Below are positions 1-64,000 of a DNA stretch of 64,000 nucleotides, in pieces. The notes beneath the pieces are model-generated. The model was not told the origin of the DNA. It saw only the letters and a list, made by a program, of their open reading frames with translations, and ran no database searches. Positions within the stretch are counted from its first letter, which is position 1. Each line of letters starts with the position of its first letter. Origin of the DNA: Snodgrassella alvi wkB2 (lineage in GTDB: Bacteria > Pseudomonadota > Gammaproteobacteria > Burkholderiales > Neisseriaceae); the NCBI RefSeq assembly GCF_000600005.1, contig NZ_CP007446.1, positions 2,196,894-2,260,893 of the forward strand, given 5' to 3'. The position numbers and the translations under genes were made by a program.

Positions 1-635
1 ATCTGCTGCGGGGCATTTTGTTCAATTGTTGCCGCCAGCAAATCATCAATACGGTTATCCTGTAGTTTGAATTTACCCAGTACCAGCTTATGTTTGAATT
101 CACATAAACCAATTACGGATTTAGGCGGAATAATCTGTACAAACTGATTATCAACAAACAGCGTACCAATTTGCTCATCGGTAAAATAATGCAGTTTGAT
201 GTGATCGATACCTTCAATTAATCTGCCGGTATTTTTTGCCTGAATAATTTCCATAGCAACTTCATCAGACAACCGGTACCCTTGCTCCAAAGTTACTTTT
301 TTAATTGCCTGTTCCTTATAACTCTTCCAGTACAATGCTTTAGTAGAGGGTTGAATAATCTCTACCAGCATTTCTTCTTCATAACGCAGCACAATCTCAT
401 CATCAGCCACATTGACATAATGACAATATTTTTCTACCAGCTGCGGATAAAAATTGAGCAGTTTTTCGGCAATAGCCGATTCAATCTTAGTATCAGCTAA
501 ATCCACCAGATAATGAGTAATGTTGACAAAAGGATCCCAGAAAATATGCTGGCCTGCGGTAATGATAGTATTAATTTCACCGCGTTTAGTGACAACGGCC
601 AGCTCACCTTTTTTCACATTAATTATATTCAACAT
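1..635 (-). CDS. SPFH/slipin-family protein (partial, runs off left edge)
   Basis: An open frame of 211 codons starts at ATG 635-633 and stays open to the window edge, so the 3' end is missing. The predicted N-terminus reads MLNIINVKKGELAVVTKRGE, followed by hydrophobic and beta-rich segments ending in a GLCEFKHKLVLGKFKLQDNR-like stretch. This resembles the SPFH (stomatin/prohibitin/flotillin) domain as seen in slipins; no clear N-terminal membrane helix is visible. An AGGAGA-like ribosome site lies just upstream. It is the first protein gene behind the sigma-54 promoter and tRNA-like gene at 909-1144 and is divergent from rtcR. Slipin genes are known in some RtcR/RtcB RNA-repair operons, so I infer it belongs to such an operon with rtcB expected to the left. 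The family call rests on my reading of the translation, not a database search. Confidence 0.7.
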   Translation of the reverse strand, partial: MLNIINVKKGELAVVTKRGEINTIITAGQHIFWDPFVNITHYLVDLADTKIESAIAEKLLNFYPQLVEKYCHYVNVADDEIVLRYEEEMLVEIIQPSTKALYWKSYKEQAIKKVTLEQGYRLSDEVAMEIIQAKNTGRLIEGIDHIKLHYFTDEQIGTLFVDNQFVQIIPPKSVIGLCEFKHKLVLGKFKLQDNRIDDLLAATIEQNAPQQ

Positions 636-908
636 ATTAAATCTCCTTTTTTGGCAGCCAGCAAAGAGAAGAGACACAATCAAACGGATTAAGTAACGAA
701 ATAACAGGGGAAAACTGATATCTTTAAACATTCAACTAACTGCTTATGGCTCATCAATTTTTTGCCTGCTATCCGGTTTTTTTACCCGGACAGAATCATT
801 AATCCGTTTATTCTGTGCGGTTAACCGGTTTTTTCGTGCCTTAGCTTTACTGCTTTGCTTATTTCCCTTTACTGGCTGGTATTGCTCAAACAACAAATTA
901 CTACAATA
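636..908. other. spacer between slipin gene and tRNA-like gene
   Basis: About 270 bases that should be transcribed leftward with the slipin gene. A Lys/Arg-rich minus-strand frame ending at 744 is open but has no convincing start or ribosome site. I see no clear terminator, which fits read-through from the tRNA-like gene into the slipin gene. Confidence 0.4.
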
Positions 909-983
909 TGGCTTTTGAAACAGGAGTCGAACCCGTGACAGATTGGTTTGGTACCAATTGCTCTACCTCTGAGCTATTCAAAA
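909..983 (-). tRNA. tRNA-like gene, anticodon CCA, non-canonical A33
   Basis: The minus strand folds into a complete cloverleaf. The 7-bp acceptor is TTTTGAA/TTCAAAA, then U8-A9, D stem GCTC/GAGC with loop AGAGGTA, anticodon stem ATTGG/CCAAT with loop TACCAAA, variable CTGTC, T stem ACGGG/CCTGT with loop TTCGACT, discriminator G73 and an encoded CCA end. The anticodon is CCA (Trp-type). Position 33, almost always U in working tRNAs, is A, and the first acceptor pair is U1:A72 with four A:U pairs in a row. It lies between rtcR and the slipin gene, downstream of a sigma-54-type promoter. It is therefore probably not a normal translational tRNA but an RNA made with the RNA-repair operon (sensor, decoy or sacrificial substrate; inference). 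Alternative: a degenerate tRNA-Trp, or a relative of the tRNA-mimicking module of bacterial Y RNAs. Confidence 0.72.
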
Positions 984-1034
984 ATTTTCCGGGGGAAGGA
1001 AATGTCTTTCATACCAGGGAATACATGTTGATAA

Positions 1035-1076
1035 TGCGAATAAATCAGTCTTTCGATTAATTTAATTCCATTCGCA
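1035..1076 (-). other. hairpin in leader of RtcR-dependent transcript
   Basis: An inverted repeat with TGCGAAT and ATTCGCA arms (7 bp) encloses a second, imperfect A/U-rich stem closed by a GAAA loop when read on the minus strand. It lies between the predicted sigma-54 start (about 1115) and the tRNA-like gene. It could be an RNA-processing or protein-binding element; function unknown. Confidence 0.45.
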
Positions 1077-1125
1077 ATGTACCCTGCTGCCGTAAAAACA
1101 GTATGTATTTCAGACAATATCCTTA

Positions 1126-1144
1126 TTGCAATTACCGTACCAAG
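1126..1144 (-). promoter_or_regulatory. sigma-54 (-24/-12) promoter for tRNA-like/slipin operon
   Basis: Reading leftward the sequence is CTTGGTACGGTAATTGCAA. It has the invariant GG and GC dinucleotides with 10 bases between them and matches the TTGGCAC-N5-TTGCA consensus except for one base in the -24 element. Transcription would start near 1115 and run through the leader hairpin, the tRNA-like gene and the slipin gene. The divergent neighbour is a sigma-54 activator, which makes this an RtcR target by context. The AT-rich stretch 1145-1302 would hold the activator sites. Confidence 0.75.
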
Positions 1145-1302
1145 TCCGTAAATTTCTAAAATAAAATTATTAATATATTGTTTTTTATTACAAAAATAAA
1201 TAAATAATTTTATTTTCAATAAAGTACTTTTAGTTTTATTTTCGTAATTTTTTATAAAATATTATATAATTTTATTTAATTTTATATAACTAATAATAAA
1301 TA

Positions 1303-2934
1303 ATGGACAAGAAAAATATTGTATTCGGTTTTTTAGGCAATGTACTTGACCAGCGAGGCAAAGGAAGAAAACGTTGGACACGCTGGCGCCCTACTATTGA
1401 TATCTGTAATCATCCGGAATGGCCGGTTTATCGCCTGGAACTGATTTATCACACTCAGGACAGCAAACTACTCGAAGACATTATTCAGGATATTAAAACC
1501 ATTGCCCCGGATACACAGGTGAACCCGATTCCAGTTCAGATACAGGATCCATGGGATTTTGAAGAGGTGTATACCTGTTTACTGGATATTGCCAAAAACT
1601 ATACTTTTAATAATGAGCAAGAAAATTATTATCTGAATATTACCACCGGTACCCATGTAATGCAGATCTGCTGGTTCTTACTGGCAGAATCACGCTTTTA
1701 TCCTGCTAGACTGTTACAACCCTCGCCGCCGGCCAAACCGTTAGCATCGCCGGAAAACCTTGCCGCAGAACCTATAGCAAATCAGCCACTGTACCCCAGC
1801 GGACAAATAAACATCATTGACCTGAATCTGAACCGTTACGATCAGATTCTGACTCGCTTCCAGCAATATGCTAATCAAGCAACAGAACTGCTCAAATCAG
1901 GTATAGCGACAAAAAACCGGCATTACAATCAACTAATCAACGAAATAGAACAGGTTGCCAGCCGCTCTCATGCGCCTATTTTGCTATGCGGCCCCACTGG
2001 TGCCGGTAAATCTTTTCTTGCCCGGCAAATTTACCGGCTTAAACTGAACCAGCATCAGATTACCGGACAATTCGTAGAAATTAACTGCGCTACCCTGAGT
2101 AGCGATAATGCCATGTCTACACTGTTCGGTCACATCAAAGGTGCTTATACTGGTGCCAGTCTGGGCAGAAACGGCTTACTCAGACAGGCGGATAACGGCG
2201 TTCTGTTTCTGGATGAAATCGGAGAACTGGGGCTGGATGAACAGGCTATTCTCTTAAAGGCGATTGAGGAAAAACAATTTTATCCGCTAGGTGCAGACAA
2301 ACTGGTATCCAGTAACTTTCAGCTGATTGCCGGAACCAACAAAGATTTAAAACAGGCAATTATCCGCGGTACTTTTAGAGAGGATTTATACGCACGTATC
2401 AATTTATGGAGTTACCAGCTACCGGGACTTGCCGAACGTAAAGAAGATATCGAACCGAATATTGATTTTGAGCTGGCACGATTTGCGCAGGAGTACGGTA
2501 CCATGCCGCGTTTTAATCAGCAATCCAGAGACCGTTATATTCAGTTTGCCACATCGGCTATGGCAACATGGCCGGGTAATTTCCGTGAGCTCACTGCTTC
2601 CATTACCCGTATGGCTACTTTATCCATACAAGGAAACATCACTCTGGAACAAGTTGAAAATGAAATCCGGCGTTTACAGATACACTGGCAGCAGGTAACT
2701 CTTTCTGATGCGCTGATTCCGGCTGAAATTGATGAATTTGACCGGTATCAGCTGGAAAAAGTCATTGAAGTATGCCGGAAAAGCCGAACTCTATCCGAAG
2801 CCGGCCGGTATTTGTTTGCTGTATCCAGAGCACAAAAACAGCGCGCCAATGATGCAGACAGGCTGAAAAAATATCTGGCCAAATTTGATTTAAGCTGGGA
2901 GCAGATAAAAGACAGCATCAGTAAAGGCAATTAA
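1303..2934 (+). CDS. rtcR: RNA repair transcriptional activator RtcR (sigma-54 dependent)
   Basis: A 543-aa bacterial enhancer-binding protein. Residues about 1-190 form the RtcR N-terminal domain of the CARF/Rossmann type, with an LNITTGTHVMQ motif near 111-121. The AAA+ domain has Walker A GPTGAGKS (230-237), the sigma-54 contact loop GAYTGA (280-285) and Walker B LFLDEI (301-306). The C-terminal part carries a helix-turn-helix-like segment. In this family the N-domain senses RNA ends and relieves inhibition, and the ATPase then opens sigma-54 promoters of RNA-repair genes. It is divergent from the sigma-54 promoter at 1126-1144, so that unit is its likely target. No clear Shine-Dalgarno precedes the ATG; the upstream region is extremely AT-rich with a TATAAT at 1265-1270. 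Confidence 0.93.
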   Translation: MDKKNIVFGFLGNVLDQRGKGRKRWTRWRPTIDICNHPEWPVYRLELIYHTQDSKLLEDIIQDIKTIAPDTQVNPIPVQIQDPWDFEEVYTCLLDIAKNYTFNNEQENYYLNITTGTHVMQICWFLLAESRFYPARLLQPSPPAKPLASPENLAAEPIANQPLYPSGQINIIDLNLNRYDQILTRFQQYANQATELLKSGIATKNRHYNQLINEIEQVASRSHAPILLCGPTGAGKSFLARQIYRLKLNQHQITGQFVEINCATLSSDNAMSTLFGHIKGAYTGASLGRNGLLRQADNGVLFLDEIGELGLDEQAILLKAIEEKQFYPLGADKLVSSNFQLIAGTNKDLKQAIIRGTFREDLYARINLWSYQLPGLAERKEDIEPNIDFELARFAQEYGTMPRFNQQSRDRYIQFATSAMATWPGNFRELTASITRMATLSIQGNITLEQVENEIRRLQIHWQQVTLSDALIPAEIDEFDRYQLEKVIEVCRKSRTLSEAGRYLFAVSRAQKQRANDADRLKKYLAKFDLSWEQIKDSISKGN

Positions 2935-3013
2935 CGCTATTTCCTGCCTGTGATCATTATTTCTTATTTGAGTTTCAGCAGCTATTATACGAAATAAAAT
3001 ACACAAAAATACA

Positions 3014-3355
3014 TTATTTATTTATCATATTAAGCAGGCGGGTTCGTGTTTGTATTAATATATCTATTTGTTGTTCAATCTTTTCTAACGTCAGATTAAT
3101 ATTTTTCAGGTAAATTTCACAAGGCTCAAATTTACTGTTTTGCTCATGCCAGCAAGGCAGTATTTGCCGGATAATTTTTAACGAAAAACCGGCATTATTG
3201 AGCTGCTGAATCAATTTTACCCTTTCTACATCTGCCTGCTGGTATTCACGGTATCCGGATTGTGTACGCGCCGGTGTCAGCAATTTTTCCTGTTCATAAT
3301 AGCGCAGCATTCTAGGGCTGATTGCGCTTTTTCTGGCTAATTCACTGATTTTCAT
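3014..3355 (-). CDS. MerR-family transcriptional regulator
   Basis: A 113-aa protein when started at the ATG at 3355 (MKISELARKSAISPRMLRYY), the standard MerR beginning; the longer upstream frame is ignored. The N-terminal winged helix-turn-helix has the RxLRYYE signature, followed by a coiled-coil dimerisation helix and a short C-terminus without an obvious metal-binding cysteine pair. Single cysteines occur at PCWHE and FEPCEIY. It is divergent from the EthD-like gene and probably controls it through the operator at 3366-3397. The effector is unknown; the proteins closest in style are the small AdhR/YhdM-like MerR regulators. Confidence 0.85.
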   Translation of the reverse strand: MKISELARKSAISPRMLRYYEQEKLLTPARTQSGYREYQQADVERVKLIQQLNNAGFSLKIIRQILPCWHEQNSKFEPCEIYLKNINLTLEKIEQQIDILIQTRTRLLNMINK

Positions 3356-3365
3356 TTTTACTCTG

Positions 3366-3397
3366 TTGACTTTAACACTACTGTGAAACTTTATCAT
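3366..3397 (+). promoter_or_regulatory. MerR-type promoter/operator for the EthD-like gene
   Basis: TTGACT (3366-3371) and TATCAT (3392-3397) are separated by 20 bp, the over-long spacing typical of MerR-regulated promoters. An imperfect dyad (TTTAACAC / CTGTGAAA) sits in the spacer. It lies between the divergent merR-like gene and the EthD gene. Confidence 0.6.
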
Positions 3398-3430
3398 TAT
3401 TCGCACAACCCACAAACTGAAAGAAAGAAA

Positions 3431-3835
3431 ATGATTAAGTTAACCATGTTAGTAAAACGCCTGCCCAATATTACTTATGAAGAATTTGACCAATACTGGA
3501 TCGATCATCATGCTCCGCTAGTGGCTTCTGTGCAAAACGTTTTAAATATTACCCGCTATGTACAAACCATTCCGCACCGTTATCCCGAGCTGGATAAAAT
3601 AATACAAAACGGGCGTCAATCTCAAAATTTTGTTTTTGACGGCATGGCTGAAATATGGTGGCAGAATCTGGAAAGCATGCAGAAAAACCGGTCTTCACCA
3701 GAAGCCGTAAAGGCATTAAACGCATTAATGGAAGATGAAAAGCGCTTTGTTAATCACACACAATCAGTTGTCTGGTATGCAACAGAACGCCTGATTATTA
3801 GCAACACTAATTTTCAGACAATGCCATTGCGCTGA
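3431..3835 (+). CDS. EthD domain-containing protein
   Basis: A 134-aa ferredoxin-like alpha+beta protein starting at the ATG at 3431 behind GAAAGAAAG; the longer upstream frame lacks a good start. The N-terminus MIKLTMLVKRLPNITYEEF and the downstream FDQYWIDHHAPLV block are characteristic of EthD proteins (dimeric alpha/beta barrel). Members are small accessory or degradative proteins of uncertain chemistry. Divergence from a MerR regulator with a long-spacer promoter suggests inducible expression by a small molecule or stress. No catalytic function can be assigned. Confidence 0.75.
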   Translation: MIKLTMLVKRLPNITYEEFDQYWIDHHAPLVASVQNVLNITRYVQTIPHRYPELDKIIQNGRQSQNFVFDGMAEIWWQNLESMQKNRSSPEAVKALNALMEDEKRFVNHTQSVVWYATERLIISNTNFQTMPLR

Positions 3836-3848
3836 ATCAGAGTCAGGC

Positions 3849-3885
3849 AAAAAACTTGCCTGCCGGCAAAACAGCAGGCAGGCAA
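3849..3885 (-). terminator. terminator downstream of galU
   Basis: On the minus strand, TTGCCTGCC and GGCAGGCAA form a 9-bp stem followed by GTTTTTTG. It lies just beyond the galU stop codon. Confidence 0.65.
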
Positions 3886-3928
3886 ATAACAAAACTAGAT
3901 ACATTTACGTATGAATTCCGGTATTGCG

Positions 3929-4801
3929 TTAACACACCATGCGCTGCAATAATTTTTTAAAATCTTCTCCTACCAGAGGATGTTTCATACCATAGGCCAC
4001 TGTTGCTTCCAGATAACCAAGCTTATCACCGCAATCATAACGTCTGCCGGCAAAAGCATACGCAATCATTTTCTGTTCAGTCAGCAACCGTGCAATAGCA
4101 TCAGTCAGCTGAATTTCTCCACCAGCACCCAGCGGTAAATTAGTCAGAAAATCAAAAATTCGTGCAGACAAAATATAGCGCCCAACCACACCCAGATGTG
4201 AGGGTGCTTCATCCGGATGTGGTTTTTCGACAATACTCTTTACATAATCAAAATCATTCTGATGATTAATCTCGACAATACCGTAAGCACCCGTCTGCAG
4301 CGGATCAACATTTTCTACACCAATGACATTACAACCCGTATGGTAATACGCATTCATCATCTGGCTCAACGCACCTGGGTGTGCATCAATCAAGTCATCT
4401 GCCAGCACCACAGCAAAGGCTTCTTTACCCACTGCTGCCCGACTGCATAAAACCGCATGCCCCAACCCCAGTGCGGCCGGCTGGCGAATATACAGACAAG
4501 TCACATTGGGCGGCAGAATATCCTGCACAAAATCAAGCAATTTATTCTGATTGCGGTAAGCCAACTCTGTTTCCAGTTCATAAGCCTTATCAAAATGATC
4601 TTCAATACAGCGCTTATTCCTGCCGGTAATAAATACCAGTTCAGTACAGCCAGCAGCAACAGCCTCTTCTACCGCATACTGAATCAGTGGTTTATCCACT
4701 ATCGGCAACATTTCTTTCGGGCTGGCTTTAGTAGCCGGTAAAAACCGTGTCCCCATACCGGCCACCGGAAAAACACACTTACGGATTGGTTCAGCTTTCA
4801 T
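3929..4801 (-). CDS. galU: UTP--glucose-1-phosphate uridylyltransferase
   Basis: A 290-aa cytoplasmic nucleotidyltransferase that makes UDP-glucose from UTP and glucose-1-phosphate for polysaccharide and LOS precursors. The N-terminus has the diagnostic [20 protein letters not shown] loop (nucleotide binding), followed by [15 protein letters not shown], the VLADDLID metal/sugar site and the [10 protein letters not shown] segment. Length matches bacterial GalU. It starts 6 bp after the ligA stop, so zipA-ligA-galU appear to form one transcription unit ending at the terminator near 3849. Confidence 0.96.
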
Positions 4802-4807
4802 TCAGAT

Positions 4808-7246
<2,439 letters not shown>

Positions 7247-7263
7247 TCAGGAAAAGGAAAAAG

Positions 7264-7298
7264 AAATGGCAAACCCCGTTCTGCGGCTTGCCATCTCT
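7264..7298 (-). terminator. stem-loop between zipA and ligA
   Basis: An inverted repeat (AAATGGCAAACC / GGCTTGCCATCT, with a GC-rich internal stem) lies in the 91-bp zipA-ligA gap and is followed on the minus strand by TTTCTTTTTCC. It could be a weak terminator or an mRNA processing/stability element inside the operon. Confidence 0.45.
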
Positions 7299-7325
7299 TT
7301 ATAAATTTAAAATATTCAGGCAATA

Positions 7326-8591
7326 TCAGGAAAACAGTCTTTTGGCCAGTTCACTTCCCGGCTCCAGATCAACCTGCTTCATTTCCTTTTGCCGGTCAAC
7401 TACATAGCGGCGTACCTCACGCAACCACTCTGTGGATAACTCTTCCACTTTATCATTAACCAGATCCAGACCCAGCTGACTGGATAATTTCACAGCCATA
7501 TCCATAAACTGATCAAAACATTTCTCGCCGTTTGGTATATGTACTATATCAAACAACATACTGAATCCGCGATAATTTTGATTTGCTAACAAAGTAGAGG
7601 TAAATGGTGTGTTATCCAGCGTAACAATATTAAACAAAGGCTCGCCATCAGTATCAGCATAAAAAAATGCACCATCATGCCCCAGCTCAAAGCCCTGTTT
7701 CTCAACCGCAGAACGCAGCTCCGTTCCGCTGACATTCGTACGTGATACCAGATGAATCGCAATTGTCTGGTCAACCCTTGCGCACAAATCATCCAGTGGA
7801 CGCGCCACATCCAGAAAAGTATTAATATCCGTTAACAGCAGCTGACCATCCATCTGCTCAGCGAAACGATTGGCCTGTTCGCCAAAATGCGCCAGCTCTT
7901 CATGAGTAAGCAGACCACTGCGGCTGATTGCCTGCAGACCAACCACAAAACCCTGATAATAAACACTGGGAATCGGTTCAGCTATCTGGTAACGGTCATC
8001 CATCGTACAGCCCACCAGCCGGAAACGGGAACGGCTACTCAATCGCGGCATTGCATGTAATTCTTTCGGCTGATACAACGCAATATAGGCCAGATAATCA
8101 AAACGTACATCAAACCACGGTAGCGGCTGTTTAGACATATCCCGCACATCCAGCAAAGCTTTACGTCCCTTTACCGGAACCGTGCGTGATAATGGCGCCA
8201 TATCAATATGTGCTGCTGAATTTTCCGGTGCTGCAACGTTATCAGGAGCAGAAGATGCCGCTTGCACAGCAGACACATTCTCTTCTTCCGAAACTGTGCC
8301 ATCAATAACTTTTTCATCAGTGGCCGAAGTCTCAAATTGTTCGGCGGATGAATTATCAGTTTTATTTGCTTCCTCAGCCGGCGGCACAGTTTTAGTATTC
8401 ATTACAGACTGTGCCTCTGCACCATCCCGTACCGAATTGACCTGACTGTCCAGTAAAGCATCTTTATTGGCATGCCCGAACTGTTCGCGCAATTGTTTGC
8501 GGTATTGGCTTTCCTGATAAATATTATAGGCCAGTACCAACAGAATAATCGCAGCACCTATCACCAGCACAATCATTACAGAATCACTCAT
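7326..8591 (-). CDS. zipA: Cell division protein ZipA homologue
   Basis: A 421-aa inner-membrane protein. The ATG at 8591 (MSDSVMIVLVIGAAIILLVL) is preceded by AGGA at a good distance, so I prefer it to a TTG 18 bases upstream. Residues about 5-25 form a single N-terminal membrane anchor. Residues about 30-150 are an acidic, Ala/Ser/Glu-rich flexible linker, and the C-terminal 230 residues form the FtsZ-tail-binding ZipA_C fold. ZipA tethers FtsZ to the membrane and stabilises the division ring. Placement directly upstream of ligA, as in other beta/gammaproteobacteria, supports the call. Confidence 0.88.
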   Translation of the reverse strand: MSDSVMIVLVIGAAIILLVLAYNIYQESQYRKQLREQFGHANKDALLDSQVNSVRDGAEAQSVMNTKTVPPAEEANKTDNSSAEQFETSATDEKVIDGTVSEEENVSAVQAASSAPDNVAAPENSAAHIDMAPLSRTVPVKGRKALLDVRDMSKQPLPWFDVRFDYLAYIALYQPKELHAMPRLSSRSRFRLVGCTMDDRYQIAEPIPSVYYQGFVVGLQAISRSGLLTHEELAHFGEQANRFAEQMDGQLLLTDINTFLDVARPLDDLCARVDQTIAIHLVSRTNVSGTELRSAVEKQGFELGHDGAFFYADTDGEPLFNIVTLDNTPFTSTLLANQNYRGFSMLFDIVHIPNGEKCFDQFMDMAVKLSSQLGLDLVNDKVEELSTEWLREVRRYVVDRQKEMKQVDLEPGSELAKRLFS

Positions 8592-8682
8592 TACATTCCT
8601 ACCAGACAATTTGCGAAAACCGCAACTTAATTAACAGTTGAATGGAATTATAACTAAAAATACCCCTGCCGGCAGCCATAAA

Positions 8683-9267
8683 CTACAAAAGCCACTGATA
8701 TTCTGTCACTATCGGTAAACCATTACTGCGCAGCATATCCCATTCAAAAAAATGCCCCGGATCCGACTTTCGTCCCGGTGCCACATGCTGATGGCCGGTA
8801 ATCGCCTGAATCGGATAATGCGCACACAGCATCTGCAATAATGCATACAACTGCGTATACTGAGATGGCGTAAACGGTTCGAAATCACAGCCTTCAAGCT
8901 CAATTCCGACTGAAAACGCATTACAGCCATCCTTGCTGTTAAAACGTGATATTCCGGCATGAAAAGCCGCGTCATCACAGGAAACAAACTGAATTATCGT
9001 TCCATCCCGCTCCAGCAGAAAATGGCTGGATACCCGCAATCCGGTTAATGAACGCATAAAATCATCCGGTTCAGCAGCACCAATCTGATTAGTGAACAAA
9101 CGCTGTACTGCCTGCTGCCCGTATTCAAACGGTGGTAAAGAAATATTGTGCAATACCACCAGCGATACCTCAGTCTGTGCCGGACGCCGGCTGAAATTTG
9201 GTGACGGTACATGAATACATTGCTGTAACCAGCCATCTTTCCATACCGGCTTTTGTTCGCCCTGCAT
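8683..9267 (-). CDS. ampD: 1,6-anhydro-N-acetylmuramyl-L-alanine amidase AmpD
   Basis: A 194-aa cytoplasmic zinc amidase that removes the peptide from anhydromuropeptides in cell-wall recycling. The ATG at 9267 is chosen because AAGGG lies 8 bases upstream; a GTG at 9276 is an alternative. Family signatures are VVLHNISLPP (first zinc histidine), VSSHFLLERDGTI, ACDDA-like HAG region, GIELEG, and the C-terminal GHQHVAPGRKSDPGHFFEW block with the second zinc histidine and the DPG aspartate. It is separate from zipA (91 bp) and probably monocistronic. Confidence 0.94.
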   Translation of the reverse strand: MQGEQKPVWKDGWLQQCIHVPSPNFSRRPAQTEVSLVVLHNISLPPFEYGQQAVQRLFTNQIGAAEPDDFMRSLTGLRVSSHFLLERDGTIIQFVSCDDAAFHAGISRFNSKDGCNAFSVGIELEGCDFEPFTPSQYTQLYALLQMLCAHYPIQAITGHQHVAPGRKSDPGHFFEWDMLRSNGLPIVTEYQWLL

Positions 9268-9506
9268 CCTCTTCACCCTTGTAATAAAAGTGTTTACCTT
9301 AATACAGCTCTTATCCGGCGTCTACTTTTTGTGAAGAATCAGACAGAAATCCAAGCTAAGCAATCGTTTCCTGTGTGTATTCTGAAAAAAGAAAAAAAGA
9401 CCTTATTAAACATACAGAATTTCAAAATAACACATGTAAAACCAGCAAAATAACCAATTTTTCCAACAAATAAACAGCGACATAGATAAGAGAACACAGA
9501 AAACAC

Positions 9507-9536
9507 TTGCCAAGCCGGCATATATCTGGTTTAATG
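9507..9536 (+). promoter_or_regulatory. promoter of tRNA-Phe
   Basis: TTGCCA and TTAATG are separated by 18 bp and followed by a GC-rich discriminator, about 17 bases upstream of the mature tRNA 5' end. Confidence 0.45.
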
Positions 9537-9552
9537 CGCACTCTTCCCCGAT

Positions 9553-9628
<76 letters not shown>

Positions 9629-9630
9629 TT

Positions 9631-9658
9631 AATAACCGCTGAATGCGGTTATTTTTTT
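9631..9658 (+). terminator. rho-independent terminator of tRNA-Phe
   Basis: A 9-bp stem AATAACCGC / GCGGTTATT with loop TGAAT is followed by a T tract, immediately after the CCA end. Confidence 0.9.
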
Positions 9659-9862
9659 AACTGCATAAAAACAAAAATTCAATTTTTTTCCTTAAATAAA
9701 TCTTATAAATATTCAATTCCGGTATTGATTTTCTAATTACGCAACATTATCTAAACCATTTTTATTAATAAATTTGTGATATAATAATTAAAAATTATTA
9801 AATATTTGTTAATTTAAATTAAAAAATAACGAATAAAACAAACATCAACAGAAAAAATTACT

Positions 9863-12800
9863 ATGGGACAGGCATACTGGGCAGCCCGTGAAGGGGACAT
9901 TCTTTTACATACTTCATTACTGGCTGATATTATTGGCGCTGCTGTTGAAGTGGTTTGTGAAACCGTCTTAGCGGGTGCATGCTTTGGCGCAGCAGTATTA
10001 TTAATCGGTAGTGCCGGTACTGCTGCATGTGTTGTAGGAGTTATTGCTAGCGTTGTTGCTTCCATAGTATTAGAAAAAAAAATCACACAAGCTGGAGATT
10101 TTGTCAGCAGCTTATTGTCACCATCCGAAGATGGCAGGATTAAAACTGGCTCCCAAAATACTCACACCAATAGCTTACCTTCCGCCCGTGCTGCCGGCAT
10201 AGTAAAAAAAGCAGAAACCGAACAGGCACCGCAACAGCCTGAAAGTTTTATCGATATAGCCGGTAACATACTCTGGGGTTTAGGGCAGGCTGTAAGCGAC
10301 TTTTTCAGACCTACCATTGCCTCTCCGGATCCGAATACAACTGAACCCAGAGAAGACGATAAAATTATTTGTAAGAAGCATCCGTCTTTTGAGCCCGGGC
10401 CTGGTACCAACAGTGTTGTCAGTGCTGTTATAGAAGCCATCTCCGGAGCGCCAGAATATATGGCCGAAGGCTCTAAAAAAGTCTACATCAACAGCCAGCC
10501 GGCGGTACGCAGCAATGACCGCAGTACCTGCGAAGCCAAAGTCACCGATGACTACAAAGGTGGTATCAAAGTCTCTAACAATGTACGTATCGGCGGAGAG
10601 TCTGTTGTTGTCCGCGAAATTAAAAGCGGCAAACATCCCATTGCCCTGATAGCCACCATTGCAGCACTGTTTTTCCGAAAAGGAAAATTGATTTCCAAAT
10701 TAGGTCGATTTGCAGAGTGTTTTATTAAAGCTGCTGCTATTGGTTATATTGTCTCAAAAGCTATAGAACCCTTCAGAGGTAATCCGGTTCATCTGCCAAC
10801 CGGTGCCAAACTCCTATTCGGTCCCGAAGAGCTCGACTTCTCCCTGCCGGCTCACCTGCCCTTCGAATGGCAGCGTTTCTATAGCAGCGTCGACACCCGC
10901 ACCCACAACATGTTCGGTGCCGGCTGGAGTGTTGACTATGAAATCGAAATGGAAATCGATCCACAGCCCGATGGTTCCTGTGCCGCCGTCTATATCAACG
11001 AAGAAGGGCGGCGTATCGAAATCGAACCCATCCAGCCAGGTAAAGGCATACGCGGTCTTAACGAGAATTTATCCGTCCGCCGCGGCGAACAGGACCGCTG
11101 GGTAATTGAAGATGACAACGGCTTCTACCGCCTGTTCGAACCTGATCCCAACAACCCCAAACGTCTGCTGCTGAGCATGGTGCAGGACCGTAACGACAAC
11201 CAGTTACTTATCTACCGCGATTCCCATAGCCGCATCGTCGAAATTGCCGATAACGACAACGCCGCCCGCATCAGCCTGCACTATCAGGATCAGCGCCATC
11301 CGCAGCGCGTGACCGAAATCCGCCAAGAGCTGAGCGACGGCAGCAACCGCTTACTGAACCGTTACCAGTACACCGAACAGGGTGACCTGCAACAGGTCTT
11401 TGATGCAGAGAACCGCCAGACCCGCGAATTTGCCTACAACAGCGACCGGCGCATGACCTACCACCGCCTGCCCACTGGCTTGCAGTGTTATTATCAGTGG
11501 AGCCACTTCAGCACAGCAGATGTAGAGACCGCATGGCGAGTAACCCGGCACTGGAGCGAAGCCGACGGTCAGCGACTGGAAGACTATCGTTTCCATTATG
11601 ATTTAGATAAACGCCTGACCACAGTAGAAGACAGCCTCGGCCGCATCAGCAAATATTACTGCAACGAATACTATCAAGTTACCCGCTACACCGATGCCCT
11701 CGGACAAAGCTGTGAATTAGAGTGGGATGATTACCAGAGGCTGGCCTGCATAACCGATCAGCAGGGCGGACAATGGCACTACAGCTACGATGCACAGGGT
11801 CGGTTAACCGAAGAAACCGACCCACTGGGCAGAACCACCCAGACCCAGTGGTTGCCGCATTGGGCGTTGCCGACCATCAGCGTCGACCCCGATGGCAGCA
11901 GCTGGCGCTATTACTACGACGAGCGTGGTAACCTGCTCACCGTCACCGACCCGTTACAGCAGCATACCCACTACCAGTACGACCGGCACGGCCAGGTTGT
12001 CTGCATCACCGATGCACGCGGCGGCAACAAACATCTGCGTTGGAACGAAAATGGCCAGCTGATCCAGCATGTAGACTGTTCCGGCTCCATCACCCATTTC
12101 TATTACAATACCGCTGGTAACCTCACTAGTATCACCAATGCCATCGGTAACAGCAGCAAATACCAGTACAATGCAGCCGGCCAGCTCATTGGCGCCACCC
12201 TGGCGGACGGCAGGCAGGAACACTACAGCGTCAATGCCGCCGGCCAGCTACAAAGCTATACCGATCCGGCTGGCCACACCACCCGCTACCGCCGCGACCA
12301 GCGCGGACTGGTGCATACCCGCATCGATGCCGCCGGCCGTCAGCTCGGCTTCAGCTACGACGCCTACGGCCGCCTTACCGCCCTGACCAACGAAAACGGC
12401 GAACAGTACCGGTTTCAGTATGATGCCGGCGACCGCCTGACCGAACAGACCGATCTGGACGGACGCAGACAGCAGCTAAGCTACGACCCGCTCGATAACG
12501 TCAGCAGCGTGCGCTTTGCAGCTGGCAGCCCGCATCAGCTTGAACACCGCTTCAAACGCGATGCCGTCGGGCGCTTAATTGGCAAATACACCCCCGACGG
12601 CACCACTGCCTATCAGTATGATGAAGCCGACAATCTACTCAAAGTCGGCTTTAAAGCCGCCGGTTTACTGCCGGAAGCCGAACCGGAACTGATCAGCTTC
12701 AGCTACGACATAATGGGCAACCTGCTGAGCGAAACCACTGCACAGGGTGTTCTGCAGCATCAGTATGACAAACTGGGCAACCGCATCGCCACCACCCTGC

Positions 12801-14242
12801 CGGACGGACGTACCATCAATAAACTGTATTATGGTTCCGGCCATCTGCACCAGATTAACCTGGACGGCCAGATTATCAGCGACATCGAGCGTGACCTGCT
12901 GCATCGGGAAACCCTGCGCAGCCAGGGCAGAATGAATACCAGTTTTCAATACGACCGCACCGGCCGCCTGACCGGCAAACAGACCAAACGACCGGGAGCA
13001 GGCATCCTGCCGGATATCATACTGGACCGCAGCTACAGCTACGACAATCTAGACCGGCTGGCAGGCAAAAAACACAATCGGCAGGGACAAAGTGATTACC
13101 GCTACGACGTGACCGGACGCATCGAAAGCTGCCGCAACGAAGCGTACTGGGAAACCCTGCAGTACGATGCTGCGGCCAACCTGCTGGACAGAAGACGCGG
13201 TGAAGAAGAAAGCAATCAGAACCTGATCCGTTTTAATCAGCTGCTCAGCTTCCGCGGACTGAAATACAGCTACGACGAACACGGACGAACCCGCAGCAAA
13301 CAAACCGCCAGCGGTACCCAGTATTACCATTACGATGCCGAACACCGCCTGACCGAAGTGCATACCGAACGGCTGGAGCATACTGAACGCTACGGCTACG
13401 TCTACGATGCACTTGGCCGGCGGATCGAAAAACACCGGCTGGACCGTGACGGCAAACCATGCAACCGCACCACCTTCCTGTGGGACGGGCTGCAGATGAT
13501 TCAGGAAAGCAGCGCAGACAAACGGCAGAGCCTGTATCTGTATACTGACGAAGATAGCTATGAACCGCTGGCGCGGATAGACAGAAACGGTAATCAGGAA
13601 CAACACATCTACTACTTCCATACCGACCTGAACGGCATGCCGGAGGAGCTGACGGATGAAACTGGAGAAATCGTCTGGGAATGCTCATACCAGCTGTGGG
13701 GCAAACCGATACAGGAGATTGCTCATACAGAGATACAACAGAACCTGCGGTATCAGGGACAGTATTTAGACAGAGAAACCGGACTGCACTACAATACCTT
13801 CAGGTATTATGATCCGGATACAGGCCGCTTTACCCAGCCGGATCCAATCGGGTTGGCCGGTGGATTTAATCTTTATCAGTATGCGCCTAATGGGTTGACT
13901 TGGATTGACCCGTTTGGTTTGATGTGTAGTAATACAAGTTTCAAAGCAGCCTTTAGAGAAGCAAAACGGAGATTAAGAATTCCTCGTAATACAAATACTC
14001 CAAAACCAGTAAAGGTTTATGATAATAAGTATGAAAACAGAACGGTTTGGGAGTATAAAGTTGATGGAAATAAGAAATACATTATTTTACACGAGGAAGA
14101 TAAATTTGGTCGCGGCCCTCATTTTCATACTGCTGATGATTTGCACGGTGATCCTCTCCAACCAAAAGTAAGATATAATCAACATGGTGGACATATTCCT
14201 GAAAATATGACAGGAATTACAAACGCTAAAGGCAGAAAATAA
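9863..14242 (+). CDS. prePAAR/PAAR Rhs polymorphic toxin with HNH/EndoVII-like C-terminal domain
   Basis: A 1459-aa Rhs protein. The N-terminus contains a prePAAR motif (AAREGDILLH, residues 7-16) followed by hydrophobic helices (about 18-72), then a PAAR-like domain with KKVYINSQPAVRS, consistent with loading on a type VI secretion spike. A further hydrophobic stretch lies near 255-300. Residues about 315-1340 form the YD-repeat cage, ending in the Rhs core motif RYYDPDTGRFTQPDPIGLAGG and DPFGL. The variable toxin (about the last 105 residues) begins SFKAAFREAKRRLRIPR and ends with GPHFH and GGHIPE motifs, resembling HNH/Endonuclease VII-fold toxins (Tox-GHH2-like; tentative). No Eag chaperone gene precedes it. 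It overlaps its immunity gene by one base. Confidence 0.9.
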   Translation: MGQAYWAAREGDILLHTSLLADIIGAAVEVVCETVLAGACFGAAVLLIGSAGTAACVVGVIASVVASIVLEKKITQAGDFVSSLLSPSEDGRIKTGSQNTHTNSLPSARAAGIVKKAETEQAPQQPESFIDIAGNILWGLGQAVSDFFRPTIASPDPNTTEPREDDKIICKKHPSFEPGPGTNSVVSAVIEAISGAPEYMAEGSKKVYINSQPAVRSNDRSTCEAKVTDDYKGGIKVSNNVRIGGESVVVREIKSGKHPIALIATIAALFFRKGKLISKLGRFAECFIKAAAIGYIVSKAIEPFRGNPVHLPTGAKLLFGPEELDFSLPAHLPFEWQRFYSSVDTRTHNMFGAGWSVDYEIEMEIDPQPDGSCAAVYINEEGRRIEIEPIQPGKGIRGLNENLSVRRGEQDRWVIEDDNGFYRLFEPDPNNPKRLLLSMVQDRNDNQLLIYRDSHSRIVEIADNDNAARISLHYQDQRHPQRVTEIRQELSDGSNRLLNRYQYTEQGDLQQVFDAENRQTREFAYNSDRRMTYHRLPTGLQCYYQWSHFSTADVETAWRVTRHWSEADGQRLEDYRFHYDLDKRLTTVEDSLGRISKYYCNEYYQVTRYTDALGQSCELEWDDYQRLACITDQQGGQWHYSYDAQGRLTEETDPLGRTTQTQWLPHWALPTISVDPDGSSWRYYYDERGNLLTVTDPLQQHTHYQYDRHGQVVCITDARGGNKHLRWNENGQLIQHVDCSGSITHFYYNTAGNLTSITNAIGNSSKYQYNAAGQLIGATLADGRQEHYSVNAAGQLQSYTDPAGHTTRYRRDQRGLVHTRIDAAGRQLGFSYDAYGRLTALTNENGEQYRFQYDAGDRLTEQTDLDGRRQQLSYDPLDNVSSVRFAAGSPHQLEHRFKRDAVGRLIGKYTPDGTTAYQYDEADNLLKVGFKAAGLLPEAEPELISFSYDIMGNLLSETTAQGVLQHQYDKLGNRIATTLPDGRTINKLYYGSGHLHQINLDGQIISDIERDLLHRETLRSQGRMNTSFQYDRTGRLTGKQTKRPGAGILPDIILDRSYSYDNLDRLAGKKHNRQGQSDYRYDVTGRIESCRNEAYWETLQYDAAANLLDRRRGEEESNQNLIRFNQLLSFRGLKYSYDEHGRTRSKQTASGTQYYHYDAEHRLTEVHTERLEHTERYGYVYDALGRRIEKHRLDRDGKPCNRTTFLWDGLQMIQESSADKRQSLYLYTDEDSYEPLARIDRNGNQEQHIYYFHTDLNGMPEELTDETGEIVWECSYQLWGKPIQEIAHTEIQQNLRYQGQYLDRETGLHYNTFRYYDPDTGRFTQPDPIGLAGGFNLYQYAPNGLTWIDPFGLMCSNTSFKAAFREAKRRLRIPRNTNTPKPVKVYDNKYENRTVWEYKVDGNKKYIILHEEDKFGRGPHFHTADDLHGDPLQPKVRYNQHGGHIPENMTGITNAKGRK

Positions 14243-14745
14243 TGTCATTATCTTTAAAAGAAAAATTGAAATTATCAGTTATTAAAAAAGAAAAAAAAGC
14301 AATTCTTCAAAATATCTCAAATAAATTACGGATTGATAATAACAGCAACTCGATAACGTTTGAGTCGCATGATTATAATGTCTTTTTGTCAAAATTTATT
14401 GATAATATTGAATATCAGCCAGTAGATTTATCAGTAAATGAAAATTTATTATTTAACCGATTTTGTGATTTTTTGAGTAGTATTGATAATAATGATTTAG
14501 TAGTTTTCCAAATTATCACTTGTAATACATATTATTATTTAAAATTGCATATTAATAACATTAAGCAAAATCCAATATTATTTTGGAATATTAAAGTAAA
14601 GAATAGTAACAAGACGCTAGAGTGTTTGCTAGTTGCCATAAATAACTCTTTTGGGTTTTCAATTTTACCAACAGAGAATTTTTATGAATTAAGAATATGG
14701 AATAGTAATAATTACGCTATAGAAAATCGTAAATATCTAAAGTAA
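14242..14745 (+). CDS. putative immunity protein for the Rhs toxin
   Basis: A 167-aa acidic/Asn-rich, AT-rich gene whose ATG overlaps the rhs stop codon (TAATG), the usual place for the cognate immunity gene. No signal peptide or membrane segment is visible, which suits neutralisation of a cytoplasmic nuclease. I do not recognise the family. The immunity role is inferred from position only. Confidence 0.6.
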   Translation: MSLSLKEKLKLSVIKKEKKAILQNISNKLRIDNNSNSITFESHDYNVFLSKFIDNIEYQPVDLSVNENLLFNRFCDFLSSIDNNDLVVFQIITCNTYYYLKLHINNIKQNPILFWNIKVKNSNKTLECLLVAINNSFGFSILPTENFYELRIWNSNNYAIENRKYLK

Positions 14746-14774
14746 TAATGGAAATTATAAAGCTTAAGTAGTAG

Positions 14775-15551
14775 GTACTATATGGCTTAATTAATTTCTT
14801 TATCCTCACCGCCACAGATAGCAATCAACCACGGTTTCGCATAGAAGCAAGCGGCAACCAAGAACAACATATCCGCTACTTCCACACCGACCTGAATGGC
14901 TGTCCGGAAGAACTTACCGATGCAAACGGTAAAATACTGTGGGAATGTAGCTTTCAGTTATGGGGAAAGCGGATTCATGAAATCGAACACGAACCCATAG
15001 AGCAAAACCTCAGATATCAGGGACAATATTTAGACAGAGAAACTGGCTTACATTACAATACGTTCAGGTATTATGATCCGGATATAGGTAGATTTACCCA
15101 GCCAGACCCGATTGGGTTGCTGGGTGGGTTTAATCTGTATCAGTATGCACCTAATGGGTTGACTTGGATTGATCCTTGGGGGTGGAGTTGTGGATCTAGT
15201 GCTTATAAAGGCAAGCTTAATTCGGCTGCCTCTAAAATGAAGCCTATTCAAAGAGGAACAAAAGAATGGAAATTAGCAATAAAAAATACACAGGCAGCCT
15301 TGTTAGCTGGTGATAAATTTCAGGTAAAAGTTAAATCAAGTACTGATGCTAAAGCTTTTTTAAAAGAAGCTCAAGGAAATATGAACCGTTATAAAGCGCA
15401 TACTCAAAGTTCTAGACCTGATGGTGTGGCTAAATATCCTAAAGGATACGAACAACACATGAGTCCAGAAAGCGGTTTTGGTGATACTCCGCATATTAAA
15501 TGGTATAACAATGGAACGGATGGTCATATTTTTTATGATATTCCAAATTAA
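14775..15551 (+). CDS. orphan Rhs C-terminal toxin cassette 1 (5'-truncated)
   Basis: An open frame from after the TAG at 14772 to TAA 15551 with no ATG start. From about 14850 it encodes the end of an Rhs core (YFHTDLNG, QNLRYQGQYLDRETG, DPIGLLGGFNLYQYAPNG, DPWGW), more diverged from the main rhs than the other cassettes. About 120 residues of toxin domain follow, including a DTPHIKWYNNGTDGHIF segment. I cannot name the toxin family. It lacks the secretion N-terminus, so it is either silent or a recombination donor that can replace the tip of the full-length rhs. A putative immunity gene follows after 3 bp. Confidence 0.65.
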   Translation, partial: VLYGLINFFILTATDSNQPRFRIEASGNQEQHIRYFHTDLNGCPEELTDANGKILWECSFQLWGKRIHEIEHEPIEQNLRYQGQYLDRETGLHYNTFRYYDPDIGRFTQPDPIGLLGGFNLYQYAPNGLTWIDPWGWSCGSSAYKGKLNSAASKMKPIQRGTKEWKLAIKNTQAALLAGDKFQVKVKSSTDAKAFLKEAQGNMNRYKAHTQSSRPDGVAKYPKGYEQHMSPESGFGDTPHIKWYNNGTDGHIFYDIPN

Positions 15552-15554
15552 ATT

Positions 15555-15935
15555 ATGAAAAATAATTATTCATTTAAACAATTAATTAATAAAGAAATTA
15601 TTTCAGACTTTGAGAAAAATGATATTTTTCTGAGTATGCTAAATATTATACATACAGGAAATTTATTATTATATACAACCTCCTTTTCTGACTTAATTCC
15701 TTTTTTCACAAAGGAAAAATATTATATTGCACATAAATTAGTTTCTTATAAAGGAAAAAAAATAATAATAAAAGGAGAAATGTTTAAAGTCTCAAAAAGT
15801 GAGCTAATAAATTTTATTCAAAAATCAATAAATATTGGCGATATGCGAGAATTTCTAATTTCGCCGATTTTGAGTAATAATAAAAAGGAAGTTCTATATT
15901 TAACAGAAGATTCATATTATTTATATGAGTCTTAG
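15555..15935 (+). CDS. putative immunity protein for orphan cassette 1
   Basis: A 126-aa Lys/Ile-rich protein, strongly AT-rich, starting 3 bp after the orphan toxin stop. No membrane segment or known motif is visible. The immunity role is inferred from gene order; keeping such genes intact while the toxin is headless is typical of Rhs orphan arrays. Confidence 0.5.
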   Translation: MKNNYSFKQLINKEIISDFEKNDIFLSMLNIIHTGNLLLYTTSFSDLIPFFTKEKYYIAHKLVSYKGKKIIIKGEMFKVSKSELINFIQKSINIGDMREFLISPILSNNKKEVLYLTEDSYYLYES

Positions 15936-15964
15936 TTTTATTTAACTATGCATATTGGAAGTAA

Positions 15965-17407
15965 ATACATCGCGACAACCTGCACCGCGAAGTATTACGT
16001 ACTCAGGGATGCCTGAACACCCAGTTCAAATACGACCGCAACAGCCGGCTGCAACACAAACAGATACGGCGCAATCAGAATCCCATCCTGCCTGATATCC
16101 TCATCGAACGCAGCTACCAGTACGACAACCTCGACCGATTGGTAAGCAAAAAACACAGCAAACACGGCCAGACCGATTACCGCTATGATCACACCGGCAG
16201 AATCGAAGGCTGCCGTAATCAGAGATACTGGGAAACCCTGCAATACGATGCCGCTGCCAACCTGCTGGACAGCAAATACAGAGAAGACTACAGCAATCAC
16301 AACCTGATTCGCTGTAACCAGCTCCTGCATTTCAGAGGACACCACTACCGCTACGACGAGCACGGCAGAACTGCCAGCAAACAGACCATCGGCACAACCC
16401 AGCACTACCACTACGATGCTGAACACCGCCTGAGCGAAGTACGCATTGAGCAAACAGGCCGCAGCCAGCGTTACGGCTACGTCTACGACGCCCTCGGTCG
16501 GCGGATCGAAAAACACCGGCTGGACCGAGAAGGCAAGCCATGCAACCGCACCACCTTCCTGTGGGACGGGCTGCAAATGATTCAGGAAAGCGGCGCAGAC
16601 AAACGGCAGAGCCTGTATCTGTATACCGATGAAGGCAGCTATGAACCGCTGGCGCGAATAGACAGAAACGGTAATCAGGAACAACACATCTACTACTTCC
16701 ATACCGATCTGAACGGCTTGCCGGAGGAGCTGACGGATGAAGCCGGTGAAATTGTGTGGGAATGCTCATATCAGCTGTGGGGCAAACCGATACAGGAGAT
16801 TGCTCATACAGAGATACAACAGAACCTGAGGTATCAAGGACAGTATTTGGACAGAGAAACCGGCCTGCACTACAATACTTTCAGATACTACGATCCGGAT
16901 ACAGGCCGCTTTACCAAGCCGGATCCGATTGGGTTAAATGGTGGCTTTAATCTGTATCAGTATGCGCCGAATGGATTAACGTGGATTGATCCGTTTGGAT
17001 TAAGTTGTGGTTCAGCATCAGGAAAGTATCAGCCTAATAATGTTCTTGGTCGTAAGGTATATAAAAATACTTTAGATATTAATCCGGGTACTCCAAAAAC
17101 TGTACATCCATCAGTGCATCCATCTATTAAGTCAAAAGTAAATGAGGGGTGGACAAACTTAGACTTAATGAAGAATGGATATGCTCCAATAGGCCCAGAT
17201 GGAAAACAAATGAACCTTCATCATATATTAGGAAAAGAACCCGGCCCAATGGTCGAGTTAGTTTCCTCAACTCACAAACAATATCATAAGCAAATTCATG
17301 GATTAATTGAAAATGGAGGGAGCTTTAGAAATACATCTGCTCTAGATAGGCAGTATAATAAATTCAGAAAAGAATATTGGAAATTAAGAGCATTGGATTT
17401 TATGTGA
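15965..17407 (+). CDS. orphan Rhs C-terminal toxin cassette 2, LHH-family nuclease (5'-truncated)
   Basis: Open from the codon after TAA 15962 to TGA 17407, about 480 codons, beginning inside the Rhs YD repeats (HREVLRTQGCLNTQFKYD) without a proper start; an in-frame ATG at 16139 exists but lies mid-repeat. The core is very similar to the main rhs through DPIGLNGGFNLYQYAPNG and DPFGL. The toxin tip has NGYAPIGPDGKQMNLHHILG and a following HKQYHKQIHG segment, the signature of the LHH nucleases of the HNH/Endonuclease VII superfamily. Its predicted action is DNA cleavage. The next gene is a SUKH-type immunity protein, a pairing known for this superfamily. It is likely a donor cassette rather than a secreted effector. 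Confidence 0.8.
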   Translation: MHRDNLHREVLRTQGCLNTQFKYDRNSRLQHKQIRRNQNPILPDILIERSYQYDNLDRLVSKKHSKHGQTDYRYDHTGRIEGCRNQRYWETLQYDAAANLLDSKYREDYSNHNLIRCNQLLHFRGHHYRYDEHGRTASKQTIGTTQHYHYDAEHRLSEVRIEQTGRSQRYGYVYDALGRRIEKHRLDREGKPCNRTTFLWDGLQMIQESGADKRQSLYLYTDEGSYEPLARIDRNGNQEQHIYYFHTDLNGLPEELTDEAGEIVWECSYQLWGKPIQEIAHTEIQQNLRYQGQYLDRETGLHYNTFRYYDPDTGRFTKPDPIGLNGGFNLYQYAPNGLTWIDPFGLSCGSASGKYQPNNVLGRKVYKNTLDINPGTPKTVHPSVHPSIKSKVNEGWTNLDLMKNGYAPIGPDGKQMNLHHILGKEPGPMVELVSSTHKQYHKQIHGLIENGGSFRNTSALDRQYNKFRKEYWKLRALDFM

Positions 17408-17416
17408 GGTAACTAT

Positions 17417-17866
17417 ATGGGTGATATTAAAAATCTTGTTACGCGTTTAAATCATGGCGCTCAAGACGAAGTATATTGGCTTGGAGCTTGTGATGAATCA
17501 CAAATTAACATACTTGAAAATAAGCTAAATTTGTCGTTACCAAATGAATTAAAAGAATTTATTTTATTGGTTGGTGGCGGAGGTGTTGTTGGTGAAGAAA
17601 TATCAGGCATAGTTGATAATGATGCCTTGGCTGAGTCTGGAGGAGCTATTTATTATGATACTTGTCAGTGTCGAAAGGAATACTCGTTACCATCAGATAT
17701 GGCAGTTATTTATTTTAAAGATGACGATGTATGTTGGTGTGTTGATTGTAGGAAAAATACTTATGGACAAATAGTTAATTATGATCTTTTCTCAAGAAAA
17801 ATATCAAACGTTCTTGCACCGTCATTCAGATTTTTTTTTGAAGAATATGTAAACTTACGGACGTAA
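17417..17866 (+). CDS. SMI1/KNR4 (SUKH) family immunity protein
   Basis: A 149-aa acidic protein with a GAGGT ribosome site. The segment ILENKLNLSLPNELKEFILLVGGGG, followed by ISGIVDNDALAESGG and a C-terminal aromatic region, is typical of the SUKH superfamily, whose members neutralise diverse polymorphic nuclease toxins. It starts 9 bp after the LHH toxin and is therefore its probable antidote. The Gly-rich turn and the W-C-x-C block (CWCVDC) are visible. Cytoplasmic; no signal peptide. Confidence 0.82.
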   Translation: MGDIKNLVTRLNHGAQDEVYWLGACDESQINILENKLNLSLPNELKEFILLVGGGGVVGEEISGIVDNDALAESGGAIYYDTCQCRKEYSLPSDMAVIYFKDDDVCWCVDCRKNTYGQIVNYDLFSRKISNVLAPSFRFFFEEYVNLRT

Positions 17867-17871
17867 ATTAA

Positions 17872-18004
17872 GACTGTCGCAACCAGAGATACTGGGAAAC
17901 CCTGCAATATGATGCCGCTGCCAACCTGCTGGACAGTAAATACAGAGAAGACTACAGCAACTACAACCTGATTCGCTGTAACCAGCTCCTGCATTTCAGA
18001 ACCT
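17872..18004 (+). pseudogene. Rhs core fragment (recombination scar)
   Basis: About 130 bp encoding CRNQRYWETLQYDAAANLL and on to NQLLHFR, nearly identical to the corresponding part of cassette 2. It starts abruptly 6 bp after the SUKH stop and ends at TGA 18002-18004, where it is joined out of frame to a second copy of the same core stretch (NLIRFNQLLSFRG). This is a chimeric junction left by recombination between Rhs cores. Confidence 0.75.
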
Positions 18005-19073
18005 GATCCGTTTTAATCAGCTGCTCAGCTTCCGCGGACTGAAATACAGCTACGACGAACACGGACGTACGCGCAGCAAACAGACCGCCAGCGGTACCCA
18101 GTATTACCATTACGATGCCGAACACCGCCTGACCGAAGTGTGTATCGAACAGCTGAACCATACTGAACGCTACGGCTACGTCTACGATGCCCTCGGCCGG
18201 CGGATTGAAAAACACCGGCTGGACCGTGACGGCAAGCCATGCAATCGCACCACCTTCCTGTGGGACGGGCTGCAGATGATTCAGGAAAGCAGCGCAGACA
18301 AACGGCAGAGCCTGTATCTGTATACTGACGAAGACAGCTATGAACCGCTGGCACGGATAGACAGAAACGGTAATCAGGAACAACACATCTACTACTTCCA
18401 TACCGACCTGAACGGCATGCCGGAGGAACTGACGGATGAAGCCGGTGAAATTGTGTGGGAATGCTCATACCAGCTGTGGGGCAAACCGATACAGGAGATT
18501 GCCCATAGAGAGATACAACAGAACCTAAGGTATCAGGGACAGTATTTAGACAGAGAAACCGGACTGCACTACAATACTTTCAGGTACTATGATCCGGATA
18601 CAGGCCGCTTTACCCAGCCGGATCCGATTGGATTGCTGGGTGGGTTTAATCTGTATCAGTATGCGCCTAATGGGTTGACTTGGATTGATCCGTGGGGATT
18701 ACAATGTAATAAATCCTTTACCCCAAAAAAAATAAATAATAAAATTAAAGATTTACGCGCCGGAAATGATGTAACAGTTAATTCATTTAAGGAAGCAGAT
18801 CAGGTATTATATGGTGCTTTCCCAAATGCACGTAAAGTAACTGGTGCAGGAAACAAATCAGCAATTAAAACGTCTAGGCAAAAGAAAGATTTTAAATTAA
18901 GATCTTCGGAAAAAGGTAACAATGCTGTATATCATAAAGACTATCAGTTTAATAAAGATGGAATTTTACATGGACATGAGAGCTTACCAAGCGGGCATCC
19001 ACACCAAACAACCCCTCATATTAATGTACTAACACCTAATGGTGAGAAAGCCACAATTTATATAGAAAGATAG
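17982..19073 (+). CDS. orphan Rhs C-terminal toxin cassette 3 (5'-truncated)
   Basis: An open frame ending at TAG 19073. Rhs core homology begins near 18000 (LIRFNQLLSFRGLKYSYDEH) and matches the main rhs very closely, up to DPIGLLGGFNLYQYAPNG and DPWGL. The first in-frame ATG-type start would lie inside the repeats. The toxin domain is about 125 residues, with QVLYGAFPNARKVTGAG, then VYHKDYQF and a histidine-rich HGHESLPSGHPHQTTPHINV end. I do not recognise the family; the paired histidines would fit an RNase or other metal-independent nuclease, but that is only a guess. The immunity candidate follows after 2 bp. Confidence 0.7.
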   Translation, partial: PAPAFQNLIRFNQLLSFRGLKYSYDEHGRTRSKQTASGTQYYHYDAEHRLTEVCIEQLNHTERYGYVYDALGRRIEKHRLDRDGKPCNRTTFLWDGLQMIQESSADKRQSLYLYTDEDSYEPLARIDRNGNQEQHIYYFHTDLNGMPEELTDEAGEIVWECSYQLWGKPIQEIAHREIQQNLRYQGQYLDRETGLHYNTFRYYDPDTGRFTQPDPIGLLGGFNLYQYAPNGLTWIDPWGLQCNKSFTPKKINNKIKDLRAGNDVTVNSFKEADQVLYGAFPNARKVTGAGNKSAIKTSRQKKDFKLRSSEKGNNAVYHKDYQFNKDGILHGHESLPSGHPHQTTPHINVLTPNGEKATIYIER

Positions 19074-19075
19074 AA

Positions 19076-19369
19076 ATGTTAAATATCATTAACCATATTG
19101 ATAACGAGATTAATTCTTTAAAAGGTAGTAACTATGAATTAAGAATAAAATTAAATTTATTAAAAAAAATTGCTTTATTTTTATCCCAAAATACGATACA
19201 AGGTAAAATAGACAAAATTGTACCAATTATTGAAATGAATACAGGATATTCAGAATATAGAATAATAAACGATTGTGAATCTGATAACAAAGAATTATGG
19301 ATAGAATATATATACGAAGATAATAGAATTAGATTATATCCAGGAGATTTATTGGTAAAAATGAAATAA
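19076..19369 (+). CDS. putative immunity protein for orphan cassette 3
   Basis: A 97-aa AT-rich gene starting 2 bp after the toxin stop. It is mostly helical in its first half and charged, without membrane segments or a recognised domain. Function is inferred from position. Confidence 0.5.
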   Translation: MLNIINHIDNEINSLKGSNYELRIKLNLLKKIALFLSQNTIQGKIDKIVPIIEMNTGYSEYRIINDCESDNKELWIEYIYEDNRIRLYPGDLLVKMK

Positions 19370-19526
19370 TACTATAAACGTATAATAATTATTTAAAATT
19401 GAATTATTTGATTATAAATATATTTATTAAAAATCTACTTAATAAAATCGTAATAATATAAATTATATGACTTTACATAATGAGGATTTAATTCAGTTGG
19501 ATTACGACTCGGATATGATCTATTTA

Positions 19527-19820
19527 TTAATCAGCAGAATAAATAGTTGTCAATTTTGTCCCATTTTTTTTGTGTTTAAAAATGTAAGACGTTTCTCCGC
19601 CTTCAAAATGCTGTATTATTTCTAACTTATTCTTTCCTTTCCATTTATACTCAACATCAACTGCCTTATCTTCATAAGTTACCGAGCGATTTTCACCTAT
19701 TCCAATTTTCTCCCTAAAAATATATGCTGGATATGTACTCACTGCATCATACACATCTAAAATTGACATGTGTTGATAATAGCGAACTTCAACAAACTCC
19801 ATGATTTCTTTCTGTGGCAT
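19527..19820 (-). CDS. hypothetical protein (island gene)
   Basis: 97 residues if started at MPQKEIMEFVEV; a second Met at residue 7 is possible. Beta-rich and charged, with a central TYPAYIFREKIGIGENRS segment and a C-terminal GGETSYIFKHKKNGTKLT stretch; no family recognised. It lies 2 bp downstream of the apparently frameshifted gene 19823-20363 on the same strand and shares its high AT content, so the two may be one operon. Confidence 0.45.
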   Translation of the reverse strand: MPQKEIMEFVEVRYYQHMSILDVYDAVSTYPAYIFREKIGIGENRSVTYEDKAVDVEYKWKGKNKLEIIQHFEGGETSYIFKHKKNGTKLTTIYSAD

Positions 19821-19822
19821 GT

Positions 19823-20363
19823 CTACGCATTTCCCATTATTATAAAAATCATTGATTTTTTTTCATCTTCATTAGATAAACGATGAAAGAAAACCAGTTG
19901 ATTTTTATAAGGTATCATCAATTCATTATTATCAAGCAGTATAATATTAATATTACTGTATTCGTTACATAGGTCTGATGAATCACTATTATTTTCTAAT
20001 GAGTCATTATTATTTCTATAATAAAGTTTACTAAAGTTATTTGTTGTCAAATGATATTTTTTTAATTCATTTTTATAGTTCCTAAAAAAAATCACTTTTA
20101 TTTAATCGATTATTGATCTCTTGTTTATTTTCTTCTGAATGTTTGAAATCACATCCTAAAAAATAGATTTTTTCATCTTCACTCATTATTAAATTTGAAT
20201 CACTGAAAACTCTTACTATATGTTCCTTTTCAGTTGTCTGTTCTGTTAATCTGTCTTCTATTAATCTATTATAATTATAATAACTATTATTAAGGCTATA
20301 TGTATAATTAGTACATACACATAATAAAATTATTAGTGAAATTTTTAAAATAATTTTTTTCAT
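19823..20363 (-). pseudogene. hypothetical exported protein, split by a frameshift in a T8 run
   Basis: Two overlapping frames fit one gene of about 180 residues. The first (20363 to 20082) begins MKKIILKISLIILLCVCTNY, a signal peptide or possible lipoprotein signal. It stops just after a run of eight T on the coding strand (genomic 20084-20091). The second frame continues from the same run (RNYKNELKKYHLTTNNFSKL) to 19823. Removing one T gives a continuous frame through SDFFRNYKNE. This could be a true null mutation, slipped-strand phase variation, transcriptional slippage or a sequencing error. Product unknown; the export signal suggests a periplasmic or surface role. Confidence 0.6.
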
Positions 20364-20390
20364 ATTGAAATTTTTTCTTAACAATATCAT

Positions 20391-20896
20391 TATATAAATT
20401 ATATGTTTATTATCCTTTGCATTATGATAAACATATTTATATTTCTTCTTATAACCCTTTATATAATTTTAGGTATGTTTTTCGATTTTCTATTATGAAA
20501 AATACGATAAGTCATTATACCTGAGCCAGATTTTGTCATTCAATTTAATTAATAAGTCTTTTTTTATTATGATTTAATTTAATCGATGAATGTGTGCCTG
20601 CCGGTGCTATTTTTTGTATGGAATTACTTTTTATATAAACATTACCGGCTGTGCCCGGTTCAATTGCTGAGCTACTGAGTTTGATGAATGATTATTTGCC
20701 TGAAAGTTGCTATCGATAATCTGAATAAATGATTGAAATTAAAATTTTTCTTATAAATGAAAATAATTATTATTATCTTTTAAAAAAAGTTAACTCTGTA
20801 TAAAATGTTCTGCGGTGAAGTAATTTATTTGAAATTCTATTTTTATCATTACTCATTTGAGTAGCAGCCGACAACAATAAACGGGAGAAAGTTTAT
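20391..20896. other. AT-rich spacer between Rhs island and siderophore island
   Basis: No convincing gene on either strand. The right end carries a Fur-box-like sequence (20759-20777) and a TATAAA-type -10 near 20798, which should drive the adenylation gene at 20897. Confidence 0.5.
20759..20777 (+). promoter_or_regulatory. Fur-box-like site upstream of the adenylation gene
   Basis: GAAAATAATTATTATTATC agrees with the 19-bp Fur consensus at about 15 positions by eye. It lies about 120 bp upstream of the start codon, near a possible -10. This suggests iron repression of the siderophore gene. Confidence 0.5.
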
Positions 20897-22774
20897 ATGC
20901 AATCTGACAGCTCTGAATTACAGCAACAGGATAACTTTGAATCTAATCGGGATAGTTTTCAGTATAGCGGGAAATACGATGAGATAGCGGCAGATGCATT
21001 CTGCTTTCTTGATTCTATCCGGCATAATCTGTTTGATTATCCGCCAGATAAAACTGCTTTGTTCTATGATGGTAAAGCAATCAGTTACGTTCAGCTGGGT
21101 AAAAATGTGGCTCAGGTAATGGCTGCACTGCAACAAAAAAAATTACGTGCCGGTGCGGTAGTGGCAATTTGTCTGCCTAAAAGTGCTGAGCATGTTTATG
21201 CGGTTCTGGCCTGTGCTCTGATGGGTATTATCTGGTTACCGGTTGATATGGATGCACCAGAAGCCAGACGAGATTATTTACTGTCTAATAGCCTGACGGA
21301 TCTGGTGATTAGCAAAACGCCGGTAACCGGTCGGCAATATGTACTTATTGATGAGGCTCTGACTGCACAGGGTTTCAATCATCCGAAATGCTGCTATCAG
21401 CTGAATACTGAAGCAGCCTATTATTTATATACTTCCGGCAGTACGGGAACGCCAAAATGTGTGGTACTGAATAATCTGGCGACTGCCAATGTACTCGGAC
21501 AAACCATCAGCCGGTGGCAGGCTGATCAGGATGATGTATTGATGGCAGTAACGCCCTTTCATCATGATATGTCGGTTTTTGATGTTTTTGGGGCAATGGC
21601 TCTTGGTGCTTCTCTGGTTATTCCTACTGCGGCACAGGCTAAGGATGCAATGTCATGGGCGGAATTACTGACAGCTCATAATATTAGTATCTGGGTAAGT
21701 GTTCCGGCTATTGTGGATATGCTGTGCAGCGTTGCCAGTAAAGAACAATTGCAGTCTTTACGCCTGATTGCACAAGGTGGTGATTATATTAAGCCAGGTC
21801 TGATTCAGTTTTTGCGCCGGCAACTGCCACAGGCGCGATTGTTCTCGTTAGGCGGTCCGACGGAAACAACTATCTGGAGTATATGGCATGAAATCACTGC
21901 TGAAGATATTGATGTGATTCCTTATGGTAAAGCACTGGCACATAACCGATATTATATTCTGGATGAGCAGTTACAACCATGTGCTATTGGTGAGGTGGGG
22001 CGAATGTATATGTCGGGCGTGAATCTGTCTAACGGTTATTTGCTCAATGGTCAGTTGCAAACCGGGGATTTTGTGTCTTTGGGATGTGATGAAGAAAAAA
22101 TTGCTTTTCGCATGAGTGATTTGGGGTATATGCGAGATGATGGCAATATTATTTTTGCTGGACGTACTGAAGGTTATCTGAAAATAAAAGGTGTGAGGAT
22201 TTCTGCGGCCGAGGTTGAGGCTGCACTGGCTAAATCCGGTTATTTTCAGGACAGTCTGGTGGTGTGCTGTACTCACCCGATAACACAAATGCATGAACTG
22301 GTGGCGGTGTATACGTTGCCGGCTAATCAGCCCGATGCGGATATTAATGCTTTGAAAACATGCTTAATGGCTGATTTACCGAAATCACATATTCCGACCA
22401 GATGGCTGATGATTGAAGAAATTCCGCTAACCCGTAATGTTAAAGTAGACCGTAAACTGATACAGCAGATGGCACAGGAACGCCTGTATCAGGCTATGCC
22501 GCCACAGGCCAAAGTGACAGCGACACAAGAACAGGCTGTAACTGATGATATTCTGGCTATTTTTCGTGAATGCCAGCCTCAGACAGCAGAAAATGCTGTG
22601 AATATTTCTGCACAAACTGAAATTCTGAATACTGGTATGCGTCTGAAACAGTTAATTATGCTCTCAGACAAGCTTACACAACAGTTTGATATCCGGCTGG
22701 ATACGGCTGTTTTGCTACGCTGTAAAACAATACAGGATGTGGTGAATGAGATAAGCAGGAGAATGCCTGAATAA
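20897..22774 (+). CDS. NRPS adenylation protein with degenerate C-terminal carrier domain (AngR/BasA-like)
   Basis: 625 aa, start behind GGGAG. Residues about 35-530 form an amino-acid adenylation domain with core motif YTSGSTGTPK (179-188), LGGPTETTIW, the SDLGYMRDDGNIIFAGR block and IKGVRISAAEVEAAL. The A4 region (HHDMSVFDVFG) resembles Cys/Ser/Thr-type domains. The specificity positions I extract by eye (D, M, F, V, A, G, L, I) match no code I remember, so the substrate is open. The last 85 residues look like a carrier domain, but the attachment Ser is replaced by Arg582 (LNTGMRLKQL). It would therefore load its amino acid onto another protein, most likely the PCP-C protein at 22838-24937, as in anguibactin synthesis where AngR's carrier is also defective (from memory). 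Confidence 0.88.
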   Translation: MQSDSSELQQQDNFESNRDSFQYSGKYDEIAADAFCFLDSIRHNLFDYPPDKTALFYDGKAISYVQLGKNVAQVMAALQQKKLRAGAVVAICLPKSAEHVYAVLACALMGIIWLPVDMDAPEARRDYLLSNSLTDLVISKTPVTGRQYVLIDEALTAQGFNHPKCCYQLNTEAAYYLYTSGSTGTPKCVVLNNLATANVLGQTISRWQADQDDVLMAVTPFHHDMSVFDVFGAMALGASLVIPTAAQAKDAMSWAELLTAHNISIWVSVPAIVDMLCSVASKEQLQSLRLIAQGGDYIKPGLIQFLRRQLPQARLFSLGGPTETTIWSIWHEITAEDIDVIPYGKALAHNRYYILDEQLQPCAIGEVGRMYMSGVNLSNGYLLNGQLQTGDFVSLGCDEEKIAFRMSDLGYMRDDGNIIFAGRTEGYLKIKGVRISAAEVEAALAKSGYFQDSLVVCCTHPITQMHELVAVYTLPANQPDADINALKTCLMADLPKSHIPTRWLMIEEIPLTRNVKVDRKLIQQMAQERLYQAMPPQAKVTATQEQAVTDDILAIFRECQPQTAENAVNISAQTEILNTGMRLKQLIMLSDKLTQQFDIRLDTAVLLRCKTIQDVVNEISRRMPE

Positions 22775-22792
22775 TATCTGCCGGAAATCATT

Positions 22793-22827
22793 AAACAAAG
22801 TACTTAAAAAATTTAAGTACTTTGTTT
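22793..22827. terminator. bidirectional terminator between convergent NRPS genes
   Basis: A perfect 16-bp inverted repeat, AAACAAAGTACTTAAA and its complement, with a 3-base loop. It lies between the stop codons of the convergent genes ending at 22774 and 22838 and gives A/T tracts on both strands. Confidence 0.75.
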
Positions 22828-22837
22828 ATCTGAATCT

Positions 22838-24937
22838 TTATGCCGATGCCTGTTTAGCCAGATCATTTAACAGCTGCTGCACTTCGGTGGCTATTCTCTC
22901 GACCAGTACAGTCGGATAACGATGTGCCTGATAGGTAATAATCATGCTCAGGCTGTACTGATTGTTAATCTGATTTTCCATAATTTCGAAGTGCAACCCG
23001 AACATGGATTCATTGCGCTCCGGTAATATCTGCCGGTAAGGTATGGCACCCCGGGCTGTGTTTAGCTGACCATTTAAGGCATTGTTTGAATGAATGTGAA
23101 TATAAACATCAAACATTAATCCTTCGTTATCAGGAATACCTAAAGCCTGCTGAATATAGTTAATCGGAATGTCGGCATAATCCATGGATTCGTTGATTTG
23201 TTCACTGGTATCTGCCAGCAATGCGGTAAAGGATTGCTGTGGGGTAAAACGGGTACGATGGGCAACCATGGTTGTGAAGTAGCCAACGGTATCAAAATAA
23301 TTGGGATCAGTACGGCCGGATGCTGAGGTGCCGATGACGATTTCGTCTAAATCACCCTCTTTTTGCAGTATGGTGGCAATAGCGGTATAAAACACGCTGA
23401 ATATTGAAGCATGATGAAGTTTGGCAAATGCGGAAATATGCTGATGAAAAGCAGAATCAAATCTGATTTCCAGCCATTTCACCTGCGGAGCAGTATTTTC
23501 CGGCAAAGTGATGGCGTCTGTGTTCAGGGTTAAGCCTTTTTTTGCTCCTTGTAACCGGCTGCGCCAGTAGTCAAGATGCTGACGGTTAATACCGTTTTGC
23601 TGCTGTCTGCATGCAAATTCATGAATAGCGGGTACGGTATTTGCCCATACCGGTGCCTGCCCTTGCAGCCGTGCGGCATAAGCATGGCTCAGATCAGTCA
23701 TGATGGTATTTAAAGACCATTCATCTATTACCATGTGATGTACCAGAAACGATAAAACTGTGTTGCCGTTATCTGCTGTTAACAGCCGGATTCTGAGAGG
23801 CAGTTCACGAGTAAGATCAAATTTATACGCCGCTTCACTGGACAGTGTTACTCCATGGCTGTCGCTGACCGGCCAGAACCATTTATATTGGTTAAGTTCG
23901 GCTACGGGAACTGTATATTGTCTGGTTTGCTGTTTATCGGTTTTAAACAGGGTACGCAAGCCGATATGGCGTATGATTAAATCATTAAATGCCTGATGCA
24001 GGATTTCTTCATTGACCGGCTGCTGAAATTCGATGGCAAACGGTAAATTGTAAATAGGGCTGAAATCAAAGGCACTGTATGCCTGCCATAGAAAATCCTG
24101 TGCCAGTGTTAATGGCGCACTCTGATCCGGCTGTACTTCGGCTGCGGATACTGCCGGCTGCTGCTGACGGGCAATTTTTGCCAGTGCGCCTGCCGTAGGC
24201 GATTTAAAAAAATCATTAAAATTCAATTTAATACCATGATTTTTTTGTAAATTACCAATCACCCGTGTTGCCAGTAGTGAATGTCCGCCAAAATCAAAAA
24301 AATCATCGTCAGCAGACATATCGGGTTCTGCCAGTGTATTTCTGAATTCTGCCAGTATGATGTCTGGCAGCGATTCTGTATTTTCAGGCTGAGCCGGTGT
24401 GTCCGGTATATTCAGTACAGTTAAATCTAAAGGCAATAATTCGAGCTGATGCGGTACTCCGGTGCTGCTGGTATAAGCAGCTTGAACCTCCTGAATTAAA
24501 TCATCCAGAGTAAATTGCTGAGCCAGTATCGGATGTAAACGCAAAACCAGAAAAACTTTGTTTTCTGTGCTGATTACTGTAACCAGAAAGGGGGGTGTTG
24601 TTTCCGGCTGCCATGACTGCTGCATCAGTTGCGCCAGAAGGGTAACAAGCTGTTTTTCCTGTATTTGCTCTGTTTGGATACAAGCTGAGAAATCAGTATC
24701 GGGATATTTATATAAATCTCCGTCATCGGTAAATTGATAGCGAACATTTAAGTCTGAATGGATTTCCAGTAAATGCACAATGCTTTTATGCAGTATAGCT
24801 AAATCCGGATATGGGTTTACCTGCCACACTGCCAGTTGATATTTCACCTGCTCCGGTTCCTGCAATTGTTGCATCCAGATAAATTCTTCGTGCTCATTTG
24901 CGATAGAAGGAGCAGAATCTGTATTTAACGTTAACAT
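22838..24937 (-). CDS. NRPS protein, degenerate half C domain - PCP - condensation domain (AngM/BasB-like)
   Basis: 699 aa, preceded by GAGAGGATTAATAAT. Residues 1-170 resemble the N-terminal half of a condensation domain but without its catalytic HHxxxDG (only LHPILAQQFTLDD at 134-146). Residues about 185-260 are a peptidyl carrier with an intact site, DFFDFGGHS (Ser220). Residues about 270-695 are a full condensation domain with HHMVIDEWS (400-408). By family logic the PCP receives the amino acid, and the C domain transfers the acyl chain to a free amine, releasing the siderophore without a thioesterase. This is the layout of AngM (anguibactin) and BasB (acinetobactin). It is convergent with the adenylation gene and divergent from the transporter operon. 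Confidence 0.85.
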   Translation of the reverse strand: MLTLNTDSAPSIANEHEEFIWMQQLQEPEQVKYQLAVWQVNPYPDLAILHKSIVHLLEIHSDLNVRYQFTDDGDLYKYPDTDFSACIQTEQIQEKQLVTLLAQLMQQSWQPETTPPFLVTVISTENKVFLVLRLHPILAQQFTLDDLIQEVQAAYTSSTGVPHQLELLPLDLTVLNIPDTPAQPENTESLPDIILAEFRNTLAEPDMSADDDFFDFGGHSLLATRVIGNLQKNHGIKLNFNDFFKSPTAGALAKIARQQQPAVSAAEVQPDQSAPLTLAQDFLWQAYSAFDFSPIYNLPFAIEFQQPVNEEILHQAFNDLIIRHIGLRTLFKTDKQQTRQYTVPVAELNQYKWFWPVSDSHGVTLSSEAAYKFDLTRELPLRIRLLTADNGNTVLSFLVHHMVIDEWSLNTIMTDLSHAYAARLQGQAPVWANTVPAIHEFACRQQQNGINRQHLDYWRSRLQGAKKGLTLNTDAITLPENTAPQVKWLEIRFDSAFHQHISAFAKLHHASIFSVFYTAIATILQKEGDLDEIVIGTSASGRTDPNYFDTVGYFTTMVAHRTRFTPQQSFTALLADTSEQINESMDYADIPINYIQQALGIPDNEGLMFDVYIHIHSNNALNGQLNTARGAIPYRQILPERNESMFGLHFEIMENQINNQYSLSMIITYQAHRYPTVLVERIATEVQQLLNDLAKQASA

Positions 24938-25128
24938 ATTATTAATCCTCTCTTGCCGTATCAGTTATTCATGACTGTCTGTACTCATTCTGGTCATAAT
25001 TATTTAACCAGTTAACTTAAATTAACATCGGAAGAGATTTGTGCTATCTGCCTGCTCTGTTTATCAGAGTCAGAATTTTTATTTTTATTAATAATACTTT
25101 ACAATACATTTAAAAGCATAATACAATT

Positions 25129-25147
25129 GATTTTCATTTTCATCAAC
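25129..25147. promoter_or_regulatory. Fur-box-like site between PCP-C gene and importer operon
   Basis: GATTTTCATTTTCATCAAC matches the Fur consensus at about 12 of 19 positions. It sits in the 308-bp divergent region 24938-25245 and could control both directions. Confidence 0.4.
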
Positions 25148-25245
25148 TTTAATTGTTTTTAATTTTATTTAATATTTTGATTTATGCTGTAAAACAGCAG
25201 CATAAGCTGCGGATCGACATAAAGAGCACTTCCTGAGGAGAATCA

Positions 25246-25368
25246 ATGCTGAGTCTGTATCAGCCGATGCCGGAGCAAAATTTAGCTTACCGGCTTACGG
25301 TTTTATATGGTGATGACTTTGTAACCACGGCTGTAATCAGTCATCGCTGTAGCAGGATATATCACTGA
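25246..25368 (+). CDS. 40-aa leader ORF coupled to the ABC permease gene
   Basis: A short ORF starting MLSLYQPMPEQNLAYRLTVL with a strong TGAGGAG ribosome site 5 bases before the ATG. Its stop codon TGA overlaps the A of the permease ATG (TGATG at 25366-25370), the hallmark of translational coupling. No known family. It may be a leader peptide that sets translation of the importer operon, or the remnant of a larger gene. The permease has no separate good ribosome site, which supports coupling. Confidence 0.5.
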   Translation: MLSLYQPMPEQNLAYRLTVLYGDDFVTTAVISHRCSRIYH

Positions 25369-26309
25369 TGTACCGTATTCTGATCAGTGTATTTATTGTT
25401 TTATGTATTGTGTCTTTGCTGGTAGGCACTGATCCGGTTTCATGGACAGGTCTGCTGTCCGGTTCTGATGCTGACTGGTTAACTGTCAAAGCCAGCCGCT
25501 TTCCCCGTCTGATTGCGATTGTGCTCACAGGTATGGGGCTTTCTATCGGTGGTGTGATTCTGCAACATATTGTCCGCAATAAATTTGTGGAGCCGGAAAC
25601 AGCCGGCGGGCTGGATGCAGCCAAACTCGGCATTCTGGTTTCGCTGGTACTGCTTCCCTCTGCCGGTGTGCTGAGTAAGATGCTGGCAGCTCTGCTGTTC
25701 TGCTTTGTTGCCGGACTGATTTACATCTGGATTATTGCCAGAATCCGCTATCAGCAGATTGTGCTGATTCCGGTAATCGGGCTGATGTATGGCTGTGTTT
25801 TAAGTGCTGCAGCTGAGTTTTATGCCTATAAAAATAATCTTTTACAAAATGTTCAGGGCTGGCTGCTGGGAGATTTTTCCCGTGTGGTGCAGGGGCATTA
25901 TGAATTGCTGTATGTGCTTGTGCCGGTAATTATTCTGAGTTATGTATTTGCCAACCGGTTTACTGTAGTGGGTATGGGGCAGCAGATGGCTGCCAGTCTG
26001 GGCGTAAGCTATAAAACGACTGTGGCTATTGGATTGATGCTGGTATCAGTTACTGTTGCGACTACGGTGATTACGGTTGGTTCTATTCCTTTTATCGGTC
26101 TGGTGATTCCGAATCTGGTGGCGATTAAATACGGTGAACATTTAGCCAGAACTTTACCCGTTGTCGCGCTGGGCGGGGCATGCCTGCTGCTGGGATGTGA
26201 TATTACTGGTCGTTTGCTGATCTACCCCTTTGAAATACCTATTGGCCTTACTGCCGGTGCAGTTGGCGGCATTGTCTTTTTGCTGCTGATTTTACGGGGG
26301 CTACGATGA
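25368..26309 (+). CDS. ferric siderophore ABC transporter permease (FatD/BauD-like)
   Basis: A 313-aa FecCD-type inner-membrane permease with about 8-9 hydrophobic helices. Typical motifs include RFPRLIAIVLTGMGLSIGGV near residue 43 and GSIPFIGLVIPNLV near 240, the coupling region for the ATPase. It forms a heterodimeric channel with the next gene, overlapping it by 4 bp. Gene order permease-permease-ATPase-binding protein-receptor matches vibrio/acinetobacter catechol-hydroxamate siderophore importers. Confidence 0.92.
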   Translation: MYRILISVFIVLCIVSLLVGTDPVSWTGLLSGSDADWLTVKASRFPRLIAIVLTGMGLSIGGVILQHIVRNKFVEPETAGGLDAAKLGILVSLVLLPSAGVLSKMLAALLFCFVAGLIYIWIIARIRYQQIVLIPVIGLMYGCVLSAAAEFYAYKNNLLQNVQGWLLGDFSRVVQGHYELLYVLVPVIILSYVFANRFTVVGMGQQMAASLGVSYKTTVAIGLMLVSVTVATTVITVGSIPFIGLVIPNLVAIKYGEHLARTLPVVALGGACLLLGCDITGRLLIYPFEIPIGLTAGAVGGIVFLLLILRGLR

Positions 26310-27253
26310 TGAATCGCAAATTCTGGCTGCTTTGCGCCTGTATTGCCGGACTGGCGGTATTTTTTATGCTGTTTGATTCCGGTCTTGATTTTGAATATGT
26401 GCTGCCCAAGCGATTACTGCGTCTGGCTACTATTTTGCTGGCAGGTATTTGTATTGCGGTTTCGTCTGTGGTGTTTCAGACGCTGGTAACTAACCGGATT
26501 CTGACTCCGGCAATTATGGGTTATGAGGCAGTATATCTGTTCTGGCAGGTCTTGCTGCTGTTCTTTCTGGGACAAAGCAGTCTGGGGCTGCTGGGGCTGA
26601 ACGGGAATTTTTTTGCTTCAGTCGGATTAATGCTGTTTTATTCGTGGCTTATTCATCATTATCTGCTGCCGCGTGCACGCCACAGTCTGTGGTTATTGCT
26701 TTTGTTCGGTATGGTGCTGACTATGGTTATCACCACATTAACGCAGTTTATTGTCCTTAAAATCAGCCCGGGCGAATTTTCTGTTTTTCAGGGAATTAAT
26801 TATGCATCTTTTAATCATTCCGAAACGCAGACGCTTTTATATGCTTTTGTCGCCATGCTGGCTGTAGGACTGGTGGGATATCCGTATCTGACTACTCTGG
26901 ATGTGATGGCTCTGGGAGAGGAACAGTCTGTTTCGCTTGGTGTCGATTATGCCCGTTATGTGCGCTGGGGATTCGGTCTGATTGCTGTACTGGTCGCTGT
27001 TTCGACCAGTCTGGTTGGTCCGACTGCCTTTATGGGGGTATTTATTGCCAATATGGCTTATGCCTTCGCCGGCCATTATCAGCATAAACGGATTCTGTTA
27101 TTTGCCAGTGCGGTAGCTATTGCGGTGTTTCTGATTGCACAGATTCTGGTGGAGCATGTGTTTAATTATAAAACGACAGTCAGTATCTTAATTAATCTGA
27201 TTTGCGGGGTGTATTTTCTGCTGCTTATTGTCCGTCATCGAGGAATGGCATGA
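26306..27253 (+). CDS. ferric siderophore ABC transporter permease (FatC/BauC-like)
   Basis: A 315-aa second FecCD-type permease, highly hydrophobic throughout, with RLLRLATILLAGICIAVSSV near the N-terminus and GPTAFMGVFIANMAYAF near residue 237 matching the ATPase-contact loop of the partner permease. Start and stop overlap both neighbours (ATGATG at 26306, ATGA at 27250), so the four import genes are translated as a chain. Confidence 0.92.
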   Translation: MMNRKFWLLCACIAGLAVFFMLFDSGLDFEYVLPKRLLRLATILLAGICIAVSSVVFQTLVTNRILTPAIMGYEAVYLFWQVLLLFFLGQSSLGLLGLNGNFFASVGLMLFYSWLIHHYLLPRARHSLWLLLLFGMVLTMVITTLTQFIVLKISPGEFSVFQGINYASFNHSETQTLLYAFVAMLAVGLVGYPYLTTLDVMALGEEQSVSLGVDYARYVRWGFGLIAVLVAVSTSLVGPTAFMGVFIANMAYAFAGHYQHKRILLFASAVAIAVFLIAQILVEHVFNYKTTVSILINLICGVYFLLLIVRHRGMA

Positions 27254-28026
27254 TTTCTATTCAGAATATTTCCAAAGTATATGGTCATCGGCCGGTGCTG
27301 AACAATATTAATCTGGAGCTGCCGATGCAGCAGGTGATTGCATTGATTGGCCCCAATGGTGCAGGGAAATCCACTCTGCTGATGATTCTGGCACGGCTGC
27401 TTTCGCCGACTAAAGGCAATATTCTGTTTGATAAGCAGGATATTGCCGGCATCCGCATTGCTGATTATGCCCGTCTGGTCGCGACACTACGGCAATCTCC
27501 TTATTTCGGTTTGCGGCTGACGGTTAAGGAGCTGGTGTCGTTCGGCCGTTTTCCCTACGGGCATGGGGTACTCTCAGCCAGAGACCATCAGGTTATGGAC
27601 GAGGCAATCGATTTTCTCGGGCTCAGTGCCCTGCGTGATGTGTATATAGATGAATTAAGCGGCGGGCTGCGGCAAATGGCCTTTCTGGCGATGACTATTG
27701 CTCAGGAAACCAAAATTTTGCTGCTAGATGAACCTTTAAACAATCTGGATATGAATCATGCAGTACAAATCATGGCAGCAATCCGGCGTTTGAGTGAAGA
27801 GCAGCGGAAAACTGTCATTATGGTGGTGCATGATATTAATTTTACTGCAAATTATTCAGATTATATTGTCGCATTAAAACAGGGACAGTTAAGTTTCAGC
27901 GGTCCTGCTCAGGAAGTCATTACTGAAGAACGCCTGAGTGAACTGTATGAGCTGGATTTTGAAATTAGTCACAATAAACATGGTTATGTCTGTCAGTATT
28001 TTCAAAAGTCGAAAGGTAAAATATGA
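27250..28026 (+). CDS. ferric siderophore ABC transporter ATP-binding protein (BauE/FatE-like)
   Basis: A 258-aa ABC ATPase. The start chosen is the ATG at 27250 (MISIQNISKVYGHRPVLNNI) after AGGAA; an upstream extension reads the permease gene in another frame and is not used. Walker A GPNGAGKSTL near residue 35, signature LSGGLRQMAFLAM, and Walker B ILLLDEPLNNLD with a downstream VVHDINF switch histidine are all present. It energises the FecCD permease pair and overlaps the binding-protein gene by ATGA. Confidence 0.94.
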   Translation: MISIQNISKVYGHRPVLNNINLELPMQQVIALIGPNGAGKSTLLMILARLLSPTKGNILFDKQDIAGIRIADYARLVATLRQSPYFGLRLTVKELVSFGRFPYGHGVLSARDHQVMDEAIDFLGLSALRDVYIDELSGGLRQMAFLAMTIAQETKILLLDEPLNNLDMNHAVQIMAAIRRLSEEQRKTVIMVVHDINFTANYSDYIVALKQGQLSFSGPAQEVITEERLSELYELDFEISHNKHGYVCQYFQKSKGKI

Positions 28027-29009
28027 ACGGGAAACTCAAAAAATGTGCTGTCAGTCTGCTGGGGCTGATTGCAGTAGCAACAATGGTGACCATATCCGGC
28101 TGTGATAAAAAGCCGGCTTCTGCGTCTTCGCCTGCGGTACAGAAGCGTAGTGAGCCGCTTATTATCAAGCATCAGCTTGGTACGACTACAATTGATCACA
28201 CTCCGCAGCGTGTAGCCGCAATGGATATGAATGAAGTGGACTTTCTAGATCAGTTAAATGTGCCTGTTGCCGGAATGCCCAAGGATTTTATTCCGCATTT
28301 TCTGGATAAATACAAACAGAATCATGATGATATTGCCGATTTAGGCGGCATTGTGCAGCCGAATATGGAACGTATCCATACTCTGAAACCTGATTTGATT
28401 TTAATGACTCCGATTCAGAAAGACCATTATCAGGAACTGACACAGATTGCACCTACGCTCTATTATGAAATCAATTTCAATAACAGCGAACACGGGCATC
28501 TGGACACCATTAAAAATCATCTGCTGACTCTGGGTAAGATTTTTAATCGTGAAGATTTAGCCCGCACCAAGGTTGCTGAGCTGGATACGGAAGTCAGTAA
28601 AGTTCGTGCCGTGACTAAAGACCGGCCGGAAAAAGCGCTGGTAGTACTCTATAACAATGGCTCTTTCAGTAATTACGGGGTGGATTCACGCTACGGCTTC
28701 GTTTTCAGTGATCTGGGGGTTAAACCGGCCAGTAATGACCTCAGCACCAGCCTGCACGGACAGCCGATTTCCAGTGAATTTATTAAACGGGCTGATCCGG
28801 ACATTCTGTACATTATTGACCGTACCTCAGTTATGGAGCATCAGCCGGTGATTAGCGCTGCACAGGTAACTAATCCGTTATTACGCGCTACCAAAGCATG
28901 GAAAAACAACCGGGTAGTCTTTGTGGATGCCGATGCATGGTATACCACCGGAGCCAGCCCTACTTCGATGCGACTGCTTATGCAGGATGTGGTGAAAGGC
29001 TATCAATAA
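28023..29009 (+). CDS. periplasmic ferric siderophore-binding lipoprotein (FatB/BauB-like)
   Basis: A 328-aa class III substrate-binding protein. It has a lipoprotein signal with lipobox ISGC (Cys near residue 28), then a TroA/FatB-like fold with TPQRVAAMDMNEVDFLDQL, PNMERIHTLKPDLILMTP and a C-terminal NNRVVFVDADAWYTTGA segment. It is anchored to the inner membrane and hands the ferric siderophore to the permeases. It is most like FatB/CeuE/BauB proteins of catechol-type siderophore systems. Confidence 0.92.
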   Translation: MNGKLKKCAVSLLGLIAVATMVTISGCDKKPASASSPAVQKRSEPLIIKHQLGTTTIDHTPQRVAAMDMNEVDFLDQLNVPVAGMPKDFIPHFLDKYKQNHDDIADLGGIVQPNMERIHTLKPDLILMTPIQKDHYQELTQIAPTLYYEINFNNSEHGHLDTIKNHLLTLGKIFNREDLARTKVAELDTEVSKVRAVTKDRPEKALVVLYNNGSFSNYGVDSRYGFVFSDLGVKPASNDLSTSLHGQPISSEFIKRADPDILYIIDRTSVMEHQPVISAAQVTNPLLRATKAWKNNRVVFVDADAWYTTGASPTSMRLLMQDVVKGYQ

Positions 29010-29121
29010 CTTTGTTTCAATTACAGCAGAATAATAAGCTGTATAAATAAGAAAACCAGACCCTACCAATAAATCCATCCGTTAAATGTATTGCGTGAGT
29101 TTAGTTAACAAGGAGAAATCT

Positions 29122-31386
29122 ATGGGTAAACACGCACATCACCGCAGGCAAGAGGCTTTGCCTGCGGTCAGACACCGAAGCAAAAATTTTCTGCATCCGT
29201 TCACTTCCTCACCCAAAGCGCTGATATTGAGTATTGCCAGCGCCATGCTGCTTTACACTCCGGTTATATATGCGAAACCGGCTGATGATAAAGCCAAACC
29301 TGCAGTGAAAAAAACAGCTACCGAGAATACTCAATCCACTGGTGAAGCTGTTCTGGCTGATGTGGTGGTGGAAGCAGGCGGAAAAACAACTTACTCCGGC
29401 GGTTTTGTGGCTAAAGACAGCCGTCTTGGTTTTCTTGGCAATAAAACTGCGATGGAAACGCCATTTAATACCGTTAGCTATACCAATAAATTCGTTGAGG
29501 ATTCTCAGGCAAGAAATGTCACTGATGTCATTGCTGCTACTGACCCTTCGGTATTTACCAATGGCGCTATCGGCGGCTGGAGTGAAAATTACTATATCCG
29601 CGGCTTTCAGTCTGACACCAACGATATGTCGATGAACGGTTTATTTGGTATTGCCCCCTATTACCGTACACCGCCGGCCATGTTTTCACGCATTGAGGTA
29701 TTGAAAGGACCGTCCGCACTGTTAAACGGTATGCCGCCTGCCGGTTCTGTTGCCGGCACAGTTAATCTAGTATCCAAGCGTGCAGGTGATGAGCCTCTGC
29801 TGCGGATAACGCCTACCTATATGTCTGATTCACAATGGGGCGGAACGGTTGATGCGAGCCGCCGGTTCGGGCAGAACAAACAGTTCGGGATTCGGGTTAA
29901 CGGGGTTTATCAGGATGGTTCCGGCCCTGTAAGAAAACAGGACTTGAAAACCCAGCTTGGTTCAATAGGAATGGACTGGCGCGGCTACCGTGCACGGGTT
30001 TCTGCCGATATCTATATGGCCAATGACAAAGTGGACGGAGTAGTACGCGGTATCAATCTGGGTAAAAATATGAAAGTACCCTCACCACCAAATCCGAAAA
30101 CGCTGATTAACCCCGACTGGTCTTATGTCAGCAATAAAGACCGAGGAGCTATGGTGCGCGGTGAATTTGATATTACAGACAATATTACTGCTTATGCGGC
30201 TTTCGGGCGCAGTAAAACCAATTATAAATACAATGGTGCTACTTCAGCCAATCTACTGGATAACAAAGGCACCATTCAGACCATAATAGCGCAGCTGGCA
30301 TTTGATCTGGACAAGAAATCAGCAGATGTGGGCTTTAAAGGTCAGTTCGATACTGGTCCGGTAAATCATCAATGGGTGGTTAATACTACTTACTACAAGC
30401 ATAATCAGCATGATTTCGGTGTCAGAAGTATTCCATGGGCTACATGGATAACCAATATGTATGATCCGACATGGGGTAAGTCTGTACCCTTTGATGTTCC
30501 GCCAATTTCCAGAAGCTCGCTGCAACTCAGAAGCTATGGGATGGCCGACATTATGTCGTTCATGGATGATAAACTGCAGCTGACTTTAGGTCTGCGCTAT
30601 CAGGAAGTCAAAAGTGATAATCTGAGCCTGATGGGTAAACCTGTTTTAACTGAATACAAAAAACACGCATTGACTCCGGGCGTGGCTCTTCTGTTTAAAG
30701 CCACAGATCATGTATCACTTTACGGCAATTATATTGAGGGTTTGACCAAGGGTGATTCAGCCCCCATCACAGCAGCTAATTATCCCAAGGTGTTTGCTCC
30801 GTATAAAACCAAGCAGACTGAACTGGGGATAAAATGGGATTACGGCAATCTGGTTAATTCTCTGAGTATATTTAACATCAAAAAACCCAATAGTTATACT
30901 GATCTGAGAACCAATGAGTTTACATCCGGCGGTCAGCAGCGTAACCGCGGCATTGAATGGACGTTTATAGCCTCGCCGATTGAGACAGTACGTCTGATAG
31001 GCGGTGCCAGCTACATTAAACCGGAGCTGACTAAACTGGCAAAACATGCCAATGAAGGCAATATCGCTACGGGTGTGGCTAAACTACAGGGTAAGCTGGG
31101 TGCAGAATGGGATATTAAAGCCGCAGCCGGCATTGTTACTCTTTCTGCCAATGCGACAGCTGTATCGAAACAATATCTGAATCAGGAAAACAGTTTATCG
31201 GTACCCGGTCATACCGTATTTGATATTGGCGCCCGCTACAATGCCAAAGTATCCGGCCATCCGTTTACGTTGCGCGCAGAAGTGAAGAACGTAACCAACA
31301 AAGCATATTGGGGCATGCCGCGCCTGTCCAATCTGTCTTTAGGTGCACCGAGAACTTTCCTTTTATCCGGTTCGTATGATTTTTAA
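29122..31386 (+). CDS. TonB-dependent siderophore receptor (BauA/FatA-like)
   Basis: A 754-aa outer-membrane receptor. The ATG at 29122 follows AAGGAG, so the longer upstream frame is rejected. It has a long basic signal peptide ending near VIYA-KPADD, a region with a possible TonB box (LADVVVEA), then a plug domain (ARNVTDVIAATDPSVF, YIRGFQSD, RIEVLKGPSALLNGMPPAGS) and a 22-strand barrel ending in FLLSGSYDF with the C-terminal Phe typical of Omp proteins. It imports the ferric form of the siderophore made by this island. It is part of the rightward operon with the ABC importer (113 bp gap). Confidence 0.95.
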   Translation: MGKHAHHRRQEALPAVRHRSKNFLHPFTSSPKALILSIASAMLLYTPVIYAKPADDKAKPAVKKTATENTQSTGEAVLADVVVEAGGKTTYSGGFVAKDSRLGFLGNKTAMETPFNTVSYTNKFVEDSQARNVTDVIAATDPSVFTNGAIGGWSENYYIRGFQSDTNDMSMNGLFGIAPYYRTPPAMFSRIEVLKGPSALLNGMPPAGSVAGTVNLVSKRAGDEPLLRITPTYMSDSQWGGTVDASRRFGQNKQFGIRVNGVYQDGSGPVRKQDLKTQLGSIGMDWRGYRARVSADIYMANDKVDGVVRGINLGKNMKVPSPPNPKTLINPDWSYVSNKDRGAMVRGEFDITDNITAYAAFGRSKTNYKYNGATSANLLDNKGTIQTIIAQLAFDLDKKSADVGFKGQFDTGPVNHQWVVNTTYYKHNQHDFGVRSIPWATWITNMYDPTWGKSVPFDVPPISRSSLQLRSYGMADIMSFMDDKLQLTLGLRYQEVKSDNLSLMGKPVLTEYKKHALTPGVALLFKATDHVSLYGNYIEGLTKGDSAPITAANYPKVFAPYKTKQTELGIKWDYGNLVNSLSIFNIKKPNSYTDLRTNEFTSGGQQRNRGIEWTFIASPIETVRLIGGASYIKPELTKLAKHANEGNIATGVAKLQGKLGAEWDIKAAAGIVTLSANATAVSKQYLNQENSLSVPGHTVFDIGARYNAKVSGHPFTLRAEVKNVTNKAYWGMPRLSNLSLGAPRTFLLSGSYDF

Positions 31387-31406
31387 AAAATTTCCGGCCT
31401 GTTAAA

Positions 31407-31432
31407 AAATCGCCCTCTCGGGCGATTTTTTA
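31407..31432. terminator. bidirectional terminator after TonB receptor and N-hydroxylase
   Basis: AAAATCGCCC / GGGCGATTTT stem with a TCTC loop and T tract, located between the two convergent stop codons. Confidence 0.9.
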
Positions 31433-31443
31433 TAAGCAGCAGT

Positions 31444-32760
31444 TTATTGCGGTAATCCGTATTGCTGAAAGGCCGAGTATTCCGGTACCCGGTAATATTG
31501 CCTGCCCAGAAGCTGATTAATAATCACACCATTTCTGGTTGCGCCCATACCCAGATCAGGTGAACCAACCCCCTGCTTGGCGATTTCGGCATTCTGAATA
31601 AAAATCCGCCCTTTACCACTATCGCAGCGTACAGCGGTAAAGTCTTCATTAACCAGATAGTCATTGCGCTCATCTGTTTGCAGAACATTGCCTTTCAGCT
31701 CTTCAAACCATTGCGGCCACTGATGATGGTAGCCGGTGGCTGCCACAATTGCATCTGTCTGAATGGTTTGTTGCTGATTAAGCTGAGTATGCAGACAGGT
31801 CATATTAATTACGCCAGAAGGCAGTATTTCTACCGACTGCACGTCACAATTAGAAAATAGTGTCAGCCCTGCCGGTGCACCGGCAATGGTTCGTTCGTAC
31901 AATAAATCATAAATATCGCCAATGGTGGCAAAGCTGATTCCTTTATAAAGCTGCCCCTGACCAGCACTGACTTCACGCCGTTTCTGCGGTGTCAGTGTCT
32001 GGAAATAACGCATATATACCGGAGTAAAGCACTCCTGCCCCAGTTTGGAAAACTCCATCGGATGAAAACCGGCAGAACGAGTAATCCAGCGGATTGACGC
32101 GCCTGCCCGGATTTGTTCCGGCTGCAATGCGCGATAAAGAGCCAGCACACATTCAGCGGCACTTTGCCCTGCCCCGACCACGGTAACCTGTTTACATTCC
32201 TGCAATTGTTTCTGCATATAGGTAAATTGCGCTGAATGCTGTATCAGCGGATGGCTGGTGTTTTTCAGCCACTCAGGATGGTAAGGTTTGGTACCCACGC
32301 CGACAGCAATATCTTTACTGGAAAAAATCTGTCTGTCTCCGGCTGCAGATTCACTTTCGAGAATAAATCTTTCCTGACGATAATCATAACTTACTGCCTT
32401 GACACAGGCATCGAAATGACAGGATGGCAACTGGCGTACTGCCCAGCGACAATAATCATCATATTCCTGACGCGGAATCAGAAAACGGTCATAGTAATAA
32501 AACTGATACAGGCGCCCCTGCTGACACAGGTAATTAAGATAACTTAAGGGATGACACGGATCAGCCATGGTAACCAGATCTGCCAGAAAGGGTACCTGCA
32601 ATGTGGTACCGGGCAATAATAGGCCAGCATGCCAGTGAAAAGTAGGCGTTTTATCCAGAAATACTGCATTGACTTCTGAATGACCAGATAATAATGCCGC
32701 CAGCCCCAGATTAAAAGGACCAATCCCAATACCTGCCAAATCCGTTTGTTTCATATCCAT
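31444..32760 (-). CDS. FAD/NADPH-dependent amine N-hydroxylase (BasC/AngU-like)
   Basis: A 438-aa flavoprotein of the lysine/ornithine N5-monooxygenase family. The FAD motif GIGIGPFNLGLAALL lies at about 11-25, followed by HWHAGLLLPGTTLQVPFLAD. The NADPH motif VVGAGQSAAECVLAL is near 190 and the C-terminal ATGYHHQWP block near 335. In siderophore islands these enzymes N-hydroxylate the side-chain or a free amine (ornithine, lysine, cadaverine, histamine). Together with Cy-Cy and PCP-C proteins it fits N-hydroxylation of the amine that the C domain attaches. It lies 61 bp downstream of the Cy-Cy NRPS gene, same strand, probably co-transcribed. Confidence 0.88.
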   Translation of the reverse strand: MDMKQTDLAGIGIGPFNLGLAALLSGHSEVNAVFLDKTPTFHWHAGLLLPGTTLQVPFLADLVTMADPCHPLSYLNYLCQQGRLYQFYYYDRFLIPRQEYDDYCRWAVRQLPSCHFDACVKAVSYDYRQERFILESESAAGDRQIFSSKDIAVGVGTKPYHPEWLKNTSHPLIQHSAQFTYMQKQLQECKQVTVVGAGQSAAECVLALYRALQPEQIRAGASIRWITRSAGFHPMEFSKLGQECFTPVYMRYFQTLTPQKRREVSAGQGQLYKGISFATIGDIYDLLYERTIAGAPAGLTLFSNCDVQSVEILPSGVINMTCLHTQLNQQQTIQTDAIVAATGYHHQWPQWFEELKGNVLQTDERNDYLVNEDFTAVRCDSGKGRIFIQNAEIAKQGVGSPDLGMGATRNGVIINQLLGRQYYRVPEYSAFQQYGLPQ

Positions 32761-32821
32761 GTTTCTTCCGTCCCTATGTACAAATAGTTAAGTATTTAAA
32801 TGTTTACAACATGTAATGCTT

Positions 32822-35686
32822 TTATACTGAATCCATTTCTGCCCGGATCAGTTGTTCCACTTCCTTCATATTGCGGCAGCCGATTAACTGGCGCGGATTC
32901 AGAGTCAGTCTGAAACTGTGATTTATCCGGCTGGTAATTTCTTTTACATGCGCAGGGCGTAATCCGAGCTGGCTGAATGGCCGGGTATGTTCAATAACTA
33001 TGGTTTGTTCGATATTCAGCGTATCGCGGTAAATATGTTCTAATTGTTCTCTTTGGCGGATAAGCGCATCAGCACACTGCCCATTCGGATTGATTGTGAT
33101 ACCGGATAATGTCTGATTTAATACGGAATCAATATTTTCCAGACCCTGATCTGCCAGTTGCTGACAGACGCTGACCAGAACTGCGAGAAAATCGTGAATG
33201 ATGGCTGCATCTATGGCAGCCTGTGCAAAATCAATATTAAACAGCAATGCGCCGTCATCACTGAGCATAAAGCGAATATCTATCGCTACCTGTGGTGTCT
33301 GAGTTAACCCGTTAACATAATGAACTGCGCTACCCGCCGGTAACACCGGCCACGATAATCCATTAGTAATAACGATTGGTAAAACCGGTGCTTCGCCATG
33401 CTGCTCAAATAGTAATCTTGCCAAGTCCACACCGGAAAAGGCCAGATGCTGCAAACCGTCCAGCATATTCTTTTGTAACTTAGCCGCCTGTTCGATAAAC
33501 CCGGTTGCGGATGACCAGCAGACCACAACAAAAGTGGATTGATTCGAGAATTCACCCTCATACAGCGGCAAAACCGGTACCGCTGCCGACAGCAGGCCGG
33601 GTGTCTGCTGCCAGCGATTTAATACCGCCAGAATCAACGCCATCAATAAGGAATTTTTAAAGAGTCCCTGCCGTAAACCTGACTGACATAATTTATCGAA
33701 TGTCTTTGCCGGCAATACGGCACTTTGTCGCTGATAGGGTGAAGTTTCCAGTGTCGCTAAAGGTTGTTTCCAGGGTAATTGCGGAATGCTCGTAACAGGC
33801 TGCAACTGTGCCTGCCAGTAGGCAAGTGCTGTGTTATAAGTCTGACTATCCGGTTGCTGCCTGTTTTCAGACAGCAGTGGCGCCTCTTTCAGCTCCGTAT
33901 CTGTGAATAACTCACACATCAGCGCTGCAATAGACCGTCCGTCGAGAATCAGCGCATCAAAGCGCGCAAAGACAATAAACTGTTGTGCGGATAACTGAAA
34001 AAGTGTGATATCCCACGGCGATTCCTGTAAATCAAATATTTCCTGCTGATAACGCCGGCGAAAACTGTCAATTTTTTCGGTAGCTGCTGCCGGCTCTTCT
34101 CCACACAGATTGATTTCAGTTAAATTAATAATTACCTGCGGATTTACCCACTGTACACAACGCCTGACATCAATACAGGTTCTTAAGCTGGCATGATGCT
34201 GTACCATATCAGCCAGACGCTGCCTGAATGCGGGTAAATCCAGGGTTCCGGCATATTCGCGAAATTCCTGCATCGCCACACCGCCAAGCGCAAAAGCGGT
34301 ACTTCGGCCGGACAAATAGGATTTTTGCAGAGAGTTTAAAGGGGTGGCTTTTTCATCAGACTCGGTAATATTCAGGTACTGATTCAATTCAGTTAACGGG
34401 CGTGAAAAATATTCCGGCTGCGCAATCAATGTATTCAGCAGAGTCAGAAAACGTTCAAACAGTTTGTTTACCCATGTATCGGCTAATGCATCCAGACGAA
34501 TATCCCAATTAATGAGTAAATCATTATTTAGCTGCACAAACTGTGCATCCAGTGCCACCTGCGGCCCCTGTGAAATACACCAGTCCATACTGCCAAAATG
34601 CTCATGTACCCTGGATGAGAACAGATTTTTTTCAGGTAAATCGACTGCGGCAGTAAATACTACCGGTGCGTTTTGCGGCGTAGCATGATGACGTGACAAT
34701 CGCCGCATTACATTAACACCACTGAATTGCCGGTGATCCAGACATTGCCGCCATTCAGTCGCCAGACGCCGGCAAAAAGTTTCCAGATCAGGCGTTTCAG
34801 TCATATCAACATTTAACAGCACCAAATCAGCAAAATCACCAATGGTTCGGTCAATATGAGGCAAAAGCGGTTCCCGCCAGAAAAACGGCACATTAAGCCG
34901 GTAAGCACGATCATGGGTGACTTTGCCCAATGTATAGGCAAACAACCCCAGTATCAGAGCAGAAAAGGTTAACCGCTGCTGACGGGCAAACTGGCGTAAC
35001 AGCAATGCCTGCTCTGCACCGATAATTGCACTTAAGCGTGTGCTCTGTGCTCCGGCCGGGGTTAGTTGCTTTAAAGGTAAAGCAGGCGCAGGTGCTATAG
35101 TATCCATGCGTGACAGCCACCACTGACGAGCACGCTGTTGCTGCTGGCGTTGGTACAGATCCTGCTGAATCCTGTTGCGCCAGTCATAAAAAGATGGCGG
35201 TAAAGGCAGACAGACGGTACTGTCTGCGTAAAACTGAGCCAGATCCTCCATCAGAATCCGGAAGCTGGAAGGATCAACGGCAATCATATCGGCATCTATA
35301 TGCAGGCGGAAAACCTGATTACCCAGAAGGCTGACAGAAAAACGCACTGTCTGTCCTTCATCCAGACTAAGTTGCTGATGTGTCCATTGTCGGCGTTTGT
35401 CTTCAAGTTTCTGTTGCTGCTGTGCCTCAGATAAATGTAAAAAATTATCTATTTCCAATACATTTTGCGGCAGCGTATCTCTGATCCTTACTTCACCTTC
35501 GGCATTCAGTTGCAAACGTAACAGTTCATGCCGCCGGTACAGACATTCAATTGCCTGCCTGAGCCTGTCTAAATCCAGCTGAGTGCCATTGAATTCGGTA
35601 TACAGATGCGCAGCTACACCACCCAGCATGGCGTCATGCACACGCCCAAACCAGCATGCAGACTGCATTGAAGTAAGTTCACACAT
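32822..35686 (-). CDS. NRPS tandem cyclization protein, Cy-Cy with degenerate C-terminal carrier (AngN/BasD-like)
   Basis: 954 aa. Two heterocyclization domains are arranged in tandem (about 1-430 and 445-860). Each retains the Cy motif DxxxxDxxS: D133/D138/S141 (DMIAVDPSS) and D577/D582/S585 (DALILDGRS). The last about 85 residues resemble a carrier domain, but the attachment site reads LGLRPAHV, so the serine is absent. No adenylation domain is present. The expected job is to couple 2,3-dihydroxybenzoate from the ArCP to the amino acid on the PCP-C protein and to cyclise it to an oxazoline or thiazoline. The start codon lies close to the Fur-like site at 35741. Confidence 0.86.
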   Translation of the reverse strand: MCELTSMQSACWFGRVHDAMLGGVAAHLYTEFNGTQLDLDRLRQAIECLYRRHELLRLQLNAEGEVRIRDTLPQNVLEIDNFLHLSEAQQQQKLEDKRRQWTHQQLSLDEGQTVRFSVSLLGNQVFRLHIDADMIAVDPSSFRILMEDLAQFYADSTVCLPLPPSFYDWRNRIQQDLYQRQQQQRARQWWLSRMDTIAPAPALPLKQLTPAGAQSTRLSAIIGAEQALLLRQFARQQRLTFSALILGLFAYTLGKVTHDRAYRLNVPFFWREPLLPHIDRTIGDFADLVLLNVDMTETPDLETFCRRLATEWRQCLDHRQFSGVNVMRRLSRHHATPQNAPVVFTAAVDLPEKNLFSSRVHEHFGSMDWCISQGPQVALDAQFVQLNNDLLINWDIRLDALADTWVNKLFERFLTLLNTLIAQPEYFSRPLTELNQYLNITESDEKATPLNSLQKSYLSGRSTAFALGGVAMQEFREYAGTLDLPAFRQRLADMVQHHASLRTCIDVRRCVQWVNPQVIINLTEINLCGEEPAAATEKIDSFRRRYQQEIFDLQESPWDITLFQLSAQQFIVFARFDALILDGRSIAALMCELFTDTELKEAPLLSENRQQPDSQTYNTALAYWQAQLQPVTSIPQLPWKQPLATLETSPYQRQSAVLPAKTFDKLCQSGLRQGLFKNSLLMALILAVLNRWQQTPGLLSAAVPVLPLYEGEFSNQSTFVVVCWSSATGFIEQAAKLQKNMLDGLQHLAFSGVDLARLLFEQHGEAPVLPIVITNGLSWPVLPAGSAVHYVNGLTQTPQVAIDIRFMLSDDGALLFNIDFAQAAIDAAIIHDFLAVLVSVCQQLADQGLENIDSVLNQTLSGITINPNGQCADALIRQREQLEHIYRDTLNIEQTIVIEHTRPFSQLGLRPAHVKEITSRINHSFRLTLNPRQLIGCRNMKEVEQLIRAEMDSV

Positions 35687-35740
35687 TATTTCTTTACTCT
35701 GTTGACAAATTTACGATTTTTGACGATGATACAGGTAAAT

Positions 35741-35759
35741 GAAAATGATTACCAGTTTC
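35741..35759. promoter_or_regulatory. Fur-box-like site between Cy-Cy NRPS and DHB-AMP ligase genes
   Basis: GAAAATGATTACCAGTTTC matches about 14 of 19 consensus positions and lies in the divergent region 35687-35907. It could repress both operons when iron is plentiful. Confidence 0.55.
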
Positions 35760-35907
35760 ATTTAACTAAAATTTATCACTACAGAAAACCGTAATTAGCA
35801 ACCCTGAACAGACCATCAGAAAAATGTTGGATGATTCAATTTATTTTGATTAATCAACATTTTTGTCTGATTCAGCTGGTTTAACAGATAGAAAAAAGGC
35901 TGATAAG

Positions 35908-37521
35908 ATGATTAGCTATACACACTGGCCTGAAGATTTAGCCCGGAAATACCGCCAGAAAGGTTACTGGCTGGATCAGCCGTTAACCCGCGTTCTGACA
36001 CAAACAGCCAGACAGTTTCCGCAGTCAACTGCGATTATCTGTGGTGAACGGCATTTCAGTTATGCGCAGTTAAATCAGCTTTCTGATAATCTGGCAGCCC
36101 GACTGAGCGCACAGGGCTTTGGCATAGGTGATACTGCACTAGTGCAGCTACCTAATATTGCCGAATTTTATATTGTCTTTTTTGCTCTGCTGAAAGCCGG
36201 TATTGTGCCTTTGAATGCACTGTTTAATCATCGTCAGCATGAATTAAAGAGTTTTTTCAGCCAGATTAAACCCCGGCTGCTGGTGGCTTCACGTCATCAT
36301 GAAGTATTCAGCGGAAATGATTTTCTGACTGAACTGGCTGCTTTACAGCTGGCACCGGCTTTAACTTTAATGCTCAATGCCTTTGCTGATGATGAAAGTC
36401 TGCCGGACTGGTATACCACTGCGCAATCTGATATCAGCCATTATGCTGCTACGCCGGCAGATGAAGTGGCTTTTTTCCAGCTTTCCGGCGGCAGTACCGG
36501 TACGCCGAAACTCATTCCGCGTACGCACAATGATTATGATTACAGCGTGCGTGCCAGTGCCGAAATCTGCGCTCTGAATCAGCATACCCGATTACTCTGT
36601 GCCATGCCGGCAGCACATAATTATATGCTGAGCTCACCCGGCGCTCTGGGTGTATTTCATGCCGGCGGATGTGTGGTAATGGCGGCAAGCCCTGAACCTC
36701 TGAGCTGTTTCAGCCTGATTGAACAGCATCAGGTGACCATGGCTTCGCTTGTACCCAGTGCCGTATCTATGTGGTTACAGCAGGCACCTGAGCAACTGGA
36801 AAAGCTGCACTCACTACAATTAATTCAGGTAGGCGGTGCCAGTTTTCCGGAATCAGTGGCACGACAGGTATTAAATGTTTTCGGCTGTCAGTTGCAGCAA
36901 GTATTCGGGATGGCGGAAGGACTGGTGAATTATACGCGGCTGGATGACAGCGAAGAGCTTATTGTCACTACTCAAGGGCGTCCTATCAGCCCGGATGATG
37001 AAGTAAAAGTGGTGGATGAAAACGGTGACGAAGTGCCCGCCGGAGAAACAGGTATGCTGAAAACACGCGGTCCCTATACCTTTCGCGGTTACTACCAGAG
37101 CCCTGAACACAATGCACAGGCTTTCGATACAGAAGGTTTTTATTATTCAGGTGATTTGGTACAGCGCAACAGCAACGGATACCTGAAAGTGGTAGGACGG
37201 GTTAAAGATCAGATTAACCGCGGTGGCGAAAAAATTGCTGCTGAAGAAATTGAGAAACTGATGATTACCCATCCTGATGTTACCCAAGCCGCACTGGTGG
37301 CTATTACGGATGAACGTTTTGGTGAAAAGAGCTGTGCATTTATTGTGTCACAGAATCAGCACTTAACTGCTCTGAGCCTGAAACGCCATCTGCTCAATCT
37401 GGGTATTGCTCATTACAAACTGCCTGATCAGGTATGCATTGTTGATAGCCTGCCGCTTACTGCCGTCGGCAAAACCGATAAAAAACGCTTACGTGAAACC
37501 TTTCAGCAAAATCCTGCCTGA
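35908..37521 (+). CDS. entE: 2,3-dihydroxybenzoate-AMP ligase
   Basis: A 537-aa stand-alone aryl adenylation enzyme. The start is the ATG at 35908 (MISYTHWPEDLARKYRQKGY) after AAAAAAGG, matching EntE/DhbE N-termini; the longer frame is not used. Motifs include LSGGSTGTPKLIPRTHNDY near 205, QVFGMAEGLVNYTRLDD and the C-terminal GRVKDQINRGGEKIAAEEIE with the catalytic Lys near TAVGKTDKK. It activates 2,3-DHB as the acyl adenylate and loads it on the ArCP of the next gene. Gene order with isochorismatase-ArCP supports DHB rather than salicylate. Confidence 0.93.
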   Translation: MISYTHWPEDLARKYRQKGYWLDQPLTRVLTQTARQFPQSTAIICGERHFSYAQLNQLSDNLAARLSAQGFGIGDTALVQLPNIAEFYIVFFALLKAGIVPLNALFNHRQHELKSFFSQIKPRLLVASRHHEVFSGNDFLTELAALQLAPALTLMLNAFADDESLPDWYTTAQSDISHYAATPADEVAFFQLSGGSTGTPKLIPRTHNDYDYSVRASAEICALNQHTRLLCAMPAAHNYMLSSPGALGVFHAGGCVVMAASPEPLSCFSLIEQHQVTMASLVPSAVSMWLQQAPEQLEKLHSLQLIQVGGASFPESVARQVLNVFGCQLQQVFGMAEGLVNYTRLDDSEELIVTTQGRPISPDDEVKVVDENGDEVPAGETGMLKTRGPYTFRGYYQSPEHNAQAFDTEGFYYSGDLVQRNSNGYLKVVGRVKDQINRGGEKIAAEEIEKLMITHPDVTQAALVAITDERFGEKSCAFIVSQNQHLTALSLKRHLLNLGIAHYKLPDQVCIVDSLPLTAVGKTDKKRLRETFQQNPA

Positions 37522-37552
37522 ATAATTATCAGAATGAGAAACGAGAAACAGC

Positions 37553-38428
37553 ATGACTATCAAACAAATCGATGATTATCCGATGCCTGCTCTGGCACAA
37601 ATCCCGCAAAATAAAACCAACTGGGAAGCTGATACTGCGCGCTCTGTATTATTAATTCATGACATGCAGAATTATTTTCTGAATTTTTATCAGCAGGACA
37701 GCACACTCATCAGGACAATGATAAAGAATCTGCAAAGTTTGCGCAGCTGGGCTGCCCAGCAACAGATTCCCGTGGTGTATACCGCCCAGCCGCATCAGCA
37801 GAATCCTCAGCAACGGGCGCTGCTGAATGATATGTGGGGTGCGGGTATTACTACCGCACCTGTTGAAGAGCAGAAAATAATTGACGCCCTGACACCACGT
37901 CCGGAAGATACCGTACTGACCAAATGGCGTTATAGCGCTTTTCAGCGTTCAGATTTACTGGCACACATGCATAACTGGCAGCGTGATCAGCTGATTATCG
38001 GTGGTGTTTATGCGCATATCGGCTGTATGCTTACCGCTGCCGAAGCATTTATGCAGGATATTCAGGTATTTTTTGTAGCTGATGCACTGGCTGACTTCTC
38101 AGCGGAGCAACACCAGCAAGCGTTAAATTATGTTGCCGGCTGTTGCGGGCAGGTCACTACTACAGAGGCATTGTTACCGGCAGCAAATAATCTTACCCGT
38201 GCATGGCTGACACAAAAAGTTCAGACTTTACTGGAAATACCGGAAGAAACCATTAACCCCGAAGAAAACCTGATTCTCTACGGTCTGGATTCTTTACGCA
38301 TTATGCAGTTTGCCGCAGAACTGAAACAGTATGACATCAATATTGGCTATGATGTACTGGGTCAGCAGCCTTCACTAAACAACTGGTGGCAGCTCATCGA
38401 AAAACAAAATAAAACTGTTTCAGCCTAG
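37553..38428 (+). CDS. entB: isochorismatase with C-terminal aryl carrier protein
   Basis: A 291-aa bifunctional protein. Residues about 20-205 are an isochorismatase (SVLLIHDMQNYFL with catalytic Asp near 37, VLTKWRYSAF, GVYAHIGC), converting isochorismate to 2,3-dihydro-2,3-DHB. Residues about 212-290 are an aryl carrier with an intact site YGLDSLRI (Ser247) that is phosphopantetheinylated. It supplies DHB-thioester to the Cy domains. It starts 31 bp after entE. Confidence 0.94.
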   Translation: MTIKQIDDYPMPALAQIPQNKTNWEADTARSVLLIHDMQNYFLNFYQQDSTLIRTMIKNLQSLRSWAAQQQIPVVYTAQPHQQNPQQRALLNDMWGAGITTAPVEEQKIIDALTPRPEDTVLTKWRYSAFQRSDLLAHMHNWQRDQLIIGGVYAHIGCMLTAAEAFMQDIQVFFVADALADFSAEQHQQALNYVAGCCGQVTTTEALLPAANNLTRAWLTQKVQTLLEIPEETINPEENLILYGLDSLRIMQFAAELKQYDINIGYDVLGQQPSLNNWWQLIEKQNKTVSA

Positions 38429-38482
38429 AATTGGCTGCAAATAATTAGCCGGACGCTGCATACAGCTTTGGGAACATAAAAC

Positions 38483-40084
38483 ATGACTGATTTAAATCTA
38501 TCCGGCAAGAGCATACCGCCCGGTCTGGCACATCAGTGGCGGGTAGCCCTGCCCGGGCTGATAAGCGGTACATTTGCCGCCGTAATTGCCGGTATCGCTA
38601 TGCTGGCAGGGCTGTGGTTTATCATTAAATTTATCGATAACATGAGCTGGTGCTGGCTGAATTATGCACTGGTCAGCTGGCTGCTGGCCGCTTTGTTTAC
38701 AGCCTTGTCCTCATGGCTGGCACATCAGGCAGAAAGCCGCTTTGCGGCGGCTTTACGCCGGACAGTGGCACAGCATTTAATCCGCCTGCCGTCCAATATA
38801 CTGGCTAAACAGAATGAGCAGACACTTAAACAGCTGCTAACCGATGATGTTGCCAGTTTGCATCATATGCTGGCTCATTTACCCGGTGAGATTGCCGTAT
38901 TCACGGTTATTCCGCTTTTATCCATCGGTATCCTTATTTATTTTATCGGCATATCGGCAATATGGGTATTATTACCCGGACTGATTGCTTCGGTTTATTA
39001 TCTCATCATCATACCGCGTATGACCCGGCGTGACGGTACCGCACGTATGCAGGTAATGCTGGATATCATTAATAAGGCCGATGAATATGTACGCGGGATT
39101 CCGGTTTATCGTATTTACGGGCAGCATTCCAGCGCATTAACTGCCTATACAGAAGCAACTGAAAAATTTACCCGCAATATGGTGCACTGGGTAGCCAAGG
39201 CAGCCACGCCGGCAGCCATCGCCACTGCTATGCTACAGGCAGTAGCGACATTTGCCATTGGCTACTGGGTCAGTTATACACAGGACACCACTACTCTGGC
39301 TGCCACTCTGTTATTCAGTCTGGCCATTGTGACACCCGCATTACGTCTCGGGCATGGTATTGATTACATCAGAGCCGGACGCGCTGCTGCCGGACGTCTG
39401 ACCAAATTTTTACATCAGCCCTTATTACCGGCCGGAACCATAAATCATCTGCCGGAGCCGGCAGTATTATCTATGCATGATGCAGTTTTTTCTCAGGAAG
39501 AACATCCGGTTTTACGCAAACTCAGCTTCACATTTCCCGCCGGCGCCATTACCGCTATTACCGGCCCCAGCGGAGCAGGTAAAACCACTTTACTCAATGC
39601 ATTAGCCGGATACATACCATTGACATCCGGAACTGTTCAACTGGGTAAGACCGATCTGTCTGCATTACATGACGACACCCGCCACCGGCTGATTCTGTTT
39701 ATTCCGCAAGGATATGATGTTTTAGACAATACGATTCGTGCCAATCTGGCCTTAACTGCTCCTGATGCCAGCGATGAAGTCATGCAACAGGCTCTGGCCA
39801 GAGCCAATCTGAATCTGGATTTATCAACACCTGCCCGTACCCTGTCCGGCGGAGAAAAACAACGTATTTGCATTGCACGGGCTTTTCTCACTCAGGCAGA
39901 AATTATCTTAATGGATGAGCCTACCAGTGCGCTGGATGATCAGAATGCCCGGGAAATATTTCAGGCTTTGCAGGAACTGGCTCATACTGCGTATAAAACC
40001 ATTATCATTGTTACTCACCAGCCGGCTCTGGCCGATAAAGCCGATGCAAAACTGGTACTGGAAGCATTAAGGAGCGAGGCATGA
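38483..40084 (+). CDS. ABC exporter half-transporter 1 (BarA-like)
   Basis: 533 aa, an N-terminal six-helix exporter domain (about 15-320) fused to an ATPase domain. Walker A GPSGAGKTTLLN near 362, signature LSGGEKQRICIARAF, Walker B EIILMDEPTSALDD. It overlaps the next half-transporter by 4 bp (ATGA), so they probably form a heterodimer. The position inside the DHB gene block points to export of the siderophore or its precursor, as BarA/BarB do in acinetobactin clusters. Confidence 0.88.
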   Translation: MTDLNLSGKSIPPGLAHQWRVALPGLISGTFAAVIAGIAMLAGLWFIIKFIDNMSWCWLNYALVSWLLAALFTALSSWLAHQAESRFAAALRRTVAQHLIRLPSNILAKQNEQTLKQLLTDDVASLHHMLAHLPGEIAVFTVIPLLSIGILIYFIGISAIWVLLPGLIASVYYLIIIPRMTRRDGTARMQVMLDIINKADEYVRGIPVYRIYGQHSSALTAYTEATEKFTRNMVHWVAKAATPAAIATAMLQAVATFAIGYWVSYTQDTTTLAATLLFSLAIVTPALRLGHGIDYIRAGRAAAGRLTKFLHQPLLPAGTINHLPEPAVLSMHDAVFSQEEHPVLRKLSFTFPAGAITAITGPSGAGKTTLLNALAGYIPLTSGTVQLGKTDLSALHDDTRHRLILFIPQGYDVLDNTIRANLALTAPDASDEVMQQALARANLNLDLSTPARTLSGGEKQRICIARAFLTQAEIILMDEPTSALDDQNAREIFQALQELAHTAYKTIIIVTHQPALADKADAKLVLEALRSEA

Positions 40085-41673
40085 ATACAGCAGCCGGCAA
40101 CAAACACTCCCTTTTTGAAACCATACCGGCCGCCACCAGACCCCGCCTGATTGCTGTCAGTATCGGCTGGATACTGGTTGCCGTACTGGAAGCATGTGCT
40201 TACACCATACTGGCTCTGGCTATAGTAAATCAGCAGTCGCCACTGTGGGTAGTGATTAGTGCTGCTATTGCCATAGTGATTACGGTACTGGTTACCCGTA
40301 ACGGCTTTCTTACCGGCGTACGTCTGGCCGGAGATTTATTTGCCGCACTGGGACGTTCTCTGTCCAGCGCTAAATTGTCCTGGTTTAATGACCAGCGCCG
40401 TGCAGTTATCAGTAAAACTGCCGGACAGGAAATTCCGAATTTCATGAGCATTCCGGCGCATCAGTTGCAGACGTTTTTACATGCGCCCTGTCTGCCCCTA
40501 TTTATCTGTATCGGGCTGGCTTTTGTTGCCGGTACAGGCATCATGTTAGCTGCACTGGCGATGATATTGCTGTCCTTACTATTACAAGTATGGGCACAAT
40601 ATGCTTTAAATAAAACTGATGCACAACGCCATCAGACCGAACTGGACAGCACCACGGCAACCATTGAACTGGTTGAACACCTTACTCTGCTGCGTACAGC
40701 CGCAGGATCGGCTCATGCGCTGGATACTATCCAGCAGCGCTGGAGCACTCAGGAAAACCTGCTAAGCAAAATTAACTGTAGTGCAGCCAGTGCAACGCTG
40801 ATAGCTACTTTAGCTAATGTGCTGCCCATGGCAGGCATGGCGGTTTATTGTATTTTGTCCGCTCAGAACGATGAATACCTGATACTGGCTGTATTATTAC
40901 TGATGGGGCGCGCCGGCGCACCATTAAGTGCACTGGCTACTGCCGGTCTGAGCATTAATGACTTAATCAGCTCACTGCGCCACTTTCAGCAACTTACCCA
41001 TCCGCCGGTACTGCCTGAAACAGAAGAAACGCGCACCCCGAAGCATGCACAGTTATCTCTGCATAATCTGAACTGTATCACCGGCTCGACAACCATTAAT
41101 CAGGATATTCCCGAAGGTGCGCGCTTACACGTCGCCGGCGTTAGCGGCAGTGGCAAAAGTACCTTGCTGCAACTATGTCTGCGCTTTGATGATCCGGCTA
41201 TGGGTGAAATCAGATTAGACGGCATTCCTCTGCCTCAACTGTCTTATCAGACACTGACAGACAATATGGCTTATGTCGCTCAGAACCCGATTATTTTTAC
41301 CGGCACTCTGGCAGACAATATCCGCATCGGCCGTTTTGATGCCAGTGATGCTGAAATCGAAGCTATTGCCAGACAATGTATGCTGGGAACAGTTATCGAC
41401 CGGACGGATGAAGGCATTCACCAATATGTCGGCCAGCAAGGCTCTGCCCTATCCGGCGGCGAACAGCAGCGCGTAGCCATTGCCCGTGCTCTTATCAAGC
41501 ATGCGCCGATACTGATTCTGGATGAAGCCACATCAGCACTGGATGAAAGCACGGAACAACAACTGATTGATACTATACTCAGCCAGTCCCGCACCCTGAT
41601 TTTTGTGTCGCATCGCAGTGCGGCTCCGTGGCAGCCTACCCTGACTCTGGATTTATCGCCGGATATTACATAA
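40081..41673 (+). CDS. ABC exporter half-transporter 2 (BarB-like)
   Basis: 530 aa with the same fused layout. The membrane domain covers about 1-320, Walker A is GVSGSGKSTLLQL near 357, signature ALSGGEQQRVAIARAL, and Walker B ILILDEATSALDE with a downstream VSHR switch. The D-loop and signature are intact, unlike many heterodimeric exporters where one site is degenerate, so both ATP sites may work. It is co-translated with the preceding gene. Confidence 0.88.
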   Translation: MNTAAGNKHSLFETIPAATRPRLIAVSIGWILVAVLEACAYTILALAIVNQQSPLWVVISAAIAIVITVLVTRNGFLTGVRLAGDLFAALGRSLSSAKLSWFNDQRRAVISKTAGQEIPNFMSIPAHQLQTFLHAPCLPLFICIGLAFVAGTGIMLAALAMILLSLLLQVWAQYALNKTDAQRHQTELDSTTATIELVEHLTLLRTAAGSAHALDTIQQRWSTQENLLSKINCSAASATLIATLANVLPMAGMAVYCILSAQNDEYLILAVLLLMGRAGAPLSALATAGLSINDLISSLRHFQQLTHPPVLPETEETRTPKHAQLSLHNLNCITGSTTINQDIPEGARLHVAGVSGSGKSTLLQLCLRFDDPAMGEIRLDGIPLPQLSYQTLTDNMAYVAQNPIIFTGTLADNIRIGRFDASDAEIEAIARQCMLGTVIDRTDEGIHQYVGQQGSALSGGEQQRVAIARALIKHAPILILDEATSALDESTEQQLIDTILSQSRTLIFVSHRSAAPWQPTLTLDLSPDIT

Positions 41674-41736
41674 ACACCAGATATGATTCAGGCAAATACT
41701 ACTGATTAGCGCCATATCTTAAAATACAGGCTATGC

Positions 41737-42525
41737 ATGTCATTTATATCAGACCCGGGCAGAACAGACTGCCGGCAAGACACTTCTGCCGGCAGCAGAA
41801 AATTGCTATTGCCGGTGAATGATTCGCCTGCATTATTCAGTCATCACACAATCAGCATCGGCAATAACACCATTCACCAGATATGCATGCCATTAGCCGA
41901 CACAGCGGTTTTGCATAAAATTGGTCAGATACATAACATCTTTCTGCCGGACAACATCAGACAAAGCCGGCACAAACGCCAGACAGAATTTATAGCCGGC
42001 CGGCTGGCGGCAAAATATGCATTATTACAGTATGGTTACAGCAACTTTAATCTGAAAACAGGTTCACAGGGACAGCCGCTTTTTCCTGAATCCTTACAGG
42101 GAAGTTTGAGCCACACCAGCAATCAGCGCCAATGTCTGGCGATTGCCTGCGTACAGAAAAAACAGCCGACACACCGCTTTCTGGGTATCGATATTGAATA
42201 CCGGCAGCACCAGAGTATTATGAATGAGCATAAATCCACTCTGAGCCTGTTTCTCCGGGCGGCCGAATTACGCTATATAACCGAACACAGTACTGACCTG
42301 CCGCTGATGGCGCTGCTGCTTTTTTCAGCAAAAGAGAGCATTATCAAAGCATGGTTTCATCAATATCAGAAACTGATTAATTTTACTGATATAGCTTTCC
42401 AGTCGTATCGTCATTCATATCTGAATTTCCTGATTGATTCACCGCTTACCCATGCAAATCCGCAAACAGCAGAAGTTTATTTCCATTGCACAAAAGAAAA
42501 AATAATAACCATTGCATATATCTGA
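41737..42525 (+). CDS. 4'-phosphopantetheinyl transferase (EntD-like)
   Basis: 262 aa. The family motifs are FIAGRLAAKYAL, GSLSHTSNQ, FLGIDIEYRQ (metal site GIDIE) and LLFSAKESIIKAWF. It would convert apo carrier domains (the ArCP Ser247 and PCP Ser220) to the holo form using CoA. The first about 60 residues are poorly conserved in type and carry no obvious signal. It sits 63 bp after the exporter pair, probably the last gene of the entE operon. Confidence 0.88.
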   Translation: MSFISDPGRTDCRQDTSAGSRKLLLPVNDSPALFSHHTISIGNNTIHQICMPLADTAVLHKIGQIHNIFLPDNIRQSRHKRQTEFIAGRLAAKYALLQYGYSNFNLKTGSQGQPLFPESLQGSLSHTSNQRQCLAIACVQKKQPTHRFLGIDIEYRQHQSIMNEHKSTLSLFLRAAELRYITEHSTDLPLMALLLFSAKESIIKAWFHQYQKLINFTDIAFQSYRHSYLNFLIDSPLTHANPQTAEVYFHCTKEKIITIAYI

Positions 42526-42588
42526 AACAGCTTGTGGCTGAATTTTGCCCAGAACAGAAAATTTTTCTGTATTTTTATTATAATTATT

Positions 42589-42607
42589 GATAATGATTAC
42601 TATTTGC
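42589..42607 (+). promoter_or_regulatory. Fur box upstream of isochorismate synthase gene
   Basis: GATAATGATTACTATTTGC has the first nine bases of the consensus perfectly matched. It lies about 80 bp upstream of the isochorismate synthase start, after the convergence-free gap behind the PPTase gene. Confidence 0.65.
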
Positions 42608-42688
42608 ATTAATATAAACAAACTTACATAGCCTGATTTATCTAGACTTTTCATTACATACAACCCACATCTGTCTACAGGTAATAAA

Positions 42689-43852
42689 ATGACGATTACA
42701 GAATCAAGCGCTGTTTCCCGCTCTCCTATTCAATCTCAGGATCAGTTTGCCTGTTTTGCAACCAGTCAGCATCACATCAGTGCCAGACATCTTATCCACA
42801 AAATACATATGCCGGTTAATCAGTCCGAATCCTGCAATCAGCAGATTGCCGACTGTTTTAATCACATCAAAGCACAGGGATATGCCAATCCCATTCTTAT
42901 TGCTGCTATTCCATTTGATACCAGAAAGAACGGCACCTTAAATTTTTACAGTGAATTTAATCAAACTTCACCAGCTCACTTTGAGCACAATACTGCTTCA
43001 GCAGGTAAAACTGCAAACTCACTTATCCGCAAAAAATCTTTGGTAGAGCGTCAGGCATTCGAACACAGTGTTCAAACGGCTTTAAGTGCTATGGCGGATA
43101 AACAAATGCAAAAAATTGTGCTGTCGCAGGCAACAGAATTTGAATTTGCCCGGCAGTACAGCCCGGAGGATTTACTGAATATCCTTATCCGGCAAAATCC
43201 TGATGCCTATAAATTTATGATTCCTGTGGAAGAAGACCAGTATATTTTTGGTGCCAGCCCGGAATTACTGCTATCGCGCCAGCAGCAACAGGTACGCAGT
43301 AACCCGCTGGCCGGCTCCCGACCGCGCTCGGCTATTCCGGAATACAACAGCCAGACGCAGACAGAACTTTATCAGTCGGCCAAAGACAGGCATGAACATC
43401 AGCTGGTTATCGATAATATCCGGCATAAGCTCAGCAGCTATTGCTCAACGTATCAGGCATCAGAAATACCCGAAATTTTAACTACATCAACCATGTTTCA
43501 TCTGTCATCAGTCTTTCAGGGGCAACTGAAAGCCGATGCGCCCGATGCACTTAATCTGGCACTTCATCTGCATCCCACACCGGCCGTTTGCGGCACACCA
43601 ACGGATATCGCCAGAGACTTTATTCTCAATCATGAAGGCTATAACCGTCATTACTACAGCGGACTGAATGGCTGGATGGATGCCAGCGGGAACGGAGAAT
43701 GGGTCGTTACTATCCGCAACGGCTTACTGAATCACAATATTATCCGCCTGTATGCCGGAGCAGGCATCGTTGCAGGCTCAGACGCAGCAGCAGAATGGTT
43801 TGAAACCGAAGCCAAAATGCAAACTATGCTCAATGTATTTCAGCAACAGTAA
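42689..43852 (+). CDS. entC: isochorismate synthase
   Basis: A 387-aa chorismate-utilising enzyme of the EntC/DhbC type. Motifs include MQKIVLSQATEFEF (base region), FGASPELLLSRQ, the NPLAGSRPRSA loop, and the C-terminal HPTPAVCGTP and YYSGLNGWMDASGNGEW segments with VRLYAGAGIVAGS-like IRLYAGAGIVAGSD. It makes isochorismate from chorismate, the first step to 2,3-DHB. It is followed 20 bp later by entA, forming a two-gene unit behind the Fur box. Confidence 0.94.
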   Translation: MTITESSAVSRSPIQSQDQFACFATSQHHISARHLIHKIHMPVNQSESCNQQIADCFNHIKAQGYANPILIAAIPFDTRKNGTLNFYSEFNQTSPAHFEHNTASAGKTANSLIRKKSLVERQAFEHSVQTALSAMADKQMQKIVLSQATEFEFARQYSPEDLLNILIRQNPDAYKFMIPVEEDQYIFGASPELLLSRQQQQVRSNPLAGSRPRSAIPEYNSQTQTELYQSAKDRHEHQLVIDNIRHKLSSYCSTYQASEIPEILTTSTMFHLSSVFQGQLKADAPDALNLALHLHPTPAVCGTPTDIARDFILNHEGYNRHYYSGLNGWMDASGNGEWVVTIRNGLLNHNIIRLYAGAGIVAGSDAAAEWFETEAKMQTMLNVFQQQ

Positions 43853-43872
43853 CATTATCTGGAGAAACAACC

Positions 43873-44640
43873 ATGCAGCAAGCCATTATCGTTACCGGTG
43901 CAGCCCAGGGTATAGGGGCTGCGATTGTTACTAAACTGCTCGAACAGCACTATCATGTTATCGGAATCGATAAACAGCCCTATTCGCCGAGCTGGCCGGT
44001 ACAACAGATGATTGAAGCCCAGTATCAGACTTACTGGACAAGCATTAGTCAGGATATCACTGCTTTCGAAGAAACCCGTATATTACTCAATACACTGATT
44101 AATCAATATAATATAACCGGTCTGGTTAATGTGGCCGGAGTATTAATCCTTACACCGTTGCTGAGTGCCACTGAGGCACAATGGCAAACCAGCCTGAATG
44201 TTAATCTGCTGGCGCCCATATTCATCAGCCAGCATTTAGCCGCACATTTCCGGCAGCAGCGACAAGGCTGTATTGTTACCGTCAGCTCTAACAGTGCCCG
44301 CATGGCGCGCACTGAGATGGGTTTATATGCCACCACCAAAGCAGCACTCAGCCATTTCTGCCGCAATCTTGCTCTGGAAGTTGCCCCGTATGTCCGGGTT
44401 AATATCGTTTCACCGGGCTCTACCCTCACAGCGATGCAACAACAATTATGGACCGACAACGAACCACCGGCCGGAATACTGGATGGTGACTTAACGCAAT
44501 ATCGTCTTGGCATTCCTCTCAGGAAACTGGCTCAGCCGGCAGATATTGCCAATACCGTTTCTTTCCTGCTCTCTGAAGAAGCAGCGCAGATCACTATGCA
44601 GGAAATTGTTGTAGATGGCGGAGCAACACTGGGCGTCTGA
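43873..44640 (+). CDS. entA: 2,3-dihydro-2,3-dihydroxybenzoate dehydrogenase
   Basis: A 255-aa short-chain dehydrogenase. It has an NAD-binding TGAAQGIGAA motif at 8-17, NVAGV motif, catalytic Ser in VTVSSNSARM, YATTKAA (Tyr-x-x-x-Lys), and a C-terminal VDGGATLGV. It oxidises 2,3-dihydro-2,3-DHB to 2,3-DHB, completing the pathway entC-entB-entA. The start follows CTGGAGAAA. A stem-loop with T tract lies at 44665. Confidence 0.93.
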   Translation: MQQAIIVTGAAQGIGAAIVTKLLEQHYHVIGIDKQPYSPSWPVQQMIEAQYQTYWTSISQDITAFEETRILLNTLINQYNITGLVNVAGVLILTPLLSATEAQWQTSLNVNLLAPIFISQHLAAHFRQQRQGCIVTVSSNSARMARTEMGLYATTKAALSHFCRNLALEVAPYVRVNIVSPGSTLTAMQQQLWTDNEPPAGILDGDLTQYRLGIPLRKLAQPADIANTVSFLLSEEAAQITMQEIVVDGGATLGV

Positions 44641-44664
44641 TTCGCTTTTATGTTCTCCGGATTG

Positions 44665-44694
44665 TAGATTTTCTTAAAATCTATAGTTTTTTTT
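44665..44694 (+). terminator. terminator after entA
   Basis: TAGATTTT / AAAATCTA stem with a CTT loop followed by TAGTTTTTTTT. It overlaps the end of the convergent gene at 44681. Confidence 0.7.
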
Positions 44695-45151
44695 GATATT
44701 CAACTATAGAGATTCCATCAGTATGACTAATGTTTAGCTTCACATAATTCCATGTGAAAATTTTCTCCATAGAATTTAACTTTCTTAACTTAGGGTTGTA
44801 TTTAGATACTAAAACTAAAAACCAAGTATTATCTGTAACAATTCCTAGTGAACCTGGGAGTTCTATAACTACTTGACCCTTAAAATTTAGGCTATTGTAT
44901 AAACAGACATCAATAGGTTGCCAGAGTTCCTCCTCTGTACATTCCGATAAATCATTCCTGTGATCAATTATTTCAAAGTGATATAGCTTTAGTTTAGAAC
45001 TGTAGATCTTTTGTTCAAATATTACACCTTCATTTTTATTAAGAAATAAATAAATTTTCTCAGTTTTCTTATTTCTATAGAACCTAGGAAATTTCAAATT
45101 ATTTTCATCTATTAATTTCCTATCTACAGGTTCCCAATCAATATCAAGCAT
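44681..45151 (-). CDS. hypothetical protein
   Basis: 156 aa when started at the ATG at 45151, spaced 5 bases from AAGGAG. The N-terminus is MLDIDWEPVDRKLIDENNLK; the rest alternates short beta-like and charged segments with no signal peptide, membrane helix or cysteine motif. No family recognised. It is more AT-rich than the siderophore genes and lies just outside their terminator, so it may be a separate acquired gene. Confidence 0.55.
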   Translation of the reverse strand: MLDIDWEPVDRKLIDENNLKFPRFYRNKKTEKIYLFLNKNEGVIFEQKIYSSKLKLYHFEIIDHRNDLSECTEEELWQPIDVCLYNSLNFKGQVVIELPGSLGIVTDNTWFLVLVSKYNPKLRKLNSMEKIFTWNYVKLNISHTDGISIVEYQKKL

Positions 45152-45253
45152 AATCACTCCTTATCTAAAGAAAACAGATAAAATACGATTTTTATTTTAG
45201 TTTTTCTTATGGGTAAAATATGACAATGCGCTAATGAAACGACATGATAAAGG

Positions 45254-45481
45254 TTATAATGTCGTTTCCGGGTGATTATCTTTAATATATTCCAATATAT
45301 CAGCCGGCTGGCAATCCAGATACTGACAGATTGCCTCCAGCGTAGCTAGCCTGATGCCTTTTACTTTTCCCTGTTTAAGCAAAGATAGGTTTTGCTCGGT
45401 AATACCAATAGCAGCAGCCAGCTCTTTTGATTTCACTTTCCGTTTAGCAAGCATAACATCTAAATTTATTCTAATCGGCAC
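45254..45481 (-). CDS. XRE-family helix-turn-helix regulator (YozG-like)
   Basis: A 75-aa single-domain DNA-binding protein: MPIRINLDVMLAKRKVKSKE followed by LAAAIGITEQNLSLLKQGKV, a Cro/C1-type HTH, and the YLDCQPADILEYI tail common in small Xre regulators paired with DUF2975 membrane proteins. It starts 12 bp after the DUF2975 gene on the same strand; such pairs are common but of unknown function. Confidence 0.85.
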   Translation of the reverse strand: MPIRINLDVMLAKRKVKSKELAAAIGITEQNLSLLKQGKVKGIRLATLEAICQYLDCQPADILEYIKDNHPETTL

Positions 45482-45493
45482 ATTAAACTCCTG

Positions 45494-46087
45494 TTAAATA
45501 AACTGCTTATTTTCTTCTGCAATCTGGCATGCTTTTTTTAGTATCTGACCGATAATCATAATACTGATAGAAGGGAATAACAGAATTAAATCACTACTTT
45601 CAAATGATATCGAAATATACCGATCCGGAAAATGATTATTAAGCGTTAAGATAAACGATAGCAGAGGCTCTGAGAGCAGTTGTAAAACCTCCCAAATCAC
45701 CAAAGCTTTACCAAATGCATAACAGTAATTTGCTGATTTCACAGAAAAATAATCTGCTTTACTGTAGCTTAGAAACAGCAATCTGAGCTGAACGAAACCA
45801 TAAGCCAGAATCGCAATGATTATGGTATCAATTAAGGTAGCAGAAACTGCCTGCCATAGAGAAAGTCTGGATATATCAATATCAGCATTACCATCACCCA
45901 TACTATGAGTAATAAAAAATGAATATCCTCCGGAATTCAGTCCGATATTATGAATATCAAAAAAATAAAATAATAAAGGAGATATCATTCCGATACCTAT
46001 ACAAAATATAGGAATCAGGGTTAACTGAGACATTAATTTGCAATAACGGTTTAATCGGGAATGTGTTTCAAGCATTACAGTGTTCAT
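45494..46087 (-). CDS. DUF2975-type membrane protein
   Basis: 197 aa started at the ATG at 46087 (MNTVMLETHSRLNRYCKLMS) after AAGG. Four predicted membrane helices (near 20-40, 75-100, 120-140 and 160-185) match the DUF2975 layout. It is encoded directly before a small Xre regulator. The function of the family is not known; it is possibly a membrane sensor partner of the regulator. Confidence 0.72.
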   Translation of the reverse strand: MNTVMLETHSRLNRYCKLMSQLTLIPIFCIGIGMISPLLFYFFDIHNIGLNSGGYSFFITHSMGDGNADIDISRLSLWQAVSATLIDTIIIAILAYGFVQLRLLFLSYSKADYFSVKSANYCYAFGKALVIWEVLQLLSEPLLSFILTLNNHFPDRYISISFESSDLILLFPSISIMIIGQILKKACQIAEENKQFI

Positions 46088-46690
46088 GTTTAATACCTTT
46101 TTATAAAAATATAAAAACCAGGCATACAATATCATGTAAATGTAAATTTAACAATAAAAAATTAAAATAAAACGATAATAATTTATTATATAAAATTAAT
46201 TATTATAATTATTCATCAACTAGATAAAACAACAGCCGGCTTTAATGTCTAAAGTGAACTAAGCCTGTTCCCTGCTGATACAGAATTAATCTTCAGATAA
46301 CCATTAAACCGTTACAGAATAAAACAATCATTTAATTGTTCGGTTGCATTATCAAATGTTATAAAAATAATCAGCACCGGCGATGATAAATATATTTATT
46401 TAGCATAATTAAAATAAAAACCAGATTAAAACCAGTAAAAGTATTTCTGTTCTGACTATTATTCAGTAAATACAAATTCAGAAACCGAGAGATGGGACTG
46501 GCAATCAAGAATTCTTAAAACTATAAAAACAGACTTGTTAAACAGTATAGAATATTGGCTTTAGCATATGATTATTTAATTATCGTGTCAGATAGCTACA
46601 AGTTTGAATGAATGATCGGAACCTGATTCTGAGTTTAGTCAGCGTATTCGAAATCTGCCATGTGGAAAGATTTATCGGAGAAAGTCCATA
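46088..46690. other. AT-rich intergenic region upstream of EamA gene
   Basis: No convincing ORF, RNA gene or strong terminator was seen. It probably holds the divergent promoters of the DUF2975/XRE pair and the EamA gene. Confidence 0.4.
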
Positions 46691-47608
46691 ATGCCTAAAG
46701 CTTTAGCCGGAATTTTATTTGCACTATCAGCAGCCGCACTAAATGGTTCTATAGGTATTATCAGTAAATTACTGATGGCCAGTGGATTGAATCCTTATGA
46801 AATAGCGTTTTATAAAACGTTTCTGGCTTTTGTTTTTGTTTCACTACTCTTGATACGTACTCCATTTGCCCGGCAAATTCAGATAGTTGCCCCTGTATCA
46901 GATAATAATATAAAAATCTGGATGCATATTGGCCTGTGTGCTCTGTTTGGAATATTTACTTTGTTTTTCTTTGAAACAATCGCTTACGGGCATGGCAGTG
47001 CGGCGAATGTAGTCGTGATACTCATGGCTTCCGCTACGATAGCTGCACTAGTTTTCGGCTGCTTATTATTAAATGAAAAAATTAAAATATCAGCCGTTTC
47101 CGGTGTTGCTGTTGCAATCGCCGGCATTAGCGTTATTTCATGGTCTGGGCAAGCCTCATTATTGTTATTGATATTTGCCAGTGCCGCAGGAGCCGGTTAC
47201 GGGCTTTTTAGTGTATTGGTTAAGAAATTCAGTTTACATGGTGGTATTTATCTGACCAGATTTTTATTATTGTTTGGTCTGATCTATCTGGCTATCCCCT
47301 ATTTAGCAACCTTCCGGCAAAATCCTTTTGATTTTCACTGGCAAACCGTCGCAGGGCTGATAGCTTTGGCCATTTTACCTACTATTCTGGGATTTTACTG
47401 TACTACCAAAGCACTTGGTTATTTATCCGCTGCTCAGGTTCAGGTAACTGAATTAGCTGAGCCAATATTTGCCATGCTGATGGGCTGGCTGATTCTGTCT
47501 GAATTACCTGACTATGCTTTTTTCCTCGGTGCTCTGTTAATTATTACCGGTATTATGCTGATTAATAATGTATTGGGTTTATTAAAAACTTATTTTTTAA
47601 AAGAATAA
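46691..47608 (+). CDS. EamA/DMT-family transporter
   Basis: A 305-aa inner-membrane protein with ten hydrophobic helices in two EamA repeats (about 5-140 and 150-295). It starts MPKALAGILFALSAAALNGS after GGAGAAAG. Second-repeat features include YLSAAQVQVTELAEPIFAML near 245, typical of the RhaT/EamA superfamily. Members export or import small metabolites; the substrate cannot be predicted. It stands alone. Confidence 0.85.
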   Translation: MPKALAGILFALSAAALNGSIGIISKLLMASGLNPYEIAFYKTFLAFVFVSLLLIRTPFARQIQIVAPVSDNNIKIWMHIGLCALFGIFTLFFFETIAYGHGSAANVVVILMASATIAALVFGCLLLNEKIKISAVSGVAVAIAGISVISWSGQASLLLLIFASAAGAGYGLFSVLVKKFSLHGGIYLTRFLLLFGLIYLAIPYLATFRQNPFDFHWQTVAGLIALAILPTILGFYCTTKALGYLSAAQVQVTELAEPIFAMLMGWLILSELPDYAFFLGALLIITGIMLINNVLGLLKTYFLKE

Positions 47609-48050
47609 AAATCAGCAAAAGGTAATCACTCTTTTGTAAGTTATCATATCTTTAATCAAAAAATCTGCAATGCTGATACCCTGGCAGAAAATACACTATT
47701 CATAATTCCACCTTTAATATATTTTTTATTGATGTTTTATAGCATTCACTTTTATTTATCACCCTGAAAACTAATTTTCTTTAAAGATAAAAAAGCAATC
47801 TATAATAGAATTAATTTAGCCAAAAAACTAAACCCGTTGATTCATTCTAATATATAAATTAATTTTGATTTGCAATGTACAAATTTAATAGATTTCTCCC
47901 GCAAGAATTAAAATTCGTTCTGAAGAAATTTGAAAAGTTACACTTTTATAATATTAATCTATGCTATTACAAATAAGATATTGAACCAAACGGAGCGGTT
48001 TAATATCATAATGCTGATTATCTAAATAGCATTATTTTATTGGTAAACGT
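47609..48050. other. intergenic region without recognisable features
   Basis: About 440 AT-rich bases between the EamA gene and the GNAT remnant. I see no ORF with a plausible start, no RNA gene and no clear terminator. Confidence 0.4.
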
Positions 48051-48511
48051 ATGGATACCTTATTTAATATACCACAAAGAACATTAAACGAATTTGATGA
48101 TATATCATAACTTTTCATTGAAGATCGAGAATTTTATGGTATTAGGGATTGTCAATCTGAATCAAAAGAACTCATTAAAGAAAGATTGATAAACAATGAT
48201 TCAATCATTTTTCTAGTCTACGATAATAAAACAGCATGTGGTTTTATACAGTTATATTTTTCATATTCTTCTTTAGCTATATCACCCACTATCATTTTGA
48301 ATGATTTATATATTATAAAAAGCCATAAAAGATGCGGTGTTGCCACCCATTAATGGAAAAAGTAAGAAACTTCGCTGGTAATTCTGCCTATAACGGCATT
48401 CCATTATGCACATCAATCGATAATCTCAAAGTCAGAGCTCTGCATGAAAAGTCAGGTTATAAAATTGATGATCAATTTGTTTACTATTTTTTAGAGCCAG
48501 ATAAAAAATGA
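48051..48511 (+). pseudogene. broken GNAT-family N-acetyltransferase
   Basis: Reading from ATG 48051 gives MDTLFNIPQRTLNEFDDIS then an in-frame TAA. Downstream the frame continues with IIFLVYDNKTACGFIQLYFS and ILNDLYIIKSHKRCGVATH. It shifts by one base near 48348, and the other frame continues LMEKVRNFA to ALHEKSGYKIDDQFVYYFL and TGA 48511. The order (GFIQLY, YI.KSHRRCGVATHLM, ALHEKSGY) is that of GNAT acetyltransferases, with the acetyl-CoA loop R-x-x-G-x-A recognisable. One nonsense codon and one frameshift mean no active enzyme. Confidence 0.75.
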
Positions 48512-49162
48512 GATATGAAAATTTATGATTTAACCGGCTAATTTGTTCGTCTTACTTTCTTATCTCTGCTGATTTGGATTTAAATTTTCTTAAATCCAAA
48601 TTATTTTTTATCTTTTTTGATTTCTCCTGTAATCGACACACTGCAATAATATCCGTTTTAAATAATTTGCAAATATCAAATATTTCTTTTTCTATCATTC
48701 ACAGCCATAAAATGGCATTGTTTACTGTTTCTCTCTTATTTTTATTCTTTATTTTAATTTTTACATTAATTTCTTACGTTTAAAGTTAATTATAAATAAG
48801 TACATTTATATTTTTTCATGTTAATTCTATATATTTAATATTAATTATTCAGTTTGCTCATACCTTTGTATTAAAAAGTTACAAGATTAAGTTAATCGTT
48901 TATCTATTCTGAAAATATTGATAATTAATAATTAAGAATTTATAAGCTTTTATTTTTCAAGCGTATCTTTTTCATTAATTGGATTTAACGCTGGGTAAAC
49001 CTTTGTCATTGTTTATTCCGGAAGATTATTTCCTGAGTCGGTTATCTGCTGATACAGCCGTCAAGATAAGCAGATATTTTACAGCCGAGTAAGCAGATTC
49101 AAATTGTAGTACAGGGGGTTGGATTGTTGGTTTTGTAACTTTAATCAATCAGGAGAAAACCT
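48512..49162. other. region upstream of the autotransporter
   Basis: About 650 AT-rich bases. A 69-codon ORF (48574-48783) with a hydrophobic tail is open but unsupported. The last 30 bases carry the ribosome site CAGGAGAAAA of the adhesin. The promoter is probably here, but I could not pick -35/-10 elements with confidence. Confidence 0.35.
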
Positions 49163-52100
49163 ATGAACAAGGTTTATCGGAATGTCTGGAATGAAAATAC
49201 CCAAACATGGGTAGCCGCATCAGAGCTGGCGAATAGTAAAACCAAATCAAATACTGTTTGTGAACAATCAATAGTTAAAAAAATTATTAATAAGCTAGGA
49301 CTGAAAAAAATTGTTAGCGTAACAATAACAGCGCTGATTTTAGAATGGCAGGCAATTGCTCCAGTATATGCAGCTAATGCGGCAATTGTCGGCGGCAATA
49401 ACAGCGGTACAGTTTGGCCTGGTGGCGGCTATCAATATGGCGGCCATGGTAGCATGGTATTCTCGGGTGATGACGACCATTGTGGTGCAGACAGAGTTAA
49501 TGGTCGCAGAACCGTTACCAATGGCATTTCAGCAACAGATGAATACTTACGTTTCATTAGAAATACTGCGTTTGCGAACGGTCGTCCGTACGGAAGCGTA
49601 ACTTCTAACAAAGCAGAAGCATGGAGTGATGAAGGTAAGACCGATGGCGGAACCGGTTATCAGGCCGCCCCTACCGGCGGTGATAACAATGCAATGCCTG
49701 TAGCTTATGGTATTTATTCTTTTGCCTATGGCTGCGGTTCTTACGCTACCGGGAATTATTCCACTGCATTCGGAGCTAACGCAACTGCAACTGCGGGCGG
49801 AGCAATGGCTTTCGGCGTAGCATCTCTGGCTTCCGGCGCTGCATCAATTGCCTTTGGTATAAGCTCTCAGGCAACTGGTATTTCCAGTGTGGCTCTGGGC
49901 TCTATGGCTTCTTCAAATGGTACCGGCAGCGTAGCAGTTGGTTTAAGCAGTGCTGCAAATAATGATGGAGCGGTTGCTTTAGGCACCGGTGCAAATGCAT
50001 CCGGTAACAGCAGTGTGGCAGTCGGTAATGCAGCACAGGCAGTTGGCGATCAGAGTATCAGTATTGGCGCGGGTAATCAGGTCAGCGGACGTAAATCCGG
50101 GGCAATCGGCGGCGCACAAAACAATGCCATTTTCAAGGATGGTGAAATAAGTGCAGCCCCGATCAACCCAACCAATATTACCGGTAACAACACTTATTCT
50201 CTTGGTAACGAAAACGGCACAATTGCTGTTGATGATTCTGGTGTTTTCGGTAATAAAAATACCATTAGCGGTACAACTGAAGGCGTAAATAATATCCGTA
50301 TTGTTGGTAATAACAATACTGTTAGTTCAGCCAAAGATTTGGTTTTTGGTAATGATAATGCTGTTAGTTCAGCCAAAGATTTGGTTTTTGGTAATGATAA
50401 TACCGTCACGGCCACTCGTGGCCTGATTCTGGGCAATGATAACACGGTTAATGCCGCTCGTGGCTTAATTATTGGTAATAACACAAGTTCAGGTGCCAAT
50501 GCTACTGATGCAATTGCTATTGGTAACTCTGTCAGCGTTAGCAATGCCAGTGGTATTGCAATAGGTACCAGTGCTAAGACTATTGTAGACGCAGGTGTCG
50601 CTCTGGGCAGCGGATCAGTTGCCGATATTGAGAAAGGAAAAACCGGCTTTGACCCTACTGGTACAAATTCTGCTGCGAATAATCCGACCTGGACCAGCAC
50701 CGCAGGTGCTGTTGCTATTGGTAATGCAGGCAGCGGAATAACCCGTCAGTTAACCGGTCTGGCAGCAGGTACAAACGATACCGATGCGGTGAATGTGGCA
50801 CAGATGAAAAATCTGGCCAGTGTTACAACCACTGGTTTAAGCTCGTTGTCTACTGCTGTAAGCAAAGTCGGTGATATGAGCAATGTTAATAGTAATATCA
50901 GCACACTGAACAGCAATGTTTCTGCTTTGCAGTCTGATGCACTGCAATGGAAAAACAATGCCGATGGTTCCGGTGCCTATGATGCCAGCCATGGTACCAA
51001 TCAGGCGCAGAAGATTACTAATGTGGCTGCCGGTCAGCTGGCAGACGATTCTACTGATGCTGTCAATGCCAGCCAGCTTTATCAGGTATCTACTTCTTCT
51101 GCTAGTGGTATCACTTCTTTATCCACTGTTGCTCTTAGCACTACCGGTAAACTGAATACGGTAAGCAGTAATGTTTCTGCTTTGCAGTCTGATGCACTGC
51201 AATGGAAAAACAATGCCGATGGGTCTGGTGCCTATGATGCCAGCCATGGTACTAATCAGGCGCAGAAGATTACTAATGTGGCTGCCGGTCTGGTGGAAGA
51301 CGGTTCTACTGATGCAGTTAATGCCAGCCAGCTTTATCAGGTATCCACCTCTTCTGCTTCCGGTATCACTTCTTTATCTACCGCTGCTCTTAGCACCACC
51401 GGTAAACTGAATACGGTAAGCAACAATGTTTCTGCTTTGCAGTCTGATGCGCTGCAATGGAAAAATAATGTCAATGGTATCGGCGGCTTTTATGATGCCA
51501 GTCATGGCACTAATCAGGCACAGAAAATTACCAATGTAGCTGCCGGTCAGCTGGCAGACAATTCTACTGATGCGGTCAATGCCGGTCAGCTTTATCAGGT
51601 ATCCACCTCTTCTGCTTCCGGTATCACTTCTTTATCTACCGCTGTGAGCCGTGTCAGTGATATGGCCAATGTAAATGGTAATATCAGTACACTGAGCAGC
51701 TCTGTTGCTGATTTAAAATCTGATGCGCTGCAATGGAAAAAGAATACCGATGGTTCCGGTGCCTATGATGCCAGCCATGGTACCAATCAGGCGCAGAAAA
51801 TTACCAATGTGGCAGACGGTCAGCTGATAAATGGTTCTACTGATGCGGTTAATGCCGGTCAGCTTTATCAGGTATCCACCTCTTCTGCTTCCGGTATCAC
51901 TTCTTTATCTACCGCTGCTCTTAGCACTACCGGCAAACTGAATACGGTAAGCAGTAATGTTTCTGCTTTGCAGTCTGATGCGCTGCAATGGAAAAACAAT
52001 GCCGATGGTTCCAGTGCCTATGATGCCAGCCATGGTACTAATCAGGCTCAGAAGATTACTAATGTGGCTGCCGGTCAGCTGGCAGACGATTCTACTGATG

Positions 52101-55100
52101 CAGTTAATGCCAGCCAGCTTTATCAGGTATCCACCTCTTCTGCTTCCGGTATCACTTCTTTATCTACCGCTGCTCTAAACACCACCGGTAAACTAAATAC
52201 GGTAAGCAGCAATGTTTCTGCTTTGCAGTCTGATGCACTGCAATGGAAAAATAATGTCAATGGTATCGGCGGCTTTTATGATGCCAGCCATGGCACTAAT
52301 CAGGCACAGAAAATTACCAATGTAGCTGCCGGTCAGCTGGCAGACAATTCTACTGATGCGGTCAATGCCGGTCAGCTTTATCAGGTATCCACCTCTTCTG
52401 CTTCCGGTATCACTTCTTTATCTACCGCTGTGAGCCGTGTCAGTGATATGGCCAATGTGAATGGTAATATCAGTACACTGAGCAGCTCTGTTGCTGATTT
52501 AAAATCTGATGCGCTGCAATGGAAAAAGAATACCGATGGTTCCGGTGCCTATGATGCAAGCCATGGTACCAATCAGGCGCAGAAAATTACCAATGTGGCA
52601 GACGGTCAGCTGATAAATGGTTCTACTGATGCGGTTAATGCCGGTCAGCTTTATCAGGTATCTACTTCTTCTGCTAGTGGTATCACTTCTTTATCTACCG
52701 CTGCTCTTAGCACTACCGGTAAACTAAATACGGTAAGCAGCAATGTTTCTGCTTTGCAGTCTGATGCGCTGCAATGGAAAAACAATGCCGATGGTTCCGG
52801 TGCCTATGATGCCAGCCATGGTACTAATCAGGCTCAGAAGATTACTAATGTGGCTGCCGGTCAGCTGGCAGACGATTCTACTGATGCTGTAAATGCCAGC
52901 CAGCTTTATCAGGTATCTACTTCTTCTGCTAGTGGTATCACTTCTTTATCTACCGCTGCTCTAAACACCACCGGCAAACTGAATACGGTAAGCAGCAATG
53001 TTTCTGCTTTGCAGTCTGATGCGCTGCAATGGAAAAATAATGTCAATGGTATCGGCGGCTTTTATGATGCCAGTCATGGCACTAATCAGGCACAGAAAAT
53101 TACCAATGTAGCTGCCGGCCAGCTGGCAGACAATTCTACTGATGCGGTCAATGCCGGTCAGCTTTATCAGTTATCCACCTCTTCTTCTACCAGCTTTAAC
53201 TCATTGTCTACCATTGTGAGCCGTGTCAGTGATATGACCAATGTAAATGGTAATATCAGCACACTGAGCAGCTCTGTTGCTGATTTACAGTCTGATGCGC
53301 TGCAATGGAAAAATAATGTCAATGGCTCTGGTGCCTATGATGCCAGCCATGGTACTAATCAGGCGCAGAAGATTACTAATGTGGCTGCCGGTCAGCTGGC
53401 AGACAATTCTACTGATGCAGTCAATGCCAGCCAGCTTTATCAGGTATCTACTTCTTCTGCTAGTGGTATCACTTCTTTATCCACTGTTGCTCTAAGCACT
53501 ACCGGTAAACTGAATACGGTAAGCAACGATGTCTCAGCTTTAAAATCTGATGCATTGCAGTGGAAAAGTAATGTAGACGGTAGCGGAGCTTATGATGCCA
53601 GTCACGGAACTAATCGTGCGCAGAAAATCACCAATATTGCTGCCGGTCATATAGATGAATACTCTACTGAGGCAGTCAATGCTGCTCAGTTTTATCAGCT
53701 ATCTACTTCTTCATCTACCGGACTGAGTACATTATCATCCACTTTAAATCGTGCTGGTGATCTGACGAATGTTAACAGTAATATCAGTACATTAACTACT
53801 AAAGTGAATGATTTGGTTATTGATGCTCTGCAATGGCATGGAAATGCAGATGGTTCTGGTTTTTACGATGCCAGTCACGGAACCAACCGTGCGCAGAGAA
53901 TCACCAATATTGCCGCCGGTCAGGTTAATGAACATTCTACTGATGCGGTCAATGCTGCCCAGCTCTACAGCTTATCCACAACGACTTCAACCAGTCTGAG
54001 TAATCTGAATGAGGCGGTAGCCACTACTGGTAATATTGCCAATATCTCTCATAATGTCAATGTCTTAAATGACCATGTAAGCACTCTGCTCAGTGGCGCG
54101 CTGCAATGGAAAAGTAATGCTGATGGCTCAGGCTTTTATGATGCCAGCCACGCAACAAGTAATCCGCAGAAAATCAGTAATGTAGCAGCTGGTGTACTGG
54201 ATGAGCATTCTACTGATGCAGTCAATGCCGCTCAGCTCTACAGCTTGTCTACAATCACTTCGACCAGTCTGAGTAATCTGAATGAAGCGGTAGCTACTAC
54301 TGGTAATATTTCTACTGTTGCCAGCAATGTTTATATCCTGAATAATCAAGTTAGTTCTCTGCTTAGTAATGCGTTGCAATGGCATGAAAATGCTGATGGT
54401 TCTGGTTTTTACGATGCCAGTCACGGGACATCCAGTCCTCAGAAAATCAGTAATTTAGCGGCCGGTGTACTGGATGAGCATTCTACTGATGCGGTTAATG
54501 CCGCTCAGCTCTACAGCTTGTCTACAACCACTTCAACCAGTCTGAGTAATCTGAACGCAGCGGTGGCCAATACAGGTAATGTTACCAACATCACTAACAA
54601 TGTTACTCAGCTAATGGCTGACGCACTGCAATGGAAAAAGAATACCGATGGCTCTGGTGTTTATGATGCCAGTCATGGCACCAGTCAGGCGCAGAAAATT
54701 ACCAATGTGGCTGCCGGTCAGCTGGAAGACGGTTCTACTGATGCGGTTAATGCCAGTCAGCTTTATCAGTTATCCACCTCTTCTGCTACCAGCTTCAGCT
54801 CACTGTCTACTGTTGTAAGCCGTGCCGGTGATCTGACCAATATCAATGGTAGTATCAGTACAGCAAACAGCAATATTGCTGCTTTACAGTCTGATGCGCT
54901 GCAATGGAAAAAGAATGTCAATGGTAACGGCGGCTTTTACGATGCCAGCCATGGCACCAGTCAGGCGCAGAAAATTACCAATGTGGCTGCCGGTCAGCTG
55001 GAAAACGGTTCTACTGATGCAGTCAATGCCGATCAGCTCTATCAGTTATCCACCTCTTCTGCTACCAGCTTCAGCTCACTGTCTACTGTTGTAAGCCGTG

Positions 55101-58100
55101 CCGGTGATCTGACCAATATCAATGGTAATATCAGTACAGCAAACAGCAATATTGCTGCTTTACAGTCTGATGCGCTGCAATGGAAAAAGAACACCGATGG
55201 TACTGGTGCCTATGATGCCAGCCATGGCACCACTCAGGCGCAGAAGATTACTAATGTGGCTGCCGGTCAGCTAGAAGACGGTTCTACTGATGCAGTTAAT
55301 GCCAGCCAGCTTTATCAGGTATCCACCTCTTCTGCTTCCGGTATCACTTCTTTATCTACCGCTGCTCTAAACACCACCGGTAAACTGAATACGGTAAGCA
55401 GCAATGTTTCTGCTTTACAGTCTGATGCGCTGCAATGGAAAAACAATACCAATGGCTCTGGTGCTTATGATGCCAGCCATGGTACTAATCAGGCGCAGAA
55501 GATTACTAATGTGGCTGCCGGTCAGCTAGAAAACGGTTCTACTGATGCAGTTAATGCCGGTCAGCTCTATCAGTTATCCACCTCTTCTTCTACCAGCTTC
55601 AGCTCACTGTCTACTGTTGTAAGCCGTGCCGGTGATCTGACCAATATCAATGGTAATATCAGCACACTAAGCAGCTCTGTTGCTGATTTACAGTCTGATG
55701 CGCTGCAATGGAAAAAGAATACCGATGGCTCTGGTGCCTATGATGCCAGCCATGGTACCAGTCAGGCTCAGAAGATTACCAATGTAGCTAACGGTGATCT
55801 GACGTATAACTCTACCGATGCTGTAAATGGCAGCCAGTTATCTACTACTAATTCCAATCTGAGTATCGTTTCCAGCTCAGTACACAAAGTGAACGATACA
55901 GTAAACAAACTGGAAAAAGACAGCTTGCAATGGGTACAGGAAGAGAATGGCAACAGTTATTATGATGCCAGCCATGGTGTTACCAATGCCCGGTATCGAA
56001 TTACCAATGTTGCAAACGGTTCACTGGCACCTGATTCATCAGATGTAGTGAATGGCAGCCAGCTATATACTACAAATTCTAGTATTAATGCTGTATCCAC
56101 TTCGGTAAATTCAGTAACTGCTACTGTAACCAGACTGCAGGACAATACTCTGCAATGGAATGGATCTGCCTACGATGCCGGCCATGGTTCTACTATGGCG
56201 CAGAAAATCACCCGCGTAGCCGAAGCTGATTTAGCCCCGGATTCCACCGATGCAGTCAATGGCAGTCAGCTAAATCAGACTAATTCGAGGGTAGGCAGCT
56301 TAAGCTCTACAGTGGCGAATCTGAATGATAGCCTGAATAAGACCAATACGCGGATTAACAGTATTGCTGAATCCACTTCCAGAATTTCCGATAATTTGTC
56401 TTCTGCTACAGATAGAATCAATACTCTGGATCAGAATGCCCTGCAAATAAATGGTGAAAATTATGATGCAAACTACAAAAAAATCACCAATATTACAGGC
56501 GGAAAAATTGAACAAGGTTCAAATGAGGCAGTAACAGGCGGTCAGCTGTTTACCACCAATGAGAAACTGAACACCGTTTCCTCTTCTGTAGGTAATCTGA
56601 CTGGCAGACTGAATGGTGCTATTGACCGTCTGGATACAGTTTCCGGCGCAACAGCTACGCTGTCGACCAGCTTAGCAGAGGTTAATACCAGCATCAGTAC
56701 CCTGCGACGCGATGCACTGAGTTGGAATGGTAATGCTTATGATGCCAGCCATGGTTCCGGCACTGCCCAGAAGATTACCAATGTAGCAAACGGTACAGTG
56801 AGCAATAGTTCTACCGATGCCGTCAATGGCAGCCAGCTGTATAATCTGTCCACCTCACTGAGCAGCAGTCTTTCCACTGTGACTGCCGGTAACAATACCG
56901 GACTCTCTACTACCAACAGTAATGTTTCTACTTTGTCTAGTAGTCTGAGTTCTGCGGTGAATAACATCAGTAATCTGCAACGCGACGCACTGCAATGGAA
57001 TGGTAATGCTTATGACGCCAGCCATGGTTCCGGCGCTGCTCAGAAGATTACTAACGTGGCCAACGGTACACTTAGCAGTGGTTCTACCGATGCCGTTAAC
57101 GGTGACCAGCTGTATAATCTGTCTACCTCAATGATTAACAGTCTTTCCACTGTGACTGCCGGTAACAATACCAGTCTCTCTACTACCAACAGTAATGTCT
57201 CTACTTTGTCTAGTAGTCTGAGTTCTGCGGTGAATAACATCAGCAATCTGCAACGCGACGCACTGCAATGGAATGGTAATGCTTATGATGCCAGCCATGG
57301 CTCCGGTGCTGCCCAGAAGATTACTAACGTGGCCAACGGTACACTTAGCAGTGGCTCTACCGATGCCGTTAACGGTGACCAGCTGTATAATCTGTCCACC
57401 TCACTGAGCAGTAGTCTTTCCACTGCGACTGCCGGTAACAATACCGGGCTCTCTACTACCAACAGTAATATCTCTACTTTGTCTAGTAGTCTGAGCTCGG
57501 CAGTGAATAACATCAGTAATCTGCAACGCGACGCACTGCAATGGAATGGTAATGCTTATGATGCCAGCCATGGTTCCGGCGCTGCCCAGAAGATTACTAA
57601 CGTAGCCAACGGTACACTTAGCAGTGGCTCTACCGATGCCGTTAACGGTGACCAGCTGTATAATCTGTCCACCTCACTGAGCAGTAGTCTTTCCACTGCG
57701 ACTGCCGGTAACAATACCGGGCTCTCTACTACCAACAGTAATATCTCTACTTTGTCTAGTAGCCTGAGTTCTGCGGTGAATAACATCAGTAATCTGCAAC
57801 GCGACGCACTGCAATGGAATGGTAATGCTTATGATGCCAGCCATGGTTCCGGCGCTGCCCAGAAGATTACCAACGTGGCTGCCGGTCAGCTGGCAGACGG
57901 TTCTACTGATGCAGTCAATGCCGGACAGTTATACAGTATTTCGTCTTCCATCATTAGCAGTGTATCAAGCTCAGTTGATCAGGTAGTTACTGAGAGCAGG
58001 ACAACGATAGAAACGATGAACAAAGATATCAAAGCTGCTCAGGATGATATTAAAACTGCTCAGGATGATATTAAGACTTCAAAACGTTTGATTGACGAAT

Positions 58101-59545
58101 TGCAGAAGAACTCAGTGCATTTTGACGATGGTACAACAGCCTTCTCAAATCAGCTGACTCGTGAAGCAAGCAACGAAAGAACCATTAGTGGAGTTGCAGA
58201 CGGACGAGTAGACGCAACGTCTAATCAGGCAGTAAATGGTCGTCAGCTCTATTCGCTGTCCACTTCCACCTCAACTAGTCTGTCCAGCCTGCAGGATCAG
58301 CTTCACCTTGCTTCCGGCACCATACCGGCAGGAATATCCACAACATTGAGCTCATTACAGCTTAATGCCCTGCAATGGAACGGTTCAGCTTATGATGCCA
58401 GCCATGGCTCCGGCACTGCCCAGAAAATTACCAATGTTGCTTCTGGTGATACAGGCCAGAATTCAACAGAGGCAGTGAATGGCAGCCAGCTGTGGCAAAT
58501 GAAAAATGAATGGAAACAGGATTTACAAAGTCTTTCCAGCTCAGTGGATAGCAAGCTGGCACAAAACAGTGGTGGCGGTAATGCTTCTGCGATCAATGAA
58601 GCAACTGAAAAAGCCAATCAGGCTATTTCGGATACCCAGAAACTGTCTGCTTCAACAGCTGATGCCCTGTCTGCAGTAGCAGCCAGCCTGGGCGGTAATG
58701 CCAGCTACAACCCGCTCACCAGAGCCGGCACAGGTGGTTTCACTGCACCAAGCTATACAACCAGCAATGCTGATGGTACTGCGGTAACAGCCAATAATGT
58801 AGGCGATGCCATTAACAATCTGTATAACGGCGGCAGCAAATATGCAAAAGTTAATTCCACTCAGGCTGTGGCTTCAGCAAGCGGAAGTGATGCTATTGCT
58901 GTAGGCGGTGCAGCAGCTGCCAGTGGTAAGGCTGCTGTAGCTATTGGTTCACAAGCAGCAGCCAGTGCAGAAAACGGCGTAGCTATTGGTAATCATGCCA
59001 GCGTTACTCAGAATGGCGGAATTGCGCTGGGTGCCAACTCTGTGGCCAATACGGCAGCAGGTATTAATGGCTACATTCCGGTTAGTGCCACAGCACAACA
59101 GGCAAGAGCCATTCAGGCAACCACCAGCACTCAGGCCGCTGTGTCTGTGGGTGACGCCGCCAATGGTGTTTACCGTCAGATTACAGGTGTCGCTGCAGGT
59201 ACTGCTGACACTGATGCAGTCAATGTGGCACAGCTGAAAGGTGTTAATGCCCGCATGGAAAATATCAACCGCTACGTCAATGATGTTAACGACCGCGTAC
59301 ATCGTGTAGAACGGCGTGCCTATTCCGGTACTGCTCTGGCCATGGCACTGTCTGGTGCTTATCTGCCGCAGTTAAATGCCGGTGAACAGACAGTAGGTGT
59401 AGGCATGGGTTCATATCATGGTTATGCTGCAGTTGGTATTAACTACAAAGCCACAAACAATACCGGTAAGTTCTCATGGGGTGCAGGTGTCTCCACTACC
59501 GGACGTGAAACCGGCTTTAATGCAGGTATAGGCTATAAGTGGTAA
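49163..59545 (+). CDS. giant YadA-type trimeric autotransporter adhesin
   Basis: A 3460-aa surface adhesin. Residues 1-23 form an extended signal peptide region (ESPR; MNKVYRNVWNENTQTWVAAS) followed by the hydrophobic signal core ending near VYA. The head (about 180-500) has YadA-like repeats (SVALGS, AIGNSV, VFGNDN). The very long stalk has repeats with DALQW, YDASHGT, QKITNVA, STDAVNxxQLY and coiled-coil STSxSxxxSLS segments. A second head-like set (AIAVGGAAAASGKAAVAIGS) near 3240 precedes the neck (DTDAVNVAQLKG) and the 4-strand YadA anchor ending FNAGIGYKW. Three chains form one outer-membrane pore and passenger. Likely role is adhesion and biofilm in the host. The stalk is almost pure repeat (see separate entries). 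A terminator follows at 59565. Confidence 0.96.
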   Translation: MNKVYRNVWNENTQTWVAASELANSKTKSNTVCEQSIVKKIINKLGLKKIVSVTITALILEWQAIAPVYAANAAIVGGNNSGTVWPGGGYQYGGHGSMVFSGDDDHCGADRVNGRRTVTNGISATDEYLRFIRNTAFANGRPYGSVTSNKAEAWSDEGKTDGGTGYQAAPTGGDNNAMPVAYGIYSFAYGCGSYATGNYSTAFGANATATAGGAMAFGVASLASGAASIAFGISSQATGISSVALGSMASSNGTGSVAVGLSSAANNDGAVALGTGANASGNSSVAVGNAAQAVGDQSISIGAGNQVSGRKSGAIGGAQNNAIFKDGEISAAPINPTNITGNNTYSLGNENGTIAVDDSGVFGNKNTISGTTEGVNNIRIVGNNNTVSSAKDLVFGNDNAVSSAKDLVFGNDNTVTATRGLILGNDNTVNAARGLIIGNNTSSGANATDAIAIGNSVSVSNASGIAIGTSAKTIVDAGVALGSGSVADIEKGKTGFDPTGTNSAANNPTWTSTAGAVAIGNAGSGITRQLTGLAAGTNDTDAVNVAQMKNLASVTTTGLSSLSTAVSKVGDMSNVNSNISTLNSNVSALQSDALQWKNNADGSGAYDASHGTNQAQKITNVAAGQLADDSTDAVNASQLYQVSTSSASGITSLSTVALSTTGKLNTVSSNVSALQSDALQWKNNADGSGAYDASHGTNQAQKITNVAAGLVEDGSTDAVNASQLYQVSTSSASGITSLSTAALSTTGKLNTVSNNVSALQSDALQWKNNVNGIGGFYDASHGTNQAQKITNVAAGQLADNSTDAVNAGQLYQVSTSSASGITSLSTAVSRVSDMANVNGNISTLSSSVADLKSDALQWKKNTDGSGAYDASHGTNQAQKITNVADGQLINGSTDAVNAGQLYQVSTSSASGITSLSTAALSTTGKLNTVSSNVSALQSDALQWKNNADGSSAYDASHGTNQAQKITNVAAGQLADDSTDAVNASQLYQVSTSSASGITSLSTAALNTTGKLNTVSSNVSALQSDALQWKNNVNGIGGFYDASHGTNQAQKITNVAAGQLADNSTDAVNAGQLYQVSTSSASGITSLSTAVSRVSDMANVNGNISTLSSSVADLKSDALQWKKNTDGSGAYDASHGTNQAQKITNVADGQLINGSTDAVNAGQLYQVSTSSASGITSLSTAALSTTGKLNTVSSNVSALQSDALQWKNNADGSGAYDASHGTNQAQKITNVAAGQLADDSTDAVNASQLYQVSTSSASGITSLSTAALNTTGKLNTVSSNVSALQSDALQWKNNVNGIGGFYDASHGTNQAQKITNVAAGQLADNSTDAVNAGQLYQLSTSSSTSFNSLSTIVSRVSDMTNVNGNISTLSSSVADLQSDALQWKNNVNGSGAYDASHGTNQAQKITNVAAGQLADNSTDAVNASQLYQVSTSSASGITSLSTVALSTTGKLNTVSNDVSALKSDALQWKSNVDGSGAYDASHGTNRAQKITNIAAGHIDEYSTEAVNAAQFYQLSTSSSTGLSTLSSTLNRAGDLTNVNSNISTLTTKVNDLVIDALQWHGNADGSGFYDASHGTNRAQRITNIAAGQVNEHSTDAVNAAQLYSLSTTTSTSLSNLNEAVATTGNIANISHNVNVLNDHVSTLLSGALQWKSNADGSGFYDASHATSNPQKISNVAAGVLDEHSTDAVNAAQLYSLSTITSTSLSNLNEAVATTGNISTVASNVYILNNQVSSLLSNALQWHENADGSGFYDASHGTSSPQKISNLAAGVLDEHSTDAVNAAQLYSLSTTTSTSLSNLNAAVANTGNVTNITNNVTQLMADALQWKKNTDGSGVYDASHGTSQAQKITNVAAGQLEDGSTDAVNASQLYQLSTSSATSFSSLSTVVSRAGDLTNINGSISTANSNIAALQSDALQWKKNVNGNGGFYDASHGTSQAQKITNVAAGQLENGSTDAVNADQLYQLSTSSATSFSSLSTVVSRAGDLTNINGNISTANSNIAALQSDALQWKKNTDGTGAYDASHGTTQAQKITNVAAGQLEDGSTDAVNASQLYQVSTSSASGITSLSTAALNTTGKLNTVSSNVSALQSDALQWKNNTNGSGAYDASHGTNQAQKITNVAAGQLENGSTDAVNAGQLYQLSTSSSTSFSSLSTVVSRAGDLTNINGNISTLSSSVADLQSDALQWKKNTDGSGAYDASHGTSQAQKITNVANGDLTYNSTDAVNGSQLSTTNSNLSIVSSSVHKVNDTVNKLEKDSLQWVQEENGNSYYDASHGVTNARYRITNVANGSLAPDSSDVVNGSQLYTTNSSINAVSTSVNSVTATVTRLQDNTLQWNGSAYDAGHGSTMAQKITRVAEADLAPDSTDAVNGSQLNQTNSRVGSLSSTVANLNDSLNKTNTRINSIAESTSRISDNLSSATDRINTLDQNALQINGENYDANYKKITNITGGKIEQGSNEAVTGGQLFTTNEKLNTVSSSVGNLTGRLNGAIDRLDTVSGATATLSTSLAEVNTSISTLRRDALSWNGNAYDASHGSGTAQKITNVANGTVSNSSTDAVNGSQLYNLSTSLSSSLSTVTAGNNTGLSTTNSNVSTLSSSLSSAVNNISNLQRDALQWNGNAYDASHGSGAAQKITNVANGTLSSGSTDAVNGDQLYNLSTSMINSLSTVTAGNNTSLSTTNSNVSTLSSSLSSAVNNISNLQRDALQWNGNAYDASHGSGAAQKITNVANGTLSSGSTDAVNGDQLYNLSTSLSSSLSTATAGNNTGLSTTNSNISTLSSSLSSAVNNISNLQRDALQWNGNAYDASHGSGAAQKITNVANGTLSSGSTDAVNGDQLYNLSTSLSSSLSTATAGNNTGLSTTNSNISTLSSSLSSAVNNISNLQRDALQWNGNAYDASHGSGAAQKITNVAAGQLADGSTDAVNAGQLYSISSSIISSVSSSVDQVVTESRTTIETMNKDIKAAQDDIKTAQDDIKTSKRLIDELQKNSVHFDDGTTAFSNQLTREASNERTISGVADGRVDATSNQAVNGRQLYSLSTSTSTSLSSLQDQLHLASGTIPAGISTTLSSLQLNALQWNGSAYDASHGSGTAQKITNVASGDTGQNSTEAVNGSQLWQMKNEWKQDLQSLSSSVDSKLAQNSGGGNASAINEATEKANQAISDTQKLSASTADALSAVAASLGGNASYNPLTRAGTGGFTAPSYTTSNADGTAVTANNVGDAINNLYNGGSKYAKVNSTQAVASASGSDAIAVGGAAAASGKAAVAIGSQAAASAENGVAIGNHASVTQNGGIALGANSVANTAAGINGYIPVSATAQQARAIQATTSTQAAVSVGDAANGVYRQITGVAAGTADTDAVNVAQLKGVNARMENINRYVNDVNDRVHRVERRAYSGTALAMALSGAYLPQLNAGEQTVGVGMGSYHGYAAVGINYKATNNTGKFSWGAGVSTTGRETGFNAGIGYKW
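50325..50402 (+). repeat. 42-bp tandem repeat in the adhesin head
   Basis: The unit encoding AVSSAKDLVFGNDN occurs twice almost identically, followed by two diverged copies (TVTATRGLILGNDN and TVNAARGLIIGNN). Each is a 14-residue YadA-head type repeat. Confidence 0.7.
51446..53803 (+). repeat. 786-bp higher-order repeat in the adhesin stalk
   Basis: The landmark GATGC[GA]CTGCAATGG followed by AAAAATAATGTCAATGG begins at 51446, 52232 and 53018, exactly 786 bp (262 aa) apart. Each period contains three DALQW units (NVNGIGGFYD, NTDGSGAYD, NADGS[SG]AYD). The first two periods are nearly identical; the third diverges after its first unit. Confidence 0.85.
56981..58072 (+). repeat. 273-bp tandem repeat, four copies, distal adhesin stalk
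   Basis: The landmark CGCGACGCACTGCAATGG begins at 56981, 57254, 57527 and 57800, exactly 273 bp (91 aa) apart, and a related unit precedes at about 56708. The units are nearly identical. The last copy is cut short by the change to NVAAGQLADGS and a coiled coil. Confidence 0.88.
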
Positions 59546-59564
59546 TCATCAGATAAATAGCTTC

Positions 59565-59598
59565 AAAATCGGGCATACCAGTGTATGCCCGATTTTTT
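59565..59598 (+). terminator. terminator of the adhesin gene
   Basis: A long GC-containing stem AAATCGGGCATAC / GTATGCCCGATTT with CAGT loop and T tract, 20 bases after the stop. Confidence 0.92.
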
Positions 59599-60103
59599 GC
59601 TGAAAATAACAAATAAAAGCATTGAGAAATTACATTATCCTGATACTAAAGACTGAATGATGAAATACCAGTTTTTTTAGTTATATCAATTCGCTTCTAA
59701 TACCAATAAAACAACACTTTAAAAATAAAACTGTTAACCATTAAACAAAAAATATTGCAAATACACTAAATCGAAGAATATGCAGCCGGTTTCTGTTTAT
59801 TATCCATTTATATTATTCAATAGTCATCACAGCCTGTTCAGCGAATATGGCTACAGTTAAAGATATTCTGTCCTGTATACAATAAGTAATTACACAATCG
59901 TCTGCTTAATCTCGCATTTATCATAAAAATATGCAAAATACATAACAGCCGGCAATACATGCCAAAAAAATAAAAACTGGCTTTTCAGTCATAAAACAGA
60001 CTTAATAATCCGGATAAACAAACCATTTTTACCCGGAATGAAAATGCATATCAGATAACTCATACATATATATGAGTCAATAATTGACAGTTCCCTGCTT
60101 TAG
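59599..60103. other. AT-rich intergenic region without clear features
   Basis: About 500 bases. A short palindrome (CTCATACATATATATGAG) lies near 60058-60075. No gene or RNA recognised. Confidence 0.35.
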
Positions 60104-60325
60104 CGGCAAGATAAAGACGTTACGTTCAATAGCGTAACCAGCTTTGACAGGCTGAACAAAGAGGCAGACTTTTTGCTACTTACCAAAAAAGTAGCGTTGG
60201 TCTGTAAAAACCCATTGCCACCGCTTTTTTTCATGGTGGACAGTGGCAGGGAGGCTTTACGCCTACCGGTATACTCTTTGTCGGTCTGTCAACCCTGCCA
60301 TTTGTCTGCCGCCATCTGTGTTTAA
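60104..60325 (+). pseudogene. phage-type Ash/Icd-like leader remnant (uncertain)
   Basis: A 73-codon open frame without a start includes VTSFDRLNKEADFLLLTKK and NPLPPLFFMVDSGREALRLP and ends at TAA 60325. The +1-shifted frame also reads a Cys/Trp-rich peptide (CHRFFSWWTVAGRLYAYRYT) that reminds me of P4-like phage Ash/Icd-type leader sequences. The DNA has several inverted repeats (GCTACTT/AAGTAGC; GGCAGGG/CCCTGCC enclosing AGGC/GCCT), so it may instead be a structured RNA. The call is from memory only. Confidence 0.3.
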
Positions 60326-60367
60326 CAGCACACTTGCGGTCTCATGATTAAAGAGAAGGGCAATGAT

Positions 60368-60502
60368 ATGAACATCTACAAAGCAAATCTCCCCTTTCAG
60401 AAACCACAATCTAACCTGTTTGCCCAAAAACTACTGACAATCAGGTGTCGTCCTGATACACAGATATACTACATACTTCATACAATTACTCATTCAGCAT
60501 AA
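60368..60502 (+). CDS. small ORF (44 aa), possible leader peptide
   Basis: Starts MNIYKANLPFQKPQSNLFAQ with GAGAAGGGC upstream at suitable spacing and stops 21 bases before the next gene. No family recognised. It may be translated together with the 118-aa gene that follows, or it may be the tail of the phage-like remnant. Confidence 0.35.
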   Translation: MNIYKANLPFQKPQSNLFAQKLLTIRCRPDTQIYYILHTITHSA

Positions 60503-60523
60503 AATACAAAGGGAGAATAAACA

Positions 60524-60880
60524 ATGAAACTTCTTGCGCCTGACAAGAATGCGCTATCCACAGCATTGCACGACAATCTACAACTGCAATACCCCTTTGC
60601 ACTTTATTATATACAACAAACTACATCACTCGGCAGCCAATGGCATAACGAACCAGAGGAAATTACCGAATATACAGCCTATATCCTGTCACCCTATATC
60701 ATCAAAGCCGACTCAGACTGGCAGGATAGCGGGTTGCTGGTTTTCAAGCCCTGTAACAGCATCATCAGTGCCGAAACCCTGGTATTTTCATTCTGCAAAC
60801 AGCATAACTGGGAACCCCTGCTCTGGCAAGGGATAGAACCCATAGCACAACAAATATGGCAGGCAGTACACAGAACCTAA
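60524..60880 (+). CDS. hypothetical protein
   Basis: 118 aa with a strong AAGGGAG ribosome site 9 bases before ATG. The sequence (MKLLAPDKNALSTALHDNLQ and a C-terminal WEPLLWQGIEPIAQQIWQAV) has no signal peptide or membrane segment, three Cys-poor helices and a central beta-rich GLLVFKPCNSI. No family recognised. It has normal codon use for the window and no operon partner downstream. Confidence 0.5.
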   Translation: MKLLAPDKNALSTALHDNLQLQYPFALYYIQQTTSLGSQWHNEPEEITEYTAYILSPYIIKADSDWQDSGLLVFKPCNSIISAETLVFSFCKQHNWEPLLWQGIEPIAQQIWQAVHRT

Positions 60881-61467
60881 TCATTTTCTGCTTATAGTAA
60901 TTTCACCATAGGCGACTATTTTCGATAACTGTTTATTCATACCACCAAACCAGCCCGAACAGTTTTCTACTTCAAACTAACACATACCAATTAAAGTACT
61001 ATCCGGAATCTGTTCCGGCTGATCATTTCCATAACCAGCGCTATCACAACCACAAGCTTAATTTAACATTACTTAACTTATATATCAATAGTTTGCCTAC
61101 ACCACAACAGCAAATAATTTAGAAATTCCTCCATCAGTTTTCCGGTTGGTAACGACCAGATTAAGATTGATAACAGCTGAAACCATTTCCAGCCGGCGTT
61201 TTCAGCTTTTTTAATCTATATATTTATTAATAAAGGATATATTCAATTGTCAATTTAGATTTGTTATTTATAAGACACTTTTACGGACAACCTCAAAAAA
61301 TTACTGTTATTTGCACCACAATAAATAACAATAAACACCAGTAAAAAACATAATTTAATTATTTTCTAACATTGGTAAAAGGAGTATATTGATAATCCTT
61401 ATCAATTGATATGCAGTCATATCTGATTCAATTTGTCTCAATATGAATAAAATAGGGAAATTATAAA
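60881..61467. other. intergenic region upstream of iron uptake operon
   Basis: Holds nothing recognisable in its first 450 bases. The last 80 carry the Fur box at 61388-61406 and AT-rich promoter sequence for the P19 gene. Confidence 0.45.
61388..61406. promoter_or_regulatory. palindromic Fur box upstream of P19-FTR1 operon
   Basis: ATTGATAATCCTTATCAAT is a perfect 8-3-8 dyad, about 60 bp upstream of the P19 gene start. This indicates Fur repression of the operon under iron sufficiency. Confidence 0.7.
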
Positions 61468-62013
61468 ATGCTGTTACAAAAAATTGCTATCGCCAGTGCC
61501 GCTCTTGTATCAATGGCAGCCTTTGCTCAGGAATACCCCATGGGCAAACCTATTATTAAAAACGGAATGGAAATTTCCGGTGTATATCTGCCGCCTATTA
61601 CTATGGACACTGATGGCATGGATCACAGTAATATGCATTTGCCGGCCAGCAAATCCGACGTGCACATGGAAGCCGATATTCATGCAACAGAAGGTAATCC
61701 TAACGGCTTTGCCGAAGGAGACTGGATTCCTAATCTGAATATTGAATACTCCATTACCAAACTGACTAAAGGGAAATTCGAACATTCAGGTAAATTCATG
61801 TCTATGGTTGCCAATGACGGTCCCCACTATGGTGACAACATCAAACTGAATGGTCTGGGCAAATATCGTGTTACCTACCGTATCTCCCCACCAACAGCCA
61901 ACCAGATGGCTCGCCATATTGACAAAGAAACCGGCGTAGCACCATGGTTCAAACCATTTGAAGTCAGCTGGGATTTTGATTATGCCGGTGTAGGCCGCAA
62001 AGGCAGCTATTAA
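61468..62013 (+). CDS. periplasmic iron-binding protein, P19/Tp34 family
   Basis: 181 aa with a signal peptide (MLLQKIAIASAALVSMAAFA, cleavage before QEY). The mature part is a beta-sandwich with the conserved metal ligands of the family: Glu in NGMEISGVY, Met/His in MDHSNMHLP and VHMEADIHA, and His in NDGPHYGDNI. Such proteins bind Cu/Fe and feed FTR1-type permeases. It is the first gene of the operon. The following 107-bp gap contains a stem-loop (62036-62072) that could adjust the stoichiometry of P19 versus the downstream proteins. Confidence 0.9.
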   Translation: MLLQKIAIASAALVSMAAFAQEYPMGKPIIKNGMEISGVYLPPITMDTDGMDHSNMHLPASKSDVHMEADIHATEGNPNGFAEGDWIPNLNIEYSITKLTKGKFEHSGKFMSMVANDGPHYGDNIKLNGLGKYRVTYRISPPTANQMARHIDKETGVAPWFKPFEVSWDFDYAGVGRKGSY

Positions 62014-62035
62014 TCGCATTTAGCTGGCTGTGATC

Positions 62036-62072
62036 AGGGATTATTCTAGCTTCAACTGGCTGAATAATCCCT
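62036..62072 (+). other. mRNA stem-loop between P19 and cupredoxin genes
   Basis: AGGGATTATTC pairs with GAATAATCCCT (11 bp) around a 15-base loop. No T tract follows, so it is more likely an RNA stability or partial attenuation element than a strong terminator. Confidence 0.55.
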
Positions 62073-62120
62073 TATTACATTATTACTGCCACAACACCTT
62101 TCACTGTAAGAATATCTGTT

Positions 62121-62456
62121 ATGAAAAAATTTCTTCTTATCTTATTGGGTTTATGCAGTCTTATGTTTTCATTTTCAGCCATTGCTGACGATAAAGTCAC
62201 TCTGGAACTGAAAATGAAAGATGGTGATCTGATTCCCCTGACCCTCAATGCACCAGCCAACAAAATTATTCGCATTAAGGTTACCAATATTGGCAAAGGT
62301 CCCGTCGAATTTGAAAGTACCCAGCTGGTCAAAGAAAAAGTACTCGCCCCGGGCGCCTCATCAGTGGTCGTCATTGCCCCGAAAAAACCCGGTACCTATA
62401 TCTTTTTCGATGACTTTCATCTGAATAAGCCCAAAGGGCAGTTAATAGTAAAATAA
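62121..62456 (+). CDS. periplasmic cupredoxin-domain protein of the FTR1 iron system
   Basis: 111 aa with a signal peptide (MKKFLLILLGLCSLMFSFSAIA). A single cupredoxin-like domain follows, including APANKIIRIKVTNIGKGPVEFES and the C-terminal PGTYIFFDDFHLNKPKGQLI. It resembles the cupredoxin protein (FtrB / EfeO N-domain type) that works with P19 and FTR1, likely in oxidation or transfer of Fe. The Cys ligand of type-1 copper sites is not visible, so copper binding is uncertain. It lies 14 bp before the permease. Confidence 0.85.
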   Translation: MKKFLLILLGLCSLMFSFSAIADDKVTLELKMKDGDLIPLTLNAPANKIIRIKVTNIGKGPVEFESTQLVKEKVLAPGASSVVVIAPKKPGTYIFFDDFHLNKPKGQLIVK

Positions 62457-62470
62457 AAGCAGGAAATACA

Positions 62471-63301
62471 ATGGGACAAACAATTTTTGTCGTCTGGCGT
62501 GAATGTTTCGAAGCATTACTGGTTGTCGGCATTATTTATGCATGGATTAAACGTAATCCTGACAATAGCCATGGTATGCGTTATTTGTTTGGCGGTGTCG
62601 GGCTTGGCGTACTGATTTCTGTCATACTGGCATTAATCATCAACGGCGTATTCAAAGCGCTTACCGATGACCATCAAACCATGTTTATGATGGGCATGTC
62701 TGCTGTTGCCTGCATACTGATTGTGCAAATGGTGTACTGGATGAACAAACACGCCCGAAATATGAAATCATCCCTGGAACAGGAAATGGCACAACAGGTA
62801 GCCCGCAATTCTTGGTGGGGAGCTCTGTTTATTATAGCCATTGCCATTGCCCGTGAAGGCAGTGAAATTGTCGTATTTCTGTCCGGCCAGATTATGCAGC
62901 TGAACAGTCAAAATTACTCCGGTTTCTGTCTTGCCGTACTTATCGGCATAGCAGTATCTGCCCTGACATTTTATGCATTTATTCTAACCAGCCGCTTCAT
63001 CCAATGGAAAAAATTTTTTACCATAACCGGTATTGTCCTGTTATTTCTGGCCATTTCATTATTGCTGAGAGCTGTTGAAGACGGTACCAATATGCTGCTG
63101 GAGCATGACGTATCAATTCCTGATTTCCTCATTAGCCCGGCATGGGATACATCACATTTTATTGACGATAGCGGTCTGATTGGCAGTTTTGCTTCCTCAC
63201 TGTTTGCCTACCGTTCCCAGCCAATGTGGATTAGCGTCATTACTTTTGGTGTATTCTGGTTATTAATGGCTATATTGTTTTTAAGGAAAAAATCCAGATA
63301 A
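62471..63301 (+). CDS. FTR1-family high-affinity iron permease
   Basis: A 276-aa inner-membrane permease with seven hydrophobic helices. Both iron-binding RExxE motifs are intact: R10-E11-C-F-E14 and R128-E129-G-S-E132. A cytoplasmic loop separates helices 3 and 4, and the C-terminus is basic. It transports iron supplied by the P19 and cupredoxin proteins. Ribosome site AGGAA. Confidence 0.94.
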   Translation: MGQTIFVVWRECFEALLVVGIIYAWIKRNPDNSHGMRYLFGGVGLGVLISVILALIINGVFKALTDDHQTMFMMGMSAVACILIVQMVYWMNKHARNMKSSLEQEMAQQVARNSWWGALFIIAIAIAREGSEIVVFLSGQIMQLNSQNYSGFCLAVLIGIAVSALTFYAFILTSRFIQWKKFFTITGIVLLFLAISLLLRAVEDGTNMLLEHDVSIPDFLISPAWDTSHFIDDSGLIGSFASSLFAYRSQPMWISVITFGVFWLLMAILFLRKKSR

Positions 63302-63681
63302 GGCAGAACCTGCTGCATATCTGATTTACTTACTTTGGGCATGTGCCGGTTATTTCTTCAGCATATGATTTACCGGCACCATTCAATCATGATTTGAGTG
63401 TTTTTATACAGCCTTATCCTTCTCTAGCATTACTGATAACTAGCTCAGGCTGAAAATCATGCCCCAGCACTTAACACCCTTATCAACCATATCTATTACT
63501 TGCTGCAATATGGTGAATACGAACAAAAGATATGTCACGTTTGTCCCCTGCTGTCACAATAAAAAGTAATCGGCGCAATGCTTCATCAGTTGCTACAATT
63601 GCACTGAAAAACCCTGTAACTATAAATTTCATCGGAACAGGTCTTTAAATCAATTAATTTTAAAATAAAACGAGATTTAGA
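63302..63681. other. spacer between the two FTR1 genes
   Basis: 380 bases with no gene recognised. No strong terminator is visible, so the second FTR1 gene may be read from the upstream operon or from its own weak promoter. Confidence 0.4.
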
Positions 63682-64000
63682 ATGGAACAAACCTTTTTTA
63701 TTGTCTGGCGTGAATGCTTTGTAACACTGATTGTTGTCGGCGTTATTTACTCATGGATTAAGCATAATCCGGACAGCAAAAGCGGGATGCGCCATCTGTT
63801 TAGCGGCTTGATACTCGGTGTACTGTTTCTGGCAGCAATTATCGGTGGTGTGTTCAGATATATTCCCGAAAAAAATCAAAAAATGCTTATGATGAGCATA
63901 TTGATATTGATTACTTTATTGACATTTTTAGTTGTATTTTTGATGTTTGAGTATATCCTGAGCATGGGATCAGCAAAGGAACAGAAAAAAGCTCAACAGA
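63682..64000 (+). CDS. second FTR1-like protein (partial), first RExxE motif altered
   Basis: 106 codons from ATG 63682 to the window edge. The sequence (MEQTFFIVWRECFVTLIVVG) is clearly a paralogue of the preceding FTR1 (about half identical over this stretch by eye). The first iron motif reads R10-E11-C-F-V14: the second glutamate is Val, a GAA to GTA change relative to its paralogue. The region after helix 3 is also diverged. It may be a duplicate losing function or a regulatory/partner subunit. The second RExxE is outside the window. Confidence 0.75.
   Translation, partial: MEQTFFIVWRECFVTLIVVGVIYSWIKHNPDSKSGMRHLFSGLILGVLFLAAIIGGVFRYIPEKNQKMLMMSILILITLLTFLVVFLMFEYILSMGSAKEQKKAQQ

Follow-up and report, generated by a model that had tools for sequence, protein, structure and literature searches.

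A conserved, predicted non-decoding tRNA-like domain in the structured leader RNA of slipin–rtcB operons, hinting at an RNA component of RNA repair

An RNA-repair locus of Snodgrassella alvi and its tRNA-like element

The left end of the window—the 64,000-nucleotide stretch of Snodgrassella alvi wkB2 DNA analysed here—holds a locus with the layout of an RtcR-type repair operon, in which rtcR is divergent, a sigma-54 site is present and rtcB lies on the opposite strand. Reading away from the sigma-54 site that diverges from rtcR, a tRNA-like element is followed by a slipin gene (a 556-aa frame with a Band_7 domain) that runs past the left edge of the window and then, on the same strand, by rtcB (410 aa, PF01139); no rtcA was seen in a 12-kb stretch (L004) around the locus. 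Transcription is expected to start near position 1115, which would give a leader of about 480 nt ahead of slipin, whose start codon is at 635. The features are, from left to right:

1..635 (-): slipin (SPFH/Band_7) gene, 5' part, with its start codon at 635 (MLNIINV...); extends left past the window, where rtcB follows (Band_7 match)
655..878 (-): 3' leader domain, a long branched hairpin closed by CCAGCCAG.../...CUGGCUG (predicted fold, 8 sequences)
909..983 (-): tRNA-like domain with UACCAAA loop, G73 and encoded CCA, 5' end at 983 (ARAGORN; Rfam tRNA; model R1, 74.4 bits, L028:1104-1175)
988..1001 (-): short hairpin in the spacer between domain 1 and the tRNA-like (RNAalifold on genus sequences; single-sequence fold)
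1003..1116 (-): 5' leader domain 1, a predicted junction of closing helix, short hairpin and long arm with a two-base bulge (RNAalifold, 8 genus sequences)
1127..1143 (-): sigma-54-type promoter TTGGTACGGTAATTGCA (read from the sequence; motif also in 8/8 genus loci)
1303..2934 (+): rtcR, divergent, a sigma-54 activator with an RtcR (CARF-type) domain (PF06956, E 4.2e-69; PF00158)

The slipin of this genus measures about 525–556 aa (here, window 1-635 and L004:6955-8625 on the minus strand), against 378–380 aa in relatives, and its extra N-terminal stretch looks as if the N-terminal part of these shorter proteins had been repeated.

ARAGORN reads the element at 909-983 (-) as tRNA-Trp(cca), and it matches the Rfam tRNA family (RF00005) with 55.2 bits (E 3.8e-9). 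The acceptor is a full 7-bp helix (UUUUGAA/UUCAAAA) that begins with four U:A pairs; core and elbow carry U8, A14, G18-G19, C48 and the T loop UUCGACU, and in strain wkB2 both G73 and an encoded CCA are present. However, the anticodon loop is UACCAAA, with A at position 33 in place of the U33 of translating tRNAs. Among the 59 full matches that the Rfam tRNA model has across the genome, re-read with ARAGORN as a control set, U33 was found in 58, the sole A33 being that of the window element; a separate tRNA-Trp gene elsewhere in the genome has the loop CUCCAAA. ARAGORN, Rfam and the sequence itself therefore confirm the tRNA fold, elbow letters, 3' end and A33 loop that an earlier note had described for this DNA, together with the place behind a sigma-54 promoter facing rtcR. 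The note had also counted on a further rtc gene to the left of the window, where rtcB does lie, and had missed the predicted RNA folds on both sides of the element (about 1003-1116 and 655-878).

Of 14 genus genomes, 8 have RtcR, and the tRNA-like and the sigma-54 promoter accompany it in all eight loci. The anticodon stem (AUUGG/CCAAU) is constant across these loci; the loop above it differs in five of seven columns (UACCAAA twice, CACCAAA three times, and CACCUAA, AACUGAU and ACCAGAU once each) and has U33 in none (0/8). The bases 3' of the acceptor vary as well, with CCA encoded in some members only. Because both loop and 3' end vary, no tRNA identity is, as far as these sequences tell, kept up within the genus. 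Recognition by tryptophanyl-tRNA synthetase, which the earlier note had hinted at, is rejected on the variable anticodon triplet and 3' end. A33 itself is likewise rejected as a conserved trait, loops varying in genus and family alike; the part of that expectation that stands is the lack of U33 within the genus, since more widely U33 occurs in 31 of 76 tRNA-likes. Compared with a canonical tRNA (RF00005), then, the element has the same fold and elbow and, in this strain, the CCA anticodon letters, G73 and CCA end of a tRNA-Trp, but it differs in having no U33 in the genus and an unconserved anticodon, acceptor end and CCA in the tRNA-like family.

Association with slipin and loss of decoding features

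A wider survey drew on 67 RtcR loci, a part of the RtcR matches from family, order and class searches from which the weak L079 and L080 were left out, and on model R1, built from 47 tRNA-likes and used with a presence cut-off of 40 bits. A slipin homologue occurs in 20 of the 67 loci. R1 scored at least 40 bits in 20/20 loci with slipin and in 0/47 without (Fisher p 1.7e-17). Of the positive loci, four are rows of the model itself and two more come from genomes already among its rows. The best score among the 47 slipin-less loci was 33 bits, in Y-RNA-type loci, and ARAGORN by itself finds the tRNA-like in 15 of the 20 slipin-type loci. A slipin-profile scan of the genome collection, of which the best 80 loci were kept (mainly Burkholderiales and Pseudomonas, partly overlapping the 67), started from the other side: an R1 tRNA-like lies 100–900 nt upstream of slipin in 76 of these best 80 loci—274 nt upstream in P. 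aeruginosa PA7 (L099)—so that its conservation extends well past one strain. A sigma-54-like site was found in 62 of the 76, in 60 of them 144–225 nt before the tRNA-like; the two outlying sites, 441 and 463 nt away, may have arisen by chance. Where several tRNA-likes stand in tandem, they abut with zero spacer. Upstream of slipin in L071, a class-level relative, ARAGORN reports three in a row (2310-2524; anticodons aga, a 6-nt loop, and agt).

Four of the best 80 slipin loci have no tRNA-like: three Pseudomonas loci (L101, L102 and L167) have hairpins in its absence, and a Burkholderia locus (L121) keeps the T arm with the D arm absent. As all four retain the junction domain described below, the tRNA-like is apparently dispensable in some lineages.

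A divergent rtcR accompanies 63 of the best 80 slipin loci and is absent from the flanking DNA examined in the other 17, which spanned the full 4 kb upstream in eight and less in nine. The tRNA-like is kept in 17/17, including those eight. Since it persists where an adjacent rtcR is missing, the tRNA-like follows slipin and not the RtcR promoter in its distribution, and the suggestion that it generates a ligand for RtcR is weakened by the eight loci with full upstream sequence. The rtcR-less operons have company of their own. An HNH endonuclease gene lies upstream of the leader in 12 of the 17 (PF14279/PF01844 in L114), and two to six further tRNA matches on the same strand precede it in 10, eight of which also have the HNH gene; among the 63 rtcR-bearing loci, three have such tRNA matches and none has the HNH gene. 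Ordinary tRNA genes stand in a row with the HNH gene in L108, L112, L114, L119, L125, L146, L152 and L161, and without it in L124 and L151, the rows comprising Asp, Arg, Pro, His, Glu, Phe, Trp and others.

Across the family, sequence comparison shows the tRNA elbow and the pairing stems to be kept and the features for decoding and charging to be mostly lost. In the 47 aligned sequences, 92.6% of stem cells are paired; shuffles reach 75.3%, and slid partners no more than 43.8%. The D stem is invariant (47/47), the T arm nearly so, and anticodon and T stems covary, the anticodon stem with 97.9% of its cells paired and double changes in 5/5 pairs. The outer acceptor, by comparison, has decayed by 3 bp, and pair 1:72 forms in 24 of 76 tRNA-likes. 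Loops of 7 nt occur in 42 of the 76, 31 of these with U33, and some look canonical (e.g., CUGAUAA); the other 34 differ in length and include GCAA, GAAA, CGAAAG, CGCAAG and UUCG caps, many of them GNRA or UUCG. CCA directly follows position 73 in 2/76, against 34/44 among other tRNA matches farther upstream in the same loci. A 7-nt U33 loop, six or more acceptor pairs and CCA within one base are combined in 2/76 tRNA-likes and 29/44 of these controls, a figure that understates the control because weakly aligned matches are included. Decoding by the tRNA-like is thus disfavoured, and the earlier proposal of a non-translating tRNA mimic in an RtcR/sigma-54-type operon gains support.

A larger structured leader RNA

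The tRNA-like appears to be one domain of a longer folded RNA. RNAalifold on the eight genus sequences places 41 pairs in domain 1, seven with compensatory change and with a covariation term of about zero; a single-sequence fold of 984-1110 has a z-score of -2.3 and does not form the short hairpin of this domain. For the 3' domain, 82 pairs are predicted, eight with compensatory change, and the domain ends about 20 nt upstream of the slipin start codon in the genus. The fold of 646-908 has a z-score of -5.38, none of 200 shuffles being equally stable, and the stretch from tRNA-like to slipin in 26 of the 76 related loci has a median z of -3.45 (range -0.9 to -11.4).

In relatives, inspection by eye places a T-arm minihelix upstream of the tRNA-like, its position being taken in several Pseudomonas by a second tRNA-like, and upstream of this again lies a three-way junction domain (GGUGC...GYAUGCCGC) with 27 predicted pairs, 20 of them with compensatory change in 36 sequences. 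Model R2, which represents this junction domain, has matches in 11 of the 20 slipin-type RtcR loci, at E 0.0013 or lower in eight and at E 0.02–0.05 in three; it has none in the eight genus loci, L071 or the 47 slipin-less RtcR loci. It also matches 25 of 26 further slipin loci, two of them weakly, including all four that lack a tRNA-like; L146 was missed. In 300 genomes of the order, strict filters left 11 R2 matches with E < 1e-3, all directly before slipin, and five weaker ones whose flanks hold no slipin. R2 has no match in the window's own leader, whose predicted topology is similar and whose long arm likewise carries a two-base bulge in the prediction; a shared origin of this leader and those of the relatives seems likely.

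The flanking domains are covered by no Rfam family at gathering score, one of the searches having extended to E 0.05, matches to mascRNA, tmRNA fragments and plastid UTRs in the leaders being below it, and RNAalifold on an unanchored alignment of 39 leaders recovered the arms in part only. A motif GCARYRCC lies 3' of the tRNA-like in 36 of 76 loci, in 27 of them at 20–29 nt, compared with 107 of 760 shuffles, and is suggestive only; in these 36 related loci, the helix that closes the 3' domain is weakly longer than in shuffles (mean 7.56 vs 6.84 bp).

Possible roles of the leader RNA

YrlA (RF02553), encoded in rsr-yrlBA-rtcBA operons, likewise mimics a tRNA elbow without decoding and is found next to a scaffold protein and rtcB under RtcR control. 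It differs in length (about 114 nt), in its arm order, the T arm preceding the D arm, and in its association with Rsr, whereas the window RNA has the normal tRNA arm order, is internal to a longer leader and comes with slipin. RF02553 matches nothing in the window at gathering score, nor anything over 600-1320 at E up to 5; some relatives have weak sub-gathering matches of 29–32 bits. The rsr gene (TROVE) was found in 0/14 genus genomes; 13 of 16 other RtcR-bearing genomes of the family have TROVE matches, most of which score close to the cut-off or barely above it, and YrlA-type RNAs follow a sigma-54 site in four of those loci. In L008, L014, L019 and L020, loci of Rsr-bearing relatives, at least two tandem YrlA-type RNAs lie between rtcR and the next gene. 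As a predicted elbow mimic without decoding in a repair operon, the tRNA-like is comparable with YrlA but not one of its kind, and slipin and the tRNA-like seem to occupy the place of Rsr and YrlA elsewhere.

For this reason, we tentatively prefer to see the tRNA-like as a domain of a structured leader RNA of the slipin–rtcB RNA-repair operon that serves as partner RNA of the slipin/RtcB module. Damaged tRNA, to which the Salmonella RtcR operon responds according to passages of PMC7790460, would activate RtcR and cause the leader to be transcribed ahead of slipin and rtcB. The transcribed leader would then fold and act as partner RNA, its elbow mimic docking on a protein that recognises tRNA elbows, and such docking could help to join broken tRNAs and ligase at a slipin membrane scaffold. 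Its mode of working would resemble that of the Y RNA of Rsr (Ro60-type) operons, yet it would not itself be a Y RNA. Several points speak against a partner RNA: the RNA always lies directly before slipin, which fits a cis-acting leader equally well; 31 of 76 loops are of 7 nt with U33; 4 of 80 loci do without the tRNA-like; R2 misses the window leader; and the fold of domain 1 is weakly supported. A more far-reaching version, which we consider rather unlikely, is a new class of large structured RNA, composed of a junction, one to three internal tRNA-likes and a long branched 3' domain, in a membrane-anchored slipin/RtcB repair RNP that would be an independent counterpart of Ro60 and Y RNA.

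A cis-acting leader is doubtful taken by itself and nearly as likely as the partner RNA. Here, the 5' RNA would control translation, processing or stability of the slipin–rtcB message, with the tRNA-like as a sensor or processing site (e.g., for RNase P, RNase Z, a tRNA-modifying enzyme or RtcB). The constant position before slipin, the 3' domain ending so close to the start codon and the retention of the RNA where the promoter differs all agree with such control. However, tandem tRNA-likes that abut without a spacer argue against it, and sequestration of the Shine-Dalgarno sequence by the leader is unsupported: the mean unpaired probability, with start sites approximate, is 0.69 at slipin (80 loci) and 0.575 at rtcB (49 loci).

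A decoy that blocks a tRNA-breaking nuclease or toxin, through its elbow or, where a lineage has 7-nt loops, as anticodon bait, is improbable. Hughes et al. proposed such a competitive inhibitor for Salmonella YrlA, whose tRNA-like domain is uncut by the nuclease according to passages of PMC7790460, and the variable loop on a constant stem in the genus would suit it; that variation equally fits an absence of constraint, however, and since 34 of 76 members have no 7-nt loop and many are capped by tetraloops, anticodon bait—another proposal of the earlier note—is disfavoured as the general role. A spare or special tRNA, charged and translating while other tRNAs are cut, is very unlikely: ordinary tRNA genes often stand upstream in rtcR-less operons and some loops look canonical, but the anticodon triplet is unconserved, the outer acceptor has decayed, CCA is rare after position 73 and the genus has no U33. 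Hardly credible is a functionless, degenerating tRNA relic, for although loops and acceptor ends have drifted and three Pseudomonas loci have lost the tRNA-like, the D stem is invariant, the other stems covary and the element is tied to slipin operons.

Repair operons induced by damaged tRNAs are already known. A tRNA mimic paired with slipin would be a second, apparently independent system bearing on the role of extra RNAs and proteins in these operons, with elbow mimic, scaffold protein and ligase built from parts other than Rsr and YrlA. Such RNAs are easily overlooked because ARAGORN labels them ordinary tRNAs. Should slipin bind the tRNA mimic, this SPFH protein would gain an RNA partner and a biochemical handle.

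No earlier description of a leader RNA with a tRNA-like domain was found in the open-access literature searched, where 'slipin' and 'tRNA-like' co-occur in no paper (mention outside it is possible) and 'RtcR' with 'slipin' leads to the Anabaena TrcR paper alone. According to passages of PMC10272220, the genes co-regulated under translation stress in the TrcR regulon are rtcB, a slipin gene, HNH endonuclease genes and an operon of 26 tRNA genes, a set that the rtcR-less slipin–rtcB operons with HNH and tRNA genes resemble; the regulon differs in that TrcR is a repressor, the genes are dispersed and the accessible text reports no tRNA mimic. PaFlo8 of P. aeruginosa is similarly a slipin-type SPFH gene inside an rtcR/rtcB/rtcA locus, but it is described as a protein only, 'tRNA' being absent from the accessible text of PMC13086221. 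In the same species, passages of PMC1250226 give a 3.2-fold rise of PA4582 with H2O2 on microarrays, and an isolate comparison (PMC8743555) counts a tRNA gene, PA4581.1, with those whose expression rose most; from descriptions of the rtc locus and the order of the tags, PA4582 is probably the slipin gene and PA4581.1 this tRNA-like.

Elsewhere in the wkB2 genome, a second RtcB-family gene lies at C1:2411710-2412741 (-), a 383-aa frame matched by two Pfam pieces (L002, L003). Near the right end of the window, a phage-type C4 antisense RNA (RF01695, 56.3 bits) at 60229-60316 (+) suggests prophage DNA there.
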